Under the pieces are notes generated by a model. It was given only the letters and a program-made list of their open reading frames with translations, made no database searches and was not told where the DNA came from. A DNA stretch of 64,000 nt from Planctomycetota bacterium (GTDB lineage Bacteria > Planctomycetota > Planctomycetia > Pirellulales > Pirellulaceae), in the NCBI GenBank assembly GCA_016872725.1, contig VGZC01000031.1, positions 1-64,000 of the forward strand, given 5' to 3'. How positions within the stretch are numbered: position 1 is the stretch's first letter; each line of letters starts with the position of its first letter. Shown one piece after another: positions 1 to 64,000 of the stretch. The translations under genes and the position numbers were made by a program.

Positions 1-205
1 TTGTCGGAACCCGGGCCGCGGCACCATCGCGCCGAGGCCAAATCAAGCCCGCTCAAGCAACCGCAAGCCGCATGGTACCCCCCCCCGTGTTGTCAAGCGT
101 TTCATGGATGGATCGCCGCCATGCGCGTCGCCGGAGCAAGCCGCGCGGTCCGCATATCGATGGACTGCGTCGGCGAGACGTTCTTGGATCCGATGCGAAC
201 GCTGA

Positions 206-233
206 TGGAATCCGACATCGGCACGGATACAAT
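206..233 (+). promoter_or_regulatory. possible sigma70 promoter of pdxA
   Basis: A good -10 hexamer, TACAAT, lies at 228-233, about 50 bases before the chosen pdxA start. Only a poor -35 match (TGGAAT, 206-211) is found 16 bases upstream. The rest of positions 1-284 holds no frame I would call a gene; it includes a short C-run at 80-87. The call rests mainly on the -10 box. Confidence 0.25.
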
Positions 234-284
234 CCACTCGATATTGGACACTCCGTTCGTCGACGACGGACCATGGAATATCGG

Positions 285-1355
285 ATGAATGCGGACCGGC
301 CTTTATTGGCGTTCACGATGGGCGATCCGGCGGGGATCGGTCCCGAGATCCTCGTTCAGGCATGGCGGCGGGACGCATTGCACGCGGCGTGCCGCGGGGT
401 CGTCGTGGGCAGTGGGGCCGTGTTGCGGCGTGCTGCCGGCCGTTTTGCGCCGGGGCTCGATGTGGTCGCGGCCGGTTCGCCGGAGACTGACGGAAATATG
501 TCATCCCGGGACGTCCTGCCCTGCCTCGATGGCGTGTCGAGCGACGCGGCCGACGTGGTTCCGGCGGTCGTCGACCGCCGGGGCGGCCAAGCGGCGTACG
601 ACGCGCTTCGGGAAGCAACGGGCCTCGCGCGCGCCGGGCGCGTCGCCGCGATCGTGACCGCGCCGCTCCACAAAGGGGCGCTGCGCGCGGCCGGGCACGA
701 CGTCCCCGGCCATACCGAATTGCTCGCCGAATTCTGCGGCGTTCGGGATGTCGCCATGATGCTGTACCTTCCGCCCGGCGAAGGCGTCCGAGGAGCGGGT
801 GGGCTCGGCGTCGCCCATGTCACGCTGCACGTCGCCCTGCGCGACATCTTCGAGGGGATCACGATTCGGAGCGTCGTGGGCCGAATCCGGCTCGCCAATC
901 AACTGATGCGCCGCCTCCTGCCGCCGGGGAGCCGCGCGCCGCGCATCGGCGTCTGCGCGCTGAACCCGCACGCGGGAGAACTAGGACTTTTTGGCGATGA
1001 GGAACGGACGACGATCGGACCGGCGGTCCTCGCGGCGCGGACCGAGGGCCATGATGTCCACGGACCGCTGCCCGCCGATACGCTGCTCGTTCGGGCGGCC
1101 GAGGGAATCTACGACGCGGTCGTCGCCATGTACCACGATCAGGGACACGTCGCGCTCAAGCTGCTCGGCATGCACCGCGCCGTCAATATCACGTTGGGTC
1201 TGCCGATCATCCGGACGAGCGTCGCGCACGGCACGGCGTTCGACCGCGCGTGGCAAGGAACGGCCTGCTGTGACGGACTGATCGCCGCCGCGCGCGTCGC
1301 CGCGCAGCTCGCCCGATCCCCTGCCCCTTCCGCGGGACACGATGGTGGACGTTGA
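285..1355 (+). CDS. pdxA: 4-hydroxythreonine-4-phosphate dehydrogenase PdxA
   Basis: This cytoplasmic NAD-dependent enzyme oxidises 4-phosphohydroxy-L-threonine in the DXP-dependent pyridoxal phosphate pathway. The 356-residue product carries the family landmarks in order: TMGDPAGIGPEI near the N-terminus, TAPLHKGAL followed by GHTELLAEFCG, NPHAGELGLFGDEE, MYHDQGHVALK (a metal-binding histidine region) and LPIIRTSVAHGTAFD. The length is slightly above the usual ~330. The frame is open upstream to position 72, but conserved sequence starts right after the ATG at 285; an ATG at 273 would add four residues. No strong ribosome binding site is visible for either. A hairpin follows the stop and the next gene is convergent. 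No other vitamin B6 gene is nearby. Confidence 0.95.
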   Translation: MNADRPLLAFTMGDPAGIGPEILVQAWRRDALHAACRGVVVGSGAVLRRAAGRFAPGLDVVAAGSPETDGNMSSRDVLPCLDGVSSDAADVVPAVVDRRGGQAAYDALREATGLARAGRVAAIVTAPLHKGALRAAGHDVPGHTELLAEFCGVRDVAMMLYLPPGEGVRGAGGLGVAHVTLHVALRDIFEGITIRSVVGRIRLANQLMRRLLPPGSRAPRIGVCALNPHAGELGLFGDEERTTIGPAVLAARTEGHDVHGPLPADTLLVRAAEGIYDAVVAMYHDQGHVALKLLGMHRAVNITLGLPIIRTSVAHGTAFDRAWQGTACCDGLIAAARVAAQLARSPAPSAGHDGGR

Positions 1356-1371
1356 GTCCCGTGCGAAAGTC

Positions 1372-1392
1372 GTGGTTCGCCCGGCGAACCAC
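1372..1392. terminator. hairpin between convergent genes
   Basis: GTGGTTCGC (1372-1380) and GCGAACCAC (1384-1392) form a perfect 9-bp stem with a 3-base loop, 17 bases after the pdxA stop. It lies between convergent genes and could terminate transcription from either side. There is no T-run on either strand, so this would be a U-tract-poor terminator at best. Confidence 0.4.
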
Positions 1393-1547
1393 CGGAAAAG
1401 GGCGGTAAACGGGATTTGGAGCCGGTGCCGGTTGATCGCGGAGCGATCCACGACATTGGACTCGTCCACGGTCGGGGCGACGATGCGGGCCGCTACGGCG
1501 AGGTCGCCCATACGTTGATCGAAGGGGAGCATCGGTCCCACGCGGAT

Positions 1548-2408
1548 TCAACGGAGCGATGCGATGAACTCGTCGGTCACGTCGCGAAACGCCTGATCGC
1601 CGGCGGCGAACGTGAAAGAACGCGGGTCCGGAGTCCCTCGCACGCGGACCTCGAAGAACTCGATGCGCATGATCACGCCCCGTTCAACGGCCTCGGCGAC
1701 CGCGCGCGATGCGGCCGGCGCCGACCGGTCGCCCGTATACTCGATGCGGAACGGGAAGAGAGGCAAAACGGTCCCGCGGCTCAGCATGAGCCGCACCGAT
1801 TGGGGGCATTGCGGCCCTTCGGTCGACGCCTCGCTCGACGCGACGCCCGATCGCCACCTGCCGTCGACGATCCAGACCGGTTCCCGATCGAGGGTTCCCT
1901 CGCGCGGATCGTCGAAATCGAAATGCTCGTGGATTCCATGGAGCAAGTCAAAAAGACCGCCGACGGCATCGAGCCGCGCGGCAATCCGAGGTTCGTCGCT
2001 CACCGCGAGCCGCGCGCGGCGCAGATCGATCACCGTCAGCTCGGGGCCGTCGAGCCATTCGCGATGGAGCCAGACGTAGTCGCCGTCGTTGATTTGCCGC
2101 ATGTGCGTCGATCGCTCGCCGAGCGGCAGGCGGAGTTCGTATCGCAACCGCAGTTTGTTGTCGATGCGGGCCTGGCCATACGTACCGCTCCCATTCCACT
2201 CCCGTCCGAGGAGATGGACGTATTGCCGGACGCGTGCTTCCACGACCGGGTATCCGGCGACATTGCGGGCGGCTTCGAGCACGATCGAGTCGCGCCGATC
2301 ACCGGCGGCGGGCTCCGTTTCGTCCCCGAAACCCGGTCGGAGCGTGAAGATGGACAAGATGAGCGCGACCAAGAACCAATCGCGCCGGTTGGAGAAAGTC
2401 TGCTTCAT
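1548..2408 (-). CDS. secreted protein with LolA-like features
   Basis: This 286-residue protein has a cleavable-type signal sequence: basic n-region with RR, then a hydrophobic stretch WFLVALILSIFTL, before a mature part starting near residue 28. The middle resembles the LolA/LppX-like fold: a run of beta-strand segments ending in a lipoprotein-carrier-like 'YVWLHREW..GPELTVIDLRRAR' region, then a loop-rich C-terminal half. I do not recognise a named family, so the fold is an inference from pattern. The ATG at 2408 is chosen because it directly precedes the signal peptide, although the frame continues upstream to 3083. It is divergent from the lipoprotein gene at 2766 and convergent with pdxA. 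Likely periplasmic or envelope-associated. Confidence 0.6.
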   Translation of the reverse strand: MKQTFSNRRDWFLVALILSIFTLRPGFGDETEPAAGDRRDSIVLEAARNVAGYPVVEARVRQYVHLLGREWNGSGTYGQARIDNKLRLRYELRLPLGERSTHMRQINDGDYVWLHREWLDGPELTVIDLRRARLAVSDEPRIAARLDAVGGLFDLLHGIHEHFDFDDPREGTLDREPVWIVDGRWRSGVASSEASTEGPQCPQSVRLMLSRGTVLPLFPFRIEYTGDRSAPAASRAVAEAVERGVIMRIEFFEVRVRGTPDPRSFTFAAGDQAFRDVTDEFIASLR

Positions 2409-2765
2409 CGAGGGGTTGTGATGGTTTTTCCAAAGATTCTCGGCGGGGGACGCCGAACATACTCCACAGTGACGTTCATCCGGCTCGAACCATGCGTGCG
2501 CATCGAACGAACCCGTGTCGAGCGATCCAGACGCGCGGATGGCGAATCCGGTGCGGCGAACGACTGAATGCGTCGAGCGGCGGGGATTGTAGGTCCTCGC
2601 CTCCCGATGGTCCATGGCAATTGCCTGGACCCGCGAGGCTTGGCGCGGTTTCCGCGGGGCCGTGAAGGACGGACGACCATTCCATTTGGGAATCGAAGGA
2701 AGCACGCCGGCCCTGTCCGGGCCGGCGCGGCCGAACTCGGACAGAGTACCGCTCAGGGGGAGATC
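2409..2765. promoter_or_regulatory. divergent intergenic region with 5'-UTR hairpin
   Basis: These 357 bases separate two divergent exported-protein genes and must hold both promoters, although I cannot assign either with confidence. A perfect 9-bp stem with a 5-base loop (CGCCGGCCC at 2705-2713, GGGCCGGCG at 2719-2727) lies about 40 bases before the start at 2766, so it would fall in the leader of that mRNA. It is followed by a strong ribosome binding site, GGGGGAG at 2756-2762. Confidence 0.4.
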
Positions 2766-3839
2766 ATGAAACGACGGTTGCCTTTTATGACGCTGTGGAT
2801 TGCCTTGGGAGTCACGGCAATCGGTTGCGTGTCGCCCGTGGGGCACAATCTGCCTCCCGCCGAGCGGTTGATGGAGCCGGGACCGGGTGTGGGCGGCCCC
2901 GGACCGGGCGTCATTCCACCGGTCGCGCCGGTCGCCGCGGTGATGCCGGCGATGATGGGTCCGGCCATGCAGCAGCCGACCGTCCAGGTCCTGTTCGCGA
3001 AACCCGAATCGCTTCAGGTTCGCTGGGACGTGTCGGGAGTCGGCCAATTCGATTCGACTCCCCTGATCACGCCGGGGCGGCATGAATTCCCCGAGGGTGC
3101 GATCTACCGGTTGAAACTGACCGGCATACCGGGCCGCGAGGGTGTCGAGCTCTACCCGACGCTCGAAGTCGCCAATACAACACCCAGGACGGCCGCCTAT
3201 CTAGCGCACAACGCGATCCCCGCGCAGTTCACCGAGGAGGATTTTGAACAGGTGATGGCGGGGAATTTCGTCACGAAGGTGATCTATCTCCCCGACCCCG
3301 AATTCCAGCGGCTCGCGCTTGCGGGCGTCGAGACCTTGGTGAGCACGCGGCTCGATCCCGGCGTGGATCCGATCGTCGAGGCCGACCAGCGCGGCTCGAT
3401 CATGGCCGTCATCCGGATCGGCAATAAGGACGTGGAACTCAGCGGAGCCTCGGCGGATGCCGGACTCGCATCGCTCGGCGGCATGCCCGGCGCGGACGCG
3501 TTCTGCATGCCCGCGGGCGGATACGCCGCGATGCCGGGCTACGTCGCGGGTGCGACGGCGCCGCTCTACGGCATGCCGATCACGGGAACACCGATCGGAC
3601 TTCCCGGTCCGCCGCATATTCCGCTCGGCGGTCCAGCCGGCCTGCAAAAGCACGTGATCCGGAACCACACGTTCCAGCATATTCCCGAACCGAACCCGAA
3701 ATTCGTGATGCACGTCCGGCAACAGCCCGGCTTCAGCTATCCGACTCCGCCGAGCCGCATGTACGTCCGGGAGCAAAGCTTCTATCCGCAGACGCTGAAC
3801 ACCCAGCCGTACCACGCGCGTTCGACGGAAGTCCAATAG
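2766..3839 (+). CDS. putative lipoprotein, Pro/Gly/Met-rich, paralogue of the 4004 gene
   Basis: This 357-residue protein starts with a lipoprotein-type signal, MKRRLPFMTLWIALG, followed by VTAIGC; the lipobox-like AIGC would make Cys21 the lipidated residue. A Pro/Gly-rich linker follows (residues ~28-60). A ~130-residue core (roughly 75-220) contains YRLKLTGIPGREGVELYPTL, then FVTKVIYLPDPEFQRLAL and a closing 'GSIMAVIRIGNKDVEL'. The same three blocks recur in the gene at 4004, so the two are paralogues. The C-terminal third is Pro/Gly/Met/His-rich and looks unstructured. The frame opens earlier, at 2568, but the ATG at 2766 has a strong ribosome binding site and the signal sequence. A hairpin terminator follows. 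No function is known to me; envelope location is inferred. Confidence 0.75.
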   Translation: MKRRLPFMTLWIALGVTAIGCVSPVGHNLPPAERLMEPGPGVGGPGPGVIPPVAPVAAVMPAMMGPAMQQPTVQVLFAKPESLQVRWDVSGVGQFDSTPLITPGRHEFPEGAIYRLKLTGIPGREGVELYPTLEVANTTPRTAAYLAHNAIPAQFTEEDFEQVMAGNFVTKVIYLPDPEFQRLALAGVETLVSTRLDPGVDPIVEADQRGSIMAVIRIGNKDVELSGASADAGLASLGGMPGADAFCMPAGGYAAMPGYVAGATAPLYGMPITGTPIGLPGPPHIPLGGPAGLQKHVIRNHTFQHIPEPNPKFVMHVRQQPGFSYPTPPSRMYVREQSFYPQTLNTQPYHARSTEVQ

Positions 3840-3881
3840 GCGCGTCCACGCTCGGCCAAGGACGATGCCCACGATCCATGT

Positions 3882-3912
3882 CGGGCGGTTCCGGCGCCGC
3901 CGGAACCGCCCG
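3882..3912 (+). terminator. strong GC hairpin after the lipoprotein gene
   Basis: CGGGCGGTTCCGGC (3882-3895) pairs perfectly with GCCGGAACCGCCCG (3899-3912), giving a 14-bp stem with a 3-base loop, 42 bases after the stop at 3839. No T-run follows, so it may act as a U-tract-poor terminator or an mRNA 3'-end stabiliser. Confidence 0.55.
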
Positions 3913-4003
3913 CTCGCGTTGATTCGAGTCCGCTTGGCAATCCCTGTCGATTCATGGTGGCGCACGTCGCGGTGAGCCTGGACGAGGCGCCGCGCGGAGC
4001 CGT

Positions 4004-4885
4004 ATGGGAGCCGGTCTTTCAATGACACGACATGGCGCGCGGCGACGGAGGAAATCGGCGGTCGGCGGATCGGCCGTCATCGGCGTGATCGCCGCCTTCG
4101 CGATGACCATCGGAAACGGCTCGGCCGACGCGCAGTCGCCGCCCGTGCACTACTTCCAAGACGCGCGGTCCGCGCCCGGAGTGCTCGGCGCGGACCAGCT
4201 CTGGCGCGGAGGTCCGATCATCACGCGCTCCGTTCAGACCGTTCGCGTCACCGTGCCGGGGAAGGCGATCGTGTCGATCGCCGAGGACGGTCGATTCGGC
4301 GAACCGGAGACCGGCGCATTGCACGTCGCGCTGCTCGTCGGCCACGCCTATCGTCTGCGCGTATCGAACATCCCGAACTTCGAGGACTTCGAGGTTTACC
4401 CGAGCATCGAGTTGATCAGCCATCTTCATCCGCCTCCCGGCCAGGAGTTCCGGTTTCCCGTTCCGATCGATTTGTCGCGGGAGGAATTGGAACTGGCGAT
4501 CCACGGCAAGTTCGTGACGCGCGTCATCTATCTTGAAAACCCCCGGCTCGCGCTGCCTTCGGCGGAGACTCCGACGGACCAGCGCGTGTATGACGTGCCT
4601 CCCGACGAGGATGTCCTGCAAACGGCCGACCGCCTCGGACGACCGATGGCCGTGGTTCGTATCGGGTCGCGTGTTCCCGAGATCGACCGGGAAACGGGCC
4701 GATTCCTCTTCGCGTCGCCGCCCGCCATGCGATACACGCCGCCTCCGCCGGCCGCGCCGCGGCGCGAAGGGGATGACGGCCGAGGTATCGAGCGCGGACT
4801 TGAAGGCCAGAACTATCCCCGCACGCCCGAGTCCACGTCGGTTCCATCGTCCGCGCGGCGGGCGACGCGCACTTTCAAGGGATAA
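4004..4885 (+). CDS. exported protein, paralogue of the 2766 lipoprotein
   Basis: The 293-residue product has an N-terminal export signal: a very basic n-region with RRRRK, then a hydrophobic 'SAVIGVIAAFAMTIG' segment and a likely cleavage site around ADAQS. There is no lipobox cysteine, unlike its upstream paralogue. The core shares the paralogue's blocks: YRLRVSNIPNFEDFEVYPSI, ELELAIHGKFVTRVIYLENP and GRPMAVVRIGSRVPEID. The C-terminus (~residues 240-293) is Pro/Arg-rich. Start choices are ATG 4004 or the in-frame ATG 4022, each with a GGAG-like sequence upstream. The stop is only 5 bases before the next start at 4891, so the two are co-transcribed. Function is unknown; envelope location is inferred. 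Confidence 0.7.
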   Translation: MGAGLSMTRHGARRRRKSAVGGSAVIGVIAAFAMTIGNGSADAQSPPVHYFQDARSAPGVLGADQLWRGGPIITRSVQTVRVTVPGKAIVSIAEDGRFGEPETGALHVALLVGHAYRLRVSNIPNFEDFEVYPSIELISHLHPPPGQEFRFPVPIDLSREELELAIHGKFVTRVIYLENPRLALPSAETPTDQRVYDVPPDEDVLQTADRLGRPMAVVRIGSRVPEIDRETGRFLFASPPAMRYTPPPPAAPRREGDDGRGIERGLEGQNYPRTPESTSVPSSARRATRTFKG

Positions 4886-4890
4886 GCCAC

Positions 4891-6105
4891 GTGAACAGCA
4901 TGAACGGCAATCGATCGAACACCGGAAATCGGCGCGGCGCACGCGCGCGATGGGCGGCGCTGATTCTCGTCTGCGCCGCGACATCGGCGTGCCGATCGAT
5001 GGCCTCTCACGGGCCGTCGGTTCCGACAAGTCCGATGCCGTCTCACGGGCCGTCGGTTCCGACAAGTCCGATGCCATCGAACGGCCCGGTTCCCGTGTCG
5101 TCGACCGCGTATCCCTGCCCATGTTTCGCGTGTTCGGGGGGCGCCTACGCCGCGCTGCCCGCGAACGCGTGGGGGTGTGAATCGTCGGCCATCCAACCCG
5201 ACGATGAATACGTGTGCGATGGCGGCGATCGACTGCTCGGCACCGACGTGGCCCGGGACTGGACGGTGCGCGGTATCGACCCCGAGGACACGGTCGCGCA
5301 CTTCGATACGGTCGACGGGGAGACGCACGTGACTCCCAGCAACCGCGTCTGTGTCTACGCGCCGCGATTCGCCGCCGTCCGGCAGCTCGCCGAGGCCGTG
5401 AGCGGCGACCATCAGTCGTGGCCGATCGGCGTCGCGCAGCCCGTCGGCCCGATCAGCCAGGAACGCCGGGCGCCCGCCGACAGCGTGAGCCAGCCGGAGC
5501 AAGCCGAACGCAACGTCGCGCACGTCGCGCTCCATGGATTCCGCGACCGGAACATCCCGATGGGACTCGACAACGCGCGATTCCTGCAAGCGATCGACTT
5601 CGATCTGATGCCGTACGAGAACCTCGCGACGATCCGAACGGGCGTCCATCAAGGCGACGAAAAAGCGAGGCTCGCCGAAGCCGTCCTGGCCGCTCGAACG
5701 TGGACCCTCGATCAGAATCCCGAGGTCGTGGTGGAAGGCAAGGCGGCGTTCGAATCGGCGGGCGGCGGCGCTCCGGAAATCGCCGTGCGTTATGAAATGC
5801 CGAAAGGCAAGCCGCGACTCGCCGTGCGGAAACTGGCCTCCAAACAAAACGCGTTGCCCGGCGACACGGTCGATTTCACGATCCGGTTCGACAATGTCGG
5901 TGATCAGCCGATCGGCAACGTCACGATCCTCGACCGGCTTTCCCCGCGGCTGGAATGCGTTCCCGATTCGGCGAAATGCACCGTGGACGCCGATTTCCGC
6001 ATGGTCGACGGCGATTCGGCGAGCCCCATCCTGCGCTGGGAGATCAAGAGTCCGCTGAAGGTCGGCGAGGGCGGCGTCATCCACTTCCAATGCAAGGTCC
6101 GGTAG
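4891..6105 (+). CDS. DUF11-type repeat lipoprotein
   Basis: The 404-residue product begins with a GTG start and a lipoprotein signal ending ALILVCAATSAC (lipobox-like TSAC). After the cysteine come tandem 12-residue repeats SHGPSVPTSPMP (twice, then a degenerate SNGP copy), encoded by a perfect 36-bp tandem repeat. A Cys-rich stretch (YPCPCFACSGG) follows. The C-terminal ~100 residues form one DUF11-like beta-sandwich: LPGDTVDFTIRFDNVGDQPI, then NVTILDRLSPRLE and a final 'GVIHFQCKVR'. DUF11 domains are common in large bacterial surface proteins; this one is short, with a single copy. It lies 5 bases after the preceding exported-protein gene and completes a three-gene envelope cluster. Likely an outer-surface or periplasmic structural protein. 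Confidence 0.75.
   Translation: MNSMNGNRSNTGNRRGARARWAALILVCAATSACRSMASHGPSVPTSPMPSHGPSVPTSPMPSNGPVPVSSTAYPCPCFACSGGAYAALPANAWGCESSAIQPDDEYVCDGGDRLLGTDVARDWTVRGIDPEDTVAHFDTVDGETHVTPSNRVCVYAPRFAAVRQLAEAVSGDHQSWPIGVAQPVGPISQERRAPADSVSQPEQAERNVAHVALHGFRDRNIPMGLDNARFLQAIDFDLMPYENLATIRTGVHQGDEKARLAEAVLAARTWTLDQNPEVVVEGKAAFESAGGGAPEIAVRYEMPKGKPRLAVRKLASKQNALPGDTVDFTIRFDNVGDQPIGNVTILDRLSPRLECVPDSAKCTVDADFRMVDGDSASPILRWEIKSPLKVGEGGVIHFQCKVR
5005..5076 (+). repeat. 36-bp direct tandem repeat inside the DUF11 lipoprotein gene
   Basis: Two essentially identical, adjacent 36-base units (5005-5040 and 5041-5076) encode SHGPSVPTSPMP twice in frame. A third, degenerate unit begins at 5077. The period is a multiple of three, so copy-number change would keep the frame. 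Confidence 0.85.
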
Positions 6106-6116
6106 CGTCGACGGTA

Positions 6117-6193
6117 GCGTCGGCTCTAGCCGACGCGATAACAAGACGTGGGCTGCAGCCCACGATACGAGACGGCGTGGGCTGAAGTCCACG
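6117..6193. repeat. cluster of three palindromic intergenic repeats
   Basis: Three palindromes follow the stop at 6105. First, GCGTCGGCT/AGCCGACGC (6117-6136) with a 2-base centre. Second, a perfect 18-bp palindrome CGTGGGCTGCAGCCCACG (6147-6164). Third, a near-perfect copy CGTGGGCTGAAGTCCACG (6176-6193). The last two are each followed by ATACGA, so they are two copies of one unit spaced 29 bases apart. They could act as terminators or be REP-like elements. I recall similar elements scattered in planctomycete genomes, but that is memory, not a search. Confidence 0.75.
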
Positions 6194-6212
6194 ATACGAT
6201 CCGCAACTCCGC

Positions 6213-7337
6213 GTGGACTCGACGACCATGACGCATCCCTGGATCGCCGACCGCACGACGACATTCGACAACAGCGGCATCCGGAAGATCTTCGAACTCG
6301 CCGCGAAACTGAGCGATCCGATCAACCTGTCGATCGGTCAGCCCGAGTTCGATGTGCCGGCGGAAGTCCGCAAGGCGTGCATTGACGCGATTGAATCGCG
6401 CCGAAACGGCTATTCCCCGACGCAGGGAATCTCCGCGCTGCGCGAAAAATTGCAGCATCGCGTCGATCGCGAGTACGGGCACGCCGACCGCCGCGTGTTC
6501 GTCAGTTCGGGAACGAGCGGCGGGCTCGTGCTCGTCTTGCTCAGCCTTGTGAATCCGGGCGACGAGGTCATTCTGTTCGATCCGTGTTTCGTGATGTACG
6601 AGCCGCTCGTGAAACTCGCGGGAGGCGTACCGGTTTGGGTCGACACGTACCCCGATTTCCGGATCGACGTCGACCGGGTTGCCCGGGCGATCTCGGCCCG
6701 CACGAAACTGATCCTCTTCAACAGCCCGGCCAATCCGACGGGCGTGACGGCGACCGAGTCGGAAATGCGGGTGCTGGCGCATCTGGCCCGCGACCGCAAC
6801 ATCGCCCTGGTATCGGACGAAGTGTACCGGGCGTTCTGTTACGACGGACCGTTCGCGTCGCCGGCGGCGCATAACGCGTCGACGATCGTCATCGACGGGT
6901 TTTCCAAGAGCCACGCGATGACCGGCTGGCGGTTGGGATTCGTGCACGGCCCGTCCGAGCTGATCGACACGATGCTCAAGCTGCAACAGTACACGTTCGT
7001 CTGCGCGCCGCAGCCCGTGCAATGGGCGGGCGCGGTCGCCATGGACGTCGACGTGGGCGGCCACGTGGCCGCATACCGCGGGAAGCGGGACCGGCTATGC
7101 GATGCGATCGGCGATCGGTACGAACTGATCCGGCCGGGCGGCGCCTTCTATCTGTTTCCGAAGGCGCCGCGCGGAACGGGATCCCAATTCGTCGCGCGGG
7201 CCGTCGACAGGGGACTGTTGATCATCCCGGGCAACGTCTTCAGCCGCCGCGACTCGCACTTCCGCATCTCGTACGCGGCGGACGACCGGACGATCGAACG
7301 CGGCATCGCCGTGCTGTGCGCGCTCGCCGAAACCTGA
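6213..7337 (+). CDS. class I/II pyridoxal-phosphate aminotransferase
   Basis: A 374-residue cytoplasmic fold-type I PLP enzyme of the aspartate aminotransferase superfamily. Visible landmarks: LSIGQPEFDVPAEVRKA and YSPTQGISALREKL near the N-terminus, the cofactor-phosphate loop SSGTSGGLVL, NSPANPTG, the SDEVYRAFCYDG segment, the Schiff-base lysine in DGFSKSHAMTGWRLGF, and a C-terminal arginine in SHFRISYA that should bind the substrate carboxylate. The substrate cannot be read from sequence; aspartate, aromatic or alanine-type donors are all possible. A GTG at 6213 gives the longest form; an ATG at 6228 would remove five residues. The gene follows the palindrome cluster and ends 4 bases from the convergent clpX. 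Confidence 0.9.
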   Translation: MDSTTMTHPWIADRTTTFDNSGIRKIFELAAKLSDPINLSIGQPEFDVPAEVRKACIDAIESRRNGYSPTQGISALREKLQHRVDREYGHADRRVFVSSGTSGGLVLVLLSLVNPGDEVILFDPCFVMYEPLVKLAGGVPVWVDTYPDFRIDVDRVARAISARTKLILFNSPANPTGVTATESEMRVLAHLARDRNIALVSDEVYRAFCYDGPFASPAAHNASTIVIDGFSKSHAMTGWRLGFVHGPSELIDTMLKLQQYTFVCAPQPVQWAGAVAMDVDVGGHVAAYRGKRDRLCDAIGDRYELIRPGGAFYLFPKAPRGTGSQFVARAVDRGLLIIPGNVFSRRDSHFRISYAADDRTIERGIAVLCALAET

Positions 7338-7341
7338 CCGC

Positions 7342-8625
7342 CTACGCGCTCTTGGTCGTCGGCATTTTGAAAAGCGGTTCGCGCCCCTCGACCACCGCCG
7401 CGTTGATCGTGTACTTGCTGCCACGTTCCTGATCGGGCAGTTCGAACATGATGTCGAGCATGATCGACTCGACGATCGACCGGAGCCCTCGGGCTCCGAC
7501 GCCCCGTTCGGCCGCGCGCCGGGCGATCGACCGCAGCGCGTCGTCGGTGAAGTGCACTTCGCAGTTCTCGATCTGGAACAAGGTCTGATACTGCTTCACG
7601 AGCGCGTTCTTCGGCTCGCTCAGCACGCGGACCAACGCTTCCTCATCGAGCGGCCGGAGGGCGCAGATCATCGGCAGGCGGCCGATGAACTCGGGGATCA
7701 TGCCGTATTCGAGCAGGTCGTCGGTTGTCGCCTGCTGGAGCATGCTTCCCGTATCGAGTTCGACCGACTTCGCCCTCGGGTCCTGGCCGAAGCCGAGCGA
7801 CTTTTTGCCGAGCCGGCGTCCCACGATGTCCTCGATGCCGACGAACGTCCCGCCGCAGATGAACAGGATGTTGGTGGTGTCGAGCTGGATATACTGTTGC
7901 TCGGGGTGTTTGCGTCCGCCCTGCGGCGGAACGTTGGCGACGGTCCCTTCGAGCATCTTGAGCAGGGCCTGCTGGACGCCCTCGCCCGATACGTCGCGGG
8001 TGATCGACACGTTTTGGCTCGTCTTGCCGATCTTGTCGATCTCGTCGATATAGACGATCCCGCGCTGCGCCGCTTCGATATCGAAATCGGCGGCGTGCAG
8101 CAGCTTGAGGAGCAGGTTCTCGACGTCCTCGCCGACGTAGCCCGCCTCGGTCAGCGTCGTCGCGTCGCCGATCGCGAACGGAACGTTGAGCATGCGGGCG
8201 AGCGTGCGGGCGAGCAGGGTCTTGCCCGATCCGGTCGGACCGAGCAACAGGATGTTCGATTTCTCGATCTCGACTTCGGAACCATCGGAGCCGAGCGACA
8301 GGCGTTTGTAGTGGTTGTGGACGGCGACGGCGAGCACCTTCTTCGCCTCGTGCTGGCCGATCACGTATTGATCGAGGCTCGCGACGATGTCGCGGGGCGT
8401 TGGAATCTCGCCGAACGGCGACTTGGTCGCGCCCCGACGCCGATTCTCCTGATCGAGAATCGACTGGCACAGCTCGATGCACTCGCCGCAGATGTAGACG
8501 TCGCCAGGGCCTTCGACGAGCGGGCCCACATCGCGGTAGCTCTTCCGACAGAACGAACAAAACGCGTTCTTCTTCGTCGTGCTACCGCTTCGGCGTCCTC
8601 CGCCCACGTCCTTACCGGTCGGCAT
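7342..8625 (-). CDS. clpX: ATP-dependent Clp protease ATP-binding subunit ClpX
   Basis: ClpX is the AAA+ unfoldase that feeds tagged proteins to ClpP. The 427-residue product has the N-terminal C4 zinc-binding domain (Cys23, Cys26, Cys46, Cys49), Walker A GPTGSGKT at 129-136, Walker B VYIDEID at 191-197, the pore-region stretch [12 protein letters not shown], and the C-terminal small domain with sensor-2 type GARGLRS. Length matches the family. The frame extends to 8673, but the ATG at 8625 has a strong ribosome binding site (AAAGGAG) and fits homologous starts. clpP is not in the window, so the usual clpP-clpX pairing is absent here. It is convergent with the aminotransferase gene. Confidence 0.96.
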
Positions 8626-8870
8626 GGTCACTCCTTTCGCAAAGCCAGCGGGGAACCGGAATCCGGTCCCCACTTCATTGTGGTTGCTCTCAGGTGTAGC
8701 TCGAGCTGGCCACGAGGACCCACGTCTTCCCTGTCCGTTCGTGTCGAGCGATCGTCAACGTCCGCGTACTTCAGTGTGCGGTCGGCCTCCCAGGCCGCAG
8801 GAGAGAATCGTCCCGACTATCCGGCACGATCGTCTCGCGAAGAGCAATCCCCGCGAGACGTCCGATCGTC

Positions 8871-9152
8871 CTAAGACGTTTCGCTGGAATCTCTTGTCTC
8901 CGCTTGTAAACGCTCTCCAAGCACCGTCTTTATAGTTCGGAATTCCGAGTCGGTTATGTCACCTCCGCGTTCCATTTCTCGGAAATTCGTCAGCAGTTGA
9001 TTGGCCGTGAGCCGGTCGCCGCCGCTGCGATCGCGAAACTTTTTCACGAGGTAGGCCCCGACCATCAGCATGCACACCAAAACCGTTCCCCAGATCACGG
9101 CTTGCCCCGCCGGACTACGCAGCGTTTCGAGAAAGGACGGCGGTAGCGACAT
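8871..9152 (-). CDS. small single-pass membrane protein with SHOCT-like tail
   Basis: A 93-residue protein: a short N-terminal amphipathic part, one membrane segment around residues 18-35 (AVIWGTVLVCMLMVGAYLV), a basic juxtamembrane stretch KKFRDRSGGDR, then a soluble tail. The tail 'LTNFREMERGGDITDSEFRTIKTVLGERL' has the short two-helix pattern of SHOCT-type oligomerisation motifs, with a 'GDITDSEF' turn. The start at 9152 is the first good ATG before the membrane segment; no strong ribosome binding site is visible. The gene lies 245 bases upstream of clpX on the same strand and is divergent from eda. Function unknown. Confidence 0.65.
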   Translation of the reverse strand: MSLPPSFLETLRSPAGQAVIWGTVLVCMLMVGAYLVKKFRDRSGGDRLTANQLLTNFREMERGGDITDSEFRTIKTVLGERLQAETRDSSETS

Positions 9153-9174
9153 GGAACGACGGATGCGCACGGGT

Positions 9175-9202
9175 TTGCCGACGAGTGCCCTCCGCTTATT
9201 AT
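9175..9202 (+). promoter_or_regulatory. possible promoter of the eda-holA operon
   Basis: TTGCCG (9175-9180) and TATTAT (9197-9202) are separated by 16 bases in the divergent region before eda. The -10 matches TATAAT at five of six positions and the -35 at three. This would give a leader of about 165 bases. Confidence 0.35.
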
Positions 9203-9372
9203 GCACATTGCGGAGTACGAGTCCAGGAACGAGAATCGGGCAGGTTCCGTCGAGCCCGGCGGGAAGAGCGTCGCATCGTTCGTACGGGCGTACGACGCGA
9301 TACACGTTCCCTACGCGGCATGCGCCGAGTTGGTTCACGTGGTTTTTTTTCGAAGTCAGGCGAGTGGACGCC

Positions 9373-10020
9373 ATGAGCAAGAACTTTCTTCTTGAGCGGA
9401 TGCTCGCATCCCGCATCGTCGCCATCATCCGAGCGGAAAAGGACGATCGGCTCATCGACGTCGCGCGCGCCTTGCTGGCGGGTGGCGTCGACGTCATCGA
9501 GGTGACGTTCACCGTTCCCGGCGCCGTGCGGGTGCTCGAAAAGGTGGCCGCCGAGCTGGGCGACCAGGTCCTGCTCGGCGCCGGCACCGTGCTCGACCCG
9601 GAAACGGCCCGCACCGCATTGCTCGCCGGCGCCCGCTTCATCGTCGCGCCGAACACGAACCCCGACGTGATCCGCACGTGCCGTCGATACGACGCCGTCG
9701 CCGTTCCGGGCGCGTATACGCCGACCGAAGTCGTCGCGGCCTGGGAATGCGGAGCCGATATCGTCAAGGTCTTCCCGTCCGATATCGGCGGCCCCAAATA
9801 CCTAAGGGCCCTGCGAAGTCCGCTGCCGCAGATCCGCATGATGCCGACCGGCGGCGTCAATCTCGAGACGGCCGCCGATTTCCTGAAGGCCGGCGCCTGT
9901 GCGCTGGGCGTCGGGGGAGCGTTGGTCGAGCCGAAAGCCGTGGCGACGGGCGACATGGCCCGCATCGAACAGCTCGCCCGCCAATTCGCGCAAATCGTCA
10001 AGGACATCCCGGTTGAATGA
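9373..10020 (+). CDS. eda: KDPG/KHG aldolase (2-dehydro-3-deoxyphosphogluconate aldolase)
   Basis: A 215-residue class I aldolase that cleaves 2-keto-3-deoxy-6-phosphogluconate to pyruvate and glyceraldehyde 3-phosphate in Entner-Doudoroff or uronate breakdown. Seen: VIEVTFTVPGAV with the catalytic glutamate, LGAGTVLDPETA, APNTNPDVI, the Schiff-base lysine in IVKVFPSDIGGPKYLRAL and the phosphate-binding MPTGGVNLE. Length matches the family. The ATG at 9373 is chosen over earlier in-frame codons because conserved sequence begins there. The stop overlaps the holA start by 4 bases (ATGA), so the two are translationally coupled, although they share no pathway. No other Entner-Doudoroff gene is in the window. 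Confidence 0.92.
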   Translation: MSKNFLLERMLASRIVAIIRAEKDDRLIDVARALLAGGVDVIEVTFTVPGAVRVLEKVAAELGDQVLLGAGTVLDPETARTALLAGARFIVAPNTNPDVIRTCRRYDAVAVPGAYTPTEVVAAWECGADIVKVFPSDIGGPKYLRALRSPLPQIRMMPTGGVNLETAADFLKAGACALGVGGALVEPKAVATGDMARIEQLARQFAQIVKDIPVE

Positions 10021-11084
10021 ACATCACCCACGTCTTCGACGCGCTCGAAAACCCCGAGTCGTGGTCCCCCGCGCCTGTGACGGCCATCGCGGGCAACGAA
10101 CCGTTCCTGCGCCAACTCGCCCTGGAGGCTTTGATCCGGAAACTGTTTGGGGACGAGGCCGTACCGTTCACGACATTTGAGGCCGACCAGGCGCAATGGC
10201 GGGACGTCTCGGACGAGTTGTCGGCCAGGTCGCTGTTTGGAGAAAGCGGCACGCGACTCGTCGTGATCCGCGGCGCGGACGAATTCGTCACCCGGCATCG
10301 GCAACAACTCGAAACGTTCGCCACCGCGCCGTCCGATTCGGGGATCCTCACCCTGATGCTCACCACGTTCCTCGCCACGACGCGGCTTTACAAGAGCGTC
10401 GCGGCGACGCACCGGATCATCCAATGCAAGGCGCCCGAACGGGCGAGCGGAGGAACCGCGAGGCTCGACGAACGGCGCATCGAGCAGTGGCTATGCCGCC
10501 GAGCCGCCGACGCGCACCGCGCCTCGCTTTCCTCGGCCGCCGCCGAAATGCTCCTCGCACTCGTCGGACCCGAATTCGGCATCCTCGACCAGGAACTCGC
10601 CAAGCTCAGCGCCGTGGCCGGCACCGACGCGAATCCCAAGATCACGCCCGAGTTGGTCAAGGAATATGTCGGCGGATGGCGACTCAAGACGGGCTGGAAC
10701 ATGATCGACGCCATGCTGGAAGGGCGTTCCGGCGAGGCGGTCGACCAGCTCGGCCGGCTGCTTCAAGCGGGCGAAAGCCCGATCGCCATCCTGGCTCAAG
10801 TCTCGTGGGCGTTGCGGCAATACGCGGCGGCGACCCGCATCGTGCAGCGTTCCGAACGCGTCGGGCGCAAGAGCTCCGTCCGCGACGCGGTCGTCGCGGC
10901 CGGTTTCCGCACGTTCGGCGATCAATTGGCGAAAGCCGAGTCGCGCCTTCGACGGATCGGTCGAGCCCGTGGTTCGCGGATCTACGAATGGCTCGTTGAA
11001 GCCGATCTTGGACTCAAAGGATCGCATTCATCGCCCGAGATGGCCCGCTGGCTGCTCGAACGACTCATCCTGCGACTCGCGTGA
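10017..11084 (+). CDS. holA: DNA polymerase III subunit delta
   Basis: HolA is the wrench subunit of the clamp loader; it opens the sliding clamp during replication. The 355-residue protein starts with a YFL-like region reading VTAIAGNEPFLRQLALEALIR, then SLFGESGTRLVVIRGADEFV, a middle helical domain ending 'LALVGPEFGILDQELAKLSAV', and a C-terminal oligomerisation domain with GWRLKTGWNMIDAMLEGR and SPIAILAQVSWALRQYAAA. This domain order and length fit the HolA family. No P-loop is present, as expected for delta. It overlaps eda by 4 bases and has no independent ribosome binding site, so it likely depends on translation of eda. Confidence 0.88.
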   Translation: MNITHVFDALENPESWSPAPVTAIAGNEPFLRQLALEALIRKLFGDEAVPFTTFEADQAQWRDVSDELSARSLFGESGTRLVVIRGADEFVTRHRQQLETFATAPSDSGILTLMLTTFLATTRLYKSVAATHRIIQCKAPERASGGTARLDERRIEQWLCRRAADAHRASLSSAAAEMLLALVGPEFGILDQELAKLSAVAGTDANPKITPELVKEYVGGWRLKTGWNMIDAMLEGRSGEAVDQLGRLLQAGESPIAILAQVSWALRQYAAATRIVQRSERVGRKSSVRDAVVAAGFRTFGDQLAKAESRLRRIGRARGSRIYEWLVEADLGLKGSHSSPEMARWLLERLILRLA

Positions 11085-11156
11085 GGAATCACGGGGACGC
11101 CGTCTCCCAACAACCCGCGCCGAACGTGGCCGCTCGTGTTCCATGAGACAGCCGGC

Positions 11157-12791
11157 CTACTTCACCTTCAGGTTGCGGATTCTCGCTTTGGGCACGAGAC
11201 CTTCGACGTTGATGGCCTCGTGCGTCGTATGGGTTCCCTCGTTGCCCGCCACGTCGCGCATTTCGAGCCTCAAATAGACGCGCGGCGGCACGCTCGTGCC
11301 GACATGCCAGTAGTATTGTCCCGTATCCGGAAGGCCGGAGGCGATCGGAGTCCATGGTCCGTCCACGTCGGCGCTGAACGACAGACCGATCGGCCGATCG
11401 GAAAGACGATGATCGCGGACCTTCCAGCGGATGTCGAGCTGTCCCGCTCGCGGCCCCGTACCGTATTGAATGCCCGTGATTTCGCCCTCGGGCGATCGGC
11501 TGTCCACGCCAACCCACAAATCGGCCGGATCTCCGCTCCGCGGAATCTCGCCCGACATGCCGTTGCTCGCCACGATCACAACTCGGAAGCCGTATACGCC
11601 CTCCCGATCGACCTCGACGTCGAACGGACTCGCGCGATCCGCGTCCTTATCCCATTTCTCCCAGGTGCGTCCTCCGTCCTGAGTGCCCCACAACTGGACT
11701 TCCGTCACGTTCTCGGGACCCGCCGAGTCCAAGTCGTATTCGAGCTGGAACCGTTTGGACGTGGTGGCCCGAAGGACGCCGCCCGCGGGAATCGTGGGCC
11801 ACGGTTCGAATGTCGCGTCGTTCGACGCGTCGCGATTCGCCGACAGACGGCCGTCCGGCAAGTCCGCGCCGGACGAAGCGCCGCGCGGGGTTTCCGCCGA
11901 CACGGTCTTGCCCGGGCCGACGTCGGTCCGGGGGCCCGACGCCGCGTCTCCGCGCGAGCCGGTGTCCGGCGCGCCGGGCGGTCGCGGATTGGGATCGCGG
12001 GACGCATGGCCCGAGCCCGAAGGGGCGGAAGCCTGACCACCGCGCGATATCGATTCGGTTCCGTCACCGCCGGGTGGCTCGCCGGAAACGTCCGGCGAGC
12101 CGCCGGCGGACAGTGATTTCGGCAAGAAGACCCGACGCGTCGCGACCGCCTTGTTTCCCGCGAGATCGGACACATCGAGCCGCACGTCGATGGCCCGGGA
12201 CGGTTCTTGTGGTCGCCATGCGTGCCGACCGGCGATCGAACCCGCCGTCGTCGCGACGTTCGGAAGCTCGGCGATGACCGGCTTCCATTCGAGCGACGCG
12301 CCGACGCGATACTCCAGTCGCGCACTTCGCGCCTGCAGATTGGGATCGGCCACGCGCCATCGCAACTGGACGTCTCCCGTCTTCTCCGCTTCCGCGAAGA
12401 ACTCGACGATCGGTTCGCGCGTGTCCACGATGATCCGCTGCTCGATGCGAGGGTCTCCGGAAGGACGCGTCGTGTTTCGGTCGTCAACCGTCTTCGAGCC
12501 GAAACAGTACTCGCCGTCCCGCGGCGCCTGGAACACGAACTCGCGCGCGGTCGGCGGCTGCTCGCCGTGGAGTTTCCACGTCGTTCCTTGATCCACGGAA
12601 ACAAACATCTGGATCGTGACGATTCGGAACGGCGTCTCGGCGATCTGGATCGGAAGTCCGAATCGGCCGCCTCGCACGTAGTACGGCGTCGGAAGCGGTC
12701 GCTCCGAATCCGGCGTGTCGATCGGTCCTTGCGCGGACCCGAATCGGGTCGCGCAGAGAACCAACGCGACGAGCGTGGCGAATGTCCGCAT
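11157..12791 (-). CDS. secreted protein with two repeated beta-sandwich modules
   Basis: This 544-residue protein has a signal peptide (MRTFATLVALVLCATRFGSAQ, cleavage near residue 20). The first half (~30-225) consists of a module around FVSVDQGTTWKLHG and a second one ending VRLDVSDLAGNKAVATRRVF. After a Ser/Gly/Pro-rich linker (~230-335) the same order recurs: WGTQDGGRTWEKWD, then 'YLRLEMRDVAGNEGTHTT'. So the protein is an internal duplication of an A+B unit. The 'DGGxTWE' motif resembles BNR/sialidase Asp-box strands, and 'DVAGNE' resembles Ig/FN3-like tails. Function unknown; export to periplasm or surface is inferred. It is divergent from the Gfo/Idh gene. Confidence 0.8.
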   Translation of the reverse strand: MRTFATLVALVLCATRFGSAQGPIDTPDSERPLPTPYYVRGGRFGLPIQIAETPFRIVTIQMFVSVDQGTTWKLHGEQPPTAREFVFQAPRDGEYCFGSKTVDDRNTTRPSGDPRIEQRIIVDTREPIVEFFAEAEKTGDVQLRWRVADPNLQARSARLEYRVGASLEWKPVIAELPNVATTAGSIAGRHAWRPQEPSRAIDVRLDVSDLAGNKAVATRRVFLPKSLSAGGSPDVSGEPPGGDGTESISRGGQASAPSGSGHASRDPNPRPPGAPDTGSRGDAASGPRTDVGPGKTVSAETPRGASSGADLPDGRLSANRDASNDATFEPWPTIPAGGVLRATTSKRFQLEYDLDSAGPENVTEVQLWGTQDGGRTWEKWDKDADRASPFDVEVDREGVYGFRVVIVASNGMSGEIPRSGDPADLWVGVDSRSPEGEITGIQYGTGPRAGQLDIRWKVRDHRLSDRPIGLSFSADVDGPWTPIASGLPDTGQYYWHVGTSVPPRVYLRLEMRDVAGNEGTHTTHEAINVEGLVPKARIRNLKVK

Positions 12792-13109
12792 GGCATCCCC
12801 TGACGTCGGGACGATCCCTGTCCTCGCGTGAGGTCATCCACTTGACTCCGTATGAGATCGACGGCCCTTTCGCGGCACTTGAATCAGGGTCGGGCTTGAC
12901 GCACAGTCCACCCGAACCACCCAACCTGCCGATTCGAGCGGCCGTGAAGGCTGCTCATTCTTGACCGAGCCATCGGCGATCGGGGGAATCGGGTCCGGCT
13001 TGTCCTGTCGCACGAGGCGCGCCACAATCGTCGGGCGAACGAAGATGGTCCGCTTTCCGACCGAGAAAAGCGCAACCCGCCACGTACGTCCCTTCCGGAG
13101 ACTCTCGCC
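12792..13109. promoter_or_regulatory. divergent intergenic region with candidate promoter for the Gfo/Idh gene
   Basis: These 318 bases separate two divergent exported-protein genes. On the plus strand TTGTCC (13000-13005) and CACAAT (13023-13028) are 17 bases apart, each matching consensus at four of six positions, with a predicted start near 13035. I could not assign a minus-strand promoter. No coding frame in this stretch looks real. Confidence 0.35.
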
Positions 13110-14396
13110 ATGTTGTCCCGCCGCGCATTGCTCAAGATGTCGCTCGTTTCGACCGCGGCCACCGCGGTTATCGGCCGACGCGCCCGGGCCGCCTCCGCGA
13201 ACGAACGCATCGCCGTCGGCGTCATTGGCGTCGGCACTATGGGAAGAGGTCATCTGAACAATCTGTTGGGACGCGACGATGTCCAAGTCGTCGCCGTGTG
13301 TGATGTCGTTCGCGAACGACTCGAGCACGCCCGCGATGCCGTTGTGAAGCGGTACTCGGACGCATCCAAGGCCGGGACCTTTCGCGGCGTCGCGGCGACC
13401 GCCGACCTGCGCGAACTGCTCTCCGTGTCCGGGCTCGATGCCGTGCTGATCGCGACGCCCGACCATTGGCACACGATTCCGTGCATCCTCGCGGCGAGAG
13501 CCAAGAAGCACGTCTATTGCGAAAAACCCCTGACGCACGACATTGCCGAAGGCCGCCGGCTCGTCGACGAAGTCGAGCGCGCCGGAATCGTTTTCCAGAC
13601 GGGAAGCCAACAACGGAGCGAATTCAGCGGCCACTTCCGGAAGGCGGTCGAGTCCGTTTGGAATGGCCGCGTCGGAAAACTGTCCGCCGTCCGTATCGGA
13701 GTCGGCGGACCGCCTCGGCCCTGCGACCTTCCGGCCGAACGGGTACCCGAGGGAACGGATTGGAATCGGTGGCTCGGGCCCGCGCCCGAACGACCCTACA
13801 ACGAAGTCCTTTGCCCCAAGGGCGTCCATTCGCATTTTCCCGCGTGGAGGAACTACGAGGAGTTCGGCGGAGGTGGGCTCGCCGATATGGGCGCGCATCA
13901 CTTCGACATCGCGCAGTGGGCCATGGAAGTCGACCGGTCGGGCCCAGTCCAAGTGGTTCCTCCCGAGGATCCCGCGTCGGGACAGGGGCTGAAACTGGTT
14001 TACGCGAACGGTGTCATCATGCACCACAACGCGTTCGACGGGGACCTGCGCGCCGATTGCGTCTTCGAAGGATCGCTCGGGACGATCCTCGTCAGCCGGG
14101 GCGGCATTTCAAGCCGCCCCGAGTCGATCCTCGCCGAGCCGTTGCCCGATTCCGCGCGGCGCGTCTATGCGAGTTCAAACCACGTCGGCAACTGGCTCGA
14201 ATGCGTGCGATCGGGCGCCGAGTGCATTTGTCCCGCGGAGATCGGCCACCGCACCGCGTCGGTCTGCCATTTGGCCAACATCGGCTACCGGCTCGGCCGA
14301 ACACTCCCGTGGGATCCGGCCGCCGAACAATTCGTCGGGGATGACGCCGCGAACGCCATGCGATCGCGGCCTTCCCGACCCGAATGGTCGGTCTGA
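13110..14396 (+). CDS. Gfo/Idh/MocA-family oxidoreductase with Tat signal
   Basis: This 428-residue NAD(P)-dependent oxidoreductase begins with a twin-arginine-type signal, MLSRRALLKMSLVSTAATAV, so folded export is likely. The mature part has the Rossmann fingerprint VGVIGVGTMGRGHL, IATPDHWHT, the conserved EKP of HVYCEKPLTHDI, and the active-site-like segment GLADMGAHHFDIAQWAM. The family oxidises or dehydrates diverse sugars and inositols; exported members are abundant in planctomycetes and are often linked to polysaccharide breakdown. The substrate cannot be assigned. The gene stands alone, with a hairpin between it and the convergent redoxin gene. Confidence 0.9.
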   Translation: MLSRRALLKMSLVSTAATAVIGRRARAASANERIAVGVIGVGTMGRGHLNNLLGRDDVQVVAVCDVVRERLEHARDAVVKRYSDASKAGTFRGVAATADLRELLSVSGLDAVLIATPDHWHTIPCILAARAKKHVYCEKPLTHDIAEGRRLVDEVERAGIVFQTGSQQRSEFSGHFRKAVESVWNGRVGKLSAVRIGVGGPPRPCDLPAERVPEGTDWNRWLGPAPERPYNEVLCPKGVHSHFPAWRNYEEFGGGGLADMGAHHFDIAQWAMEVDRSGPVQVVPPEDPASGQGLKLVYANGVIMHHNAFDGDLRADCVFEGSLGTILVSRGGISSRPESILAEPLPDSARRVYASSNHVGNWLECVRSGAECICPAEIGHRTASVCHLANIGYRLGRTLPWDPAAEQFVGDDAANAMRSRPSRPEWSV

Positions 14397-14424
14397 GCGT
14401 TTTGGGGTGGGGATTCCGAAGGAC

Positions 14425-14447
14425 AACGCCCGTTCGTTCCGGGCGTT
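14425..14447. terminator. hairpin between convergent genes
   Basis: AACGCCCG (14425-14432) and CGGGCGTT (14440-14447) form an 8-bp stem with a 7-base loop. It lies in the 58-base gap between the convergent Gfo/Idh and redoxin genes and is a likely bidirectional terminator, with only a short T stretch. Confidence 0.5.
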
Positions 14448-14454
14448 CTTGGAT

Positions 14455-15420
14455 TCAGACCGACATCGCCGGTTCGACCGTCCCGCGCGCCAATGCCACA
14501 TAGTCCGGCCGGTCGGCGGCCGTGCGATGCGCATAGCTCGCCATGATGCGGCCTCGCTCGATCCGAAACACGCCCGGCATGCGGAACCCATCGCCGATCA
14601 GGGCGCCCACGCCATGCCCGCGCAGGATCGCGCCGATCGCCCGGCGGAACACGAACCAACCAAACAACTGCCGCCATGTCCCGCGCTCCAGGGCGAACGC
14701 GCGATAAAGGTGGCATTCCGGATCACTGAATCGATGGAGGTCGTCCAGCGCGTACTTCGCCGTGTCGAGTGACGCGCGCAGCGGGCTGCTCATGTGGACC
14801 AATGCGATGCGAACGCCCTCCCGTTCGATCGCATCGCGGTCCTGACGCAGGTCATCGAGGGCCTCGCGGCAGAACACGCAGCCCGCATGGCGAAGGAAGA
14901 CGAGCATCAACGGCTTTTCAAACGAGAGCTCGGTGATCGTCCGGCCGCGCTGGCTCAATCGGCTCGCCATCAACAACTCGCGTCCCGGCGCCGGTTGCCC
15001 CGATGCGACGTCCGAATGATGGCGTACGGCTTGGTATAGGATCATTGCGAAAGGTATCCACCAAACGACATCATGGATGAGGACGACGGTGCCGAGCGAC
15101 CACGGCGCCGCTCCCGTCCCCGCGGCCGTCACGAATCCGAGCATCTCCAGACTTTTTTCAAGAAACCCGACCAGGACGACCGGCCAATGCCGCATCGGGC
15201 CCCGGGCCGCCACCGCGTACCCGATTCCAAGCGCGAACCCCATCAGTCCGGATACTTGCCAGGTCCACCGAGCCGTCAGATCCGGCTCCGATGCCCACCT
15301 CAAGAGCCCGTTCGGATCGGCGACCACCCACGCCCCCCACGCGACGTGATACGCACAGGCGGCGCGCAGGACTTTCGTCGTCCACGGCGGGTACGGTCGG
15401 CGATTGCTTCCTGCCGTCAT
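14455..15420 (-). CDS. membrane-anchored peroxiredoxin-like (AhpC/TSA_2-type) protein
   Basis: This 321-residue protein has two parts. Residues ~15-132 hold about four hydrophobic segments, for example 'WQVSGLMGFALGIGYAVAA' and 'VVLIHDVVWWIPFAMILYQ'. Residues ~150-310 form a thioredoxin-fold domain with LMLVFLRHAGCVFCREALDD, giving a CxxC pair at Cys181 and Cys184, followed by a FALERGTWRQLFG region and a 'GVFRIERGRI' strand. The CxxC and spacing resemble the AhpC/TSA_2 (SelL / PRXL2-like) group, which act as thiol oxidoreductases. Fusion to a membrane domain is less usual. The active side of the membrane is not clear. It is divergent from the SBF transporter gene. Confidence 0.75.
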   Translation of the reverse strand: MTAGSNRRPYPPWTTKVLRAACAYHVAWGAWVVADPNGLLRWASEPDLTARWTWQVSGLMGFALGIGYAVAARGPMRHWPVVLVGFLEKSLEMLGFVTAAGTGAAPWSLGTVVLIHDVVWWIPFAMILYQAVRHHSDVASGQPAPGRELLMASRLSQRGRTITELSFEKPLMLVFLRHAGCVFCREALDDLRQDRDAIEREGVRIALVHMSSPLRASLDTAKYALDDLHRFSDPECHLYRAFALERGTWRQLFGWFVFRRAIGAILRGHGVGALIGDGFRMPGVFRIERGRIMASYAHRTAADRPDYVALARGTVEPAMSV

Positions 15421-15532
15421 AAATCGGATCTTCCCGGAATCCCCCTCCAGTGGACTGATCGCTTATGATTCGATGAGGGGTTCGCGTGTGCTGGCCGCGA
15501 CGCCGTACTCGGCCTATAACCGTATCGGTCGA

Positions 15533-16621
15533 ATGGAATTCACGACGGAAGTCGGAAAGCCGAGGAATCCACCGAGGGCCCATGCGATTCGTTCCCGCAT
15601 TCAAATCTTCATCGCTCGGCGTTGGTTTCTCGCGGCATTGTTGATCGCCCTGGTGACCGGCGCGACCTCGGCGTCGCGCCTGGGATTCCTGATCGAGTGG
15701 CGGTGGCTGCGGGACGGCGTGTTGGTCGCCGTCATGTTCCTCATGGCGTTTCCGCTCGAAGCGCGTTCGGTCTGGAAAACGCTCTGCCGACCCCTACCGG
15801 CGCTCGTCGCGATCGGAGTCAACCTCGGGATAATCCCCCTGATGGCGTGGCTCGTCGCTCCGATGCTCGGCGAATCGCTCGGCTTTGGCCTGATCGCGGC
15901 GGCGGCGACGCCCTGCACGCTGGCGTCGGCATCGGTATGGACGCGCCGGGCTGGGGGGAACGACGCGATTTCGCTGGTCGTTACGGTCGTCACGAACGCC
16001 GCGTGCTTCATTGTGACTCCCGCTTGGCTCTGGCTCGCGACGGGCCGAGTGGTCGGCGGGAATGCGGTATCGTTCGGTTCCTTAGGCCAGAAACTCGCCG
16101 TGCTCGCCGTGCTTCCGATGCTCGTCGCGCAGGCGATGCGTGGCGTTCCTCGCTGCGCGGCGTGGGCGAATCGCAACAAAGGTCCGCTCGGATTCGCCGC
16201 GCAGTGGGGTGTCCTCACGATGGTCCTGCTCGGCGCGATCCAGATGGGACGCTCTCTCGCTTCCCAGCCCGAATCGGCGTTCGCGTCGCGGCTGGCCGCC
16301 ACCGTGGTCGCCGTCGTGGGCATTCACGTGATCGCGTTTGGGATCGGTTTCGCTGCGGGCTCGCGTCTGGGTTTCGTCCGCGAGGACACGACGGCCGTCG
16401 CGTTCGCGGGGAGCCAGAAGACGCTGATGATCGGCTTGCAGGTCTCGATCGAACTCGGCGCGAGCATCATTCCCATGGTGGCCTACCATGTCGGCCAGCT
16501 CCTGATCGACACGCTGTTCGCCGACCGCATTCGTCACCATGTCCGGTCGGCCGCCGAAGGGCCGGCGACATCGTCCGCGCCGATCGGCATTCCGCGGGCG
16601 GATCGAGGCCAATCGCCCTAG
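15533..16621 (+). CDS. SBF-like (bile acid:sodium symporter superfamily) transporter
   Basis: An integral membrane protein of about 362 residues with roughly nine or ten hydrophobic segments. The hallmark 'AAAATPCTLASASVWTRR' followed by AGGNDAISLVVTVVTNAACF is the crossover region of the SBF-like family (PF13593 type). A late segment, FAGSQKTLMIGLQVSIELG, matches the second discontinuous helix. These proteins are predicted organic-anion:sodium symporters; the substrate here is unknown. The frame is open to 15404; I place the start at ATG 15533, which gives a typical length and a basic cytoplasmic N-terminus. ATG 15473 is possible. It may be co-transcribed with aroC, 101 bases downstream. Confidence 0.8.
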   Translation: MEFTTEVGKPRNPPRAHAIRSRIQIFIARRWFLAALLIALVTGATSASRLGFLIEWRWLRDGVLVAVMFLMAFPLEARSVWKTLCRPLPALVAIGVNLGIIPLMAWLVAPMLGESLGFGLIAAAATPCTLASASVWTRRAGGNDAISLVVTVVTNAACFIVTPAWLWLATGRVVGGNAVSFGSLGQKLAVLAVLPMLVAQAMRGVPRCAAWANRNKGPLGFAAQWGVLTMVLLGAIQMGRSLASQPESAFASRLAATVVAVVGIHVIAFGIGFAAGSRLGFVREDTTAVAFAGSQKTLMIGLQVSIELGASIIPMVAYHVGQLLIDTLFADRIRHHVRSAAEGPATSSAPIGIPRADRGQSP

Positions 16622-16632
16622 GACGGGTTGGA

Positions 16633-16713
16633 CCCGCACGCTAGAATGCGGGCCGAACGCGGCGGCGTGGGCCGGTCGCCGTTCGAACCACTGGTCCGGA
16701 CTGCGGGTTTTTT
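16633..16713 (+). promoter_or_regulatory. hairpin and T-run leader before aroC (possible terminator or attenuator)
   Basis: CCCGCA (16633-16638) can pair with TGCGGG at 16647-16652 (8-base loop) or with an identical TGCGGG at 16702-16707, which is directly followed by six T residues (16708-16713). The aroC start is 10 bases later. Two mutually exclusive pairings, one ending in a T-run, are the layout expected of an attenuator; alternatively the first hairpin simply terminates the upstream gene. The 6-bp stems are short, so this is tentative. Confidence 0.3.
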
Positions 16714-16722
16714 CGAGTCAAC

Positions 16723-17862
16723 ATGTTGCGATACTGGACCGCCGGCGAGTCGCATGGCAAGGCGCTGGTGACGGTCGTCGACGGGTTTCCCTGCGGGCTG
16801 GAAATCGACGTGGCGACGATCGACCGCGAGCTGTTGCGGCGGCAAGGCGGCTATGGCCGGGGCGGACGCCAGCGGATCGAAGCGGATCGCGTCGAGATCC
16901 TCTCGGGGACATGGCGTCTCCTCACGCTCGGCAGCCCCATTGCCATGCAGATCGTCAATCGCGACGCCAAACTCGAACGGCTCGACGATCTCGACCAACC
17001 CAGACCGGGCCACGCCGATTTGACCGGCGCGATCAAACACCTTGGATCGATCCGCGGCGTGCTCGAACGGGCCAGCGCCCGCGAGACGGCGGCGCGCGTC
17101 GCGGCGGGCGCCCTCGCGCGGCAACTGCTCTCGGCGTTCGGTATCGATCTGCTGGGCTACGTCGTCGAGCTCGGCGGGCTCCCCATCCCGGTACCCCCCG
17201 GTTCGCTCGCCGATCACCGGTCGATCCGGGACGCCAGTGCGGTTTACGGTTTGAACGTCGAACAGGATGGGGCGGTGAAGGCGCGGATCGACGACGCGGG
17301 GCGCCGCGGGGATACGCTCGGCGGGATCGTCGAGGTCCGCGTGGAGGGGCTGCCGATCGGGCTCGGAACGCACGCTCAATGGGATCGAAAACTGGACGGC
17401 CGATTGGCCCAAGCCGTCATGGCCGTCCAGGCGATCAAGGGGGTCGAGATCGGACTGGGCTTCGAGGCCGCTCGACGTCCGGGCTCCGCCGTGCACGATC
17501 CGATTCGATACGATCGATCGTCGAGCCATCTTCCGCACTTGGGCTACCTTCGCCCGTCCAACCACGCGGGAGGCCTCGAAGGAGGCATCACGAACGGCCA
17601 ACCGTTGGTCCTTCGAGCGGCCATGAAACCGATCAGCACGCTCGCCGCCCGATTGCCGTCGGTGAACATGGCGACCAAGGAATCCGAGCCCGCGGCCTAC
17701 GAGCGGAGCGATATTTGCGCCGTTCCCGCCGCGAGCGTCGTCGTTGAAAACGTCGTCGCCTTCGAGATCGCCCGCGCCTGGACCGAGAAATTCGGAAACG
17801 ACAGCATCGCCGAGGCCCAGGCGCGATATGACCAATACCTGTCACTATCCCGTCAACGCTAG
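16723..17862 (+). CDS. aroC: chorismate synthase
   Basis: AroC makes chorismate from 5-enolpyruvylshikimate 3-phosphate using reduced FMN, the last step of the shikimate pathway. The 379-residue product has the signatures TAGESHGKALVTVVDGFPCG, RQGGYGRGGRQRIEADRVEI with the arginine-rich FMN and phosphate site, and RPGHADLTGAIKH, followed by VLERASARETAARVAAGA and a late 'KESEPAAYERSDICAVPAA'. The usual 'RPGHADL..KY' contains an H here (AIKH), a minor variation. Length is typical. No other shikimate gene is in the window. Confidence 0.95.
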   Translation: MLRYWTAGESHGKALVTVVDGFPCGLEIDVATIDRELLRRQGGYGRGGRQRIEADRVEILSGTWRLLTLGSPIAMQIVNRDAKLERLDDLDQPRPGHADLTGAIKHLGSIRGVLERASARETAARVAAGALARQLLSAFGIDLLGYVVELGGLPIPVPPGSLADHRSIRDASAVYGLNVEQDGAVKARIDDAGRRGDTLGGIVEVRVEGLPIGLGTHAQWDRKLDGRLAQAVMAVQAIKGVEIGLGFEAARRPGSAVHDPIRYDRSSSHLPHLGYLRPSNHAGGLEGGITNGQPLVLRAAMKPISTLAARLPSVNMATKESEPAAYERSDICAVPAASVVVENVVAFEIARAWTEKFGNDSIAEAQARYDQYLSLSRQR

Positions 17863-17907
17863 GCGCGGATCGATCGGGCGCGCATCGACGCGCGGGAGGA
17901 CGGCAAC

Positions 17908-19242
17908 GTGTCGGAACCGACTCGCCGATGGATCTGCCGGGCCGGATTTCTCGTGGGATGCCTCATGCCGACCTGCCTTACGGTCGGCTGGGCCGTCCGG
18001 GCGCATCACGCGCGGGCCGCGGCGTTCGCGCTGAAGGAATGGGAATCGCGCATCCTCCGCGAGACGGGACTCGTCGTCTCGATCGGCCGAGTCGCGCGCG
18101 ACGATCCCGACGAGATTCAGCTCGAAGAGCTCGTATTCTCCGACCCCGAGACGAACAGCCCCGTCGCGACGGTCCGGGAAGTCCGCGCCCTGCGCGCCGG
18201 GGATCGCGGTTGGCTGATCGAGCTCGGGTACCCCGTGGCGCAGGCCGGACGTCTGGCCCGATTCTGGAATCCGATCGACGACCGTTTGCGCCATGCCCGA
18301 GGTCCATTGGACTGGAGCGGCTTGCTCGTTGCCGATCATCTCACGCTGCGGGGCGACGGCGTCGAGGATCTGGGGTTGTCCCTGGTGGAATGCCAGTTGA
18401 GCGGCGGGGAATCGGGCGCTCAAGCGCGAATCCAGTTCTCGGTCGATGGGACGGAACCGACGGATCGAGCGAGTGTGGAGATCCAACGCGTGCGATCGTC
18501 GGACAAGCCTCACTCCACCGTGCGGCTCGTCACGGGAAGCACCCCCCTGCCCTGCGCGCTGATCGATGCGTGGAATCCCGGCGCGAATCCGATGGGCCGT
18601 TCCGCCTGTTTCCGGGGTTCGATCGCGTGGCGCGGCGAAGCGGACGGCGGGTCGATCGAGGCGTTCGACGGTGAGTTTTCGGCGGTCGACATGTTCGAGC
18701 TGGTCACCAAGCCCTTTCCCCATCATCTGCTCACCGGAACCGGAACGCTCAAACTCGCCTCGTCACGGTTCGTCGACGGCCGGCTCGTCATGGCCGAGGG
18801 CACCCTCGCCATCCCCCACGGGATCATCAGCCGATCGTTGATCGCGTCGGCGGCGGCCTGGCTGGCATGCGACATCGACGCGCAGGCCGTGAACCTGGGC
18901 GACCGGATTCCGTTCGAGGATCTGGATGTGCGTTTCACGCTCGATCCCCGGGGTCTGGCGCTGCGCGCCGCCGAGAACCGATCGCGCGTGTTGGCGGCGA
19001 GCGGCGGGCGGCCTTTGTTGATCGATCGTGGTGAATCGGTTCCGGTCACGCAGTTGATCCGATGCCTCGTGCCGGACCGCGCGCACGACGTTCCCGCGAC
19101 GCGCCAGACCGCGTGGTTGGTCGCCGTCCTTCCCGTTCCCGGGACCTCGTCGGAGTCCGGGACGTCCCGCATCCCCGACAATCCGCCGGTCCGACTCGGC
19201 GATTCCACCCCCATCCGCGATGCGCGAACCGCTCGACATTGA
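17908..19242 (+). CDS. AsmA-like envelope protein
   Basis: This 444-residue protein starts at a GTG with a textbook ribosome binding site (GGGAGGA, 17894-17900). One N-terminal membrane segment (residues ~10-30, AGFLVGCLMPTCLTVGWAV) is followed by 'ALKEWESRILRETGLVVSI' and a long beta-rich region, the general layout of AsmA/TamB-like proteins that sit between the membranes. The final ~40 residues are Ser/Pro-rich. The family assignment is by layout only; I see no diagnostic motif. The last 23 bases overlap the next gene, so the two are co-translated. Role unknown; envelope or lipid trafficking would be a guess. Confidence 0.65.
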   Translation: MSEPTRRWICRAGFLVGCLMPTCLTVGWAVRAHHARAAAFALKEWESRILRETGLVVSIGRVARDDPDEIQLEELVFSDPETNSPVATVREVRALRAGDRGWLIELGYPVAQAGRLARFWNPIDDRLRHARGPLDWSGLLVADHLTLRGDGVEDLGLSLVECQLSGGESGAQARIQFSVDGTEPTDRASVEIQRVRSSDKPHSTVRLVTGSTPLPCALIDAWNPGANPMGRSACFRGSIAWRGEADGGSIEAFDGEFSAVDMFELVTKPFPHHLLTGTGTLKLASSRFVDGRLVMAEGTLAIPHGIISRSLIASAAAWLACDIDAQAVNLGDRIPFEDLDVRFTLDPRGLALRAAENRSRVLAASGGRPLLIDRGESVPVTQLIRCLVPDRAHDVPATRQTAWLVAVLPVPGTSSESGTSRIPDNPPVRLGDSTPIRDARTARH

Positions 19243-20248
19243 AAACGTCGATTCGCTGCGCGAATACGTCGCGAGCCGGCCCGATGGGGCTCGCGGGATC
19301 GCGGCGTTTCGCGTGTTGCCCGGCGGCGTTTCGAGCCGCACGGTATGGGTCGCGTTATCCGACGGGGACAAGTGGGTTCTGAAGCAGGCGCTGCCCAAAC
19401 TGCGCGTCGCCATGGACTGGTACAGCGATCCGCGCCGCGTGCACCGCGAAGCACTCGGCCTGCGGTGCCTCGAGACGATCCTCCCTCGCGGCAGCGTGCC
19501 CGGATTCGTGTTCGAAGACCACGAGCGGCACCTGCTGGCGATGCGCGCGGTACCGGAGCCGCACGAGAATTGGAAGTCGATGCTCCTTGCCGGCCGGATC
19601 GACGCCGATCACGCGCGGCAATTCGCCGAGATGCTCGGACGCATCCATGCGGGGGCGGCCGAGCGCCGGGCCGAACTCGAACCGCTCTTCGCGGACCGTT
19701 CCTATTTCGAGTCGCTGCGGATCGAGCCGTATTACGCGTGCGTCGCGGCGCGCGAGCCCGGCGCGACCCGATTCCTGTCGGAACTCGTCTCCGAAACGCG
19801 AGCCAGCCGGTTGACGCTCGTGCACGGGGACTATAGCCCCAAGAACATCCTGGTCCATGAGGGCCGGCTTGTGCTCCTCGACCACGAGGTCATGCACTGG
19901 GGCGATCCCGCGTTCGATGTGGGATTCGCATTGACGCACTTGTTGAGCAAGGCCCATCACCGGTGTTCGGATCGCGAGTTGCTTCTGAGCACGGCGTCGG
20001 CGTTCTGGCGGGACTACGCGCGGGCCATCGAACGCATGGCGTGGTCCGCGTCGCTGGAACGGCGGGCCGCGCGGCACACGGTCGGCTGCCTGCTCGCGCG
20101 CGTCGCCGGTCGATCGCCGCTCGAGTACCTTGACTGCGCCGAGCGATCCCGTCAGCGCGATGTTTCGCTCGCATGGATGGCCGAGCCGCCCTCGACGGTC
20201 GAGCGCCTGATCGGGGACTGGCGCGAGGCGCTTTTGCGGGATCGATAG
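19220..20248 (+). CDS. APH-fold phosphotransferase (aminoglycoside / choline kinase-like)
   Basis: The 342-residue product has the APH (protein-kinase-like) fold: an N-lobe with 'GDKWVLKQALPKLRV' (nucleotide lysine), a catalytic loop LTLVHGDYSPKNILV (Brenner-type HGD with catalytic Asp and following Asn), and the metal-binding 'LLDHEVMHWGDPAFDVGFAL'. These kinases phosphorylate small molecules such as choline, methylthioribose, homoserine or aminoglycosides; antibiotic resistance is not implied. The start overlaps the AsmA-like gene by 23 bases and the enolase-like gene follows after 28 bases, so all three form one transcript. Its small-molecule substrate may relate to the neighbouring enolase-like enzyme, but this is speculation. 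Confidence 0.85.
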   Translation: MREPLDIENVDSLREYVASRPDGARGIAAFRVLPGGVSSRTVWVALSDGDKWVLKQALPKLRVAMDWYSDPRRVHREALGLRCLETILPRGSVPGFVFEDHERHLLAMRAVPEPHENWKSMLLAGRIDADHARQFAEMLGRIHAGAAERRAELEPLFADRSYFESLRIEPYYACVAAREPGATRFLSELVSETRASRLTLVHGDYSPKNILVHEGRLVLLDHEVMHWGDPAFDVGFALTHLLSKAHHRCSDRELLLSTASAFWRDYARAIERMAWSASLERRAARHTVGCLLARVAGRSPLEYLDCAERSRQRDVSLAWMAEPPSTVERLIGDWREALLRDR

Positions 20249-20276
20249 GCCGTCGTATCCAAGGAGTCGCCGTTCG

Positions 20277-21551
20277 ATGGTTCGCGTGGAATCGGTCCGT
20301 GGCCGCGAGATCCTGGACAGCCGAGGGCGCCCGACCGTGCTGGCTCGCGTGCGTTTCGCGTGCGGCGCGGTGGGCGACGCGTCGGTGCCGTCGGGCGCGT
20401 CGACCGGTGCGGCGGAGGCCCATGAGCTTCGGGACGGCGATCCGAGCCGCTATCGCGGCCTTGGCTGCCGAAAGGCCGTCGCCTCGATCGACGGCCCGAT
20501 CGCTCGACAACTGGTCGGCCGCGATTGGGCCGGTCAATCCGATGTGGATCGCGCCTTGATTGACGGGGACGGCACGGTGGAGAAGTCGTGTTGGGGCGCC
20601 AATGCGATCCTCGCGGTCTCGATCGCGTTCGCCCGCGCGGCGGCGTCGTCGAGCGGCGTCCCGTTGCACGCCCATCTCGCTTCGCTCGTCCCGGCGCCCC
20701 GCTCCGTCCTGCCTCGATTGACGATCAACCTGTTCAGCGGCGGCAAGCACGCGGGGCAACAGGTCGCCATCCAGGACGTGCTCATCGTGCCGCTCGCCGG
20801 ATCGATCGATGAATGCCTCGCCATGGCGTTCGACGTATACCAGGCGGCCGCCGACCTGACGCGCCGTCGATACGCCGCCCGCCCGCTCCGCGCGGACGAG
20901 GGCGGGCTGGCCCCGCCCTTTCCGTCGACCGACGCGATGCTCGGCGACGCCGCCGACGCCGTCCGTTCCGCCGGCCTGACGCTCGGCCGCGACCTTTGCC
21001 TGGCCGTCGACGTCGCCGCCTCGCACTTCCGCGAAGGCGGCCTCTACCATGTCGACGACGATCGGCTGGATTCGGCCGCCATGATCGATCGGATCGCGCG
21101 CTGGACGCGCGACTTCGGACTGGTGAGCGTCGAGGACGGGTTATCCGAGTCGGATTGGGAGCACTGGCCCGAGCTGTGCCGGACGATCGCGCCCGCCGCG
21201 ACCGTCATTGGAGACGACCTGCTCTGCACGAATCGGGCGCGGGTCGAGCGGGCCGCGCAGTCGCGGGCGGCGAACGGCCTGTTGCTCAAGGTCAACCAGA
21301 TCGGAACGCTGACCGAAGCGGCCGACGCGCGGCGCGCGGCGCACGACGCGGGCTGGCAAATCACGGTGAGCGCGCGCAGCGGTGAAACCGAGGATGATTG
21401 GCTCGCCGATCTGGCCGTCGCCTGGGGTGATCAGATCAAGGTCGGTTCGATCACGCAGTCCGAACGGCTCGCCAAATACAACCGGCTGCTGGAAATCGAA
21501 CGCGAGACGCGACGGCCCCTCCATGCCTGGCCCGCGCGCGTTCCGTCATGA
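20277..21551 (+). CDS. divergent enolase-family protein lacking the catalytic histidine
   Basis: A 424-residue enolase homologue with a good ribosome binding site (AAGGAG, 20261-20266). Conserved: the SGAST loop (39-43), His158, Glu208 in DEGG, metal ligands Asp245, Glu286 and Asp313, and lysines 338 (KVNQIGTL) and 388 (QIKVG). Changed: Glu168 of yeast enolase is Asp167 (IQDV instead of IQEF), and the His373 position in the otherwise conserved SHRSGET is Ala366 (SARSGETED). Both are normally near-invariant. The general base and acid lysine and glutamate remain, so catalysis is possible, but activity or substrate may differ. A normal enolase may be encoded elsewhere. It ends 17 bases from the convergent ResB-CcsA gene. 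Confidence 0.85.
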   Translation: MVRVESVRGREILDSRGRPTVLARVRFACGAVGDASVPSGASTGAAEAHELRDGDPSRYRGLGCRKAVASIDGPIARQLVGRDWAGQSDVDRALIDGDGTVEKSCWGANAILAVSIAFARAAASSSGVPLHAHLASLVPAPRSVLPRLTINLFSGGKHAGQQVAIQDVLIVPLAGSIDECLAMAFDVYQAAADLTRRRYAARPLRADEGGLAPPFPSTDAMLGDAADAVRSAGLTLGRDLCLAVDVAASHFREGGLYHVDDDRLDSAAMIDRIARWTRDFGLVSVEDGLSESDWEHWPELCRTIAPAATVIGDDLLCTNRARVERAAQSRAANGLLLKVNQIGTLTEAADARRAAHDAGWQITVSARSGETEDDWLADLAVAWGDQIKVGSITQSERLAKYNRLLEIERETRRPLHAWPARVPS

Positions 21552-21568
21552 CGTGAAACGGGCACCGA

Positions 21569-24500
21569 TCAGCCGGCGAGCGCCGATTGGAATCGCTTCG
21601 CCGGAAGGAACGCGCCGACGCACATCACGGCCAACTGGCTCACGACGAACAGCCCCAAGGCCAACAGCACGCCTTCGGTGAATCCGTACGAGTGCAAGCC
21701 GACGCCAAGCTCGTTCACGCCGAACCACGACCAGCTCGTCGCCATGTTGCCTCCGACGGCGAGGATCGCAAGTCCTCGGTCCCCGATCATGCGACCCCAT
21801 CGCGCGTGGAGAACGACGGCATTCCAGAGCACGATGATCAGGGCTCCGTTCTCCTTCGGATCCCATCCCCAGAATCGGCCCCACGAGTCGTCCGCCCAAA
21901 GGCCGCCCAGCACGGTTCCGAGGAAGCTGAACAAGATGGCGAAACAGATCGTCCCATAAATCATCCGGATCATCGCGGACGAAGCCTCCGCGTCGAACGA
22001 TCGAACTGTGGCCTTGTCGAGCAGATAGATCAGCCCGATGCCGCCCGCGACAAACGTCGCGCAGTAACCGAGCGTGATGCTGACGACGTGCGTCGACAAC
22101 CAGAACTGGGTGTCCAGGACGGCTTCGAGCACGGGCATCGTGTCGCCCGAGTTCGCGAGGAAGCTCGCGATGATCAACGTCGCGAAGGCCGTCACCGACG
22201 CGACCAGATTGCCGACACCCATTCGGAACAGGATTTCGATCGCCATTCCGAACGCGACCGCTCCCCATCCGATGAACACGGCCGACGAATAGAGGGTCGT
22301 GACCGGAGGCCGCCCGGAAATGTGGATGCGCGCGGCGATCGCGAACGTGTGCGCGAGGAACGTCACGGCGATCAGCCAAAACGACGCGCGATTGAGCGGA
22401 CGGCTCCAGCCAAGCCACGCGAGCGCGGCGAGCACGAACGCCGCGAAGTAGGTCCACTGCGCGTGGAAGAACGGAGCGAACCGCCCGTAGAACGCCTCGA
22501 ACCGCACTTTGTCGGCATCGATCGAATCGCCAGCCGCTTCCTCCAAATAGGCTCGATAGTGGTCGAGTTCGCGATTGAATTCGACCGTGTTTCCTTTCGC
22601 GTAGGCGGTGAGCATCGCGCGGAACGCCAGAGCGCCTTCATTGACCGACGCGGGCGTCGGCCCCGGCGCGAGTGCGCTCTTCAGTCGGGCGATGTACGCG
22701 CCCGTATAGGCCGAGGCGAGCGGCTTCCAGGTACCGTCGGCGAACGGGATCGCGCGGGGCGGGTTCATCCGTTCCAATTCGGCGTCCCGCGCCGGCGCCG
22801 TTTCGATCATCTCGCGGATCGCCGCCGCCATCGCGCGGGCCTGGTCCGAATCCGCCTTGAGATCCTCGGCCTTTGGCGCCCCGTCGGGCAGCGATGGGGT
22901 CCGGAACGCCGACTGAATGACGAGATACGCTCGAAGACGCCGGTCCAATTCGAGGATCTTCCGCTGATAGACACTGAGTGATCCCGTCTCGGCCTGTTCG
23001 GCGTTCGAGGCCAGCTCCACCTGCCGCTCGAACTCATCGAGTTTGTCCTTGAATTCGTTGATCGCGTAACGGAAGCCCTTGCGCGGTTGGAGCCCGAGAA
23101 CCTGGAGCACGTCGAGATTCTCGATCCGGACGACGCGATGGTCGTACGCGGCCGGCGCGTCGGAGACGACGTCGAGGAACCAGCGGATCGCGGGATGCCT
23201 CTGTTTCGCGCGGTCCTTAAACGATTCGGTGTTGGAGAGCGACCGCAGCGCGTTGCGTGCGACCGTTTCGAGCGGTTTCACGCGCCCTTCGAATTCGACC
23301 GGCAGCTCCGAAAATCCGATCAGATCCATGCCGCGCGACGCGGGCGGATCGCGCGTTACGGCGGGCGCGACCAGCCAAACGAGTCCGATCGCGACGACCG
23401 CGGGAACAAACAGGCGTTCGAGCCACCGGGACCGCGCTCCCACCGGCGTCCCGGACCGATCGAACGACCCGCGATCGCCGGCCGCCCGCGCGCCGCGCGG
23501 CGAGGGCCGGTCGCCCTTCGCGCGATGCAGTACGGGTGCAACGGGAAGGTCTCCCGTCGCGGCGGCCATCGCCTCGAACAGGGCCTTCTCCCGCTGGATC
23601 AGGAATCGGACCAAGGTCCCCCAGAAATGGGCGATCATGCCCACGCCGACGATCATGCACGCGACGTAGGGGATCATCCATCCCGTGTTGCGGACCACCT
23701 GCAATTCGGTTGACTCGACGCCGTCCCGCCCCTGTTCGTATTTGCTCTGGTAGAACGTTTCCCCCGCATACCGGAGCGGATTGTTCATCCAGATCTTGAC
23801 CTCGCGATCGACGTTGCGATCCCGATCCACGATGCGGACGATCGACGCGTAATTGCGGGCCTTGCGGGTTCCGCTGTAGTCGTCGCGAACGACGTCCAAC
23901 AGGGTCATCGCGTATGGCTTGTACGTGCGCCGGAAACGAAGGGCGACCTCGTACGTCTTCCCTCCGGCCGAAACGGACTCCGAATGGCCGTTCAGAGCGG
24001 CGAGCACCGACACGAGATAGGTGCCGATCGGATTGTGCGATTGGGGATCGGACAACGTGACATAGGCGGCGGCGAGGTCAACCGCGCCGCTCGCATCCGC
24101 GCCGCTCCCGCCGCGGAGTTCCTTGACGGCGTATTGCAGGCCAAGCCCGGCGGTCGCCCGATTCGTCGCGTTCGGTTCGACGCGCTGCAAATCCGCATTC
24201 CGATGGTACTCGGTAACCCGCACCTCGAACGGCAGGTCCGGGTCGACGATCGGCTCGCCGGTGTCGGCGCTCCGCGCGAGAAGCTCGCGCGGGATGGCCG
24301 TCACCTCGTCGCGATCGGACGGCGATCGGTCGACGATCGCCAATTCAACCGTTCGGATGTCCTCGGCGTAGTGAACGGTCGCCCCCTCTCGGATCGCCAT
24401 CCGTTCCTCGACGTTGTAGACCGTCGCGACGAATTGGCCGAACATCAGAAGGAGGATGCCGCCGTGGATGAGTACGATCCCGGCGCGGCGGCGAAAGACG

Positions 24501-25282
24501 ATCGAGCATCCCGCGAGGAGCACCAAGCCGGCGGCGCCGCCCTGGACCAGTTGCCACAGGATGCGCAGCGACGAATCGCTCAGGTCGGTTTCGAAGGCGA
24601 AGATCCAGGCGAGCAGCGCGGCGAGCGCGCACTGGGTTCCGCCCAGCGCGGCGAGCCCGAGGTATCGAGACCCTCCCGGACGCGTGATCAGCCGGAACAA
24701 CGGCCAGAACAAGACGACCCAAACGCCGATCAGCGCGGCGCGGATCGCGGTCCAGAATTGGGACCATTCGAAAAACGGCTCGTCTTGAATGCCCTCCCTG
24801 TCGTGCCCCATCGCGATGACGGCCCACGTCACGGCCACCCCCGCCGCGATCACGGCCAGCCCCGCCATCAACCGCCCCCCCCGCGCCTGGACGCGGAACC
24901 GGATCGCGTGCGCGGCGAGCAGATTGACGATCATGGCAAGCCCAATCGACGCGCCGCCGGGAAAGAAAAACACGAACGGCGGGATCTTGCCGTGGAGATT
25001 GGGGAAGAACGACCGCGGGAACAGGACCGGAAGCTCGATCCAAGCCACGTACGACGCGAAGTACGTGTCGATGACGTCCCACATGTTGCTGTCGGTCTGA
25101 GCCAGCGTGCCGACGAGGACGATGAAGATCCCCATCGCGAGAAGGACGACGGTGAGCTTGAGCGAAGCGAGCGCCCCGAGCGCCCGGCGCGGCCAGCGGG
25201 ACGGCGCGCGGGGAGCGGGTCGGTCCCGATCCTGGAACCCGATCGCCTCATCCCTCCGCGGCGTTTCCAATTCGATCGCCAT
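21569..25282 (-). CDS. ResB-CcsA fusion (system II cytochrome c maturation)
   Basis: This 1,237-residue membrane protein combines two partners of system II cytochrome c biogenesis, which moves heme outward and attaches it to apocytochromes. The N-terminal half has ResB-like membrane segments (LKLTVVLLAMGIFIVLVGTL; SIGLAMIVNLLAAHAIRF) and a large extracytoplasmic domain up to ~residue 600. The C-terminal half has a further soluble stretch (~650-950) starting near GFSELPVEFEGRVKPLETV, and a CcsA core with SITLGYCATFVAGGIGLIYL and the WWD-like WGWDPKENGAL motif at about 1138-1148, plus a histidine in VVLHAR. The ATG at 25282 has GAGGTGATC before it. The lipoprotein gene lies 37 bases upstream. 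Confidence 0.9.
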   Translation of the reverse strand: MAIELETPRRDEAIGFQDRDRPAPRAPSRWPRRALGALASLKLTVVLLAMGIFIVLVGTLAQTDSNMWDVIDTYFASYVAWIELPVLFPRSFFPNLHGKIPPFVFFFPGGASIGLAMIVNLLAAHAIRFRVQARGGRLMAGLAVIAAGVAVTWAVIAMGHDREGIQDEPFFEWSQFWTAIRAALIGVWVVLFWPLFRLITRPGGSRYLGLAALGGTQCALAALLAWIFAFETDLSDSSLRILWQLVQGGAAGLVLLAGCSIVFRRRAGIVLIHGGILLLMFGQFVATVYNVEERMAIREGATVHYAEDIRTVELAIVDRSPSDRDEVTAIPRELLARSADTGEPIVDPDLPFEVRVTEYHRNADLQRVEPNATNRATAGLGLQYAVKELRGGSGADASGAVDLAAAYVTLSDPQSHNPIGTYLVSVLAALNGHSESVSAGGKTYEVALRFRRTYKPYAMTLLDVVRDDYSGTRKARNYASIVRIVDRDRNVDREVKIWMNNPLRYAGETFYQSKYEQGRDGVESTELQVVRNTGWMIPYVACMIVGVGMIAHFWGTLVRFLIQREKALFEAMAAATGDLPVAPVLHRAKGDRPSPRGARAAGDRGSFDRSGTPVGARSRWLERLFVPAVVAIGLVWLVAPAVTRDPPASRGMDLIGFSELPVEFEGRVKPLETVARNALRSLSNTESFKDRAKQRHPAIRWFLDVVSDAPAAYDHRVVRIENLDVLQVLGLQPRKGFRYAINEFKDKLDEFERQVELASNAEQAETGSLSVYQRKILELDRRLRAYLVIQSAFRTPSLPDGAPKAEDLKADSDQARAMAAAIREMIETAPARDAELERMNPPRAIPFADGTWKPLASAYTGAYIARLKSALAPGPTPASVNEGALAFRAMLTAYAKGNTVEFNRELDHYRAYLEEAAGDSIDADKVRFEAFYGRFAPFFHAQWTYFAAFVLAALAWLGWSRPLNRASFWLIAVTFLAHTFAIAARIHISGRPPVTTLYSSAVFIGWGAVAFGMAIEILFRMGVGNLVASVTAFATLIIASFLANSGDTMPVLEAVLDTQFWLSTHVVSITLGYCATFVAGGIGLIYLLDKATVRSFDAEASSAMIRMIYGTICFAILFSFLGTVLGGLWADDSWGRFWGWDPKENGALIIVLWNAVVLHARWGRMIGDRGLAILAVGGNMATSWSWFGVNELGVGLHSYGFTEGVLLALGLFVVSQLAVMCVGAFLPAKRFQSALAG

Positions 25283-25319
25283 GATCACCTCGAAGATGAC
25301 GGAGACCGCGCGCCGTGCG

Positions 25320-25934
25320 TCATGGGGGCGCGGCGCCGCGATAGTCGCAGACGAACACCGGGCCCCCATCCGAAGCGGTCAGCGATTCCAGCTCCGCCCT
25401 GAGCTGCTCCGCGACCAGCGCGGGCAGGCCGATCTGGCCTCGCCACCGATTCACGTTCGCCAACAGGTAGTCGTTCAAATCACCCGCGGGCAGCGGAAGT
25501 TTGGTCACCGAAACATCCAGCCGCGCGCCGTCCTGAACGGTCCGAAGCGTCTTGAACCGGATCGCGTCGCCCGGCAGTTCCTCCCATCCGGCGGGCAATG
25601 TCCACGTCGGTTCGCCCGCGGCATCGAGCGAGAAGGACCGAGCGATCTCGCGAAACGGCGCCGACGCCTTTTGGACGGCCGAGTCGGCCGCGGTCAGCTT
25701 CAAGAACCAGACATCGGCCGCGCGCGGGGCCATCGCCGCAAGCAGGCGGACCGATTCGGCATTCGCCCGCTCCTCGGACGCCGTCTTGGGAATCGAATAC
25801 CGCGTGATTTCAGCCGACTCGCGGCAACCCGCGATTCCGATCGACACGCCAATCCATAACATGGTCCCCAGTCCGGAGCGCGCGGCGCGGCCATGGGGGG
25901 CGTTCGGACGAGAGGCCGGTGGGTCGTGGATCAT
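25320..25934 (-). CDS. lipoprotein encoded with the cytochrome c maturation fusion
   Basis: The 204-residue product carries a lipobox: a hydrophobic stretch 'LGTMLWIGVSIGIAGC', with Cys37 as the likely lipidation site. The mature part contains WFLKLTAADSAVQKASAPF and 'WTLPAGWEELPGDAIRFKTL', then a C-terminal VFVCDYRGAAPP. I do not recognise a family; the context, 37 bases upstream of ResB-CcsA in the same operon, suggests an extracytoplasmic helper in heme or cytochrome assembly. A consensus-like promoter (TATAAT) sits just before the start, so the mRNA could be leaderless. An ATG at 25862 is an alternative but would leave no charged n-region. Confidence 0.7.
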   Translation of the reverse strand: MIHDPPASRPNAPHGRAARSGLGTMLWIGVSIGIAGCRESAEITRYSIPKTASEERANAESVRLLAAMAPRAADVWFLKLTAADSAVQKASAPFREIARSFSLDAAGEPTWTLPAGWEELPGDAIRFKTLRTVQDGARLDVSVTKLPLPAGDLNDYLLANVNRWRGQIGLPALVAEQLRAELESLTASDGGPVFVCDYRGAAPP

Positions 25935-25940
25935 GCCTTG

Positions 25941-25968
25941 ATTATAGGCGATCCACGACCCGTGCGAA
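25941..25968 (-). promoter_or_regulatory. sigma70-type promoter of the cytochrome c maturation operon
   Basis: On the minus strand TTCGCA (25968-25963) and a perfect TATAAT (25946-25941) are separated by 16 bases. The predicted start of transcription (about 25934) coincides with the ATG of the lipoprotein gene, so translation may be leaderless or start further downstream. Confidence 0.6.
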
Positions 25969-25986
25969 GGGCGGCCCCCCGCGGGA

Positions 25987-27186
25987 TCACTTGTTGAGTT
26001 TCAGCGCGTTGACGATCCCGTCCATGACCATCGACGCGACCGACCGGTCCGACGCGTCGTCCCAGCTCCACATGTTGCGCACGACGTCGAACATGAGGAT
26101 GCCGCACAAGGTCAATACGGTGACCGACGCGAACAGAAAGACGACGTCGTAGATCGAGTAGGGGATCTCGACCACGGGAGCGTAGCGAACGCCGGCGTCC
26201 GCCGGAGCGGCCGATACGCCGATCGCCTCGGCGTCGAATCCGACCGCCTCCTCGCCCCCGCCGGGAAGCTCGAACGACGGATCGAGCTCGATGATCTGCG
26301 ATCCGCTCGTTTCCTCGTCGTCGGTTCCCTCGCCCGCGGGCGAAAGCATGAATTCCTCGTCCTTCTGAACGACGGGGTCCGTTCCCGCGTTCGCCAAGTC
26401 CATGACCCCGTCGTCGTCCTCGGGCAATTCGAGCGACGAGACGGCTCCGAGGTCGAGTGCGTCATCGTCGAGCGAGAGGCCGCTGTCGGACGGGCTCGCC
26501 AAATTGATCCCCGTGTCCGATGGGCTGATCGTGATGTCGCTTCCCGTTCCGCTCCCCGAAAGGACCAGTTCCTCGTCGTCGCTCAGCGAAAGGTCCTCGT
26601 CGAATTCATCGGTCCCGAGTCCGAGTCCGCCGCTTCCGACGTCATCGAGTTTTCCGGTGCCGCCCGAACTGCCGGTCGAGAGCTCCAGTTTCAGATCGCT
26701 TCCCGTTCCGGACCCGCCGAGCAACTTCGAGCTTCCGCCGGGAACGATCTTCACGTCGCTGCCGTCGTCGTCGAGAACGAGCTGGACATCGCTGTCGCTC
26801 ATGCCCTTGAGATTCGGCGAGCTGCCGCTGAGGAGGTCGCTCTCGCCGCCGGCGAGGGACGCGTCGCTATCGGCGAGCCGGATATCGCTTTCCGCGCGGT
26901 TCTCGCCGCCCGCTCCGATGATCGTGCTCGAGGCACGGGGCATAGCGCCGAGCGGTTCATCGGAGACGAGGATCGAATCATCGTCGTCCGATGCGACGTC
27001 CGGCGCGCCCGATCCGGCCGTCAGTTCGAATTCGGACGCGAATCGATCGACCTCGGTATCCTTGAACTTCCAGCTCGCGCCGTCGCGATATCCGTGGATG
27101 TCGTTCCGCTCGCGCGCTTCCAGAAGCGCTTCGGGTGGGATGCCAAGCCGCTTGGCGGCTTCATTGAGCGGAATGAACTTGGTCAT
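25987..27186 (-). CDS. helix-turn-helix protein with acidic middle and C-terminal membrane anchor
   Basis: This 399-residue protein has three parts. Residues 1-55 (TKFIPLNEAAKRLGIPPEAL, then GYRDGASWKFKDTEVDRFA) match an excisionase or MerR-like helix-turn-helix. Residues ~60-310 are low-complexity and highly acidic, rich in Ser, Asp, Gly and Leu. Near the C-terminus, residues ~346-366 form one membrane segment (IYDVVFLFASVTVLTLCGIL) followed by a 35-residue tail. So it may be a membrane-tethered DNA-binding protein. The ATG at 27186 has a GGAG 7 bases upstream. A small secreted-protein gene lies 63 bases upstream on the same strand. No target is known; no catalytic motif is present. Confidence 0.7.
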   Translation of the reverse strand: MTKFIPLNEAAKRLGIPPEALLEARERNDIHGYRDGASWKFKDTEVDRFASEFELTAGSGAPDVASDDDDSILVSDEPLGAMPRASSTIIGAGGENRAESDIRLADSDASLAGGESDLLSGSSPNLKGMSDSDVQLVLDDDGSDVKIVPGGSSKLLGGSGTGSDLKLELSTGSSGGTGKLDDVGSGGLGLGTDEFDEDLSLSDDEELVLSGSGTGSDITISPSDTGINLASPSDSGLSLDDDALDLGAVSSLELPEDDDGVMDLANAGTDPVVQKDEEFMLSPAGEGTDDEETSGSQIIELDPSFELPGGGEEAVGFDAEAIGVSAAPADAGVRYAPVVEIPYSIYDVVFLFASVTVLTLCGILMFDVVRNMWSWDDASDRSVASMVMDGIVNALKLNK

Positions 27187-27249
27187 GATGGGCTCCGCGG
27201 CACACGACGGCCTCGTTGGCCACCTCGCCCCGGATCGCGCCCGCGCCGT

Positions 27250-27588
27250 TCAACGACGCTCGACCATCGCCCGGATGTCGCGAGGTGTAGGATTGACGGT
27301 GTTGAATTCCTCGAGCTGCAAATCCCAGGTCAGATTGCGGACGCTCTTCAGCGTCACCGAACCCGACGTGCGATGGACTTCGTACACGGCGATCGCTCGC
27401 CGGTCCGGATCCACGACCGCCAGAAACGACGCTTGGTCCGTGCTCCATGCCATGGGAATCAAGGCCGAATCCGACGCGCGGCCCGGCCGATCCGGCTGAG
27501 CGAACGCATTCCGCTGGTCCGCCGCGATCGCCAAAAGGACCGCCGCCATCCCAGCTCCAATGAGCATGCCAACCGCCACGCTGCGCAT
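27250..27588 (-). CDS. small protein with N-terminal signal or anchor
   Basis: A 112-residue protein with an N-terminal hydrophobic segment (MRSVAVGMLIGAGMAAVLLA, residues 1-20), which could be a signal peptide or uncleaved anchor. The rest contains 'SFLAVVDPDRRAIAVYEVHR' and a 'SGSVTLKSVRNLTWDLQLEEFN' beta-type stretch. I know no named family. The ATG at 27588 is preceded by AAGGA, and the candidate promoter at 27636-27663 fits. The next gene downstream (HTH-membrane protein) starts 63 bases after the stop, so the pair is likely one operon. Conserved neighbourhood would suggest a functional link to the HTH protein. Confidence 0.65.
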   Translation of the reverse strand: MRSVAVGMLIGAGMAAVLLAIAADQRNAFAQPDRPGRASDSALIPMAWSTDQASFLAVVDPDRRAIAVYEVHRTSGSVTLKSVRNLTWDLQLEEFNTVNPTPRDIRAMVERR

Positions 27589-28011
27589 AATCGTGCGTCC
27601 TTGTTGCGCTTGCGCGGGATCGGCCGCCTGCATCCATTCTAAAAGCCGGCCATCCCGATGCAATAGTTTCCTTCGCCCACTTCCCGGCGGATTCGCCGAA
27701 CGAGATTCCGCCGATCGATCCAACCCGGCCAATACGAGCGGACCCGCGACGCCCATTTCAATGACCGGGCCCGTCGAAAATCGGGCGCGTCGACGATCGG
27801 ATAACCCGGTCCGGGCCGGTCCGTGCGACCGGATCGGGAGTCTAGCCGGATGAGGTCGGAACGACAAGGTCGACCTCGAAAGTCGGCGGCGGGCGATGGG
27901 CGGCGGGCGAGCGCATGGCCCATCGCGCGCAAACGCCGGGCGCATGTCGCGAGTTGCGCATGGATCTTGGCCTAATTGGCAGAAGGGGGGTGGATTTGGT
28001 GGTGGCCGAAC
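27589..28011. other. intergenic region, no gene seen
   Basis: This stretch lies between the divergent small-protein gene and the possible small gene at 28012. It holds the minus-strand promoter listed at 27636-27663. I see no other coding frame with plausible codon pattern, and no tRNA or other RNA gene signature. Confidence 0.5.
27636..27663 (-). promoter_or_regulatory. candidate promoter of the small-protein/HTH operon
   Basis: On the minus strand TTGCAT (27663-27658) and TAGAAT (27641-27636) are separated by 16 bases. The -10 matches five of six positions and the -35 the first three. The predicted start (about 27629) leaves a leader of about 40 bases before the ATG at 27588. Confidence 0.5.
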
Positions 28012-28251
28012 ATGTCGTGGTTCCAATCAGGCAAAGGAGCCAAGGATGGCAAGAAACAAGCCGGTTGCGGATCGCAGGGGGAGCGAACCCGCGAGTTGAT
28101 CGCTCGCCGCGGCGAAGTCCCCCTCACCGAAGTGAAGTACGGCGGCCTGAAATGTCGGCGGCTCTTCCCTCAGACGTCGTCGCTCGGACTAGAGGTCGCC
28201 GGATCTCTCTTTGTCCGCCTCTTGGACGCCAAAAAAAAGTGGGCCCGGTGA
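28012..28251 (+). CDS. possible small basic protein, unrecognised
   Basis: A 79-residue frame from ATG 28012: a basic start (MSWFQSGKGAKDGKKQAGC), then 'TRELIARRGEVPLTEVKYGG' and 'LFPQTSSLGLEVAGSLFVRLL', ending KKKWAR. The second half has an amphipathic-helix pattern and codon third positions that look like the surrounding genes, which is why I list it. The stop codon lies in the 5' arm of a strong hairpin. No ribosome binding site is evident; a TTG at 27976 could extend the frame. It could equally be non-coding. A 17-codon frame with a better ribosome binding site (AAAGGAG before ATG 28046) overlaps it in another frame. Confidence 0.35.
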   Translation: MSWFQSGKGAKDGKKQAGCGSQGERTRELIARRGEVPLTEVKYGGLKCRRLFPQTSSLGLEVAGSLFVRLLDAKKKWAR

Positions 28252-28275
28252 ACTGCTGGGAAGCTCACCGGGCCC
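28231..28275 (-). terminator. strong intrinsic terminator on the minus strand
   Basis: GGGCCCGGTGA (28241-28251) pairs perfectly with TCACCGGGCCC (28265-28275), an 11-bp stem with a 13-base loop. On the minus strand the stem is followed by AC and eight T residues (28238-28231), the textbook rho-independent form. No minus-strand gene is recognised upstream of it. On the plus strand it would end the possible small gene at 28012 without a T-run. Confidence 0.7.
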
Positions 28276-28612
28276 GTCCCCCCTGGGATACGCGCGCGGC
28301 CATTCGGCCGCGTCGGTTGACTCGCGATCCGCTTGCGGCGCCGTGACAAAAGAGAATTATCGGCGCGAAACCGGCAAATCTTTCGTCTGGGCACAAGTTC
28401 CCGGTCCGGTCGACTTTTCCGATCGGATCATCGGGAAAAGTTCAACAAAGTGTAGCGATCACGCCGATTTTACGGCGGGCTGCCGGAGTCGGTTCGGGAG
28501 TCGCGGACCTGCGTTGACGGGTCGCGCGGCGCCCCGCGCGCGCCGCGACTCGCGACGCGGCGACGGTCGTCTTCCCGGGAGCCGAAGTTGCCTTGGATTA
28601 AGGACGCCGACC
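28252..28612. other. leader and intergenic region before the ExbB-like operon
   Basis: These 361 bases precede the ExbB-like gene. They hold an imperfect hairpin around ACTTTTCCGAT and ATCGGGAAAAGT (about 28412-28442) and a weak plus-strand promoter pair, TTGCGG (28333-28338) and AATTAT (28355-28360), 16 bases apart. The minus strand here lies directly upstream of the terminator above, so a small minus-strand RNA is possible, but no known RNA family is recognisable. Confidence 0.35.
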
Positions 28613-29983
28613 GTGAAAGACCATCGACCGTCGAATGGATTCGCTCGAATCGCGGGCGCCATCGGGTGGCCTGTTCTGATCGGACTTGCCGCATGCAGCC
28701 TCTTCTTTGCCGCCATCTTCCGCGGACCGCTCGACATACCCTTGATGCATCGGTATTTCGCCGGCCATCCGGTCTCGATCTGCGAAACGGCCTTCTTTTT
28801 CGTCGGGCTCGCCGCGCTCGCACTCAAGCTTGTCGAAGTCGCCCTCCAGGCGACGCTGATCGGCGAATTGCCTTTCGAGCCCGCGGCGGGCGCCGTGGGA
28901 ACGGCTCATTCGGATCCGATCGACGCCGCGCCGCCCGCCGAGTCGGCGCGGCGTCTGCTTGACCAGCTCGACGCGGCCGGCGAGCGGGTTCGCGAGTCGG
29001 CGCTCGGGAATCGGATCCGGCAAGCCGTCCGGTACGTGGCGAAGTCCGGTTCCCCGCAAGGGCTCGAGGAGGAACTCAAGTACCTTGCGGACCAGGACCA
29101 GGATTCGCAGCACGAGAGCTACGCGCTGGTGCGCATCGTGATCTGGGCGATTCCGATGCTCGGGTTCCTGGGAACGGTCATGGGCATCGCGCAGTCGCTG
29201 GGCGGCCTCGATCCCCAACAGCTCGCGACGAATCCCAGCGAGGCGATGCAGGGCCTCCTCGCGGGGCTCTACGTCGCGTTCGACACGACGGCCATCGCGC
29301 TGATGATGTCGATCGGTCTGATGTTCCTTCAGTTCCCGATCGACCGCGTCGAGCTGCAGTTGCTCGCCCAAGTGACGTCGCGGGCGTCGGACTTGCTGAT
29401 CGGCCGGTTTCCCGCGGGCGCTCTCGACCTCGATCCGCATCTCGCCTCGATCGAACGCATGTGCTACGCGGTGATGCGGTCGGTCGACGGGATCGTGGAA
29501 CGGCAGGCCGAGGTATGGCGGAAGAGCCTCGGTCAGATGCAGGAACAGTGGCATGGTGGTTGGGACGAGGGGTCCGATGCGTTGCGCCGCGCCCTGTCCG
29601 CGTCGCTGGATGAGACACTTTCCTCGCACGCCGAGGAACTGCGCCGCATCGAGGACCAGGCATCGCGCAGCGCGGCCGAGCGATGGGAGCGATGGCAAGG
29701 TCGCCTTGACGCGAGCACCGAGGCGCTGCACGCCCAACAACAGGCGTTCGAGCGTCAAGGCGAATTGATGTGCCGGGCCATCGAAGTGACCGGGGATGTC
29801 GTCCGCCTCGAAAAATCGCTCAACGAGAATCTCGAACATCTGGCCGGCGCCCGGCACTTCGAGGACACGGTGATGAGTCTTTCGGCGGCCATACAGCTCC
29901 TGAGCACGCGTCTTCCTCCGGCGCCCGAGGCGCGCCGCGTGGAACTTCGGCCGACCGCCTCCCAGCAAGAGCGCGCCGCATGA
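28613..29983 (+). CDS. MotA/TolQ/ExbB-type proton channel protein
   Basis: The 456-residue product starts at a GTG with AAGGA upstream and has four membrane segments (~13-36, 57-80, 173-197, 214-241). The third contains 'IPMLGFLGTVMGIAQSL' and the fourth 'VAFDTTAIALMMSIGLMF', both typical of the MotA/TolQ/ExbB family, which forms proton-driven stator complexes at the inner membrane. After ~245 comes a long helical, probably coiled-coil cytoplasmic tail to the C-terminus (including 'RRIEDQASRSAAERWERW'), longer than in usual ExbB (~240 residues). The stop overlaps the next start by 4 bases (ATGA). With the two downstream genes it likely forms an energised envelope machine. Confidence 0.85.
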   Translation: MKDHRPSNGFARIAGAIGWPVLIGLAACSLFFAAIFRGPLDIPLMHRYFAGHPVSICETAFFFVGLAALALKLVEVALQATLIGELPFEPAAGAVGTAHSDPIDAAPPAESARRLLDQLDAAGERVRESALGNRIRQAVRYVAKSGSPQGLEEELKYLADQDQDSQHESYALVRIVIWAIPMLGFLGTVMGIAQSLGGLDPQQLATNPSEAMQGLLAGLYVAFDTTAIALMMSIGLMFLQFPIDRVELQLLAQVTSRASDLLIGRFPAGALDLDPHLASIERMCYAVMRSVDGIVERQAEVWRKSLGQMQEQWHGGWDEGSDALRRALSASLDETLSSHAEELRRIEDQASRSAAERWERWQGRLDASTEALHAQQQAFERQGELMCRAIEVTGDVVRLEKSLNENLEHLAGARHFEDTVMSLSAAIQLLSTRLPPAPEARRVELRPTASQQERAA

Positions 29984-31542
29984 CTCGGCGCGCGAAACAG
30001 AAACCGGATGTCACCCTCGCGCTCTTCCCCTTCCTCGCCGTGCTCGTCTGCACGATGGGAGCGCTCATTGTGCTCCTCGTCCTCGTCATGCAGCAGGCGC
30101 GGGCCGACGCGGTCGACGCGGCGGCTCGCCGAACCGAACAAGACCGGAATGCCGCTCGGGAACGGACGGAAGGATGGAAGACGGAGGTCGAGGACCAGAC
30201 CTGGCGGGGCGACGTGCTGCGGCAGCAGCGCGACGCGTTGGTCGGGCAACTGGGAGACAAGCGGCTCCAGCTTGCGCATCTCGAACGGCACATCCGCGAG
30301 ATCGAGCAACGGTACGCGACGGCGCGCGGCGACGCCGAGCGGTTGCGCGCGGTGGCGGACGGTCGCGCGTCGGATATCGAGTCTCGGGCGGGCGACCGGG
30401 AGCGGCTGGAAGCGCGCGTGGCCGAAGCGCGGCGCGAGCTCGACGATGCGCGGTCCGCCGCGCGCGATCGGCCCCGCCAATACGCGATCATCCCCTATCC
30501 CGGCCCGAACGGCACGAAACGCCGTCCGATCTATATCGAATGCGCGAGGCAGGGGATCGTCCTGCGTCCCGAGAACGTCGTGCTTCGCCCCGACGATTTT
30601 GAAGGCGCGATGGGACCCGGCAACCCGCTCGACGCCGCACTCCGCACGATCCGCGAGTACCATGCGAAAACGGTCGCGAGCGGCGACGAGCCGTATCCGC
30701 TGCTCATCGTGCGTCCCGAGGGGATCGGCGCTTACGTCGCGGCGCGCGCCGCGATGAATGCCTGGGAGGACGAGTTTGGATACGAGCTCGTTTCGGAGGA
30801 GTTGGCGCTGAGCTTCCCGCCTCCCGATCCGCGGCTCGCCGCGCAAATCGAGGACGCGGTGCGCGTCGCGCGGGAACGGCAATCGCGCCTCCGCGCCGCC
30901 ATGCCATCCTTCCCCCAAGGATCCGGTTTCGTTGTCAGCGGGCGCGGCGGCGTCGTGCCGCTCGGCGGATCCAACCCGCCCGCGACCGTCGACGGACGGG
31001 GATCCGGCATCGGCCGGGGACCTGGCGGAGCCGGAACGTCACTCCGAAATGCCACCGCATCGCCGCGCCCCGATCGGCCCGGAAACGAGGACGCCGGCGA
31101 CGGACCGACGGGCCAAACGGCCTCGTCCGGCGGCCGAGCCGGATCTCCCGGCGGGTCGGGCCACGGCGGCGGTTCCTCGTTCCCGTCGATGGCCCAATCG
31201 CGCGGCGCCGATTGGGCCATCGACAAGCGATCGAGCGGTCCGACCGGTTATCGTCGACCGGTCCGCGTCGTGTGCCAGCGCGAGGCGATCGTGTTGATGC
31301 CCGAACCGGGCTCGAATCAACCCCCTAAGACCTTCCCCTTCGGCGCCGATCCCGCGCAAACACTCGACGCATTCGTCGAATCGCTGCGCGGCCGCATGGC
31401 CGACTGGGGCCTCGCTCCACTCGGCGGATTCTGGCGCCCCCGGCTTGTCGTGGACGTCGCGCCGGACGCCGCCGAGCAATTCGGGATGGTCGAGTCGCTG
31501 ATGCGCGACAGCGGTTTGGAACTGGTGAGGAACGCGCCATGA
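29980..31542 (+). CDS. large ExbD/TolR-like partner with coiled coil and Gly-rich linker
   Basis: The 520-residue product has one N-terminal membrane segment (TLALFPFLAVLVCTMGALIVLL, ~12-34) in the position of ExbD/TolR/MotB anchors, then a coiled coil (~40-165, many R, E, A), a globular part (~170-300) with 'IPYPGPNGTKRRPIYIECAR', a Gly/Ser/Pro-rich linker (~310-405), and a second globular part repeating the theme (YRRPVRVVCQREAIVLMPEP). The two globular parts look like a duplicated domain. Known ExbD/TolR proteins are ~140 residues, so this is a greatly enlarged relative; family membership is by position and anchor only. It overlaps its neighbours by 4 bases on both sides. Confidence 0.7.
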   Translation: MTRRAKQKPDVTLALFPFLAVLVCTMGALIVLLVLVMQQARADAVDAAARRTEQDRNAARERTEGWKTEVEDQTWRGDVLRQQRDALVGQLGDKRLQLAHLERHIREIEQRYATARGDAERLRAVADGRASDIESRAGDRERLEARVAEARRELDDARSAARDRPRQYAIIPYPGPNGTKRRPIYIECARQGIVLRPENVVLRPDDFEGAMGPGNPLDAALRTIREYHAKTVASGDEPYPLLIVRPEGIGAYVAARAAMNAWEDEFGYELVSEELALSFPPPDPRLAAQIEDAVRVARERQSRLRAAMPSFPQGSGFVVSGRGGVVPLGGSNPPATVDGRGSGIGRGPGGAGTSLRNATASPRPDRPGNEDAGDGPTGQTASSGGRAGSPGGSGHGGGSSFPSMAQSRGADWAIDKRSSGPTGYRRPVRVVCQREAIVLMPEPGSNQPPKTFPFGADPAQTLDAFVESLRGRMADWGLAPLGGFWRPRLVVDVAPDAAEQFGMVESLMRDSGLELVRNAP

Positions 31543-32552
31543 GACGTGGTCGGCAGCCCGATCTGACGCCCGGACAAGACTCGTTCCTCGATGTCGTCGC
31601 GAATCTCGTCGGCATCCTCATCATTCTGATCATGATCGTCGGCGCGCGAGCGCGCGAGGCCCTCGTTGACGTCGTTCCCGAGGCGACCGACACGGAAACG
31701 ACGATCGCGGCCCAAGCCGCCGACCTCAAGTCGGTCGCCGATTCGGTCGAGCACGACACGCGCGACATGGCCGCGAAACTCGAACGCCAAGACCTCGAAA
31801 TCGCCTACCGACAAAAGGAACGCGACAAGCTGCTCGTCCGATTGACCGCGTTCGAAAAGGAGATCGCGTCCGCCAGGGAGAAACTCGGCGCGGCCGAGCA
31901 AAGCGAGCTCGACGCGCAGCGCAGGACGGCCGAGCTCGAACAGGATCTGGACGAACTCGGCGCGGCGCGCGGCGCGCTCGAAAACGCGACCGGCGCCGCG
32001 TCGGTCATCGAACACCTTCCGACACCGATGGCCAAGACCGTTTTTGGAACCGAATTGCATGTCCGACTCGCGCGAGGCCGATTGGTCGTGCTGCCCTGGG
32101 AGGAACTCGTCGACAAACTCAAGGACGAAGCCCAGCAACAACTCTGGAAACTCAAGAACGCTCCCTCGATCACCGAAACCGCGGGGCCTGTCGAGGGATT
32201 CCGGATCCGCTACACGTTGCGGCAATCCGAGTCGTCGATCGAATCGAAGGTCGGGCCGGTCATCCAGCGCCACGTCGAACTCGACCGGTTCGAGCTGATC
32301 CCGGTGAGCGACGACTTGGGCGAGCCGATCGAAACGGCCCTGCGGGACGGATCGCGATTCATGGCCCATCTCGGGAACGCCGATCCCAAGCGAACGACCA
32401 TCACGGTATGGGTCTATCCCGAGAATTTCGACCAGTTCCGCAGCCTCAAATCGATGCTCTACCAGCGCGGGTTCCTCTCGGCCGCTCGTCCGATGCCCGA
32501 AGGCGTCCATATCGGCGGATCGCCGCACGGAACCCGCTCGTCGGCCCAATGA
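31539..32552 (+). CDS. second ExbD/TolR-like anchored coiled-coil protein
   Basis: The 337-residue product has a membrane anchor 'DSFLDVVANLVGILIILIMI' (~15-34), with an Asp at its start in the position where ExbD/TolR carry the essential membrane aspartate. A coiled coil follows (~50-140, KLERQDLEIAYRQKERDK and similar). A globular C-terminal half contains 'FRIRYTLRQSESSIESKVGP' and VWVYPENFDQFRSLKSMLYQ. It starts by a 4-base ATGA overlap with the preceding gene. Together with the ExbB-like protein it suggests a proton-driven motor with two different anchored partners. The specific process powered is unknown. Confidence 0.7.
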   Translation: MRRGRQPDLTPGQDSFLDVVANLVGILIILIMIVGARAREALVDVVPEATDTETTIAAQAADLKSVADSVEHDTRDMAAKLERQDLEIAYRQKERDKLLVRLTAFEKEIASAREKLGAAEQSELDAQRRTAELEQDLDELGAARGALENATGAASVIEHLPTPMAKTVFGTELHVRLARGRLVVLPWEELVDKLKDEAQQQLWKLKNAPSITETAGPVEGFRIRYTLRQSESSIESKVGPVIQRHVELDRFELIPVSDDLGEPIETALRDGSRFMAHLGNADPKRTTITVWVYPENFDQFRSLKSMLYQRGFLSAARPMPEGVHIGGSPHGTRSSAQ

Positions 32553-32669
32553 CGCCGACCCGCGGCCGTCCATCCGCGCCATCGGCGTGAACTCGGATCC
32601 CGCGCGCCCTTCTCCCTTCACCCGATTCGCGCGATGCGTGTCCTTCGTGGTCGAGGTGAGCCTGCGACA

Positions 32670-34046
32670 CTAGCGGGATTCCGAGCGCGGATGGGCGAGC
32701 TCGCCGCCGACGTCGATGATCGCTTGCCGGAGGACGTCGAGGATCCGATCGAGTTCGGAGTCTCGGATCGCGAGCGGAGGCATCAGGACGATGACGTTGC
32801 CGAGCGGTCGGAGCCACACGCCCGCGCGGAGCGCCCGGTCGCAGGCCATTCCGCCGACCCGCATCTCCCACGGAAACGGTTCGCGCCGCGCCTTGTCCCG
32901 CACCAATTCAATCCCCGCGATCATGCCGCATTGCCGCACGTCGCCGACGATGGGAAGGTCGGCGAGCGGTTCGAGTCCGCGCGCCAGGCGTTCGACTTTT
33001 TGAGGCAGCGATTCGAGTACGCGATCGCCGTCGAAGATGTCGAGCGACGCGAGCGCGGCGGCGGCGGCGAGCGGATTCCCGGCGAACGTGTGGCCATGGT
33101 AGAACGTCTTGGATTCGGAATACGCGCCCAGGAACGCGTCCCAAATCGGGCCGGTCGCCATCGTCGCCGACATCGGCAGGTAGCCGCCCGTGAGCCCCTT
33201 GCCGAGACACAGCAGATCGGGCGTGACGCCCTCCCGCTCGCACGCGAACAGCGTGCCCGCGCGCCCCATGCCGACGGCGACCTCGTCCGCGATCATGAGC
33301 ACGCCGTGCCGCCGCGTCCGTTCCCGCACTCCCCGCAGAAAACCATCGGGATGCACGAGGATTCCCGCGGCGCACTGGACAAGCGGTTCGATGATCACGC
33401 CGGCGATGCCATCGGCCTGTTCGGCGAGCAGCGCGTCGAGCCGATCGAGCGCGTCCCTTCCGACATCCGCGGCTTCGATTCCGGTCGGCGGCCGATAGCG
33501 ATCCGGCGGCGGCAGCCGATGCGTCTCGAACAGCAGAGGTCGGAACATCGCATGGAATCGTTCGACGCCCCCCACGCTCGCGCTTCCCAGCGTGTCGCCG
33601 TGATACGCGTCCTCGAACGCGACGAACCTGGTCTTCCTCGGCATCGCCGGATTCACCTGGCGCCAATACTGGAACGCCATCTTCAATGCCGCCTCGACCG
33701 CGCACGCGCCGTCCCCCGAGAAGAAGACGTGTTCGAGTCCCGCCGGAGCCCGTTCCACCAGTCGCGCGGCGAGTTCGGCGGCCGGCGGATTGCCCATTCC
33801 CAACGAGGTCACATGCGCGACGCGCGTCAACTGGTCGGTGATCGCCGCGTTCAATCGCGGATGGCCGTGGCCATGCACGTTGCACCAGAGGCTGCTGACG
33901 CCGTCGAGATACGCGTTCCCGTCGATATCGTAGAGCGTGCAGCCCGACGCGCGCTCGATGAGGAGAGGTTCATACCCTTGCATCTGAGTGAACGCGTGCC
34001 AGACGCGACGGCGATCCCACTCCCTCCAGTCCGCATCGGTTGGCAT
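32670..34046 (-). CDS. bioA: adenosylmethionine-8-amino-7-oxononanoate aminotransferase
   Basis: BioA converts 7-keto-8-aminopelargonate to 7,8-diaminopelargonate in biotin synthesis, using SAM as amino donor. This is a 458-residue class III PLP aminotransferase. Seen: RRVWHAFTQMQGYEPLLIER, DGVSSLWCNVHGHGHPRLN, FSGDGACAVEAALKMAFQYW, AYHGDTLGSASVGG, the metal-site-like 'IADEVAVGMGRAGTLFACE', the PLP lysine in LCLGKGLTGGYLP, and FYHGHTFAGNPLAAA. The usual DEV(A/I)TGFGR appears here as DEVAVGMGR. The ATG at 34046 fits the family length. No other bio gene is nearby. It is convergent with the ExbD-like gene. Confidence 0.9.
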   Translation of the reverse strand: MPTDADWREWDRRRVWHAFTQMQGYEPLLIERASGCTLYDIDGNAYLDGVSSLWCNVHGHGHPRLNAAITDQLTRVAHVTSLGMGNPPAAELAARLVERAPAGLEHVFFSGDGACAVEAALKMAFQYWRQVNPAMPRKTRFVAFEDAYHGDTLGSASVGGVERFHAMFRPLLFETHRLPPPDRYRPPTGIEAADVGRDALDRLDALLAEQADGIAGVIIEPLVQCAAGILVHPDGFLRGVRERTRRHGVLMIADEVAVGMGRAGTLFACEREGVTPDLLCLGKGLTGGYLPMSATMATGPIWDAFLGAYSESKTFYHGHTFAGNPLAAAAALASLDIFDGDRVLESLPQKVERLARGLEPLADLPIVGDVRQCGMIAGIELVRDKARREPFPWEMRVGGMACDRALRAGVWLRPLGNVIVLMPPLAIRDSELDRILDVLRQAIIDVGGELAHPRSESR

Positions 34047-34151
34047 GGATGTTTCGCCTGGGCGCGGCTCGGCAATCGCCGAAACGCAAGACGACTCCCA
34101 CGCGCCGCCGGGATCGTCCGCCGGGCCGGACCGCGCGGGCACTATGATCCG

Positions 34152-34448
34152 TCACCACTCCACGACGACCGTTTCGCCGAGCCGGATACCGAGCAGTTCC
34201 CGCGCGCTCATTCCGACGATGCGAAGCCGCAGCACGCCGCGATCGTCGAGTACGGCCATGTAGGTCGCTTCGGGCTCCGAGTTCGCTTCGAGGAACATGC
34301 CGACCGTTTCATGCTCGTCGCACCGTATGCGTATCCGTTCGTCGCGGGGCGCATACTGGAGCCGCGGAGCCGAGATATCGGTGATCAGGTCCCCCGTTTC
34401 GCCAAAGGCGATCACTTTTCCTTCGATTCGGCCCGACACGCGTGACAT
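34152..34448 (-). CDS. small protein resembling the C-terminal domain of SAM hydroxide adenosyltransferases
   Basis: A 98-residue protein with 'GRIEGKVIAFGETGDLITDI', which matches the entry of the C-terminal beta-barrel of SAM hydroxide adenosyltransferase (DUF62) proteins (typically G.V...D.FGNLITNI), and a C-terminal 'LLGIRLGETVVVEW' that matches its LGL..GD.V.V end. The N-terminal catalytic domain is missing, so it is a stand-alone barrel rather than an enzyme; it may bind a ligand or partner. Family call is moderate. The ATG at 34448 is the last before conserved sequence; a GGGAG lies almost adjacent. Between gatB and bioA on the same strand. Confidence 0.5.
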   Translation of the reverse strand: MSRVSGRIEGKVIAFGETGDLITDISAPRLQYAPRDERIRIRCDEHETVGMFLEANSEPEATYMAVLDDRGVLRLRIVGMSARELLGIRLGETVVVEW

Positions 34449-34585
34449 CTCCCGGTGGGCGTTCGCGCTGGATCGTGGTCCGCCCCGCCGCCGCTCGGAG
34501 GCACCGATCGACGGACGCCGCATTCTAGGGGAAAGAACCCTCGGATGGGAACCCGGTTCCTCGCTCGGCGTCGCCGTGGGAATCG

Positions 34586-36067
34586 TCACGTTCCGATCAG
34601 CTCGATGCAAATGCGGAGCACTTCGGACGGGTCGGCGTTGGGATTGCGTCTCTTCGCCTGGCCGACCAGCGCGCCGATCGCCTGGCTCTTGCCGGCCTTG
34701 ACGTCGGCGACGATGCGGGGATTCGAATCGACGAGTTCGCGGCAGAGGGCTTCGAGCGCGCTCCGATCGACGGATTCAATGCCCATCGCGCGCATCGCGT
34801 CGACCGCCGACCGGCCCGTCTCGACCATCCGCTGAAAGACGTCCTTGGCTCGGCTGCGCGTCAACTCGCCTCGGTCGACGCGCCGCAGCAAATCGACGAG
34901 TTCGCCGGGGGCGACGGCCAGCCGCCCGATGCCCATGCTCCGCTCGTTCAGAACGCGCAGTACGTCCTGTTGCATCCAATTCGCCGCGCGGCGCGGATCC
35001 CCCAGTTCCCGTGCCACATCGACGAAATACGCGACGAATGCGCGCCCCTGGTGGACGATCAGATCGGCGGCGGCCGCATCGAGGCCCCATTCCCGACCCA
35101 GCCGTTCGCGGATCGCGGCGGGACGCTCGACCATCTCCGCCGCCACCGCGTCGATCCGGGACCGGGGCACAACCACGGGCAAGAGATCGGGCTCGGGGAA
35201 GTAACGGTAGTCGCTCGACTCCTCCTTCCGCCGCATCGCGAGCGTGACCTCCTCGCGGTCGTCCCAGCCCCGCGTCTGTTTGGGCGCCGTCGCCCGTGTC
35301 GCGCCGGTCGCCGTCCATTCGTCGTACTGCCGCGCAACCTCGTACTCGATCGCCCGCTCGACCGCGCGGAAACTGTTCATGTTCTTGATCTCGACGATCG
35401 GCGTTTCGATCACCGAGCCGTGGGGCGACGCGTCGGGCCGCACGTGGAGATTCACGTTCGCATCGACCCGAAGGCTGCCCTCCTGCATGTTGCAATCCGA
35501 CACGTCGAGATAGGTCAGCAGCAGTTTGAGCTCGGTGAGATAGGCCTTGGCTTCGCGCGCGGAACGGATGTCGGGTTCGCTGACGATTTCGAGCAGCGGC
35601 GTGCCCGCGCGATTGAGGTCGATACGGCTGTCCCGCCGCCCTTCATGCTCATCGTGCATGCTCTTGCCCGCGTCTTCCTCGAGATGCACGCGCTGGATGC
35701 GTATGATCCGAGGCGGCCCGTCTCCATGTTCGCCTTCGATCGCCAGACGGCCGTTCCGGGCGAGCGGCAGATCGAATTGGCTGATCTGATAGCCCTTGGG
35801 AAGATCGGGATAGAAGTAGTTCTTGCGATCCCATTTCATGCGATCGGGGATCTCGCCGTCGAGCGCGATTCCCGTGCGGAGCGCGAGTTCGAAAGCGCGG
35901 CCGTTCATGACCGGAAGCGCGCCGGGCAAGCCGAGACAGACCGGACAGGTTCGCGTGTTCGGCGGCGCGCCGAACGACGCGTCGCATCGGCAAAAGAGCT
36001 TCGTGCGGGTCAGCAACTGCACGTGGACTTCGAGTCCCACGACGATTTCGTACGGTACCGCGTTCAT
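34586..36067 (-). CDS. gatB: aspartyl/glutamyl-tRNA amidotransferase subunit B
   Basis: GatB is the tRNA-binding kinase subunit of GatCAB, which converts mischarged Glu-tRNAGln and/or Asp-tRNAAsn to the amide form. The 493-residue product shows YEIVVGLEVHVQLLTRTKLF, the zinc-like CRCDASFG..TRTCPVC, KWDRKNYFYPDLPKGYQISQ, 'SLRVDANVNLHVRP' and 'EIKNMNSFRAVERAIEYEVA'. The C-terminal ~150 residues form the helical YqeY-like tail domain. Length is typical. The start overlaps the gatA stop by 4 bases (ATGA), so the two are translationally coupled. Confidence 0.96.
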   Translation of the reverse strand: MNAVPYEIVVGLEVHVQLLTRTKLFCRCDASFGAPPNTRTCPVCLGLPGALPVMNGRAFELALRTGIALDGEIPDRMKWDRKNYFYPDLPKGYQISQFDLPLARNGRLAIEGEHGDGPPRIIRIQRVHLEEDAGKSMHDEHEGRRDSRIDLNRAGTPLLEIVSEPDIRSAREAKAYLTELKLLLTYLDVSDCNMQEGSLRVDANVNLHVRPDASPHGSVIETPIVEIKNMNSFRAVERAIEYEVARQYDEWTATGATRATAPKQTRGWDDREEVTLAMRRKEESSDYRYFPEPDLLPVVVPRSRIDAVAAEMVERPAAIRERLGREWGLDAAAADLIVHQGRAFVAYFVDVARELGDPRRAANWMQQDVLRVLNERSMGIGRLAVAPGELVDLLRRVDRGELTRSRAKDVFQRMVETGRSAVDAMRAMGIESVDRSALEALCRELVDSNPRIVADVKAGKSQAIGALVGQAKRRNPNADPSEVLRICIELIGT

Positions 36068-37587
36068 TCGAGTTCAGGCCCCCTCGAATGCCAGTCGGTC
36101 GCCGACTGGTACTGGTGGGCCGCCCGCAACAGCGACTCTTCCTGAAAGGGCGGCGCATGCAATTGGAACCCGATCGGAAGCCCGGCCCCATCCGCTCCGC
36201 AGGGAACCGAGATCGCCGGGAGACCCGCGAGGTTCGCGCCGACCGTGAAGAGATCGCCAAGATACATGGCGAGCGGATCGGCCGACCGTTCGCCGATCCG
36301 ATAGGCCGTCGTCGGCGTCGTCGGCCCGATCAACAGGTCGACGCGCTGGAACGCCGCGTCATAGTCCTCGCGGATCAAGCGTCGGACGCGCAGCGCCTTG
36401 ACGTAGTAGCGGTCCTGGTATCCCGCGCTCAACGCGAACGTGCCGAGCATCACGCGGCGCTTGACTTCCAGCCCGAATCCCTCCGTGCGCGACCGCCGAT
36501 AGAGATCGATGAGCGGCGAGTCGTCCGCGTCGCCCGCCGCGCCCGGATCGTCCTCCGCCGCGCCCGGGCCTCGACGCGGCGCGGCCGCCGCGCGGTACCC
36601 GACGTGGATTCCGTCATACCGCGCGAGGTTGCTCGACGCCTCGCACGGCGCGATGACGTAGTAGGCCGCGATTCCATACGCATGATGGGGGAGGTCGACA
36701 TCGACGAGTTCCGCGCCGAGTTCGCGGAACAGGTCCGCCGCCCGCTCGATCGCCGACGCCACCGCCCGTTCGACCCCCTCCGTCCATTGGCCCCGTACGA
36801 CTCCGAGCCGGAGTCCGTTGAGCGGCTCGCCAAGCGCCTGGCGATAGCCCGAAACGGGAACCCGCGCGGACGTGGAATCGCTCGGGTCGTGCCCCGCGAT
36901 CACGCCGAGCAGCAACGCGGTGTCCTCGGCCGTCCGCGCCATCGGCCCGGCCTGATCGAGGCTGCTGGCGAACGCGACCAAGCCGTGGCGGCTCACGCGC
37001 CCGTACGTCGGCTTCAATCCGATGACACCACAAAACGCGGCCGGTTGCCGGATCGATCCGCCCGTGTCGGTTCCGATCGCGAGCGGCGCCTGCCTCGCCG
37101 CCAAACAGGCCGCCGACCCGCCGCTCGACCCGCCCGGCACCCGGCCGATGTCCCACGGATTGCGCGTCGGATGGAACGCCGAGTTCTCCGTCGAGCTCCC
37201 CATCGCGAACTCGTCCATGTTGGTGCGTCCGATCAGGATCGCGTCGGCGGCCCGCAACCGGGCGACGAGCGTCGCGTCGTACGGGGGGTGGAAGTCGGCG
37301 AGCATGCGCGACCCGCATGTCGAACGGACGCCTCTTCCGCAAAACACGTCCTTGACCGCGACCGGGATTCCGGCGAGCGGTCCGAGCGGTCCGCCCGCCG
37401 CGCGGCGGCGATCGATCGCCGCGGCGGAAGCCAACGCGCCCCGTTCGTCAATCGAAAGGAACGCTCCGACCGATGAATCGGTTCGCGCGATCCGGTCCAG
37501 AAACGACCGGGTCAGTTCGACGGCGGAACACGCCCGCGATGCGAGCTTGCCGAGGAGCTCGGTTGCCGTCGCGTCGGTGAGCTCCAT
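36064..37587 (-). CDS. gatA: aspartyl/glutamyl-tRNA amidotransferase subunit A
   Basis: GatA is the glutaminase of GatCAB and supplies ammonia. The 507-residue amidase shows the signature Lys-cis-Ser-Ser triad: Lys79 (VAVKDVFCG), Ser154 (PGGSSGGSAA) and Ser178 (TDTGGSIRQPAAFCG). Other landmarks are RTNMDEFAMGSSTENSAFHP and LKPTYGRVSRHGLVAFASSL. Residues ~333-357 form an Ala/Gly/Asp/Pro-rich insertion in a loop where family members are usually shorter (YRAAAAPRRGPGAAEDD...). It lies between gatC (84-base gap) and gatB (overlap), the common C-A-B order. Confidence 0.96.
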   Translation of the reverse strand: MELTDATATELLGKLASRACSAVELTRSFLDRIARTDSSVGAFLSIDERGALASAAAIDRRRAAGGPLGPLAGIPVAVKDVFCGRGVRSTCGSRMLADFHPPYDATLVARLRAADAILIGRTNMDEFAMGSSTENSAFHPTRNPWDIGRVPGGSSGGSAACLAARQAPLAIGTDTGGSIRQPAAFCGVIGLKPTYGRVSRHGLVAFASSLDQAGPMARTAEDTALLLGVIAGHDPSDSTSARVPVSGYRQALGEPLNGLRLGVVRGQWTEGVERAVASAIERAADLFRELGAELVDVDLPHHAYGIAAYYVIAPCEASSNLARYDGIHVGYRAAAAPRRGPGAAEDDPGAAGDADDSPLIDLYRRSRTEGFGLEVKRRVMLGTFALSAGYQDRYYVKALRVRRLIREDYDAAFQRVDLLIGPTTPTTAYRIGERSADPLAMYLGDLFTVGANLAGLPAISVPCGADGAGLPIGFQLHAPPFQEESLLRAAHQYQSATDWHSRGPELE

Positions 37588-37671
37588 GGCGGATCGACTC
37601 GCTTTCGATCGAGTGACAGCATTCTGTCATGCGGCGGGTTTTCGAGCGGCGTGGGGCGGGCGTCCGACCGC

Positions 37672-37956
37672 CTACAAAACGGCCGGCACCCGGAAGCACG
37701 CGTCATCGTGGTGCGGCGCGTTGGCGAGCGCCTCGTCGCGGGGCAACGATTCGCGCGGCACGTCCTCGTCAAACACGTTCACATAGTCGGCCACATGCGC
37801 AAGGGGCTCGACGCCCGCGAGATCGAGTCGGTCGAGTTGTTCGACGTACGTCAAAATCCGGGCAAGGTCGGCCGTGAGCCGGACGAGCTCGCCGGATTCA
37901 AGTCGAAGCCGAGCCAGCCGGGCCACCTGCGCGACGGCCTCCACATTCAATTGCAT
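37672..37956 (-). CDS. gatC: aspartyl/glutamyl-tRNA amidotransferase subunit C
   Basis: GatC stabilises the GatA-GatB pair. The 94-residue product matches the family length and shows the conserved 'VAQVARLARLRLESGEL', 'LTADLARILTYVEQLDRLDL' and 'GVEPLAHV' followed by LRED-like 'RESLPRDEALANAP'. The ATG at 37956 has a strong ribosome binding site (GGAGG, 8 bases upstream). The frame extends upstream but only the last 94 residues are conserved. First of the gatC-gatA-gatB set on the minus strand. Confidence 0.95.
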   Translation of the reverse strand: MQLNVEAVAQVARLARLRLESGELVRLTADLARILTYVEQLDRLDLAGVEPLAHVADYVNVFDEDVPRESLPRDEALANAPHHDDACFRVPAVL

Positions 37957-38068
37957 GGGTAAGCCTCCGTTGCCCGCCAACGCTCGCCGTTCCCGCCGCA
38001 GGCCCGCGGCGCACCACGCCGCCCTCTCCCGAGGTCCCGGCCGCTCCGGCGAAGGCGTGCCCGTCGGA

Positions 38069-38398
38069 TCAGGAGCCGGCCGCCCCTGCGTTGGCTTTTC
38101 CGGAACCCGTCGATCCGGCAGCAGTCGATCCGGCACCCGTGGATCCGAGACTGAATGGCTTGTGACGGACGGCCTTGCGGACCGCGCCGCTCCGCAGGCA
38201 CTGCGTGCATACGCGCACCGATTGGGTGCCGCCGCGCCGCGTCGTGACCTTGACCCGCTGCAGATTGGGCCGGAATTTCCGCCGCGAGATGCCGGTGACC
38301 TTGGTGCCGACCCCGCCCAGGTACTTCGCCTTGCCTCGCGTCTCGATCTGGTTTCCCATCTGGGGAGACTTCCCGCAGATTTCGCATTGTTGAGCCAT
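38069..38398 (-). CDS. rpmB: 50S ribosomal protein L28 with low-complexity tail
   Basis: L28 binds 23S rRNA in the large subunit. The first ~80 residues match the family: AQQCEICGKSPQMGNQIETR, 'SRRKFRPNLQRVKV' and 'VRVCTQCLRSGAVRKA'. The CxxC pairs (CEIC, CTQC) indicate a zinc-binding (C+) L28. The final ~27 residues (GSTGAGSTAAGSTGSGKANA...) are Gly/Ser/Ala/Thr-rich and absent from ordinary L28, making a 109-residue protein. The ATG at 38398 fits the family N-terminus; AAGGGCG lies upstream. Located 112 bases upstream of gatC. Confidence 0.92.
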   Translation of the reverse strand: MAQQCEICGKSPQMGNQIETRGKAKYLGGVGTKVTGISRRKFRPNLQRVKVTTRRGGTQSVRVCTQCLRSGAVRKAVRHKPFSLGSTGAGSTAAGSTGSGKANAGAAGS

Positions 38399-38613
38399 GG
38401 CACGCCCTTCAGTGGCCGCTTTGCCGTTCCGCCGTCGAAACAAACCGAACGCGGGGGCGCCAGAGGTTCCGGCGCCGAGCCGGTTGATTCTAGCAGGTTC
38501 GACGGAACCCGCAACCCGGAACCCGTCCGCCCGGAGCCGGCGATTTCGGTGAACGGGAACCCAACGGCGCGCGGAAACGCGGAATGACCGCCCCGGTCGT
38601 TCGGGGAATCGGG

Positions 38614-39432
38614 TCACGCGCCGGCGTGCGAATGGCCGAACGGGCGCGTGACGGCGAGGACCTCGTCGTGCACGAGGCCGTTCGAGCCGATGGCTTCGCC
38701 CGAATCGATCGAGGGACGCCCTTGCCAATCGGTGAAGCGGCCCCCGGCCTCCTCGATCACCGGCTGCAAGGCGGCCGCGTCCCAAATATGCATGAGCGGA
38801 TCGACCATCGCCGCCGCGCGTCCGGTCGCCACGAGCGAATAGCCGTAGGCGTCCCCCCAGGTTCGCGTGACCGCCGCTCGGCTCTGCAGGGCATCGAACG
38901 CGGACGCCGCGCCTCGCCTTGCGAAACTGTCGACCTGGGACGTGACGAACAGTCCATCGGACAAGCGGCGCGTCGCGGAGACGCGCGCGGGAACCGGGGC
39001 TTCCCCAACCCCGCGATACCAGCAACCGCCTCCTTGCTCCGCATAGACCGTTTCACCCAGCGCGGGAATATGGATCACGCCGGCGACGCTTCGGCCCGCA
39101 CGCTCCACGCCGATCAGCACGCCGAACAAGGGAACTCCGAAAATAAACGACTTGGTTCCGTCGATCGGATCGACGATCCATCGGAAGCCGGACGAGCCCC
39201 GTGTTTCGCCGAATTCCTCGCCGAGCACCCCATCGTCGGGAAACTCGGCCCCGATCCGGTCGCGCAGCCGGCATTCGGATTCTCGGTCGGCGATCGTCAC
39301 GGGCGACGCATCGGACTTGGTCTCCACTCGCACGTCGGCTCGCCGGAAATAACCCATCGTCACCCGGCCCGCTTCCAGCGCGATGCGGACGGCGCATGCG
39401 AGTCGCCGTGATACGTCGTCCGCCCGACTCAT
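38614..39432 (-). CDS. hisN: inositol-monophosphatase-family phosphatase, histidinol-phosphatase type
   Basis: A 272-residue Mg2+-dependent phosphatase. Motifs: GVLGEEFGETRG, the metal-binding WIVDPIDGTKSFIFGVP, RTWGDAYGYSLVATGRAAAM, and the third-metal region MHIWDAAALQPVIEEAGG. The 'RTWGDAYGY' and 'IWDAAALQP' pattern is that of the HisN subgroup, which dephosphorylates histidinol phosphate in histidine synthesis; an inositol-phosphate role is the alternative. The start overlaps the lspA stop by 4 bases, so lspA and hisN are coupled. Confidence 0.88.
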   Translation of the reverse strand: MSRADDVSRRLACAVRIALEAGRVTMGYFRRADVRVETKSDASPVTIADRESECRLRDRIGAEFPDDGVLGEEFGETRGSSGFRWIVDPIDGTKSFIFGVPLFGVLIGVERAGRSVAGVIHIPALGETVYAEQGGGCWYRGVGEAPVPARVSATRRLSDGLFVTSQVDSFARRGAASAFDALQSRAAVTRTWGDAYGYSLVATGRAAAMVDPLMHIWDAAALQPVIEEAGGRFTDWQGRPSIDSGEAIGSNGLVHDEVLAVTRPFGHSHAGA

Positions 39433-40139
39433 CGCCGCACCTCGTCCGTGCCGATCGAACGCGCCGATCCCGCGCCGCCGCGCCGTCCGCCGCGCGCCCC
39501 ATTCGAGGTCTCGGGTTCCGGGCGCGGCGCGGCGGCGGCCTGAGCGGCGCGGACGCCTTCAACCGAGGCAGGCGACCTTGGGTCGGGCGACCTTGGGTCG
39601 GGCGACCTTGGGTCGGGCGACCGCGGCTCAAGCCGCGCATGGACCATGATCAGGGCCGCGCCGACGACGAGCAGGCTGTCGGCGATATTGAAGTTCGGCC
39701 AGGTATACCCGCGGAACCGGAACAGAATCCAATCGCGGACCTCGGTATGGAATCGATCGGGCGAGCCTGGCGGCGACCACAAGCCAAGGCGATCGTACAG
39801 ATTGCCGAGGATTCCGCCGAGTACGCAGGCGAGTGCGATGGTCAGGAGCCAGTCGCGGGCCCAATCGCGGATGAGTACGAGGTAGAGGACGGCGAGTCCG
39901 GCGATGATCGACAAGGCGGCGAAGAAGGGCGAGCCGCCCGCTCCCATCCCGAACAGCGCGCCGGGGTTCAGCGCCGTCTCGATCCCGAAAAAACCTTCGA
40001 CGATCCACCACTCGGGGTTCGCCTCGGGCATCCCGCGCCACGCGAAGACCCAGTGTTTGGTGAGCAGGTCGATCGAGCACCCGGCGACCGCGATCACCAA
40101 GAAGACGGCCGCGCGCATCGACCGGTTGCCTCGCGCCAT
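39429..40139 (-). CDS. lspA: lipoprotein signal peptidase with repeat-bearing C-terminal tail
   Basis: LspA removes signal peptides from prolipoproteins in the inner membrane. The 236-residue product has about four membrane segments and the catalytic aspartates in 'GILGNLYDRLGLW' and NFNIADSLLVVGAALIM. The first residues after the start include a lone Cys (VAGCSIDLLTKHWVF). The last ~75 residues are a soluble tail with PRSPD repeats, longer than in usual LspA (~160). The ATG at 40139 has an excellent ribosome binding site (GGAGGAGGA). This supports the lipoproteins elsewhere in the window. The dksA-like gene lies 56 bases upstream. Confidence 0.93.
   Translation of the reverse strand: MARGNRSMRAAVFLVIAVAGCSIDLLTKHWVFAWRGMPEANPEWWIVEGFFGIETALNPGALFGMGAGGSPFFAALSIIAGLAVLYLVLIRDWARDWLLTIALACVLGGILGNLYDRLGLWSPPGSPDRFHTEVRDWILFRFRGYTWPNFNIADSLLVVGAALIMVHARLEPRSPDPRSPDPRSPDPRSPASVEGVRAAQAAAAPRPEPETSNGARGGRRGGAGSARSIGTDEVRR
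39571..39626 (-). repeat. 15-bp tandem repeat in the lspA tail
   Basis: Three perfect 15-base units start at 39571, 39586 and 39601, with a partial fourth. They encode DPRSP repeats in the non-catalytic tail of LspA. The period keeps the frame, so copy number could vary without harming the enzyme part. Confidence 0.85.
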
Positions 40140-40195
40140 CCGGTCCTCCTCCCGACCATGGGCGGCTGAATTCGCGTGGTTCCCGATCGCCGAAA

Positions 40196-40567
40196 TCAAC
40201 CCTTCTGGAGTTTTTCAGCGCATTTGACGCAGTGGGGCGTAAAGGGAATCGCGGTCAGCCTGGCTTTCGGGATCTTGCCTTCGCACTCCAGGCACGAACC
40301 ATACGCGCCCTTTTCGATCCGTTCCAGGGCAGCCTCGATTTGGTCGAGCGATTCCTCTTCGCTTTGCATCAGCGACAGCGTGAATTCCTGTTCGAAATTG
40401 TCCGACCCGATATCCGCCATATGGATCGGCATGCTCGACAAGTCCCCGCTCGATTCCGACCGCGTCTTATGAAGGGCCGCCTTCGCCATGGCCGTCACAT
40501 CGCCGCGCAGCCGGGCTCGAAGCGCGAGCAGGATCTCCTTGTACGGCTTCATCTCGGACTTCTTCAT
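40196..40567 (-). CDS. DksA/TraR-type C4 zinc-finger protein
   Basis: A 123-residue protein of the DksA/TraR family, which bind RNA polymerase through the secondary channel and modulate transcription, for example in the stringent response. The C-terminal zinc finger 'YGSCLECEGKIPKARLTAIP' followed by FTPHCVKCAEK supplies four cysteines; a helical hairpin precedes it (DQIEAALERIEKGA). The acidic tip pair typical of E. coli DksA is not obvious, so activity may differ. The ATG at 40567 has GGAG about 9 bases upstream and a strong promoter at 40710-40738, which gives a ~135-base leader. lspA follows after 56 bases, a familiar arrangement. Confidence 0.88.
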   Translation of the reverse strand: MKKSEMKPYKEILLALRARLRGDVTAMAKAALHKTRSESSGDLSSMPIHMADIGSDNFEQEFTLSLMQSEEESLDQIEAALERIEKGAYGSCLECEGKIPKARLTAIPFTPHCVKCAEKLQKG

Positions 40568-40709
40568 GCAAACCGGCTCCACAACTTGATCGGCGATGGA
40601 CGAACGCATTCGAACGGGGAACGCGCGCTCGGAGCGAGCCGCCTCTCTCGAGGCCGGTCGGCGCCCCAACCGCCCGGACGAATGAGGTCGACGCGTCCAG
40701 AACCCATTT

Positions 40710-40738
40710 AGTGTAGGCAGGTCCGAGGGCCTTGTCAA
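40710..40738 (-). promoter_or_regulatory. consensus-like sigma70 promoter of the dksA-lspA-hisN operon
   Basis: On the minus strand a perfect TTGACA (40738-40733) and TACACT (40715-40710) are separated by exactly 17 bases. Transcription would start near 40703. This is the best -35 match in the window. Confidence 0.7.
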
Positions 40739-40794
40739 ACGTCGGCAACGGTCGGCCTTCGACGGGCGACGGCCGCGCGTTGGGCGGTCCGTCC

Positions 40795-40824
40795 TTGTGT
40801 CGGCGGACGGACTTGGCCTAGACT
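40795..40824 (+). promoter_or_regulatory. candidate promoter of thrC
   Basis: TTGTGT (40795-40800) and TAGACT (40819-40824) are 18 bases apart; start near 40831, about 45 bases before the thrC GTG. Each box matches consensus at three or four positions. Confidence 0.4.
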
Positions 40825-40875
40825 AGCCGCGGCGGCCGGGCGAACGAAGGGGAACGCGCGACGCGGGAGGATGAC

Positions 40876-42276
40876 GTGGCGCAGGGCGATGCCGCTTTCC
40901 AACAGTGTATCGCGCCCGACTGCGGGGCTCGTTACGACGTGGCCGAAGTCCGCGTCGCGTGCCCCGCGTGCGGCGGCGCGCTGGACGTGGCCTATGACTG
41001 GAATCGGACACGGCCCCCTCGATCGCTGCGCGCCTTCGAGGCGGAATGGGCGAGGCGATCCGATCCGCTCCGATTCAGCGGGGTCTGGCGGTTCTGGGAA
41101 CTGCTGCCGTTCGTTCCCCGCGAACAGGCCGTGACGATCGGCGAGGGGCAGACGCTCCTGCAGCGCGCCGATGCGCTCGCCGATTTCGTCGGCCTCGCGC
41201 CCAATAACCTCCACCTTCAATACGAGGGTCTGAACCCGTCGGGCAGTTTCAAGGACAACGGCATGGCCGCCGCGTTCGCCCACGCGAAGCTGACCGGGGC
41301 CCGCCGCGCCGCCTGCGCCTCGACGGGGAACACGAGCGCTTCGCTCGCCCTCTACTGCTCCGTCACGCGCCTGATGAAGGCGGTTATCTTTGTCGGCTCG
41401 GGCAAGATCGCGTACGGAAAGCTCTCGCAGGCCCTCGACTATGGAGCGCTGACCGTCCAAATCGCGGGCGACTTCGACGACGCCATGGCCCGGGTCCGCG
41501 AGGTTTGCGTGCGGCTCGGCACCTACCTCGTCAACAGCGTCAACCCGTTTCGGCTCGAAGGCCAGAAGACGATCATGTACCGCGTGCTCGAAGGCCTCCA
41601 CTGGGAACCTCCCGATTGGATCGTCGTGCCCGGCGGGAATCTCGGCAATTCGAGCGCGTTCGGAAAGGCCTTTCTTGAACTGAAGGAGCTCGGCCTGATC
41701 GATCGCGTTCCCCGACTGGCCGTCATCAACGCGGCGGGAGCCGACACGCTCTATGAACTGCACGAACAGCGCAAGGTTCGCTGGAACGGCGGCCGCGTCG
41801 ACCGGTCGCCGGAACGCGCGTATTACGGCGAGCTCGACGCGCGTTCGATCAAGGCGTCGACGATCGCCAGCGCGATCGAAATCCAACGGCCCGTCAATCT
41901 CGCCAAGTGCCTCCGCGCCCTCGACGCCTGTGACGGCGTGGTGCGGCGCGTCACCGATCAGGAGATCCTCGACGCCAAGGCGAAGGTCGGCGCGTGCGGC
42001 ATGGGATGCGAACCGGCGAGCGCGGCGAGCGTGGCGGGGGCCCGGCTCTTGAGGTCCGAGTCGATCATCGGCCCGTCCGATCGCGTCGTGTGCATCCTCA
42101 CCGGCCACCTTCTCAAGGATCCGACGGCGACCGTCGCGTACCATTCGACCGATCAGGAGCAGTTCAACGAGATCCTCGCGAAACGGGGCGTGCGTCGCGC
42201 GGCGTTCGCCAACCGGGCGGTCGCGGTCCGCAACGAACTCGACGACATCATCCGCGCGATCCAACTCTACAGCTAA
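40876..42276 (+). CDS. thrC: threonine synthase
   Basis: ThrC converts O-phosphohomoserine to threonine using PLP. The 466-residue product starts at a GTG with GGGAGG 5 bases upstream. An N-terminal zinc-ribbon-like stretch (CIAPDC...CPACGG) is followed by the fold-type II core: [10 protein letters not shown], the PLP lysine in [25 protein letters not shown] and the phosphate loop region [20 protein letters not shown]. The stop codon TAA lies in the first unit of a 17-bp tandem repeat. dapB starts 79 bases later, so the pair likely shares a transcript for aspartate-derived amino acids. Confidence 0.93.
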
Positions 42277-42340
42277 TTCGAGCACACAGCGAATTCGAGC
42301 ACACAGCGAATTCGAGCACACAGCGAATTCGAGCACACGG
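42275..42340 (+). repeat. 17-bp tandem repeat between thrC and dapB
   Basis: The unit AATTCGAGCACACAGCG is repeated at 42275, 42292 and 42309 exactly, with a 15-base partial copy at 42326-42340. The thrC stop codon (42274-42276) falls in the first copy, so the repeat begins where the gene ends. The period is not a multiple of three. Confidence 0.9.
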
Positions 42341-42355
42341 AACGGGAGCGTCACG

Positions 42356-43162
42356 ATGCCGATAGAAGTCGCCATCCACGGAGCCGCGGGGAGGATGGGA
42401 AAACGTCTCGTGGCGCTCGCATCGGCGGCCGACGATCTGCGCGTCGTGGCCGCGCTCGAATCGGCCGGCCATCCGGCCCTCGGACGCGACGCGGGCCGGG
42501 AGGCCGGGATCGACGAAATCGGCGTGCTCCTCGCCGATCGCCTCGACGCGGACCGGAAACCGGTCGTGATCGATTTCTCGTCGCCGCGCGGCGCGCAAGG
42601 AGCCGTCGACCTATGCCGCGACCGGAAGCTGCCGCTTGTCATGGCGACGACGGGGCTTGCCGAGCCGCTACAGGCCGAGCTGCGCGCCGCGGCCCAATCG
42701 ATTCCCGTCGTCTGGGCGCCCAACATGAGCCTCGCCGTCAACCTCACGATGCGGCTTGCCGAACAGGCGGCGCGCGCCCTGCGCGCCGCGGCGTCCGGCG
42801 TCGACGTCGAAATCCTCGAACGCCACCACCGCTTCAAGGAGGACGCGCCGAGCGGCACGGCGCTCCGTTTCGGCGAGCTGATCGCGGCCGCGATGGGACA
42901 GGATCGCCACACGCACGGCCGCCATGGGCTCGTCGGCGCGCGGTCCCGGAACGAGATCGGATACCACGCGATCCGCGTCGGCGACAACCCCGGCGAGCAC
43001 ACGATCGTGTTCGGAATGCTCGGCGAGACGATCGAACTGACGGTGCGCGCTTCGAGCCGCGACGGCTACGCGGCCGGCGCGCTGCAGGCGGCGCGTTTCA
43101 TCGCCGATCGGCCCGCCGGCCTGTACGGGATGGTCGATGTCCTCGGACTCGAAGCCTCCTGA
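42356..43162 (+). CDS. dapB: 4-hydroxy-tetrahydrodipicolinate reductase
   Basis: DapB reduces the product of DapA in lysine and meso-diaminopimelate synthesis, with NAD(P)H. The 268-residue product shows the N-terminal fingerprint VAIHGAAGRMGKRLV, VIDFSSPRGAQGAVDL, 'LVMATTGL', and the family signature 'ILERHHRFKEDAPSGTALRF' in the active-site region. GGGAG lies 7 bases before the ATG. Length is typical. It follows thrC after the repeat and is convergent with the ROK gene. Confidence 0.96.
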   Translation: MPIEVAIHGAAGRMGKRLVALASAADDLRVVAALESAGHPALGRDAGREAGIDEIGVLLADRLDADRKPVVIDFSSPRGAQGAVDLCRDRKLPLVMATTGLAEPLQAELRAAAQSIPVVWAPNMSLAVNLTMRLAEQAARALRAAASGVDVEILERHHRFKEDAPSGTALRFGELIAAAMGQDRHTHGRHGLVGARSRNEIGYHAIRVGDNPGEHTIVFGMLGETIELTVRASSRDGYAAGALQAARFIADRPAGLYGMVDVLGLEAS

Positions 43163-43263
43163 ATCGCCGCGTCGGGCGTCTTCCGGTCGCCCGTTCGCGG
43201 TCCGGAATCCCGATAGACGCCTCCAACCGGCGGGGACGCCGCGCATGACGCGTACTCGGCACC

Positions 43264-44226
43264 TCAATCGCCGTGCGCGCCCGTCGCCAGAAGGAGCCCG
43301 CCGACGACCACCACTTCCTCGCCGAGTTCGGCGGCGACGATCCGGAACCGGTCTCGCAGCGGAGGAAACACGTATCGGGCCACCGCCTCGAGCAGCGGTT
43401 CGAAAAAGGCCCGCTCGCCGATCAGCGACACACCGCCTCCCACCACGACGACGTCCGGCGCGATCAAAGTGACGGCCTGAGCGATGGCCCAGCCCAGCAC
43501 GTTGAGGCTTCGCGTCATGGCCTGTTGCGCCATCGCGTTTCCCCGGCTTGCGAGATCTCCGATATCCTTCGCCGTCAGCCGGCTCAGATCCCCGCCCGCG
43601 CGCTGGCGCCATTCGATCGCATCGGCGCACGCGGCGTCTTTCTCCAAGGCCTCCTCGCAAATCCGGCGCGCGCCGCGAGCAAGGCCCCATCCGCTGGCCA
43701 TCGATTCCACGGTCGACGTTTCGGAAACCGCGTCGAGGCCTGGCCGGAGGTGGCCGATCTCGGCGACGGCAGGGCGATCGAATCCGTGCAACCGGCCCCC
43801 GATCACCAGCCCGCCGCCGATCCCCGTTCCGACCGTCACGTAGAAGACGGCGCGCGATGATCGGCCCGCGCCGAACCGCGATTCGGCAAGGGCCGCGGCG
43901 TCGCAGTCGTTACCCACAACGGCCGAGATCCCCAAACGATCGCGGAACCACCGAGCCAGCGGGAATCGATCCCACCCCGCGATCTGATGGCTCGTCGTCA
44001 CCACGCCCGCTTCCACCGGCCCGCCGAACGCGATGCCCGCCCGCTCGATCCCGTACGCGCGCACAAGTTCCCCGGCCTCGGACTCGATCGTCGCCAGAAT
44101 TCCGTTCGCTCCGAGCACCGGATCGACGTCGCGCCGGAGCAGCGCGTCGAGCTTCGCGGAAGAGCCGTCGCCGACGCCGAGCTGGAGCTTCGTGCCTCCG
44201 ATCTCGATCGCCAGTCGGTTCGCCAT
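43264..44226 (-). CDS. ROK-family sugar kinase without the zinc-binding cysteine motif
   Basis: This 320-residue kinase belongs to the ROK family (glucokinases, N-acetylmannosamine kinases). Seen: LAIEIGGTKLQLGVG (phosphate 1), 'VGNDCDAAALAESRFGAG' (catalytic Asp after N-D), 'FYVTVGTGIGGGLVIGG' and a 'VAEIGHLRPGLDAVSETSTV' segment. The usual zinc motif CxCGxxGCxE that follows EIGH is absent: there are no cysteines here (AVSETSTVESMASG). Start at ATG 44226 matches the first conserved strand; the frame continues upstream. The SIS-domain gene lies 100 bases upstream, which suggests linked phosphosugar metabolism, but the substrate is unknown. Confidence 0.85.
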   Translation of the reverse strand: MANRLAIEIGGTKLQLGVGDGSSAKLDALLRRDVDPVLGANGILATIESEAGELVRAYGIERAGIAFGGPVEAGVVTTSHQIAGWDRFPLARWFRDRLGISAVVGNDCDAAALAESRFGAGRSSRAVFYVTVGTGIGGGLVIGGRLHGFDRPAVAEIGHLRPGLDAVSETSTVESMASGWGLARGARRICEEALEKDAACADAIEWRQRAGGDLSRLTAKDIGDLASRGNAMAQQAMTRSLNVLGWAIAQAVTLIAPDVVVVGGGVSLIGERAFFEPLLEAVARYVFPPLRDRFRIVAAELGEEVVVVGGLLLATGAHGD

Positions 44227-44326
44227 GCCGCCGTCTCCGTCTTGGCCACTGCGCATTCCGGTTGTCCGCTCGAACACGATCGGTCGACCGCCCGGCCGGG
44301 CGCGTTCGCCGCGCGACGACGATCGG

Positions 44327-44962
44327 CTAGGCCCGCGCTCCGGTCGCCGCCGGCGCGTAACGCCCTTCCTCGTTGATGCGCGCGAAGACGTCGTTCAAGA
44401 CCCAGTGGAACAGGCACAGGTGGATACTCTCGACCATTCCCATGTCGGGAAGATCGACGTGCAGGCCGTCCCGCTGGATCTCGCGGAGCTGTCCACCCGA
44501 ATAGCCGCTCAAACCGAACGTGTTGAGCCCGCGGTGGTTCGCCCATTCGACGGCGCGAAGGATGTTCGGACTGTTGCCCGATCCGCTGATCGCGATCAGC
44601 AGGTCGCCCGGTCCGCCGTAATTCATGAGCTGCTGGACGAAGATCTGGTCGTAGCCGAGATCGTTTCCGACGGCCATGATCCAACCCGCGTTATCGGTGA
44701 GGCTCAGGACCTTGAGCCGTTTGCGGGACGCGTCGCGCAGGGCCGATTCGGGAAGCGTGCTCTTGCCGAGATCCTCGGCCATGTGCGACGCCGTCGTTCC
44801 CGAACCGCCGTTTCCGATGATGAAGACATGCCGGCCCGAATCCCATGCCTCGTACACCCGATCGGCCCATCGTTTCATCGCCTGTTGATCGATGCGGCTG
44901 ATTTCCCGCCGCAGGCGTTCGAGGTAATCACCGTGGTCGAGCGTTACGCCGAGCATTCGCAT
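44327..44962 (-). CDS. SIS-domain phosphosugar isomerase, GmhA-like
   Basis: This 211-residue SIS-domain protein resembles sedoheptulose 7-phosphate isomerase (GmhA), which starts ADP-heptose synthesis. Sequence landmarks: VFIIGNGGSGTTASHMAEDL, 'DLLIAISGSGNSPNILRAVE' and GLNTFGLSGYSGGQL, with a C-terminal ESIHLCLFHWVLND helix. The usual 'GGSAADAQH' is here GSGTTASH, so it is a divergent relative; a different phosphosugar substrate is possible. Two start codons, ATG 44962 and ATG 44956, follow an AAAGG. It lies upstream of the ROK kinase and downstream of the MFS gene on the same strand. Confidence 0.8.
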   Translation of the reverse strand: MRMLGVTLDHGDYLERLRREISRIDQQAMKRWADRVYEAWDSGRHVFIIGNGGSGTTASHMAEDLGKSTLPESALRDASRKRLKVLSLTDNAGWIMAVGNDLGYDQIFVQQLMNYGGPGDLLIAISGSGNSPNILRAVEWANHRGLNTFGLSGYSGGQLREIQRDGLHVDLPDMGMVESIHLCLFHWVLNDVFARINEEGRYAPAATGARA

Positions 44963-45059
44963 GCGCCTTTCGATTCGAGTCCGCGCCGTCCGCCTCTTTT
45001 TTCGCGAACGACCGCGTCCGTTGGCCGTCCCGTCCGGCCTCCAGTATACCGTACGATCG

Positions 45060-47820
<2,761 letters not shown>

Positions 47821-47897
47821 TCACGGGCTATCGTAACGGTCCGCGAGGGAGTGTCAATTCGTGCGGCCGCCGATCATCCCGCGCCCCGCTCGGATGC

Positions 47898-50636
47898 CTA
47901 CGAGCCCGGACCGTTCGGATGCCCGCTCCGCACGACCGCGCGCCAGGCGTCCAATTCGGCCGCCGACAACATGTTCTCGCGCACCAGGTAATGTCGAGCG
48001 GCCTTGCCGATCTGGGGAAGATCGACGTGAACCGTCAATCGGCCGTTTTCCGCGTATTGGAACCGCACGTCGATCGGCGTATGGCGCGGGAGGCCGACCG
48101 GCAGGTCCCTCGCCACGCACTTGCCGACCTGCGAGCACTCCGCCGGATCCACGCTCTCCCCCTCGACGATGTTGATCAGGATCGACCGTTGGTTGTCCTT
48201 CTGCGTCAGGAAGACTCGCCGAGCCGTCGCGGGAAGGGGCGAATTGCGCGGGATCAGGATGGCGTTCTGACGCGATCGACTCGCCGCGTCCAGCGCGACG
48301 ACGCCTAGGCTGTGCGAGTTCACGTTCGTCACGCGGAACGGCGGGGTGATGCCCGCGCTCTTGAGCAAGATGCCGTGCGCATGGAGCGCCGCGCCGTGCG
48401 CCACGGCCTCGTCGGGCGAGACCGACGTGTCTGGTTCGCGTCCGGACAGGTTCTGAAGCAGTTCGCGGACGCACGGCATGCGCGACGCTCCGCCCACCAT
48501 GATCACGTGCTCCACGTCGTTCCACGTAAGGCCCGCCGCCTGCAGGACGTGACGCGTTGTGAACGCGGTTCGGTCAAGCAGGTCGGAGGTGAGTTCCTCG
48601 AATTCGCCCCGCGTGACGGCGACCTCGGACCGCTTGCCGACATGGTGGCAGACGACCACCGCCCGCCTGCGGATCGACAACGTGCGTTTCGCCTCGTCGC
48701 ACGCCCTCCAAAGATGGGTCTTGGAGACCGGATCGAGGCGTGGATCCTCGCCGTGCTCCATCACGAACCGCGAGGCCACATGGTCCATCAGGCGCTGGTC
48801 CCAATCGAGCCCGCCGAGCTGCGAGTCGCCGTCGGTGGCCAACGTGCGGAACTCGCCGCGCCGAATCCGCATCACCGCGACATCGAACGTGCCTCCACCC
48901 AGATCGTAGATCACGATGTTCCGCGGATCCCCGGTCGGACCGGCCGGGTCGAGATACCCGCGCTGGTAGCCGAACGCGAGCGCAGCGGCCGTCGGTTCAT
49001 TGATGATGTCGATCACGTCCAGGCCGGCGATCCGCGCGGCATCCAACGTCGCCTTGCGCCGCACCTCGTCGAAATACGCCGGAACCGTAACCACCGCCTG
49101 GTCGAACGGTCCGATCTGCCGCCTCGCGTCGCGAACGAGCTTATCGAGGATCCATGCCTCGATGACCTCGGGCGGAAACTGCTTGCCGCGTATCCGATGC
49201 CGGTAGAAACGCGAGCCGAGGTCCCGCTTGGGGGAAACGGCGATGCGCTCGCGATCCGTCGACATCGCCTTGACCGCCTCGCGCCCCACGACGACCTCGT
49301 CATCGTCGAACAACACGACGCTCGGAGTCAGACTCTCCCCCTCGTCGTTCACCAGGGTCTGGGGACGCCCCGATTCGTCCAGCCACGCGACCGCCGAAAA
49401 CGTCGTCCCCAAGTCGATTCCGATCGCAATGTGACGCGGAACGGCCCGTCGCCGTTGGGACGCCCGAGCCGGCAACGCGCCGGTCGGCTCCTTCGCCAAC
49501 ACGACCGTTCGGTCTTGGGACGAGGATTGCACGACATCCGAAGTCCGAATCCCCGGCGGCGCGAGCAGGATCGCACCCTGATGGAAATCGGCGTCGTCCA
49601 AACAGGCGCTCAGGACGTCGATCACCTCCTCCATCGATGCGTAACGATCGTCCGCATCCTTCGCGACCATACGCTGGAAGGCGAGATCCAGCGGGCGGGG
49701 AACGTCGGTCCGCCGGCCTTGAAGCGATGGAATCGGATCCGTCCGATGCGCGACGAGCGTTTGGATCGGCGACTTGCGGCGATACGGCGGAACGCCGATC
49801 AAGAGCCGGTACAATGTGCAACCCAGGCTGTAGATGTCCGCCCGATGGTCCACCACCGAACAATCATCCGCTTGCTCGGGTGACATGTACTCCACCGTAC
49901 CAATGATGTTGCGATGGTCGGTCAAGCTGTCACCCTGCTCGGGCAACTCGTCGTTGTCGAGAATCCGGGCAAGCCCCATGTCGAGGATCTTGATCGTGTT
50001 GGACCGGTCGAGCAGCAGGTTCGCGGGCTTGATATCCCGGTGCACCACGCCGTTCATGTGCGCGAAATGAAGGCCCTTCGCCGCCTGCACGACGCACGCG
50101 ATCGCCGATTCGAGCGGAAACGGGCCTTGCTCATCGACGAGCGTGCCCAGGTCCTTGCCGTCGACGAATTCCATCACAAGGTAGTAGGCGCCGTCGAGCT
50201 CGTCGGCGTCGTACGCGGTGACGATGTTGGGATGGACCAGCCGCGCCGCGGCTTGCACTTCACGCTGGAAGCGTTTGATGAGTTTCGTGTTGCGAGTCGC
50301 GAAATCCGGGAGGATCTTGACGGCCACTGTGCGCTTCATGCGGCGGTGCTCGGCCCGAAACACCTCCCCCATCCCTCCTTCCGCGATTTTCTCAAGGATC
50401 ACGATGTTGCCAAGCACGAGCCGCTGCCACTGGCCGCCCGCGATACGCACTGCTTGATAGGCCGTCAGATGCCCGCGCCGCACCAGTTCGCTCGCCAACA
50501 GGCCTTCAATGTCGCGCTCCGCCAATGGCTGCTCCCCACCCAGCGACTCGCGGAACGAAGTCAGCTCGTCGGCCGTCATCAGGCCGCTCAAGAGGAGGGA
50601 CTGCGAGAACGTGAGCGGGTCGGCGTGCATGGCCAT
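47898..50636 (-). CDS. Ser/Thr protein kinase fused to an Hsp70 (DnaK-type) chaperone
   Basis: This 912-residue protein joins two normally separate enzymes. Residues 1-72 form a helical leader. Residues ~75-350 are a Hanks-type kinase: Gly-loop EGGMGEVF (86-93), Lys107, Glu126, the catalytic loop VVHRDIKPAN (Asp201), DMG at 219-221 in place of DFG, and SPEQ at 252. After a ~50-residue linker, residues ~402-900 are Hsp70: GIDLGTTFSAVAW (406-418), VVTVPAYF (516), INEPTAAALAFGY (545), YDLGGGTFDVAV (577) and MVGGASRMPCVREL (713), then the substrate-binding beta domain and a short tail without a full helical lid. All catalytic residues are present. Upstream lies the AT-rich repeat region. Confidence 0.92.
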   Translation of the reverse strand: MAMHADPLTFSQSLLLSGLMTADELTSFRESLGGEQPLAERDIEGLLASELVRRGHLTAYQAVRIAGGQWQRLVLGNIVILEKIAEGGMGEVFRAEHRRMKRTVAVKILPDFATRNTKLIKRFQREVQAAARLVHPNIVTAYDADELDGAYYLVMEFVDGKDLGTLVDEQGPFPLESAIACVVQAAKGLHFAHMNGVVHRDIKPANLLLDRSNTIKILDMGLARILDNDELPEQGDSLTDHRNIIGTVEYMSPEQADDCSVVDHRADIYSLGCTLYRLLIGVPPYRRKSPIQTLVAHRTDPIPSLQGRRTDVPRPLDLAFQRMVAKDADDRYASMEEVIDVLSACLDDADFHQGAILLAPPGIRTSDVVQSSSQDRTVVLAKEPTGALPARASQRRRAVPRHIAIGIDLGTTFSAVAWLDESGRPQTLVNDEGESLTPSVVLFDDDEVVVGREAVKAMSTDRERIAVSPKRDLGSRFYRHRIRGKQFPPEVIEAWILDKLVRDARRQIGPFDQAVVTVPAYFDEVRRKATLDAARIAGLDVIDIINEPTAAALAFGYQRGYLDPAGPTGDPRNIVIYDLGGGTFDVAVMRIRRGEFRTLATDGDSQLGGLDWDQRLMDHVASRFVMEHGEDPRLDPVSKTHLWRACDEAKRTLSIRRRAVVVCHHVGKRSEVAVTRGEFEELTSDLLDRTAFTTRHVLQAAGLTWNDVEHVIMVGGASRMPCVRELLQNLSGREPDTSVSPDEAVAHGAALHAHGILLKSAGITPPFRVTNVNSHSLGVVALDAASRSRQNAILIPRNSPLPATARRVFLTQKDNQRSILINIVEGESVDPAECSQVGKCVARDLPVGLPRHTPIDVRFQYAENGRLTVHVDLPQIGKAARHYLVRENMLSAAELDAWRAVVRSGHPNGPGS

Positions 50637-51094
50637 CCGTCATTCGAACCGTTCGGTGTTCCGCAACCGGAACGTACGCTCGAATATACCGCCGCCCCTC
50701 GATTTCCGCCAACGTGCCCGTCCACCCGACCACGCTGGTGCGAACGCCCCGCCTGCTCCGCGATCGGAGCCCGCCCCCGAAATGTCGCCCAGCGAGCTCC
50801 CGCCGCCGTCCCCGCTCGGCTTCGACCGGCCGACCGACATGACGTTCTCCAGTCCGCTCAGCGTCTCCATTTCTCGCAAGTTCGCCAAACAGCCCGTCCC
50901 GCGTCCGCGAGTGACCTGGCCAAAGTTTCCAAAAGTTTCCAGAAATTTCCACAATTTCCGACTTGCTAGTCTGTGTAGTGTCTCTATTCTTCACGATCGT
51001 GCCAATTCTCCCAATCCTCGTCCGCAAGTGACCTGGTCAAAATCTCCGGCTGCCTATTTGTTTCATTATCTCTATATCGCCATATTTCTCCGGT
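50637..51094. other. AT-rich intergenic region before the kinase-Hsp70 gene
   Basis: These 458 bases separate the YfhO-like gene from the kinase-Hsp70 gene, both on the minus strand. The part from about 50931 to 51105 is far poorer in G and C than the rest of the window (24 of 60 bases in 50941-51000) and carries repeat copies. No coding frame is plausible; a promoter for the kinase gene is likely here but no convincing -35/-10 pair can be assigned. Confidence 0.5.
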
Positions 51095-51195
51095 TTATCT
51101 ATTTTCGTCCGCGAGTGGCCTGGCCAACGCCTCGGGCCTTTTTCGTCCGCGAGTGGCCTGGCCAACGCCTCGGGCGCTGGCCAACGCCTCGGGCC
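50903..51195. repeat. family of direct repeats, GTCCGCGAGTGRCCTGGYC
   Basis: Four copies start at 50903, 51020, 51107 and 51145. The last two share 31 bases, GTCCGCGAGTGGCCTGGCC plus AACGCCTCGGGC; the first two diverge after the core. A further half copy (GGCCAACGCCTCGGGC) ends at 51195. Spacings are 117, 87 and 38 bases. Copies 3 and 4 lie in the 3' end of the YfhO-like gene on the opposite strand and encode its last residues. Not a CRISPR array: spacing is irregular and repeats are unequal. Confidence 0.8.
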
Positions 51196-53797
51196 AAAAT
51201 CTCGGGCGGGGGCGGGTGTGGCGTCGGCGTTGGGCGCGGATGACCGCGATGGCGGCGCCCCAGGCGAACAAAGAGACTCCGAACGCCCAGCCGAGACCCT
51301 TCGGAGCATAATGGAACTCGACGCGGTGCCGGCCGGCGTCGAGCCGGACCGCCCGCATCACGCGGTTCGCGCGGAACACGGGGATTTCTCGGGTCGCGTG
51401 TCCATCCGTCGAGATGGTCGCCCGCCACCCGGGATCAAAGAGGCCTCGGACGACCAGCCAACCCGCCGACGCGAGGTCGACCGACACGGCGAGGCTCCCG
51501 TCCTCCGCTTCCTGCCATTCGCACGATTCGCGCCGGCCGACCGCCTCGGGACCGATCGGGCCGACGTCGCGATCCGCTTCGATCAGCGCCCACCGTTCCA
51601 GGTCCCTCCAGCGCCCGTCCACCACGAGGTGTCTTCGCACGTGGGAATCGAGCGACAGCGAAGGTCGGGCCGGCAACGGACGAATGACCGTACCCTCGTG
51701 AACCAACGAAACGCGTGGGAGGCTTTGATCGATCCGCCACAGGCTGACGCCATCCGGCCCATCGGGAACCTCGATCCGTGAGGCGCCCGGAACGTGCGTC
51801 ACCTCCAGCGGAAGGAGAAGGTACTCGACGCCCAACGCGCGGAGCGCGCCGGCCGACGGCTGATCGAGGGGCAACGGATCGACGGTCCGCGCCGCGCGGA
51901 GGAACGAGGCGAGGACCGCATCGATGGCGAAGCCGGACGATTCGACGATCGCGATCGGCGGGTCGGCGGCCGCGAGGTGGTGCTTGGGGTACAGCGAGGC
52001 TCGGTCCCACGCGACGATGGCGTCGAGTCGTCTTGGGTCGGAACGCCGGGACCATGCCTCGGGCCGCCAAGGCCTAACGTCGGCCCGGAATACCAGCACG
52101 GGCCCCGTCTCGTTCGGGCCGTGATGTTCGGCGAGGTCGCTTCGAATGGCCCGTTCGACGGCCGACTCCTCGATCATCACCGGGGAACGGACCGGCTCCA
52201 ATTGCCATCGGTGCGCGCCGGCGAGGTCGAGAATCGTCAAGACCAACATGGCCGCCGACCATCGCGCCGCGCCGAGCCGAACGCGCGCGCGATGACTCGA
52301 CAGACCTAGGATGCATGCGCCGACGATCAGGTGCTGGGTGAGCGAACCGGCGACGTCACGCCACGCGCCGGGGCCGTTCAAGGGTCCAAACGTCGGATCG
52401 GGCAGGGCGTCGAATTCAATTGACGACCATGCGGCATACCGCCCCGTGAGGATGACGATCGCCACGATCGCGGCGGACATCGAAAGAGCGAGCCCGAGTA
52501 CGAGCGGGGAGGTCGGGTTTGGAGACCGGCTCGGTTTCGGGCGGGACCCGCGCCAATCGTCCCATCCCGCGGCGACGAGCCACGTCAAAGCCCACTGGAC
52601 CATCACCATCCACTTGGCGGGATAACGGAACTTCGCGTAGAACGGGACAACGCATTCGAGCAACCAGTAGGCGCTTCCCGTTTCACTGGGAAAGGAGGTG
52701 CCGAGTGCGCGATTGACGGCGAGTCCGATCCCGAGGTCGCCCGCTGCGGCCGCGAGCCCGACCGCCGCGACGGCGACCGGCCATCGGCGTTTGGCGTCGC
52801 GCCGGCAGCCGCAGGCGGCGGCCGCGGCCAGCCCGATCGGCAACAAGCCGATGTACGCGGACGCGAACCAGACCGGGCCCTCGCCCACGAAGGCCTTCGT
52901 CCATCGGCGGTGTTCGGGATAGGTCCTGCCCGCGACATTGGGGTACACGAATTCCAACCAGCGCCACGGGGCGAAGTGGAATGCGTACGTGTTGTCGGCG
53001 CGCGAACCCGCTCCGCTCCAACGGGCGCCGAGCAGCATTTGCGGCGCGGCGAGCGCGGCGGCGAGCAGCACGACGATGGCCCAGCGCGAAACCTTCGCAA
53101 GGCGTCCGCGCCATCCGCGGGTCCGATCGGTCGCGGCATGCGATCCCGCAGGTTCGAGCGCGATGAGCAGCGCGAGCGCCATCGCCGCGTGCGCCGCCAA
53201 TTGCGGGTCGCCGCCCAGCACCATCATGGCCATGGCGATCGCCGCCGCGAACGAACGACCGAGGCTCGGCGAGCGAACGGCCTCGGCCCCATCGTGCAGG
53301 GCGAGAGGCAACCATGCGGCGCCGACGAGATAGACCACGTTGGCGTGCTGCGCGATCAGGCAACCGCCGAATGCGTAGGCGATCGCGGCGCATGCGGAGG
53401 CGGGCTTTCCTCGCCGCGACCTCCGCAGCGCGGAGTAGCAGGTGAAAGCGGCCAACAGCGCGTGGCCCGCGATATACGCGTTCCACAGCCGCGGAAACGA
53501 AAGCGGCAGCGCCAGCACCATCGCCGGCGGATAAAAGACGCTCCACGTCGGATCGCCGGCGATCGGTCGCCCCAGATCCTCGCGGTCGGTCCACAAGGGA
53601 AACAGGTCGGCCCGGCGCAATTCCCGGACATGCGCGTGAAGGGGAAAGTAGTAGTGGCCGGCGTCGCGGAACGCGGGCGGCCGCCCGGTCGCCAACATCG
53701 GTCCGAAGAAGACGATCCATGCGCCGAGAATCCACAGCCCCCAGCCGCGACCCGTTCGGACAGGCACGGCGGCGCGGCCGGCGTCGGCTTCCCCCAT
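51095..53797 (-). CDS. YfhO-like multi-spanning membrane protein
   Basis: This 900-residue protein has about a dozen membrane segments in its first ~530 residues and one near the C-terminus (LGWAFGVSLFAWGAAIAVI). An early extracytoplasmic 'FRDAGHYYFPLHAHVRELRR' and LWTDREDLGRPIAGDP loop fits GT-C-type enzymes. The closing domain 'GLFDPGWRATISTDGH' with 'MRAVRLDAGRHRVEFHYAPK' is characteristic of YfhO-like proteins, which modify cell-wall polymers or use lipid-linked sugars. The last ~35 residues (WPEALASARGVGQATRGRKR...) are encoded by the direct repeats and are probably not functional. The ATG at 53797 overlaps the larE stop (TGATG), giving coupling. Confidence 0.8.
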   Translation of the reverse strand: MGEADAGRAAVPVRTGRGWGLWILGAWIVFFGPMLATGRPPAFRDAGHYYFPLHAHVRELRRADLFPLWTDREDLGRPIAGDPTWSVFYPPAMVLALPLSFPRLWNAYIAGHALLAAFTCYSALRRSRRGKPASACAAIAYAFGGCLIAQHANVVYLVGAAWLPLALHDGAEAVRSPSLGRSFAAAIAMAMMVLGGDPQLAAHAAMALALLIALEPAGSHAATDRTRGWRGRLAKVSRWAIVVLLAAALAAPQMLLGARWSGAGSRADNTYAFHFAPWRWLEFVYPNVAGRTYPEHRRWTKAFVGEGPVWFASAYIGLLPIGLAAAAACGCRRDAKRRWPVAVAAVGLAAAAGDLGIGLAVNRALGTSFPSETGSAYWLLECVVPFYAKFRYPAKWMVMVQWALTWLVAAGWDDWRGSRPKPSRSPNPTSPLVLGLALSMSAAIVAIVILTGRYAAWSSIEFDALPDPTFGPLNGPGAWRDVAGSLTQHLIVGACILGLSSHRARVRLGAARWSAAMLVLTILDLAGAHRWQLEPVRSPVMIEESAVERAIRSDLAEHHGPNETGPVLVFRADVRPWRPEAWSRRSDPRRLDAIVAWDRASLYPKHHLAAADPPIAIVESSGFAIDAVLASFLRAARTVDPLPLDQPSAGALRALGVEYLLLPLEVTHVPGASRIEVPDGPDGVSLWRIDQSLPRVSLVHEGTVIRPLPARPSLSLDSHVRRHLVVDGRWRDLERWALIEADRDVGPIGPEAVGRRESCEWQEAEDGSLAVSVDLASAGWLVVRGLFDPGWRATISTDGHATREIPVFRANRVMRAVRLDAGRHRVEFHYAPKGLGWAFGVSLFAWGAAIAVIRAQRRRHTRPRPRFWPEALASARGVGQATRGRKRPEALARPLADENR

Positions 53798-54657
53798 CAC
53801 GGGGTGTTCCGATCGGATCGCGGTCCTTCGAGGGGAACGAGCGCATTGAGGCTTCCGGACCGGAAACCGCCGAGATCGACCGTCACGAACCGGAAGCCGA
53901 GCGCCGTCAGGCGCTCGAGCACGCGCTCCCGGATGTCCGACTGACAGACTCTTGTCACCTGTCCGGCTTCGACCTCGATCCTCGCCATTTCACCCCCGTG
54001 CAGACGGACGCGCGCCGGAATGAATCCGAGTTCCCGCAAGAGGCTCTCCGCCCGTTCGATCCGCGCGAGCCGTTCGGGAGTGACCTCCTCCCCGTACGCG
54101 ACTCGGCTCGCAAGGCACGGGGACGCGGGCTTGTCCCAGACGGCGAGTCCCCAGAGCCGGGCCACCGACCGCACGTCCTCCTTGGTCATGGCCGATTCGG
54201 CGAGCGGGCTTCGGACGTCGCGTTCCCGCGCCGCGTCCATGCCGGGTCGATAGTCGTGAAGATCGTCCAGGTTGGCGCCATTGACCACCACGGCGGCCGC
54301 GAGCTCCCCGACGCCCCGCGCCAGTTCGCCGTCGATCCGCTCATAGAGCTCGGACTTGCAGTGGTAGCACCGATCGGCCGCGTTGGCCCGGTATGCGTTC
54401 CGAGCCCCCTCATGTGTCGGAATGATCTCGTGGCGGATTCCGATCCGTCGCGCTGTTTCCGCGGCCGCTTCGAGTTCGGCCCGCGCGAGACTCGGACTCT
54501 CTCCCGTGAATGCGACCGCCCGGTCGCCAAGCGCTTGATGCGCGGCGCTTGCGACCACCGCGCTGTCGACGCCCCCGGACAGAGCGACCGCGCAGCTCGG
54601 CCACGGCGCGAACCACGCCACGAGACGCTCGGCGCACTCAACCACCCGCGACTCCAT
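53797..54657 (-). CDS. larE: LarE-like ATP-dependent sulfur transferase
   Basis: LarE converts the carboxylates of the lactate racemase nickel-pincer cofactor precursor to thiocarboxylates. The 286-residue product has the PP-loop SGGVDSAVVA at residues 27-36, 'RCYHCKSELYERI' (~97-108), VVNGANLDDLHDYRPGM and 'PASPCLASRVAYGEEVTPER' with the sulfur-donor cysteine position at Cys181. Length fits. larB, larC and larA are not in the window. It is followed directly by the YfhO-like gene and preceded by the DUF4912 gene (25-base gap), so it is co-transcribed with envelope genes. Confidence 0.85.
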   Translation of the reverse strand: MESRVVECAERLVAWFAPWPSCAVALSGGVDSAVVASAAHQALGDRAVAFTGESPSLARAELEAAAETARRIGIRHEIIPTHEGARNAYRANAADRCYHCKSELYERIDGELARGVGELAAAVVVNGANLDDLHDYRPGMDAARERDVRSPLAESAMTKEDVRSVARLWGLAVWDKPASPCLASRVAYGEEVTPERLARIERAESLLRELGFIPARVRLHGGEMARIEVEAGQVTRVCQSDIRERVLERLTALGFRFVTVDLGGFRSGSLNALVPLEGPRSDRNTP

Positions 54658-54682
54658 TCTGGAAAGCTCCCCGATCCCAAGC

Positions 54683-56446
54683 CTATTCGGTCGCTTCCTT
54701 CACCACCGGTTCCATGACCTTCGTGTTCCGCTCGACGGCGAGCACAATCGTGCGATGCTCGACGCCGTCCGCCGTACTCGCGACAATCGGCAGCACCTGC
54801 CGCCGATCGGGAAGCGCCAATCGGACGGCGAACGCCCCATCGTCCCTCAATTTGATCGGTTCGCCGCCGAGCGTCACATGGGCTCCGGCCTTCGTTCGTC
54901 CGAATATGATCATCTCGGCGTCGACTTCAAACTCGAAATTCCGCTGCCGGTTCAGGACCCGCTCGGCGCCGACGCCATAGCGGGCCGACGCGGGGGAACC
55001 CATGGGACGCTGCAAGCGTTCCTCGAACAACTCCTGCAAATCGCCCGTCGTGTGCTCGTCGCTGTACCCGCCGCTCAGCGCATAGATGCGTTCGTAGTCC
55101 TGGGCGACGTCGGACCAATGGCCATCGAGCCCGTCCGCGACGCCGGGCACGGGCGTCGTCACCGCGTTGCTGCGGGCGAGGCTGTAGAACCGCCCACCCG
55201 TCGACAAGTAGCCGATCTCGACCCGAAAACCGCGAGGCGGCTTGGCGACGTCGACATACCAGTTGCGGACGCCTCCATGGATCTCGATGTCCCGAACCAC
55301 CCGCTCCGCTGAACTCGTCGTCGCCCCGCTATCCACTTCGAAAAGCCGGAGCACGGGGCGAGCCGTGTGCCAGGCTTCGGCCATCGCCGCGCGAGCCCTA
55401 TCGATCGTCGAGCGCGTGAGATCCCAACAGGCTTGCAGCCAATAGGCGTCGCGAACCAGAAGGACGATCCGGTCGCGATCCACCAACCGCCCATTCTTGC
55501 CTTTCGCATGCCCATTGCCGCGTGACAGGTCCATCCGCGCATCGCGCAGGTCGTGCATCGCCTGAATGCGGCGCAGCGTTTGAGGCGGCACCTTGCGGGC
55601 CTCCTTGGCTGGGCTCTTCCCCTTGGAAGCCGCCGACGGCGACGGAACCAAACGCGACTTGACCCGCGACGAACCAACCGGCGCCTTCACGCCCGGCACC
55701 TTCACGCCCGGCACCTTTACGTTCGGCACCTTCACGTTCGGCACCTTCACGCCCGGCACCTTCACGCCCGGCACCTTCACGCCCGGCACCTTCACGCCCG
55801 GCACCTTCACGCCCGGCGCCTTTACGCCCGGCGCCTTTACGCCCGGCGCCTTTACGCCCGGCGCCTTCACACTCGGCGCCTTCACACTCGGCGCCTTCAC
55901 ACCCGGCGCCTTCACACTCGGCGTGCGGAGTCCTGTTCCACTTCGAGCGGTCCGGACGACCGTCTTCGCCTTCGTCGCATTCTCGGTGGAGACCTTGCTC
56001 GGCGCGGACGGACGGACCAGCGACTTCGAACGCGCGGATTGGAGCGACAGGTTCTTGGGACGACGTGCCGGTTTGGCTTTCAAAGGTCCTCTTGACGTAC
56101 TGGATGCTCTCGATGTCACCGCCTTCTTGGTCCGCGCGGCGTCGTCGCGATGGGGGGCGGACGGGGTGCGTACCGACGATCGTTTGATCTCGGCTTGAGA
56201 CCCCTTCGCACGCGATTTTGGCGCACGCGATTTTGGCGCACGCGACTTCCCCGGCTTGGATTTGGAGGAAGACGCGGGCGCGGCGGCACGCGGCCGCGCG
56301 CGGAGGGCCCGCGCGAGCGATTGAACGAGCTTTTCTTTCGGCAGCGACCGCCATGCGATGCCCAGCCGTTCGGCCAATGCGCTCAGTTCCCGCATCGACC
56401 GAGCGCGGAGGTCGGACGGCGATGCCTTCGACGATGCCGTGATCAA
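54683..56446 (-). CDS. DUF4912 protein with Rho-N-like head and VKxPx repeat region
   Basis: This 587-residue protein uses a TTG start at 56446 with a perfect GGAGGA 8 bases upstream; an ATG at 56488 lacks a ribosome binding site. Residues ~10-45 ('LRARSMRELSALAERLGIAW', 'LPKEKLVQSLARAL') resemble a Rho N-terminal or SAP-like nucleic-acid-binding helix pair. Residues ~50-320 are Lys/Ala/Pro/Ser-rich, histone-H1-like, with 16 tandem VK(A/V)P(G/S/N) pentapeptides. The C-terminal ~270 residues form the DUF4912 domain ('RIVLLVRDAYWLQACWDLTR', 'WYVDVAKPPRGFRVEIGYLS', 'SAERVVRDIEIHGGVRNWYV'). Function unknown; nucleic acid binding is inferred. First gene of the larE-YfhO transcript. Confidence 0.8.
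   Translation of the reverse strand: MITASSKASPSDLRARSMRELSALAERLGIAWRSLPKEKLVQSLARALRARPRAAAPASSSKSKPGKSRAPKSRAPKSRAKGSQAEIKRSSVRTPSAPHRDDAARTKKAVTSRASSTSRGPLKAKPARRPKNLSLQSARSKSLVRPSAPSKVSTENATKAKTVVRTARSGTGLRTPSVKAPGVKAPSVKAPSVKAPGVKAPGVKAPGVKAPGVKVPGVKVPGVKVPGVKVPGVKVPNVKVPNVKVPGVKVPGVKAPVGSSRVKSRLVPSPSAASKGKSPAKEARKVPPQTLRRIQAMHDLRDARMDLSRGNGHAKGKNGRLVDRDRIVLLVRDAYWLQACWDLTRSTIDRARAAMAEAWHTARPVLRLFEVDSGATTSSAERVVRDIEIHGGVRNWYVDVAKPPRGFRVEIGYLSTGGRFYSLARSNAVTTPVPGVADGLDGHWSDVAQDYERIYALSGGYSDEHTTGDLQELFEERLQRPMGSPASARYGVGAERVLNRQRNFEFEVDAEMIIFGRTKAGAHVTLGGEPIKLRDDGAFAVRLALPDRRQVLPIVASTADGVEHRTIVLAVERNTKVMEPVVKEATE
55681..55920 (-). repeat. 16 tandem 15-bp repeats encoding VKxPx
   Basis: A 240-bp array of 16 perfectly spaced 15-base units encodes VK-[AV]-P-[GSNV] repeats in the DUF4912 protein. 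Units group by sequence: Ala-Pro types at one end, Val-Pro types in the middle, which suggests stepwise duplication. The array keeps all three frames open on both strands, which explains long opposite frames here. Confidence 0.95.
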
Positions 56447-57142
56447 GGGACCTATCCTCCAAGTGTGGTTTCTTTCGCGGTTCCGCATGCAACCCGTCGC
56501 CCGCCGATCGTCCGGCGCGTGTCCTCCCGCGCGTCGAACGCCGCCCGATCGACGTACGAACGGACCGCGCGCGACGACTCCGTTTCGGTTGGTTGCGGCG
56601 GGTCCAACCGGAAGATCCGTCTTGGCGAGTGGCCGGCAACGACTGGCGGTCGGGCCCAACGGCCCGCGCCGCCCCATATCTATCTGTCAGGCGTGGAATG
56701 GAACTTGGGTCGCCAACGGCTACGGGGCTCGAGCCCTGGGGCAGGATTCACTCGGACTCCCTACACGTGTCAGTTTAGTTCCACTCGGAAAATAACGCAA
56801 CGAAGGAACCACCCACGGGGAGGGTGCGTGATGGCAGATCGGCTCGTCCGGGCGGCGCATGCGCGCCGCGACAATTCGCCGCATGCGCGCCGTTCGCCCG
56901 GCGAGCGACGGCGACTTATCGAGAATCGCGTCTAAGCTCATCGCTGTGAATGGTTTGCGCCGCCTGGAATCGGTGCCGTTCGGCGGCCCGTTCAATTCGT
57001 TGGCCCGGCCGTTGACCACCGGATAGCCTTCGGATAGATTGGCCACCTTACCCAAGTCAAGATCCGGCGGCGCGAGACACGATCGCGCGTCCTCGGGAAG
57101 ATCGGGATCGTCCGTTCATGACTGGCTGACTGGCCGGCTTTC
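56447..57142. promoter_or_regulatory. divergent region between DUF4912 and ATP synthase genes
   Basis: This 696-base stretch separates two divergent transcripts. It holds the atp promoter at 57012-57040 and must hold that of the DUF4912-larE-YfhO genes, which I cannot place. I searched it for tRNA, SRP RNA and other RNA signatures and saw none; no coding frame is convincing. A repeated GCATGCGCGCCG motif occurs at about 56858 and 56882. Confidence 0.5.
57012..57040 (+). promoter_or_regulatory. sigma70-type promoter of the atp operon
   Basis: TTGACC (57012-57017) and TAGATT (57035-57040) are separated by exactly 17 bases, matching five and four of six consensus positions. Transcription would start near 57047, about 95 bases before the first gene at 57143. 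Confidence 0.6.
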
Positions 57143-57439
57143 GTGAGCAAACCGTCTCAAAACATACACCCGATCGCCGCGGCGATGGAATGGGTGGGTG
57201 TGGTAACGACCGTCGCCGTGATGATGGTCGGTCCGGGCCTTGCCGGCCATTGGCTGGACGGTCGCTTGGGAACGCGGTTCTGCGCGCTCGTGGGTTTTGG
57301 ATTGGGGATTGCGATCGGTTTGTACTATTTGCTTGCGTCGGTGGCCCGGTTGCAGCGGCGTCCCGGCGCGCCCCGTTCCGAACATGCGGATCGGGAATCG
57401 CGAAGTCGTGACGCCGATTCGTCGACGAACGAAACATGA
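57143..57439 (+). CDS. atpZ: AtpZ/AtpI-family protein of the ATP synthase operon
   Basis: A 98-residue membrane protein with a GTG start and two membrane segments (~14-38 and ~47-69). The sequence 'GPGLAGHWLDGRLGT' followed by LVGFGLGIAIGLYYLLASV matches the AtpZ/AtpI family, which assists assembly of the c-ring or Mg2+/Ca2+ uptake at the head of atp operons. The rest is a polar tail. The stop overlaps the next start by 4 bases (ATGA). Confidence 0.8.
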   Translation: MSKPSQNIHPIAAAMEWVGVVTTVAVMMVGPGLAGHWLDGRLGTRFCALVGFGLGIAIGLYYLLASVARLQRRPGAPRSEHADRESRSRDADSSTNET

Positions 57440-57969
57440 ATGCGCATCGGTTCAGCACGATCGAACATCGCGAGTCACCGGTCACCGCGGCGCCGCCGCG
57501 CGAGTCGGCCGGTGCGGGTTGGTACGGTATGGATGGGCCATTGATCGCATCGGGCGGGCCATCGACGGGGCGTTCGCTCGTTTGGTTCGCGACGGCCCTG
57601 TCGGTCGTGTTTCCGTTCTATGCGGCGTGGGGTTGGGCGATGTATGGGCGGATCGGACTGGTTACGGCGGTCGTCGCCCTAGCCGTTTGTGGACTCGGCG
57701 GGACGGCGGCCCTCCTGAGCGGCGTGTGGCTGCAGCGCCGGAGCCCCGTGGGCGGCGCGGTCGGCGGCATGTTGTTTCGGTTCGGTATTCCGTTTGTGGC
57801 CGCAATCGGCCTCACGGAGAACTTTCCCGTGCTGGCGCGCGCGGGCCAGTTCGCGATGGTCGTCGGCTATTATTTGTTCGCGCTGGTCATCGAGACGATA
57901 CTCGCGGTGCGTCTCATCGCGCCACCGCGGCAACCGGCCGTTTCCTCGCGAGTTCGAACCGAAACCTGA
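57436..57969 (+). CDS. AtpI-like ATP synthase accessory membrane protein
   Basis: The 177-residue product has a ~45-residue polar N-terminus and about four membrane segments (48-70, 75-100, 110-130, 138-162; for example 'VWFATALSVVFPFYAAWGWA', GQFAMVVGYYLFALVIETIL). Position and topology fit AtpI/UncI-type proteins, which act in assembly of the c-ring; sequence similarity to AtpI is weak, so the call rests on context. It starts within the atpZ stop and precedes atpB by 66 bases. Confidence 0.7.
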   Translation: MNAHRFSTIEHRESPVTAAPPRESAGAGWYGMDGPLIASGGPSTGRSLVWFATALSVVFPFYAAWGWAMYGRIGLVTAVVALAVCGLGGTAALLSGVWLQRRSPVGGAVGGMLFRFGIPFVAAIGLTENFPVLARAGQFAMVVGYYLFALVIETILAVRLIAPPRQPAVSSRVRTET

Positions 57970-58035
57970 ATCCACGGGGATCGCCGTGGCGCGGTGGTCC
58001 CATCGCGACGGCGAGAGGCACCAAGGTGAGATGAC

Positions 58036-59418
58036 ATGGCGAACGCGGTCATTCACATCAAGGATGCGTACTTTTTTGAAGTGCCCAAGGCGTTATGGCC
58101 TTGTCGGTACGCGTCGCGAGTCGAGTTTCCGGATATTTGGGTCTCGCTCGATCCGGAATTCCAGCGCTGGGAAGTGAACCGGCTTTATGATGGGCTGGCG
58201 TGGTTGGCGGGCGATTTCCGCGCCGCGTCGGGAAAGCCCGCGGGGGATCCGCTCTTTCGCATGCCCTCGCAGCCCGATCTGGTCAACCGTTATCAGGCCT
58301 GGCTTCATTCGGACCATGCCCATGTCGGCAAGCCGCTCGACGTTTATCTCGACGAGCAGGCGGCCGCTGTTCTCGCGGGCCTCAAGAAATGGAGAGCCGC
58401 GCATCCGGCGCGAACGGACGTTTCGGTGACGGCCTATTTGAAAGACCATCCGTCGTCTGAAGGTTGGTTCGTCCTGATGGCGGGGGAGCCACGATTCGAG
58501 CGGGAGTGGCGGCGGATCCGGCGCGAAGCGGGCAATGTCGCTGAATACAAGGCGGACGCGAGTCAGGCCGAGTGGTCCACCGAGAAGATCGAAGCCTACA
58601 ACGCGAATTTGAGCGGCAAGATCCTGATCCCCCAACCGTTCGGCGGATTGCGGAACCTGCACGAGCGCGAGCCGGGCTGGAACAACTTCTGCATTTCGAA
58701 ATTCCTGATCATCGAGGTCGCGGTCGCGATCATCATCTTCGCCCTGTTCCGCTGGCTGGCGGCCAAGATGAACACGGGCGAACGGCCGCGCGGCCGATTG
58801 TGGAATCTTCTGGAGATGATTTTGGTCTTTGTTCGCGAACAGATCGCCCGGCCCGCGATCGGCGATCACGACGCGGACCGTTTCGTCCCCCTGCTCTGGA
58901 CAATCTTCACGTTCATCCTGGGCTGCAATCTGTTCGGCATGGTCCCCGGCGTCGGGTCTCCAACCGGCGCGTGGGGCGTCACCATGGCGCTCGCCTTGGT
59001 GACGTTTGGTACGGTCGTCCTTTCGGGTATGCGCCGATTCGGGGTTGTTGGATTCTTCCTGAATCAGATTCCGCACATGGACATTCCGATTGCGATCGCC
59101 ATCGTGATCAAACCGTTCATCTTGGCGATCGAGCTTCTCGGCCTATTGATCAAACACGCCGTGTTGAGCATCCGTCTTCTCGCGAACATGGTCGCGGGAC
59201 ACTTGGTGATTCTGGCGATCATGGGAATGGCGTTTGGTCTGTCGGCCGCGGTCGGTTTCGCGCAGTCGCCCGGGTGGCAATGGGGGGTGACGGCGACGAT
59301 CGTCGTCGTGGGTTCCGCCCTGTTCAGTTGCCTCGAGCTGATGGTCGCATTCCTGCAAGCGTACATTTTCACGTTCCTTTCCGCTTTGTTCATCGGCGCG
59401 TCGATCCATCACCACTGA
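58036..59418 (+). CDS. atpB: ATP synthase Fo subunit a with a long N-terminal extension
   Basis: Subunit a forms the proton half-channels. The membrane core (from ~222) contains 'FLIIEVAVAIIIFALFRWLA' and the essential arginine Arg380 in SIRLLANMVAGHLVILAIMG, followed by the C-terminal helix LELMVAFLQAYIFTFLSALF. Usual subunit a is ~250-290 residues; here 460. The extra ~220 residues are hydrophilic and start with 'VIHIKDAYFFEVPKALWP', a sequence I associate with planctomycetes. AAGGTGAG lies before the ATG. Confidence 0.93.
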   Translation: MANAVIHIKDAYFFEVPKALWPCRYASRVEFPDIWVSLDPEFQRWEVNRLYDGLAWLAGDFRAASGKPAGDPLFRMPSQPDLVNRYQAWLHSDHAHVGKPLDVYLDEQAAAVLAGLKKWRAAHPARTDVSVTAYLKDHPSSEGWFVLMAGEPRFEREWRRIRREAGNVAEYKADASQAEWSTEKIEAYNANLSGKILIPQPFGGLRNLHEREPGWNNFCISKFLIIEVAVAIIIFALFRWLAAKMNTGERPRGRLWNLLEMILVFVREQIARPAIGDHDADRFVPLLWTIFTFILGCNLFGMVPGVGSPTGAWGVTMALALVTFGTVVLSGMRRFGVVGFFLNQIPHMDIPIAIAIVIKPFILAIELLGLLIKHAVLSIRLLANMVAGHLVILAIMGMAFGLSAAVGFAQSPGWQWGVTATIVVVGSALFSCLELMVAFLQAYIFTFLSALFIGASIHHH

Positions 59419-59475
59419 GACGATCGGTTCGCTCGCCCGGTATTGGACTCGGTCCGTCACAAGGAGACCCTGCAC

Positions 59476-59775
59476 GTGAGCAAGTTTGTGAAGATCGCAT
59501 CGATGAGTCTATTCGCCCTGTTGGCCGCGGCCTCGCTGGCGTTCGGCCAGGAGGGGGCCGCGCCGAGTGCGGTGAGTTTTTCGGGATCGTTCGGCGCCGG
59601 TCTGGTGGTCGTGGGCGCGGCGTACGGGATCGGAAAGCTCGCGAGCAGCGCGATGGAAGGCATGGCGAGACAGCCCGAAGCCGCCGGCTCCATCCAAGTG
59701 GGCATGATCATCGCCGCGGCCCTGATCGAGGGCTTTACGTTCTTCGCCCTCTATATCTGCATGACGGGTGTTTGA
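59476..59775 (+). CDS. atpE: ATP synthase Fo subunit c with signal-like N-terminus
   Basis: Subunit c forms the rotary ring. This 99-residue product starts at a GTG with AAGGAGA 8 bases upstream. Residues 1-20 look like a signal peptide (KIASMSLFALLAAASLAFGQ), not present in most bacterial c subunits. The mature hairpin has GLVVVGAAYGIGKLASSAMEGMARQPE and then 'IIAAALIEGFTFFALYIC', with the ion-carrying glutamate followed by glycine. The residues typical of sodium-binding c subunits (helix-1 Gln, Ser/Thr after Glu) are absent, so protons are the likely ion. Confidence 0.93.
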   Translation: MSKFVKIASMSLFALLAAASLAFGQEGAAPSAVSFSGSFGAGLVVVGAAYGIGKLASSAMEGMARQPEAAGSIQVGMIIAAALIEGFTFFALYICMTGV

Positions 59776-59886
59776 TTGAATCCGGCGATCGGCGCCGGCG
59801 GACCGGGCTGCCCGAATCCGAACACCGGGAGCGCGACCGATGGTTTGCCGTTCGACACACGCATCCCGTATCACGAAGGAACCGCG

Positions 59887-60684
59887 ATGGTTCGCAACGA
59901 TTGGTCATGGCTCGGCGCGGGGGGGCGTCCCCGCGCGGCCGCATGGATTGCCGTGATAGGCCTCACTCTGTGCGTGTCGCCGCGCGCAGTCATGCGCGCG
60001 CAGGAAAAAGGCGAGGCCCCGCGCGCCGCGGGCGCGGCCGTGCCCGCGGCTCAGGGAGCTCGAGGGAGCACGGCGGCGGGCGGCGACACGCACGGAGCCG
60101 CATCGCAAGACGGCGGTTCGCATGACGCGGGGAAAGGCGAGCCCCATGATCCACACGATCTGACGCACCACAATGCGAGCAGCGAATTGGCCGTTCCGCG
60201 CGAATTGCGTTTTGATCATCTGGTCGGATCGTGGGCCGTCTTCTTCCTTCTGCTCGTGATCGTCGGCAAGCTTGGCTGGAAGCCGATCATGAGCGGATTG
60301 CAAAAACGCGAGGAGGCGATCGCCGCCAGGATCGAGGAGGCCGAACGCGCGGCCGACGCCGCCCGCCAGCGGCTGCGCGAATACGAAGCGAAGCTCGCCG
60401 TCGCGGGCGACGCGGCGCGGGCGATCCTCGCCCAGGCCCAGAAGGACGCGGAGAAAACGACCGGACGCATGATCGCGGACGCCGAGGAAGCCGCGCAGCG
60501 CGAGCGGTCGAGGGCGACCGCCGAGATCGACGCGGCCCGATCCGCGGCGCTCGACGACATCGCCACCCGTTCGGTCGACCTCGCGGTCCTCATGGCGAAC
60601 CGGATCGTGCGCAAGAACCTGACGGCGGCCGACCACAAGGCGCTGATCTCCGAAACGCTCGAACAATTCCATTCCCGCAATTGA
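59887..60684 (+). CDS. atpF: ATP synthase Fo subunit b with N-terminal extension
   Basis: Subunit b is the peripheral stalk. The last ~150 residues match the family: a membrane segment 'VGSWAVFFLLLVIVGKLGWK' with 'PIMSGLQKREEAI', then a long helix (EEAERAADAARQRLREYEAK and onward) to 'ALISETLEQF'. Ahead of this are ~115 extra residues: a hydrophobic signal-like segment (AAAWIAVIGLTLCVSPRA), then an Ala/Gly/His-rich linker (HDAGKGEPHDPHDLTHHNAS). Total 265 versus ~160 usual. ATG 59887 has GAAGGA upstream; an ATG at 59776 is also in frame. Confidence 0.9.
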   Translation: MVRNDWSWLGAGGRPRAAAWIAVIGLTLCVSPRAVMRAQEKGEAPRAAGAAVPAAQGARGSTAAGGDTHGAASQDGGSHDAGKGEPHDPHDLTHHNASSELAVPRELRFDHLVGSWAVFFLLLVIVGKLGWKPIMSGLQKREEAIAARIEEAERAADAARQRLREYEAKLAVAGDAARAILAQAQKDAEKTTGRMIADAEEAAQRERSRATAEIDAARSAALDDIATRSVDLAVLMANRIVRKNLTAADHKALISETLEQFHSRN

Positions 60685-60738
60685 TCCGATGCATGCCGGG
60701 CCCGCGCCTACGATCGCCGCGGTCCGTAGGAACTCGAC

Positions 60739-61359
60739 ATGGAAAACGCCGAACACGAGCTCGCCTTCGACGCGATTCGCCGGCAGGTCGGTACGATCTA
60801 TGCCAAGGCGCTGCTCGGCGTGACCGAAAAACGCGGCGTGACCGAACGGGCGATGGATGAACTCGAGTCGTTCATCCGGGACGTCTTGGAGCGGCTTCCG
60901 AAGTTCGAGGCCGTCCTGAGCGCGCCGCGGGTCGCGATCGAGGAGAAGCAGCGGTTGCTCGATCGGGCCGTCGGAAAGACCATGCAAAAAGACCTGCTGA
61001 TCTTTCTGAAGGTCACCGCGCGGCACGGACGGCTCGATTGCCTCCGCGAAATCCTCGCCGAAGCCAAAAGCCGACTCGACGCCCTCCGGGGCCGTGTCGA
61101 AGTGCTTGTCGAGTCGGCGACGCCGCTGGACGACGCGGCCCGGGACGCCGTTCGGGCCCGATTGCGCGAGTCGTTGGGAGCCGAAGTGGTATTGAAGGTG
61201 GTGGTGAATCCGGAAATCGTCGGCGGACTGGTCGTGCGCGTGGGCGATACGGTCTACGACGCCAGCGTCGCCAATCGACTCGAACGGCTGCGCCAATCGG
61301 TTCTCGCCACGGCGCGGCGGTCGCTGCGCGTTTCCGCCGATCGTTTCGCCTCGACCTGA
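60739..61359 (+). CDS. atpH: ATP synthase F1 subunit delta
   Basis: Subunit delta links the F1 head to the b stalk. The 206-residue product fits in length and position and shows '[14 protein letters not shown]', '[20 protein letters not shown]' and the C-terminal '[20 protein letters not shown]' signature. 54 bases separate it from atpF and 35 from atpA. Confidence 0.93.
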
Positions 61360-61394
61360 ATCCCAGGTCCGAGTTTGTACGCGTGAGGTCATCC

Positions 61395-62909
61395 ATGAAG
61401 TTCAATTCCGATGAAATCGCCTCGGTCCTGCGGCAGGAGATCGAGCAGTACGAATCCCAAATCGACGTGCGCGAGGTCGGCACCGTGCTCGAAGTGGGCG
61501 ACGGCATCGCGCGAGTCTACGGCCTGTCGGGTGTCATGGCGGGCGAGATGGTCGAGTTCACGAAGGCGGGCGTTACGGGACTCGCGTTCAATCTCGAGGA
61601 AAACAGCGTCGGCGTGATCATCCTCGGCGACTTTCTGAAAATCAACGAGGGCGACGAGGTCCGAACGCTCGGCCAGCTCCTTTCGGTCCCGGTCGGCGAC
61701 GGCGTGATCGGCCGAGTGCTCGATCCGCTCGGCAACCCGCTCGACGGCAAGGGGCCCGTCGCCTCGAACGAGCGGCGCAACGTCGAGATCCTCGCGCCGG
61801 GCGTCGCGCAGCGCCATCCGGTATGCGAGCCGCTCCAAACGGGAGTCAAGGCGATCGACGCGATGACGCCGATCGGACGCGGCCAGCGCGAACTGGTCAT
61901 CGGGGACCGCAAGACGGGCAAGACGGCCGTCGCCCTCGACGCGATCCTGAACCAGAAGGAATCGGGCGTCCGCTGCTTCTACGTCGCGGTCGGCCAGAAG
62001 GACTCGTCGGTCGCCGGCGTCGTCAATGTGCTCGAACGGTACGGCGCCATGGAATACACGACGGTGATCGTCGCGGGGGCGAGCAGCCCGGCTCCCGTGC
62101 AATATGTCGCTCCCTACGCGGGGACGGCGATGGCCGAGTACTTCATGCACAAGGGCGAGCACGCGCTGATCGTCTACGACGACTTGTCGAAGCAAGCGGT
62201 CGCCTATCGCCAATTGTCGCTCCTCATGCGGCGGCCACCGGGCCGCGAGGCCTACCCGGGCGACGTGTTCTATTGCCATAGCCGCCTCTTGGAGCGGTCG
62301 TCCAAGTTGAGCAAGGAGCTCGGCGGCGGCTCGCTGACGTCGCTGCCGATCATCGAGACGCTCGAGGGCGAGGTTTCGGCGTACATTCCGACCAACGTGA
62401 TTTCGATCACCGATGGCCAGATCTATTTGCAGCCGGATCTCTTCTTCTCGGGCGTGCGGCCCGCGATGAACGTCGGCATTTCGGTCTCGCGCGTCGGCGG
62501 CGCGGCCCAGATCAAGGCGATGAAAAAGGTCGCGGGCGGACTCCGGCTCGATCTCGCCGCGTTCCGCGAGCTCGAGGCGTTCGCTCAACTCGGCACCGAA
62601 CTCGATCCCGCCACCCAGCGCCGGCTCGACCGGGGCTACCGCATGGTCGAGCTCCTCAAGCAGCCCCAATACAAGCCGATGCACGTCATCGATCAGGTCA
62701 TCGTGATCTACGCCGGCACGAAGGGGTTTCTTGATGAGGTTCCCGTCAACAAGGTCCGCGACTGGGAAGCGGGATTGCTCGCGTTCATCCACAACCGCAA
62801 ACAGGACCTTTGGGACGAGCTCAACCAGAGGAAGGACCTGACTCCCGAGTTGATTGCGGGCATTGAAGGCGCGTTGAACGAGTTCAACAAGGGGTTCCTG
62901 GCGTCCTAG
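61395..62909 (+). CDS. atpA: ATP synthase F1 subunit alpha
   Basis: Subunit alpha is the regulatory nucleotide-binding subunit of F1. The 504-residue product has the P-loop GDRKTGKT at 170-177, '[20 protein letters not shown]', '[13 protein letters not shown]'-like segment '[20 protein letters not shown]', and the alpha/beta signature '[20 protein letters not shown]'. The ATG at 61395 fits the family start; the frame stays open upstream to 61038, through atpH. Confidence 0.97.
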
Positions 62910-62937
62910 GTCGGACCGACACGGCGAAAGACACGAC

Positions 62938-63870
62938 ATGGCCAAGGCACGTGCCCTCGACAAGCGGCGCAAGTCGATCCGCAACATCCGCAAGATCACG
63001 CGGACGATGGAGCTGATCGCGACCGCGCGCTTCAAGAAGGCGATGGACCGCGCGCTGGCGGCGACGGCCTACACGCAGCGCATCACCGATGTCGTGCGCA
63101 GTCTCGCGCGGAGCGGGCTCAAGGTCCAGCATCCGTTGCTCGATCCGCGTCCCGAGGTCCGCCACGCGAAGGTCCTCGTCCTCACCGCGAACCGGGGCCT
63201 GTGCGGAGGCTACAACGGCGGCGTCCTGCGGTTGGCCTTCGCGCGGATCGCCGAACTGCCGGGCCAACTTCGAACGGACCTCGAAACGGCGAAGAAGGCC
63301 GATTCGGCGAATGTCCGCGTCAGCGTCGAGGTTTCCGGAAAGCGGGGCATCGCGGGATTCAAGTTCCGCCACGTCGAGGTCGACGAGCGGTTCACGCAGT
63401 TCGAGGACCAGCCCAAGTTCGCCGACGTCGATGCGATCGCGTCGAGGTTCCTCAATCAGTACGCGCTCGGCGAACTCGATCGGCTCGATGTCGTCTACAC
63501 CCGGTTCGCGAGCAGTTCGAAACAGATCGCGACGGTCGAGACGATCCTGCCGCTCGCCTCGGTCGGCGGGGACGGAGCGGACGATCGCGACGGCCCGAAC
63601 CGGGCCGCCGTCGATTATGAGTTCCTGCCGTCGGCCGAAAGCATCCTCGAGGAAGTCGTGCCGACCAGCTTCAAGGTGAAGCTGTTCAAATGTTTCCTGG
63701 ACGCGGCGGTCAGCGAACAGATCGCCCGCATGGTCGCCATGAAATCGGCGACCGAGAACGCGTCCGACATCATCAAGATGCTGTCCCGGACCTACAACCG
63801 GGCGCGCCAATCCCAGATCACCAACGAAATCATGGAAGTCATCGGCGGCGCGGAAGCCCTCAACGGCTAG
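62938..63870 (+). CDS. atpG: ATP synthase F1 subunit gamma
   Basis: Subunit gamma is the central rotor shaft. The 310-residue product has the N-terminal coiled-coil helix (RRKSIRNIRKITRTMELIAT), the middle domain with VLVLTANRGLCGGYNGGVLR, and the C-terminal helix reading 'MKSATENASDIIKMLSRTYN' then RARQSQITNEIMEVIGGAEAL. Length is slightly above the usual ~290, with an extra loop (PLASVGGDGADDRDGPNR). Confidence 0.96.
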   Translation: MAKARALDKRRKSIRNIRKITRTMELIATARFKKAMDRALAATAYTQRITDVVRSLARSGLKVQHPLLDPRPEVRHAKVLVLTANRGLCGGYNGGVLRLAFARIAELPGQLRTDLETAKKADSANVRVSVEVSGKRGIAGFKFRHVEVDERFTQFEDQPKFADVDAIASRFLNQYALGELDRLDVVYTRFASSSKQIATVETILPLASVGGDGADDRDGPNRAAVDYEFLPSAESILEEVVPTSFKVKLFKCFLDAAVSEQIARMVAMKSATENASDIIKMLSRTYNRARQSQITNEIMEVIGGAEALNG

Positions 63871-63933
63871 TCCGGCGGGAACCGACGACCTCCCTTGTGA
63901 TAACCGAATCGAACCTATTGGGAATGCAAATCC

Positions 63934-64000
63934 ATGGCGACGGCGACGCGATCCACGGCTCCTAATGCGGCGGCTCCGAACGGTCCGAATATCGGCCGGA
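63934..64000 (+). CDS. atpD: ATP synthase F1 subunit beta, 5' end only
   Basis: A frame opening at ATG 63934 encodes MATATRSTAPNAAAPNGPNI followed by GR and continues past the window end. The operon order (atpG then atpD) and the 'NIGR' pattern, which normally leads into 'VVQVIGPVVDV', identify subunit beta. No strong ribosome binding site is visible. Only 22 residues are seen, so the call relies on context. Confidence 0.8.
   Translation, partial: MATATRSTAPNAAAPNGPNIGR

Follow-up and report, generated by a model that had tools for sequence, protein, structure and literature searches.

A conserved planctomycete gene trio points to a proton-driven envelope motor with its pore aspartate on one of two partner proteins

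All rotary models put forward for MotAB and ExbBD are stated to turn the axle dimer by 36 degrees with each proton, the channel switching from one to the other of two essential Asp (PMC12215075, 2025, in part). Here, three adjacent genes, A, B and C, from a window of 64,000 nucleotides of a Planctomycetota genome (contig VGZC01000031.1) were compared with the closest described systems. The trio shares with ExbBD and TolQR the Pfam family of A, a partner with one Asp-bearing pore helix followed by a periplasmic part and, judging by fold ranking only, a possibly ExbD-like periplasmic part in B. Unlike these systems, it has two non-identical partners of 337 and 520 aa, one of them without the Asp, as well as long coiled coils, a duplicated domain in B and no sequence match to PF02472. 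In the Myxococcus gliding motor AglRQS, too, a single channel gene is accompanied by genes for two distinct MotB/TolR-like partners; however, a conserved Asp is described for AglQ as well as for AglS, and whether they form hetero- or homodimers is stated as unknown (PMC9389320, in part), whereas B of the trio lacks the Asp in 105/106 cases. Likewise in planctomycetes, the PVC clusters of tolQ with a heterologous tolR pair comprise one tolQ-like and two different tolR-like genes (PMC12204202, in part). These clusters are located upstream of a gene for a vWA transducer, while no vWA domain was found by Pfam in the eight genes flanking the trio, and the available part of their description does not mention Asp loss in one partner. 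GldLM resembles the trio in the long periplasmic shaft of its axle protein (GldM, 18 nm; PMC9389320, in part), but two copies of a single protein make up the GldM shaft, and no GldL/GldM family match was listed for A, B or C. ZorAB shares a channel protein with a long tail; it differs from the trio in that the latter has two partners, an A protein scoring far below the ZorA cut-off and no recognised defence gene nearby. In the accessible parts of the openly licensed literature, no report of the trio or of a natural one-Asp motor was found. A two-partner motor of the 5:2 kind with the Asp on one partner only appears to be new here, the motor kind itself being already known.

The GTG start of gene A is preceded by AAGGA with an 8-base spacer (Table 1 lists all features). 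A preliminary description of this DNA, made from the sequence, had reported overlaps of four bases between adjacent genes, and ATGA was indeed found at 29980 (A/B) and at 31539 (B/C), with exact lengths. Overlaps of the ATGA type occur widely in bacterial operons, so what is informative is that they were retained. The A/B overlap was retained in 19/20 relatives of one set and in 67/72 of a second, and the B/C overlap in 8/20 and 31/74, respectively (six loci are common to both sets; start codons were chosen by script). Given this retention, the overlaps within the trio are not due to chance. In 72 loci of 12 kb each, selected through their match to C, A, B and C occurred together in 72/72. The other recurrent neighbours, with antisense frames of the trio excluded, were a gene for an HTH/membrane protein (26/72) and the gene upstream of it (22/72). 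Only the trio genes recurred in all 72 loci, and the neighbourhood is therefore silent on function. The trio A-B-C is real.

Table 1. Features of the A-B-C locus, with positions in the window.
Feature	Position	Strand	Basis or remark
Gene A, MotA/TolQ/ExbB-type channel subunit	28613..29983	+	GTG start, 456 aa; Pfam PF01618
A Thr188 in GTVxGI, candidate pore Thr	29174..29176	+	Invariant in 21/21
A Asp224-Thr225-Thr226, AFDTT motif of last membrane helix	29282..29290	+	Alignment of 21
A helical tail, about 207 residues, putatively on the cytoplasmic side	29360..29980	+	Profile match to ZorA structure
Gene B, long partner without Asp in pore helix	29980..31542	+	520 aa
B pore (transpore) helix LFPFLAVLVCTMGALIVLLVLVMQ, Ala20 (30037-30039) at Asp site	30022..30093	+	Profile match to C
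B coiled-coil shaft, to residue 162	30094..30465	+	AlphaFold2 helices 17-126, 134-162
B periplasmic domain 1 (183-270), ExbD/TolR-like predicted topology	30526..30789	+	AlphaFold2 model
B Gly/Ser/Pro-rich linker (326-420), mostly low-confidence	30955..31239	+	pLDDT <50 at 330-397; composition
B periplasmic domain 2 (422-518), predicted ExbD-like	31243..31533	+	VIA ranking
Gene C, long partner with Asp retained	31539..32552	+	337 aa
C pore helix, start DSFLDVVANLVGILIILIM, Asp18 at 31590-31592	31578..31661	+	D18 conservation
C coiled-coil shaft (52-149)	31692..31985	+	Model; length co-evolves with B coil
C periplasmic domain (171-337) with conserved C-terminal tail	32049..32549	+	Predicted model

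The MotA/TolQ/ExbB motifs earlier ascribed to A were confirmed by a match to Pfam MotA_ExbB (PF01618) with 42 bits (cut-off 22.9; E 9.1e-11), which places A in this family. From the motif register, Thr188 may be the equivalent of the ExbB pore Thr. Thr188 and Thr226, both with a putative role in the pore, were present in 21/21 sequences, in which Asp224 was invariant as well and Thr225 was kept in at least 90%. In a wider set of A proteins, exceptions with N, A or G in place of Asp224 occurred. The tail of A matched the ZorA structure 8qyk (E 0.0017; profile 172-429), with two designed repeat proteins ranking higher. Matches of A to PADLOC ZorA (1.8e-5) were weak and were rejected as a sign of membership.

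As described earlier, B and C are two different long partners with one N-terminal anchor each: the best hydrophobic N-terminal windows (residues 18-36 in B and 16-34 in C) correspond to a single helix, and long helices are predicted. Neither partner has the length near 140 aa of ExbD/TolR. No Pfam family scored above its cut-off for B or C, and no known non-motor family was matched above a cut-off. Of the outcomes that had been named in advance as speaking against a motor, neither a missing Asp or co-occurrence nor such an assignment was seen. ExbD was absent from the families matched at E 0.01 by 80 C proteins (0/80) and by 74 B proteins (0/74; 25 of 39 families listed for B), and the PF02472 scan of the trio's own genome found ten other genes, B and C not being among the matches. 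Profile comparison of B and C with these ten ordinary ExbD proteins yielded no probability above about 10, in a register that places D18 on the ExbD Asp. Membership of B and C in ExbD/TolR (PF02472) by sequence is not claimed, since there was no profile match. Profile searches against the PDB (best 60 of 173 for B and best 60 of 80 for C) gave almost exclusively coiled-coil entries and none named ExbD/TolR, and Foldseek searches with the B and C models gave no match at E 0.001 or better.

In a profile comparison, the two globular domains of B matched one another (E 1.6e-5, probability 79), and 95 residues with 25 Gly lie between them; both observations support the duplicated domain and the Gly-rich linker proposed previously. 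Domain 1 was aligned with TolR 5by4 over 86 residues (Z 6.0, rmsd 5.0), with other folds in a tie, and the top VIA match of domain 2 was ExbD 8p9r (Z 6.5, rmsd 2.6, 71/74 residues), again tied with other folds. In the AlphaFold2 models, which are of single chains, the domains of B resemble ExbD/TolR by fold ranking only, on a par with unrelated folds. The model of the C domain had a pLDDT mostly >90 up to residue 330, and the C-terminal tail was conserved in 21 relatives. Among the 50 VIA matches listed for C there was no ExbD and no clear fold match; RNase H-like proteins, CD38 and others (Z <=6.7) were rejected as lying within the described noise of the tool.

The pore helices of B and C matched one another with a score of 24.7 (E 8.4e-6), which places A20 of B opposite D18 of C. 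The highest control scores were 14.2 with shuffled columns (40 shuffles), 13.4 on reversal and 8.0 when four membrane stretches of A were compared. On this profile evidence, the B pore helix is homologous to that of C. In C, D18 was invariant in 80/80 alignment rows, and the aspartate that had been suggested for conservation analysis at position 15-19 of the C anchor was kept in 105/105 readable type I trios (of 106). At the same site, B carried A, T or S in 105/106 type I trios (A101/T3/S1/D1). The related, shorter type II trio, a paralogous second one, showed the same asymmetry: the Asp was present in 10/10 C proteins, while B had S9/D1. These counts were obtained with a wider motif pattern; 20/106 B helices were unreadable with a narrower one. 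Across the 21 residues of the B helix, acidic residues were absent in 113/115 trios. In a few trios B does carry the Asp (L144, L162 and, as a divergent trio, L215), and therefore one Asp is not the rule across the whole superfamily.

Compensation for the missing Asp of B by Asp224 of A was rejected as a strict rule. The Asp224 site was mostly D in type I and type II; L163, L148 and L160 had N, A or G in A alongside Ala or Ser in B, and L162 had D in A as well as in B. The loss of the Asp in B, by which the partners B and C are not equivalent, had been overlooked in the preliminary description.

The coils of B and C comprise about 110-125 residues each. Their lengths correlated across type I loci (rho 0.73; n = 89 of 130), and independent contrasts on the A-protein tree gave r 0.88, or 0.75 without the five largest contrasts; the slope was 0.88. 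As controls, the remainder of B gave 0.19-0.23 and the length of A about 0, and the rank correlation with the rest of B was 0.34 for both coils. The 41/130 type I loci omitted comprised 19 with missing genes and 22 failures of the motif pattern, the latter including the ten outgroup-order loci in the range L170-L181 with a complete trio. As an alternative explanation of this co-variation, B and C could span the same gap without contact.

In family f22, A was absent beside B and C in 9/9 loci read, and neither pore motif was found. Searches of whole f22 genomes yielded only partial, weaker matches to A in 14/14 genomes; the A-like genes elsewhere in these genomes matched the A profile in the best cases over as much as positions 114-427 (E around 1e-23 to 1e-28) and may represent a strongly diverged, relocated A. 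The C protein at L189 has a remnant helix, VNLVGLLG, without Asp. To judge from these sequences, both pore-helix motifs are decayed in f22, a family in which the searches revealed no type I A. Such joint decay is what a motor part predicts.

The stoichiometry, the heterodimer, the flow of protons, the direction in which force acts and the role in the cell are inferred; we consider it fairly probable that A-B-C forms a proton motor of the 5:2 type whose axle is an obligate B:C heterodimer, with a single proton-binding Asp and a long periplasmic shaft. The trio would then be a single envelope motor of the MotAB/ExbBD/TolQR kind, in which an A pentamer would serve as the channel and one pore helix each of B and C would form the obligate heterodimeric axle within it. 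The proton-binding Asp would be located on C alone (D18), the corresponding site of B (A20) being uncharged. Beyond the membrane, the two partners would run in parallel as a coiled coil about 110-125 residues long (some 16-18 nm if helical throughout), which would bear the C domain and the two ExbD/TolR-like domains of B, of which the second would hang on a flexible, Gly-rich tether. The axle would be driven by proton binding at the single Asp, with five protonation events per turn and not ten, and through the shaft, torque or a pulling force would reach the cell wall or the outer membrane. The chances seem about even that this is a natural single-Asp rotary motor with an obligate heterodimer axle, stepping once per A subunit (72 degrees) where a motor with two Asp would alternate every 36 degrees, and built into a heterodimeric drive shaft of 16-18 nm, that belongs to the core envelope machinery in much of the class. 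If true, a one-Asp motor kept across the order and beyond would mean either that the two-Asp rule is broken or that a single site suffices. The trio would thus be a possible natural test of how proton-driven motors turn, amenable to single-residue swaps, and two protein families without a Pfam match above cut-off would gain a widespread function.

An Asp on each pore helix is lacking if the helices are those of B and C and is present if C forms homodimers. C homodimers could provide an ordinary two-Asp axle, with B outside the pore as a transducer on the rim of A. TonB and TolA ride the rim via one membrane helix and use the membrane-helix motif Ser-His-Leu-Ser (SHLS; PMC12905483, in part), and the flexible tether and extra terminal domain of B are as expected of such a transducer. 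However, the B helix is homologous to the C pore helix, the B coil matches the C coil in length, and His, and hence Ser-His-Leu-Ser, is missing from the 21-residue B block in 114/115 trios (exception L059), so that we regard a transducer function of B as unlikely. Paralogous B and C helices that are each able to enter the pore would also fit two kinds of pentamer: an active one, in which A holds C homodimers, and a proton-dead brake or scaffold, in which it holds B homodimers. This arrangement is rather improbable in view of the co-evolving coil lengths, the retained 4-base A/B coupling (19/20 and 67/72) and the joint occurrence of A, B and C in the 72/72 loci selected by their C match. That B and C form a scaffold from the membrane to the envelope, with A structural and no energised motor, would be in line with f22, which retains B and C without an adjacent A and without the pore motifs; yet in trios that include A, the channel Thr, the C Asp and both pore motifs are strongly retained, and the joint decay in f22 again agrees with a motor part, which makes a scaffold highly improbable. 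A Zorya-like anti-phage motor, suggested by the ZorA-like long tail of A, is scarcely credible, since A scores far below the NCBIfam ZorA cut-offs (19.7 vs 190 bits; 14.1 vs 100), no ZorB-type partner is among the families listed for B or C, the trio is near-universal and not patchy, and Pfam recognised no defence gene, including ZorC/ZorD, in the eight flanking genes.

In the family and order of the window, genes A and C were near-universal, being secure in 96/98 genomes, and A was matched in 97/98 relatives (own genome counted). Class-wide, the C profile matched 244/297 genomes. These genome counts bear out the proposed co-occurrence of the trio across planctomycetes. It had also been suggested to look for the trio in genomes without classic TolQR, and this one genome appears to be such a case: the best tolQ score was 86 bits against the NCBIfam cut-off of 221, TolB_N was not found at E 0.1 (the genome is about 96% complete), and the trio is present. 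Tol-Pal, taken as a tolQ above cut-off plus TolB, was thus not detected in this genome. To our knowledge, no phenotype of the trio genes has been described. Upkeep of the outer membrane or wall in cells without Tol-Pal is a possible, though doubtful, guess at the role of the favoured B:C heterodimer motor. If true, its function would fall in a class that is reported to be without FtsZ (PMC10632474, in part) and, in this genome, without detectable TolB. The main text of the same paper, a transposon study of Planctopirus limnophila that bears on essentiality, does not mention ExbB, TolQ or MotA. Besides the trio, the genome of the window contains eight other MotA/ExbB genes and ten ordinary ExbD genes, and the Asp is retained in all ten of these ExbD proteins.

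The three genes A, B and C and the ATGA shared by each adjoining pair lay exactly where the preliminary description had placed them (Table), and its observation of the trio was confirmed. Its call of A (456 aa) as a channel protein held as well, with A scoring above the Pfam MotA_ExbB cut-off. B (520 aa) and C (337 aa) exceeded no cut-off of any Pfam or NCBIfam family, and each contained one strongly hydrophobic helix, in line with the single N-terminal anchor claimed for both. When 80 relatives of C and 74 of B were scanned individually, ExbD was absent from the families shown at E 0.01, which were mostly scattered coiled-coil matches.

Table. Coordinates of the trio, of its predicted protein parts and of the related features.
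Feature	Position	Strand	Description
Gene A	28613-29983	+	MotA_ExbB Pfam match; GTG start preceded by AAGGA
Gene B	29980-31542	+	Long partner; ATGA common to A end and B start
Gene C	31539-32552	+	Long partner; ATGA common to B end and C start
C-terminal tail of C	32514-32549		GGSPHGTRSSAQ
C helices	residues 14-41, 52-115, 118-149		AlphaFold2 model
C domain	residues 171-337		AlphaFold2 model
B helices	residues 17-126, 134-162, 284-307		AlphaFold2 model
B domains	residues 183-270, 422-518		AlphaFold2 model
B low-confidence stretch	residues 330-397		AlphaFold2 model
HTH_17-like protein	25987-27186	-	N-terminal HTH_17-like domain (below Pfam cut-off), long Ser/Asp/Gly-rich middle, C-terminal hydrophobic segment
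ResB-like/cytochrome c assembly protein	21569-25369	-	1266-residue chain with both domains fused
Asp-bearing type I B	L144:6935-8971		Helix LFSFLDVLLCTIG
MotA/ExbB and ExbD genes of the window's genome	contigs C2, C4, C5, C8, C12, C21, C29, C31

The pore helices of C (DSFLDVVANLVGILIIL) and B (LFPFLAVLVCTMGALIVLL) are homologous. Profile comparison of the two helix blocks (38 columns each) yielded a score of 24.7 (E 8.4e-6) and aligned B Ala20 opposite C Asp18, while the controls reached at most 14.2 (40 column shuffles), 13.4 (reversed block) and 8.0 (four membrane stretches of A). In the window's genome, all ten ordinary ExbD proteins kept the Asp within TPMIDVVF or a similar motif, and in a weak alignment of C to these proteins Asp18 fell on the ExbD Asp. 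The site was then read in 106 type I loci, i.e., trios like that of the window, with A present and six duplicate loci dropped. C carried Asp in 105 of 105 (the 106th C runs off its contig); thus the aspartate in the anchor of the third protein, whose conservation had been proposed as a test, is conserved. In B, the site was occupied by Ala (101), Thr (3), Ser (1) or Asp (1), and the 21-residue helix block of B was devoid of any acidic residue in 113 of 115 cases when both trio types were considered. As read from these sequences, B, the second partner, has lost the pore-helix Asp that C has kept. At L144, the sole locus among the 106 with an Asp-bearing B, A is likewise divergent (AFNTT, short), so that this locus may represent a different or older state.

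A shorter relative of this trio, type II, was present in ten loci (L162-L169, L200, L201). Where the start was readable, type II B comprised about 270-290 aa and type II C about 360-390 aa. The B site was Ser in nine of ten and Asp in one (L162), and C carried Asp in all ten. A more divergent trio, L215 from a genome of family f22 (possibly Isosphaeraceae), showed Asp in both partners when read by eye. Loss in one partner is thus typical of the two trio types but, given the Asp in B of L162 and L215, does not hold throughout the superfamily, whose ancestral state may have carried two Asp. An N-terminal MYFxFxCxxC stretch of type II A, found in seven of ten by pattern and in one more by eye, appears zinc-ribbon-like (our naming). 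Seven aligned type II C proteins shared a Pro-rich tail with VD, ID or LD as final residues. Across the phylum, 19 of 292 genomes strongly matched the type II C profile (E no higher than 4e-45), and four of these 19 do not belong to the class.

AlphaFold2 models of the B and C monomers had mean pLDDT values of 80.5 and 84.4, respectively. The duplicated domain of B described earlier was borne out, with its two domains matching each other by profile (E 1.6e-5). In structural comparisons, ExbD 8p9r ranked first for the second domain (Z 6.5, rmsd 2.6, 71 of 74 residues), three further ExbD entries were among its best 50 rows, and TolR 5by4 was listed for the first domain (Z 6.0, rmsd 5.0). Since unrelated folds reached the same Z values, this ranking supports, but does not prove, an ExbD/TolR-like fold of the modelled B domains. 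Fold searches with the C model returned no clear structural match for its domain. The tail of C was conserved through its final residue across 21 relatives, with Gly331 invariant and Ser334 and Gln337 at 90% or more; Gln337 fell outside the 90% list in an 80-row alignment. This tail may be a binding motif.

The coils of B and C, measured as the number of residues between the pore motif and the first domain, could be read in 89 of 130 loci (medians of 162 and 147 residues, respectively) and co-evolve in length. Their rank correlation was 0.73 (rho, 89 loci), and independent contrasts on an A-protein tree with 83 tips gave 0.88, or 0.75 without the five largest; none of 10,000 sign-flips matched either value. 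The slope was 0.88 residue per residue. Control contrasts against the rest of B were 0.19 (B coil) and 0.23 (C coil), with rank values of 0.34 for each coil (p about 0.002), which are not nil; both coils gave about 0 against A length. The co-variation fits a parallel B:C coiled coil. It would fit equally with separate B and C rods that bridge a common gap without pairing.

With a B:C pair, one helix of each partner would fill the A pentamer, and each turn would be left with five loadings, given one Asp per axle. According to a 2025 structure paper (PMC12215075), the models of rotation proposed so far all turn the dimer by 36 degrees per proton, alternating two Asp, and a 2026 review (PMC12905483) holds that the asymmetric placing of the two Asp probably matters for direction and power stroke. 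In the two-partner motor AglRQS, Asp is described in both partners (PMC9389320), whereas B lacks it here. PVC clusters whose tolR pair is heterologous adjoin a vWA gene (PMC12204202, 2025); no vWA gene was found among the 8 flanking genes scanned around the trio. The motor interpretation of the preliminary description is partly supported. The window's genome contained neither tolQ over the cut-off nor TolB_N; that the trio serves envelope upkeep in a Tol-like way is therefore a reasonable guess but nothing stronger.

Of 98 genomes from the window's family or order, its own included, 97 had A and 97 had C; 96 are secure, the match in G041 (73% complete) being very weak. The only genome with neither was 72% complete, and the count was 79 of 79 once genomes were restricted to a completeness of 90% or more and a contamination of 5% or less. 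Within the class, 244 of 297 genomes, and 227 of the 272 high-quality ones, matched the C profile; this is a count of C alone, not of the complete trio, and includes 33 genomes of f22 and a few weak matches. Of the 53 misses, 20 were listed, and 15 of these 20 belonged to family f95, nine of the 15 to genus g304. A single-protein search across the phylum matched 40 of 292 genomes, 35 of them within the class. All of the 20 regions read initially had the full A-B-C order. C was present at every one of the best 80 named loci, with titles such as Pirellulaceae, Blastopirellula, Rhodopirellula, Pirellula and Thermogutta; B was identified at 79 of them and A at 74. The six loci lacking A all lie on contigs that end no more than about 1.3 kb upstream of C. 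One typical trio (L127) lay on a contig that bears the title Candidatus Nealsonbacteria but was probably mis-assigned and stems from a planctomycete.

In f22 (L182-L190), B and C have been kept as neighbours, and their pore helices have decayed jointly. The A profile had no match within the locus in nine of nine regions, the LFPFLAV and DSFLD patterns were found in none of the nine, and C of L189 kept a remnant helix without Asp. Such joint decay alongside a failure to find type I A is as expected if both helices serve A. Searching whole genomes with the A profile yielded nothing beyond partial matches in all 14 f22 genomes searched (E 4e-17 to 1e-30 at best, compared with 3e-107 and 4e-69 for two genomes from other families). 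By eye, 14 of 15 places inspected resembled one other subfamily; the remaining one was L215. Because the A-profile match extends from about 114 to 427 in the best of these other-subfamily frames, f22 may still have a diverged, relocated A. Lacking A in the locus and both pore-helix motifs, the f22 B-C pair could be a motor-less scaffold. Another motor of f22 (L202-L214, L216) has an A-like gene that, in four of five closely examined loci, is followed by a one-helix partner of its own (EDSFVAVVVTKLTGALLF, with Ala at the would-be Asp site).

No other gene neighboured the trio as often as that of the HTH_17-like protein (26 of 72 loci). The fused ResB-like chain is also encoded in the window. 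The window's genome encodes nine MotA/ExbB genes, including A, and ten ordinary ExbD genes, and on contigs C4, C8, C21 and C29 two different ExbD genes lie near one channel gene.
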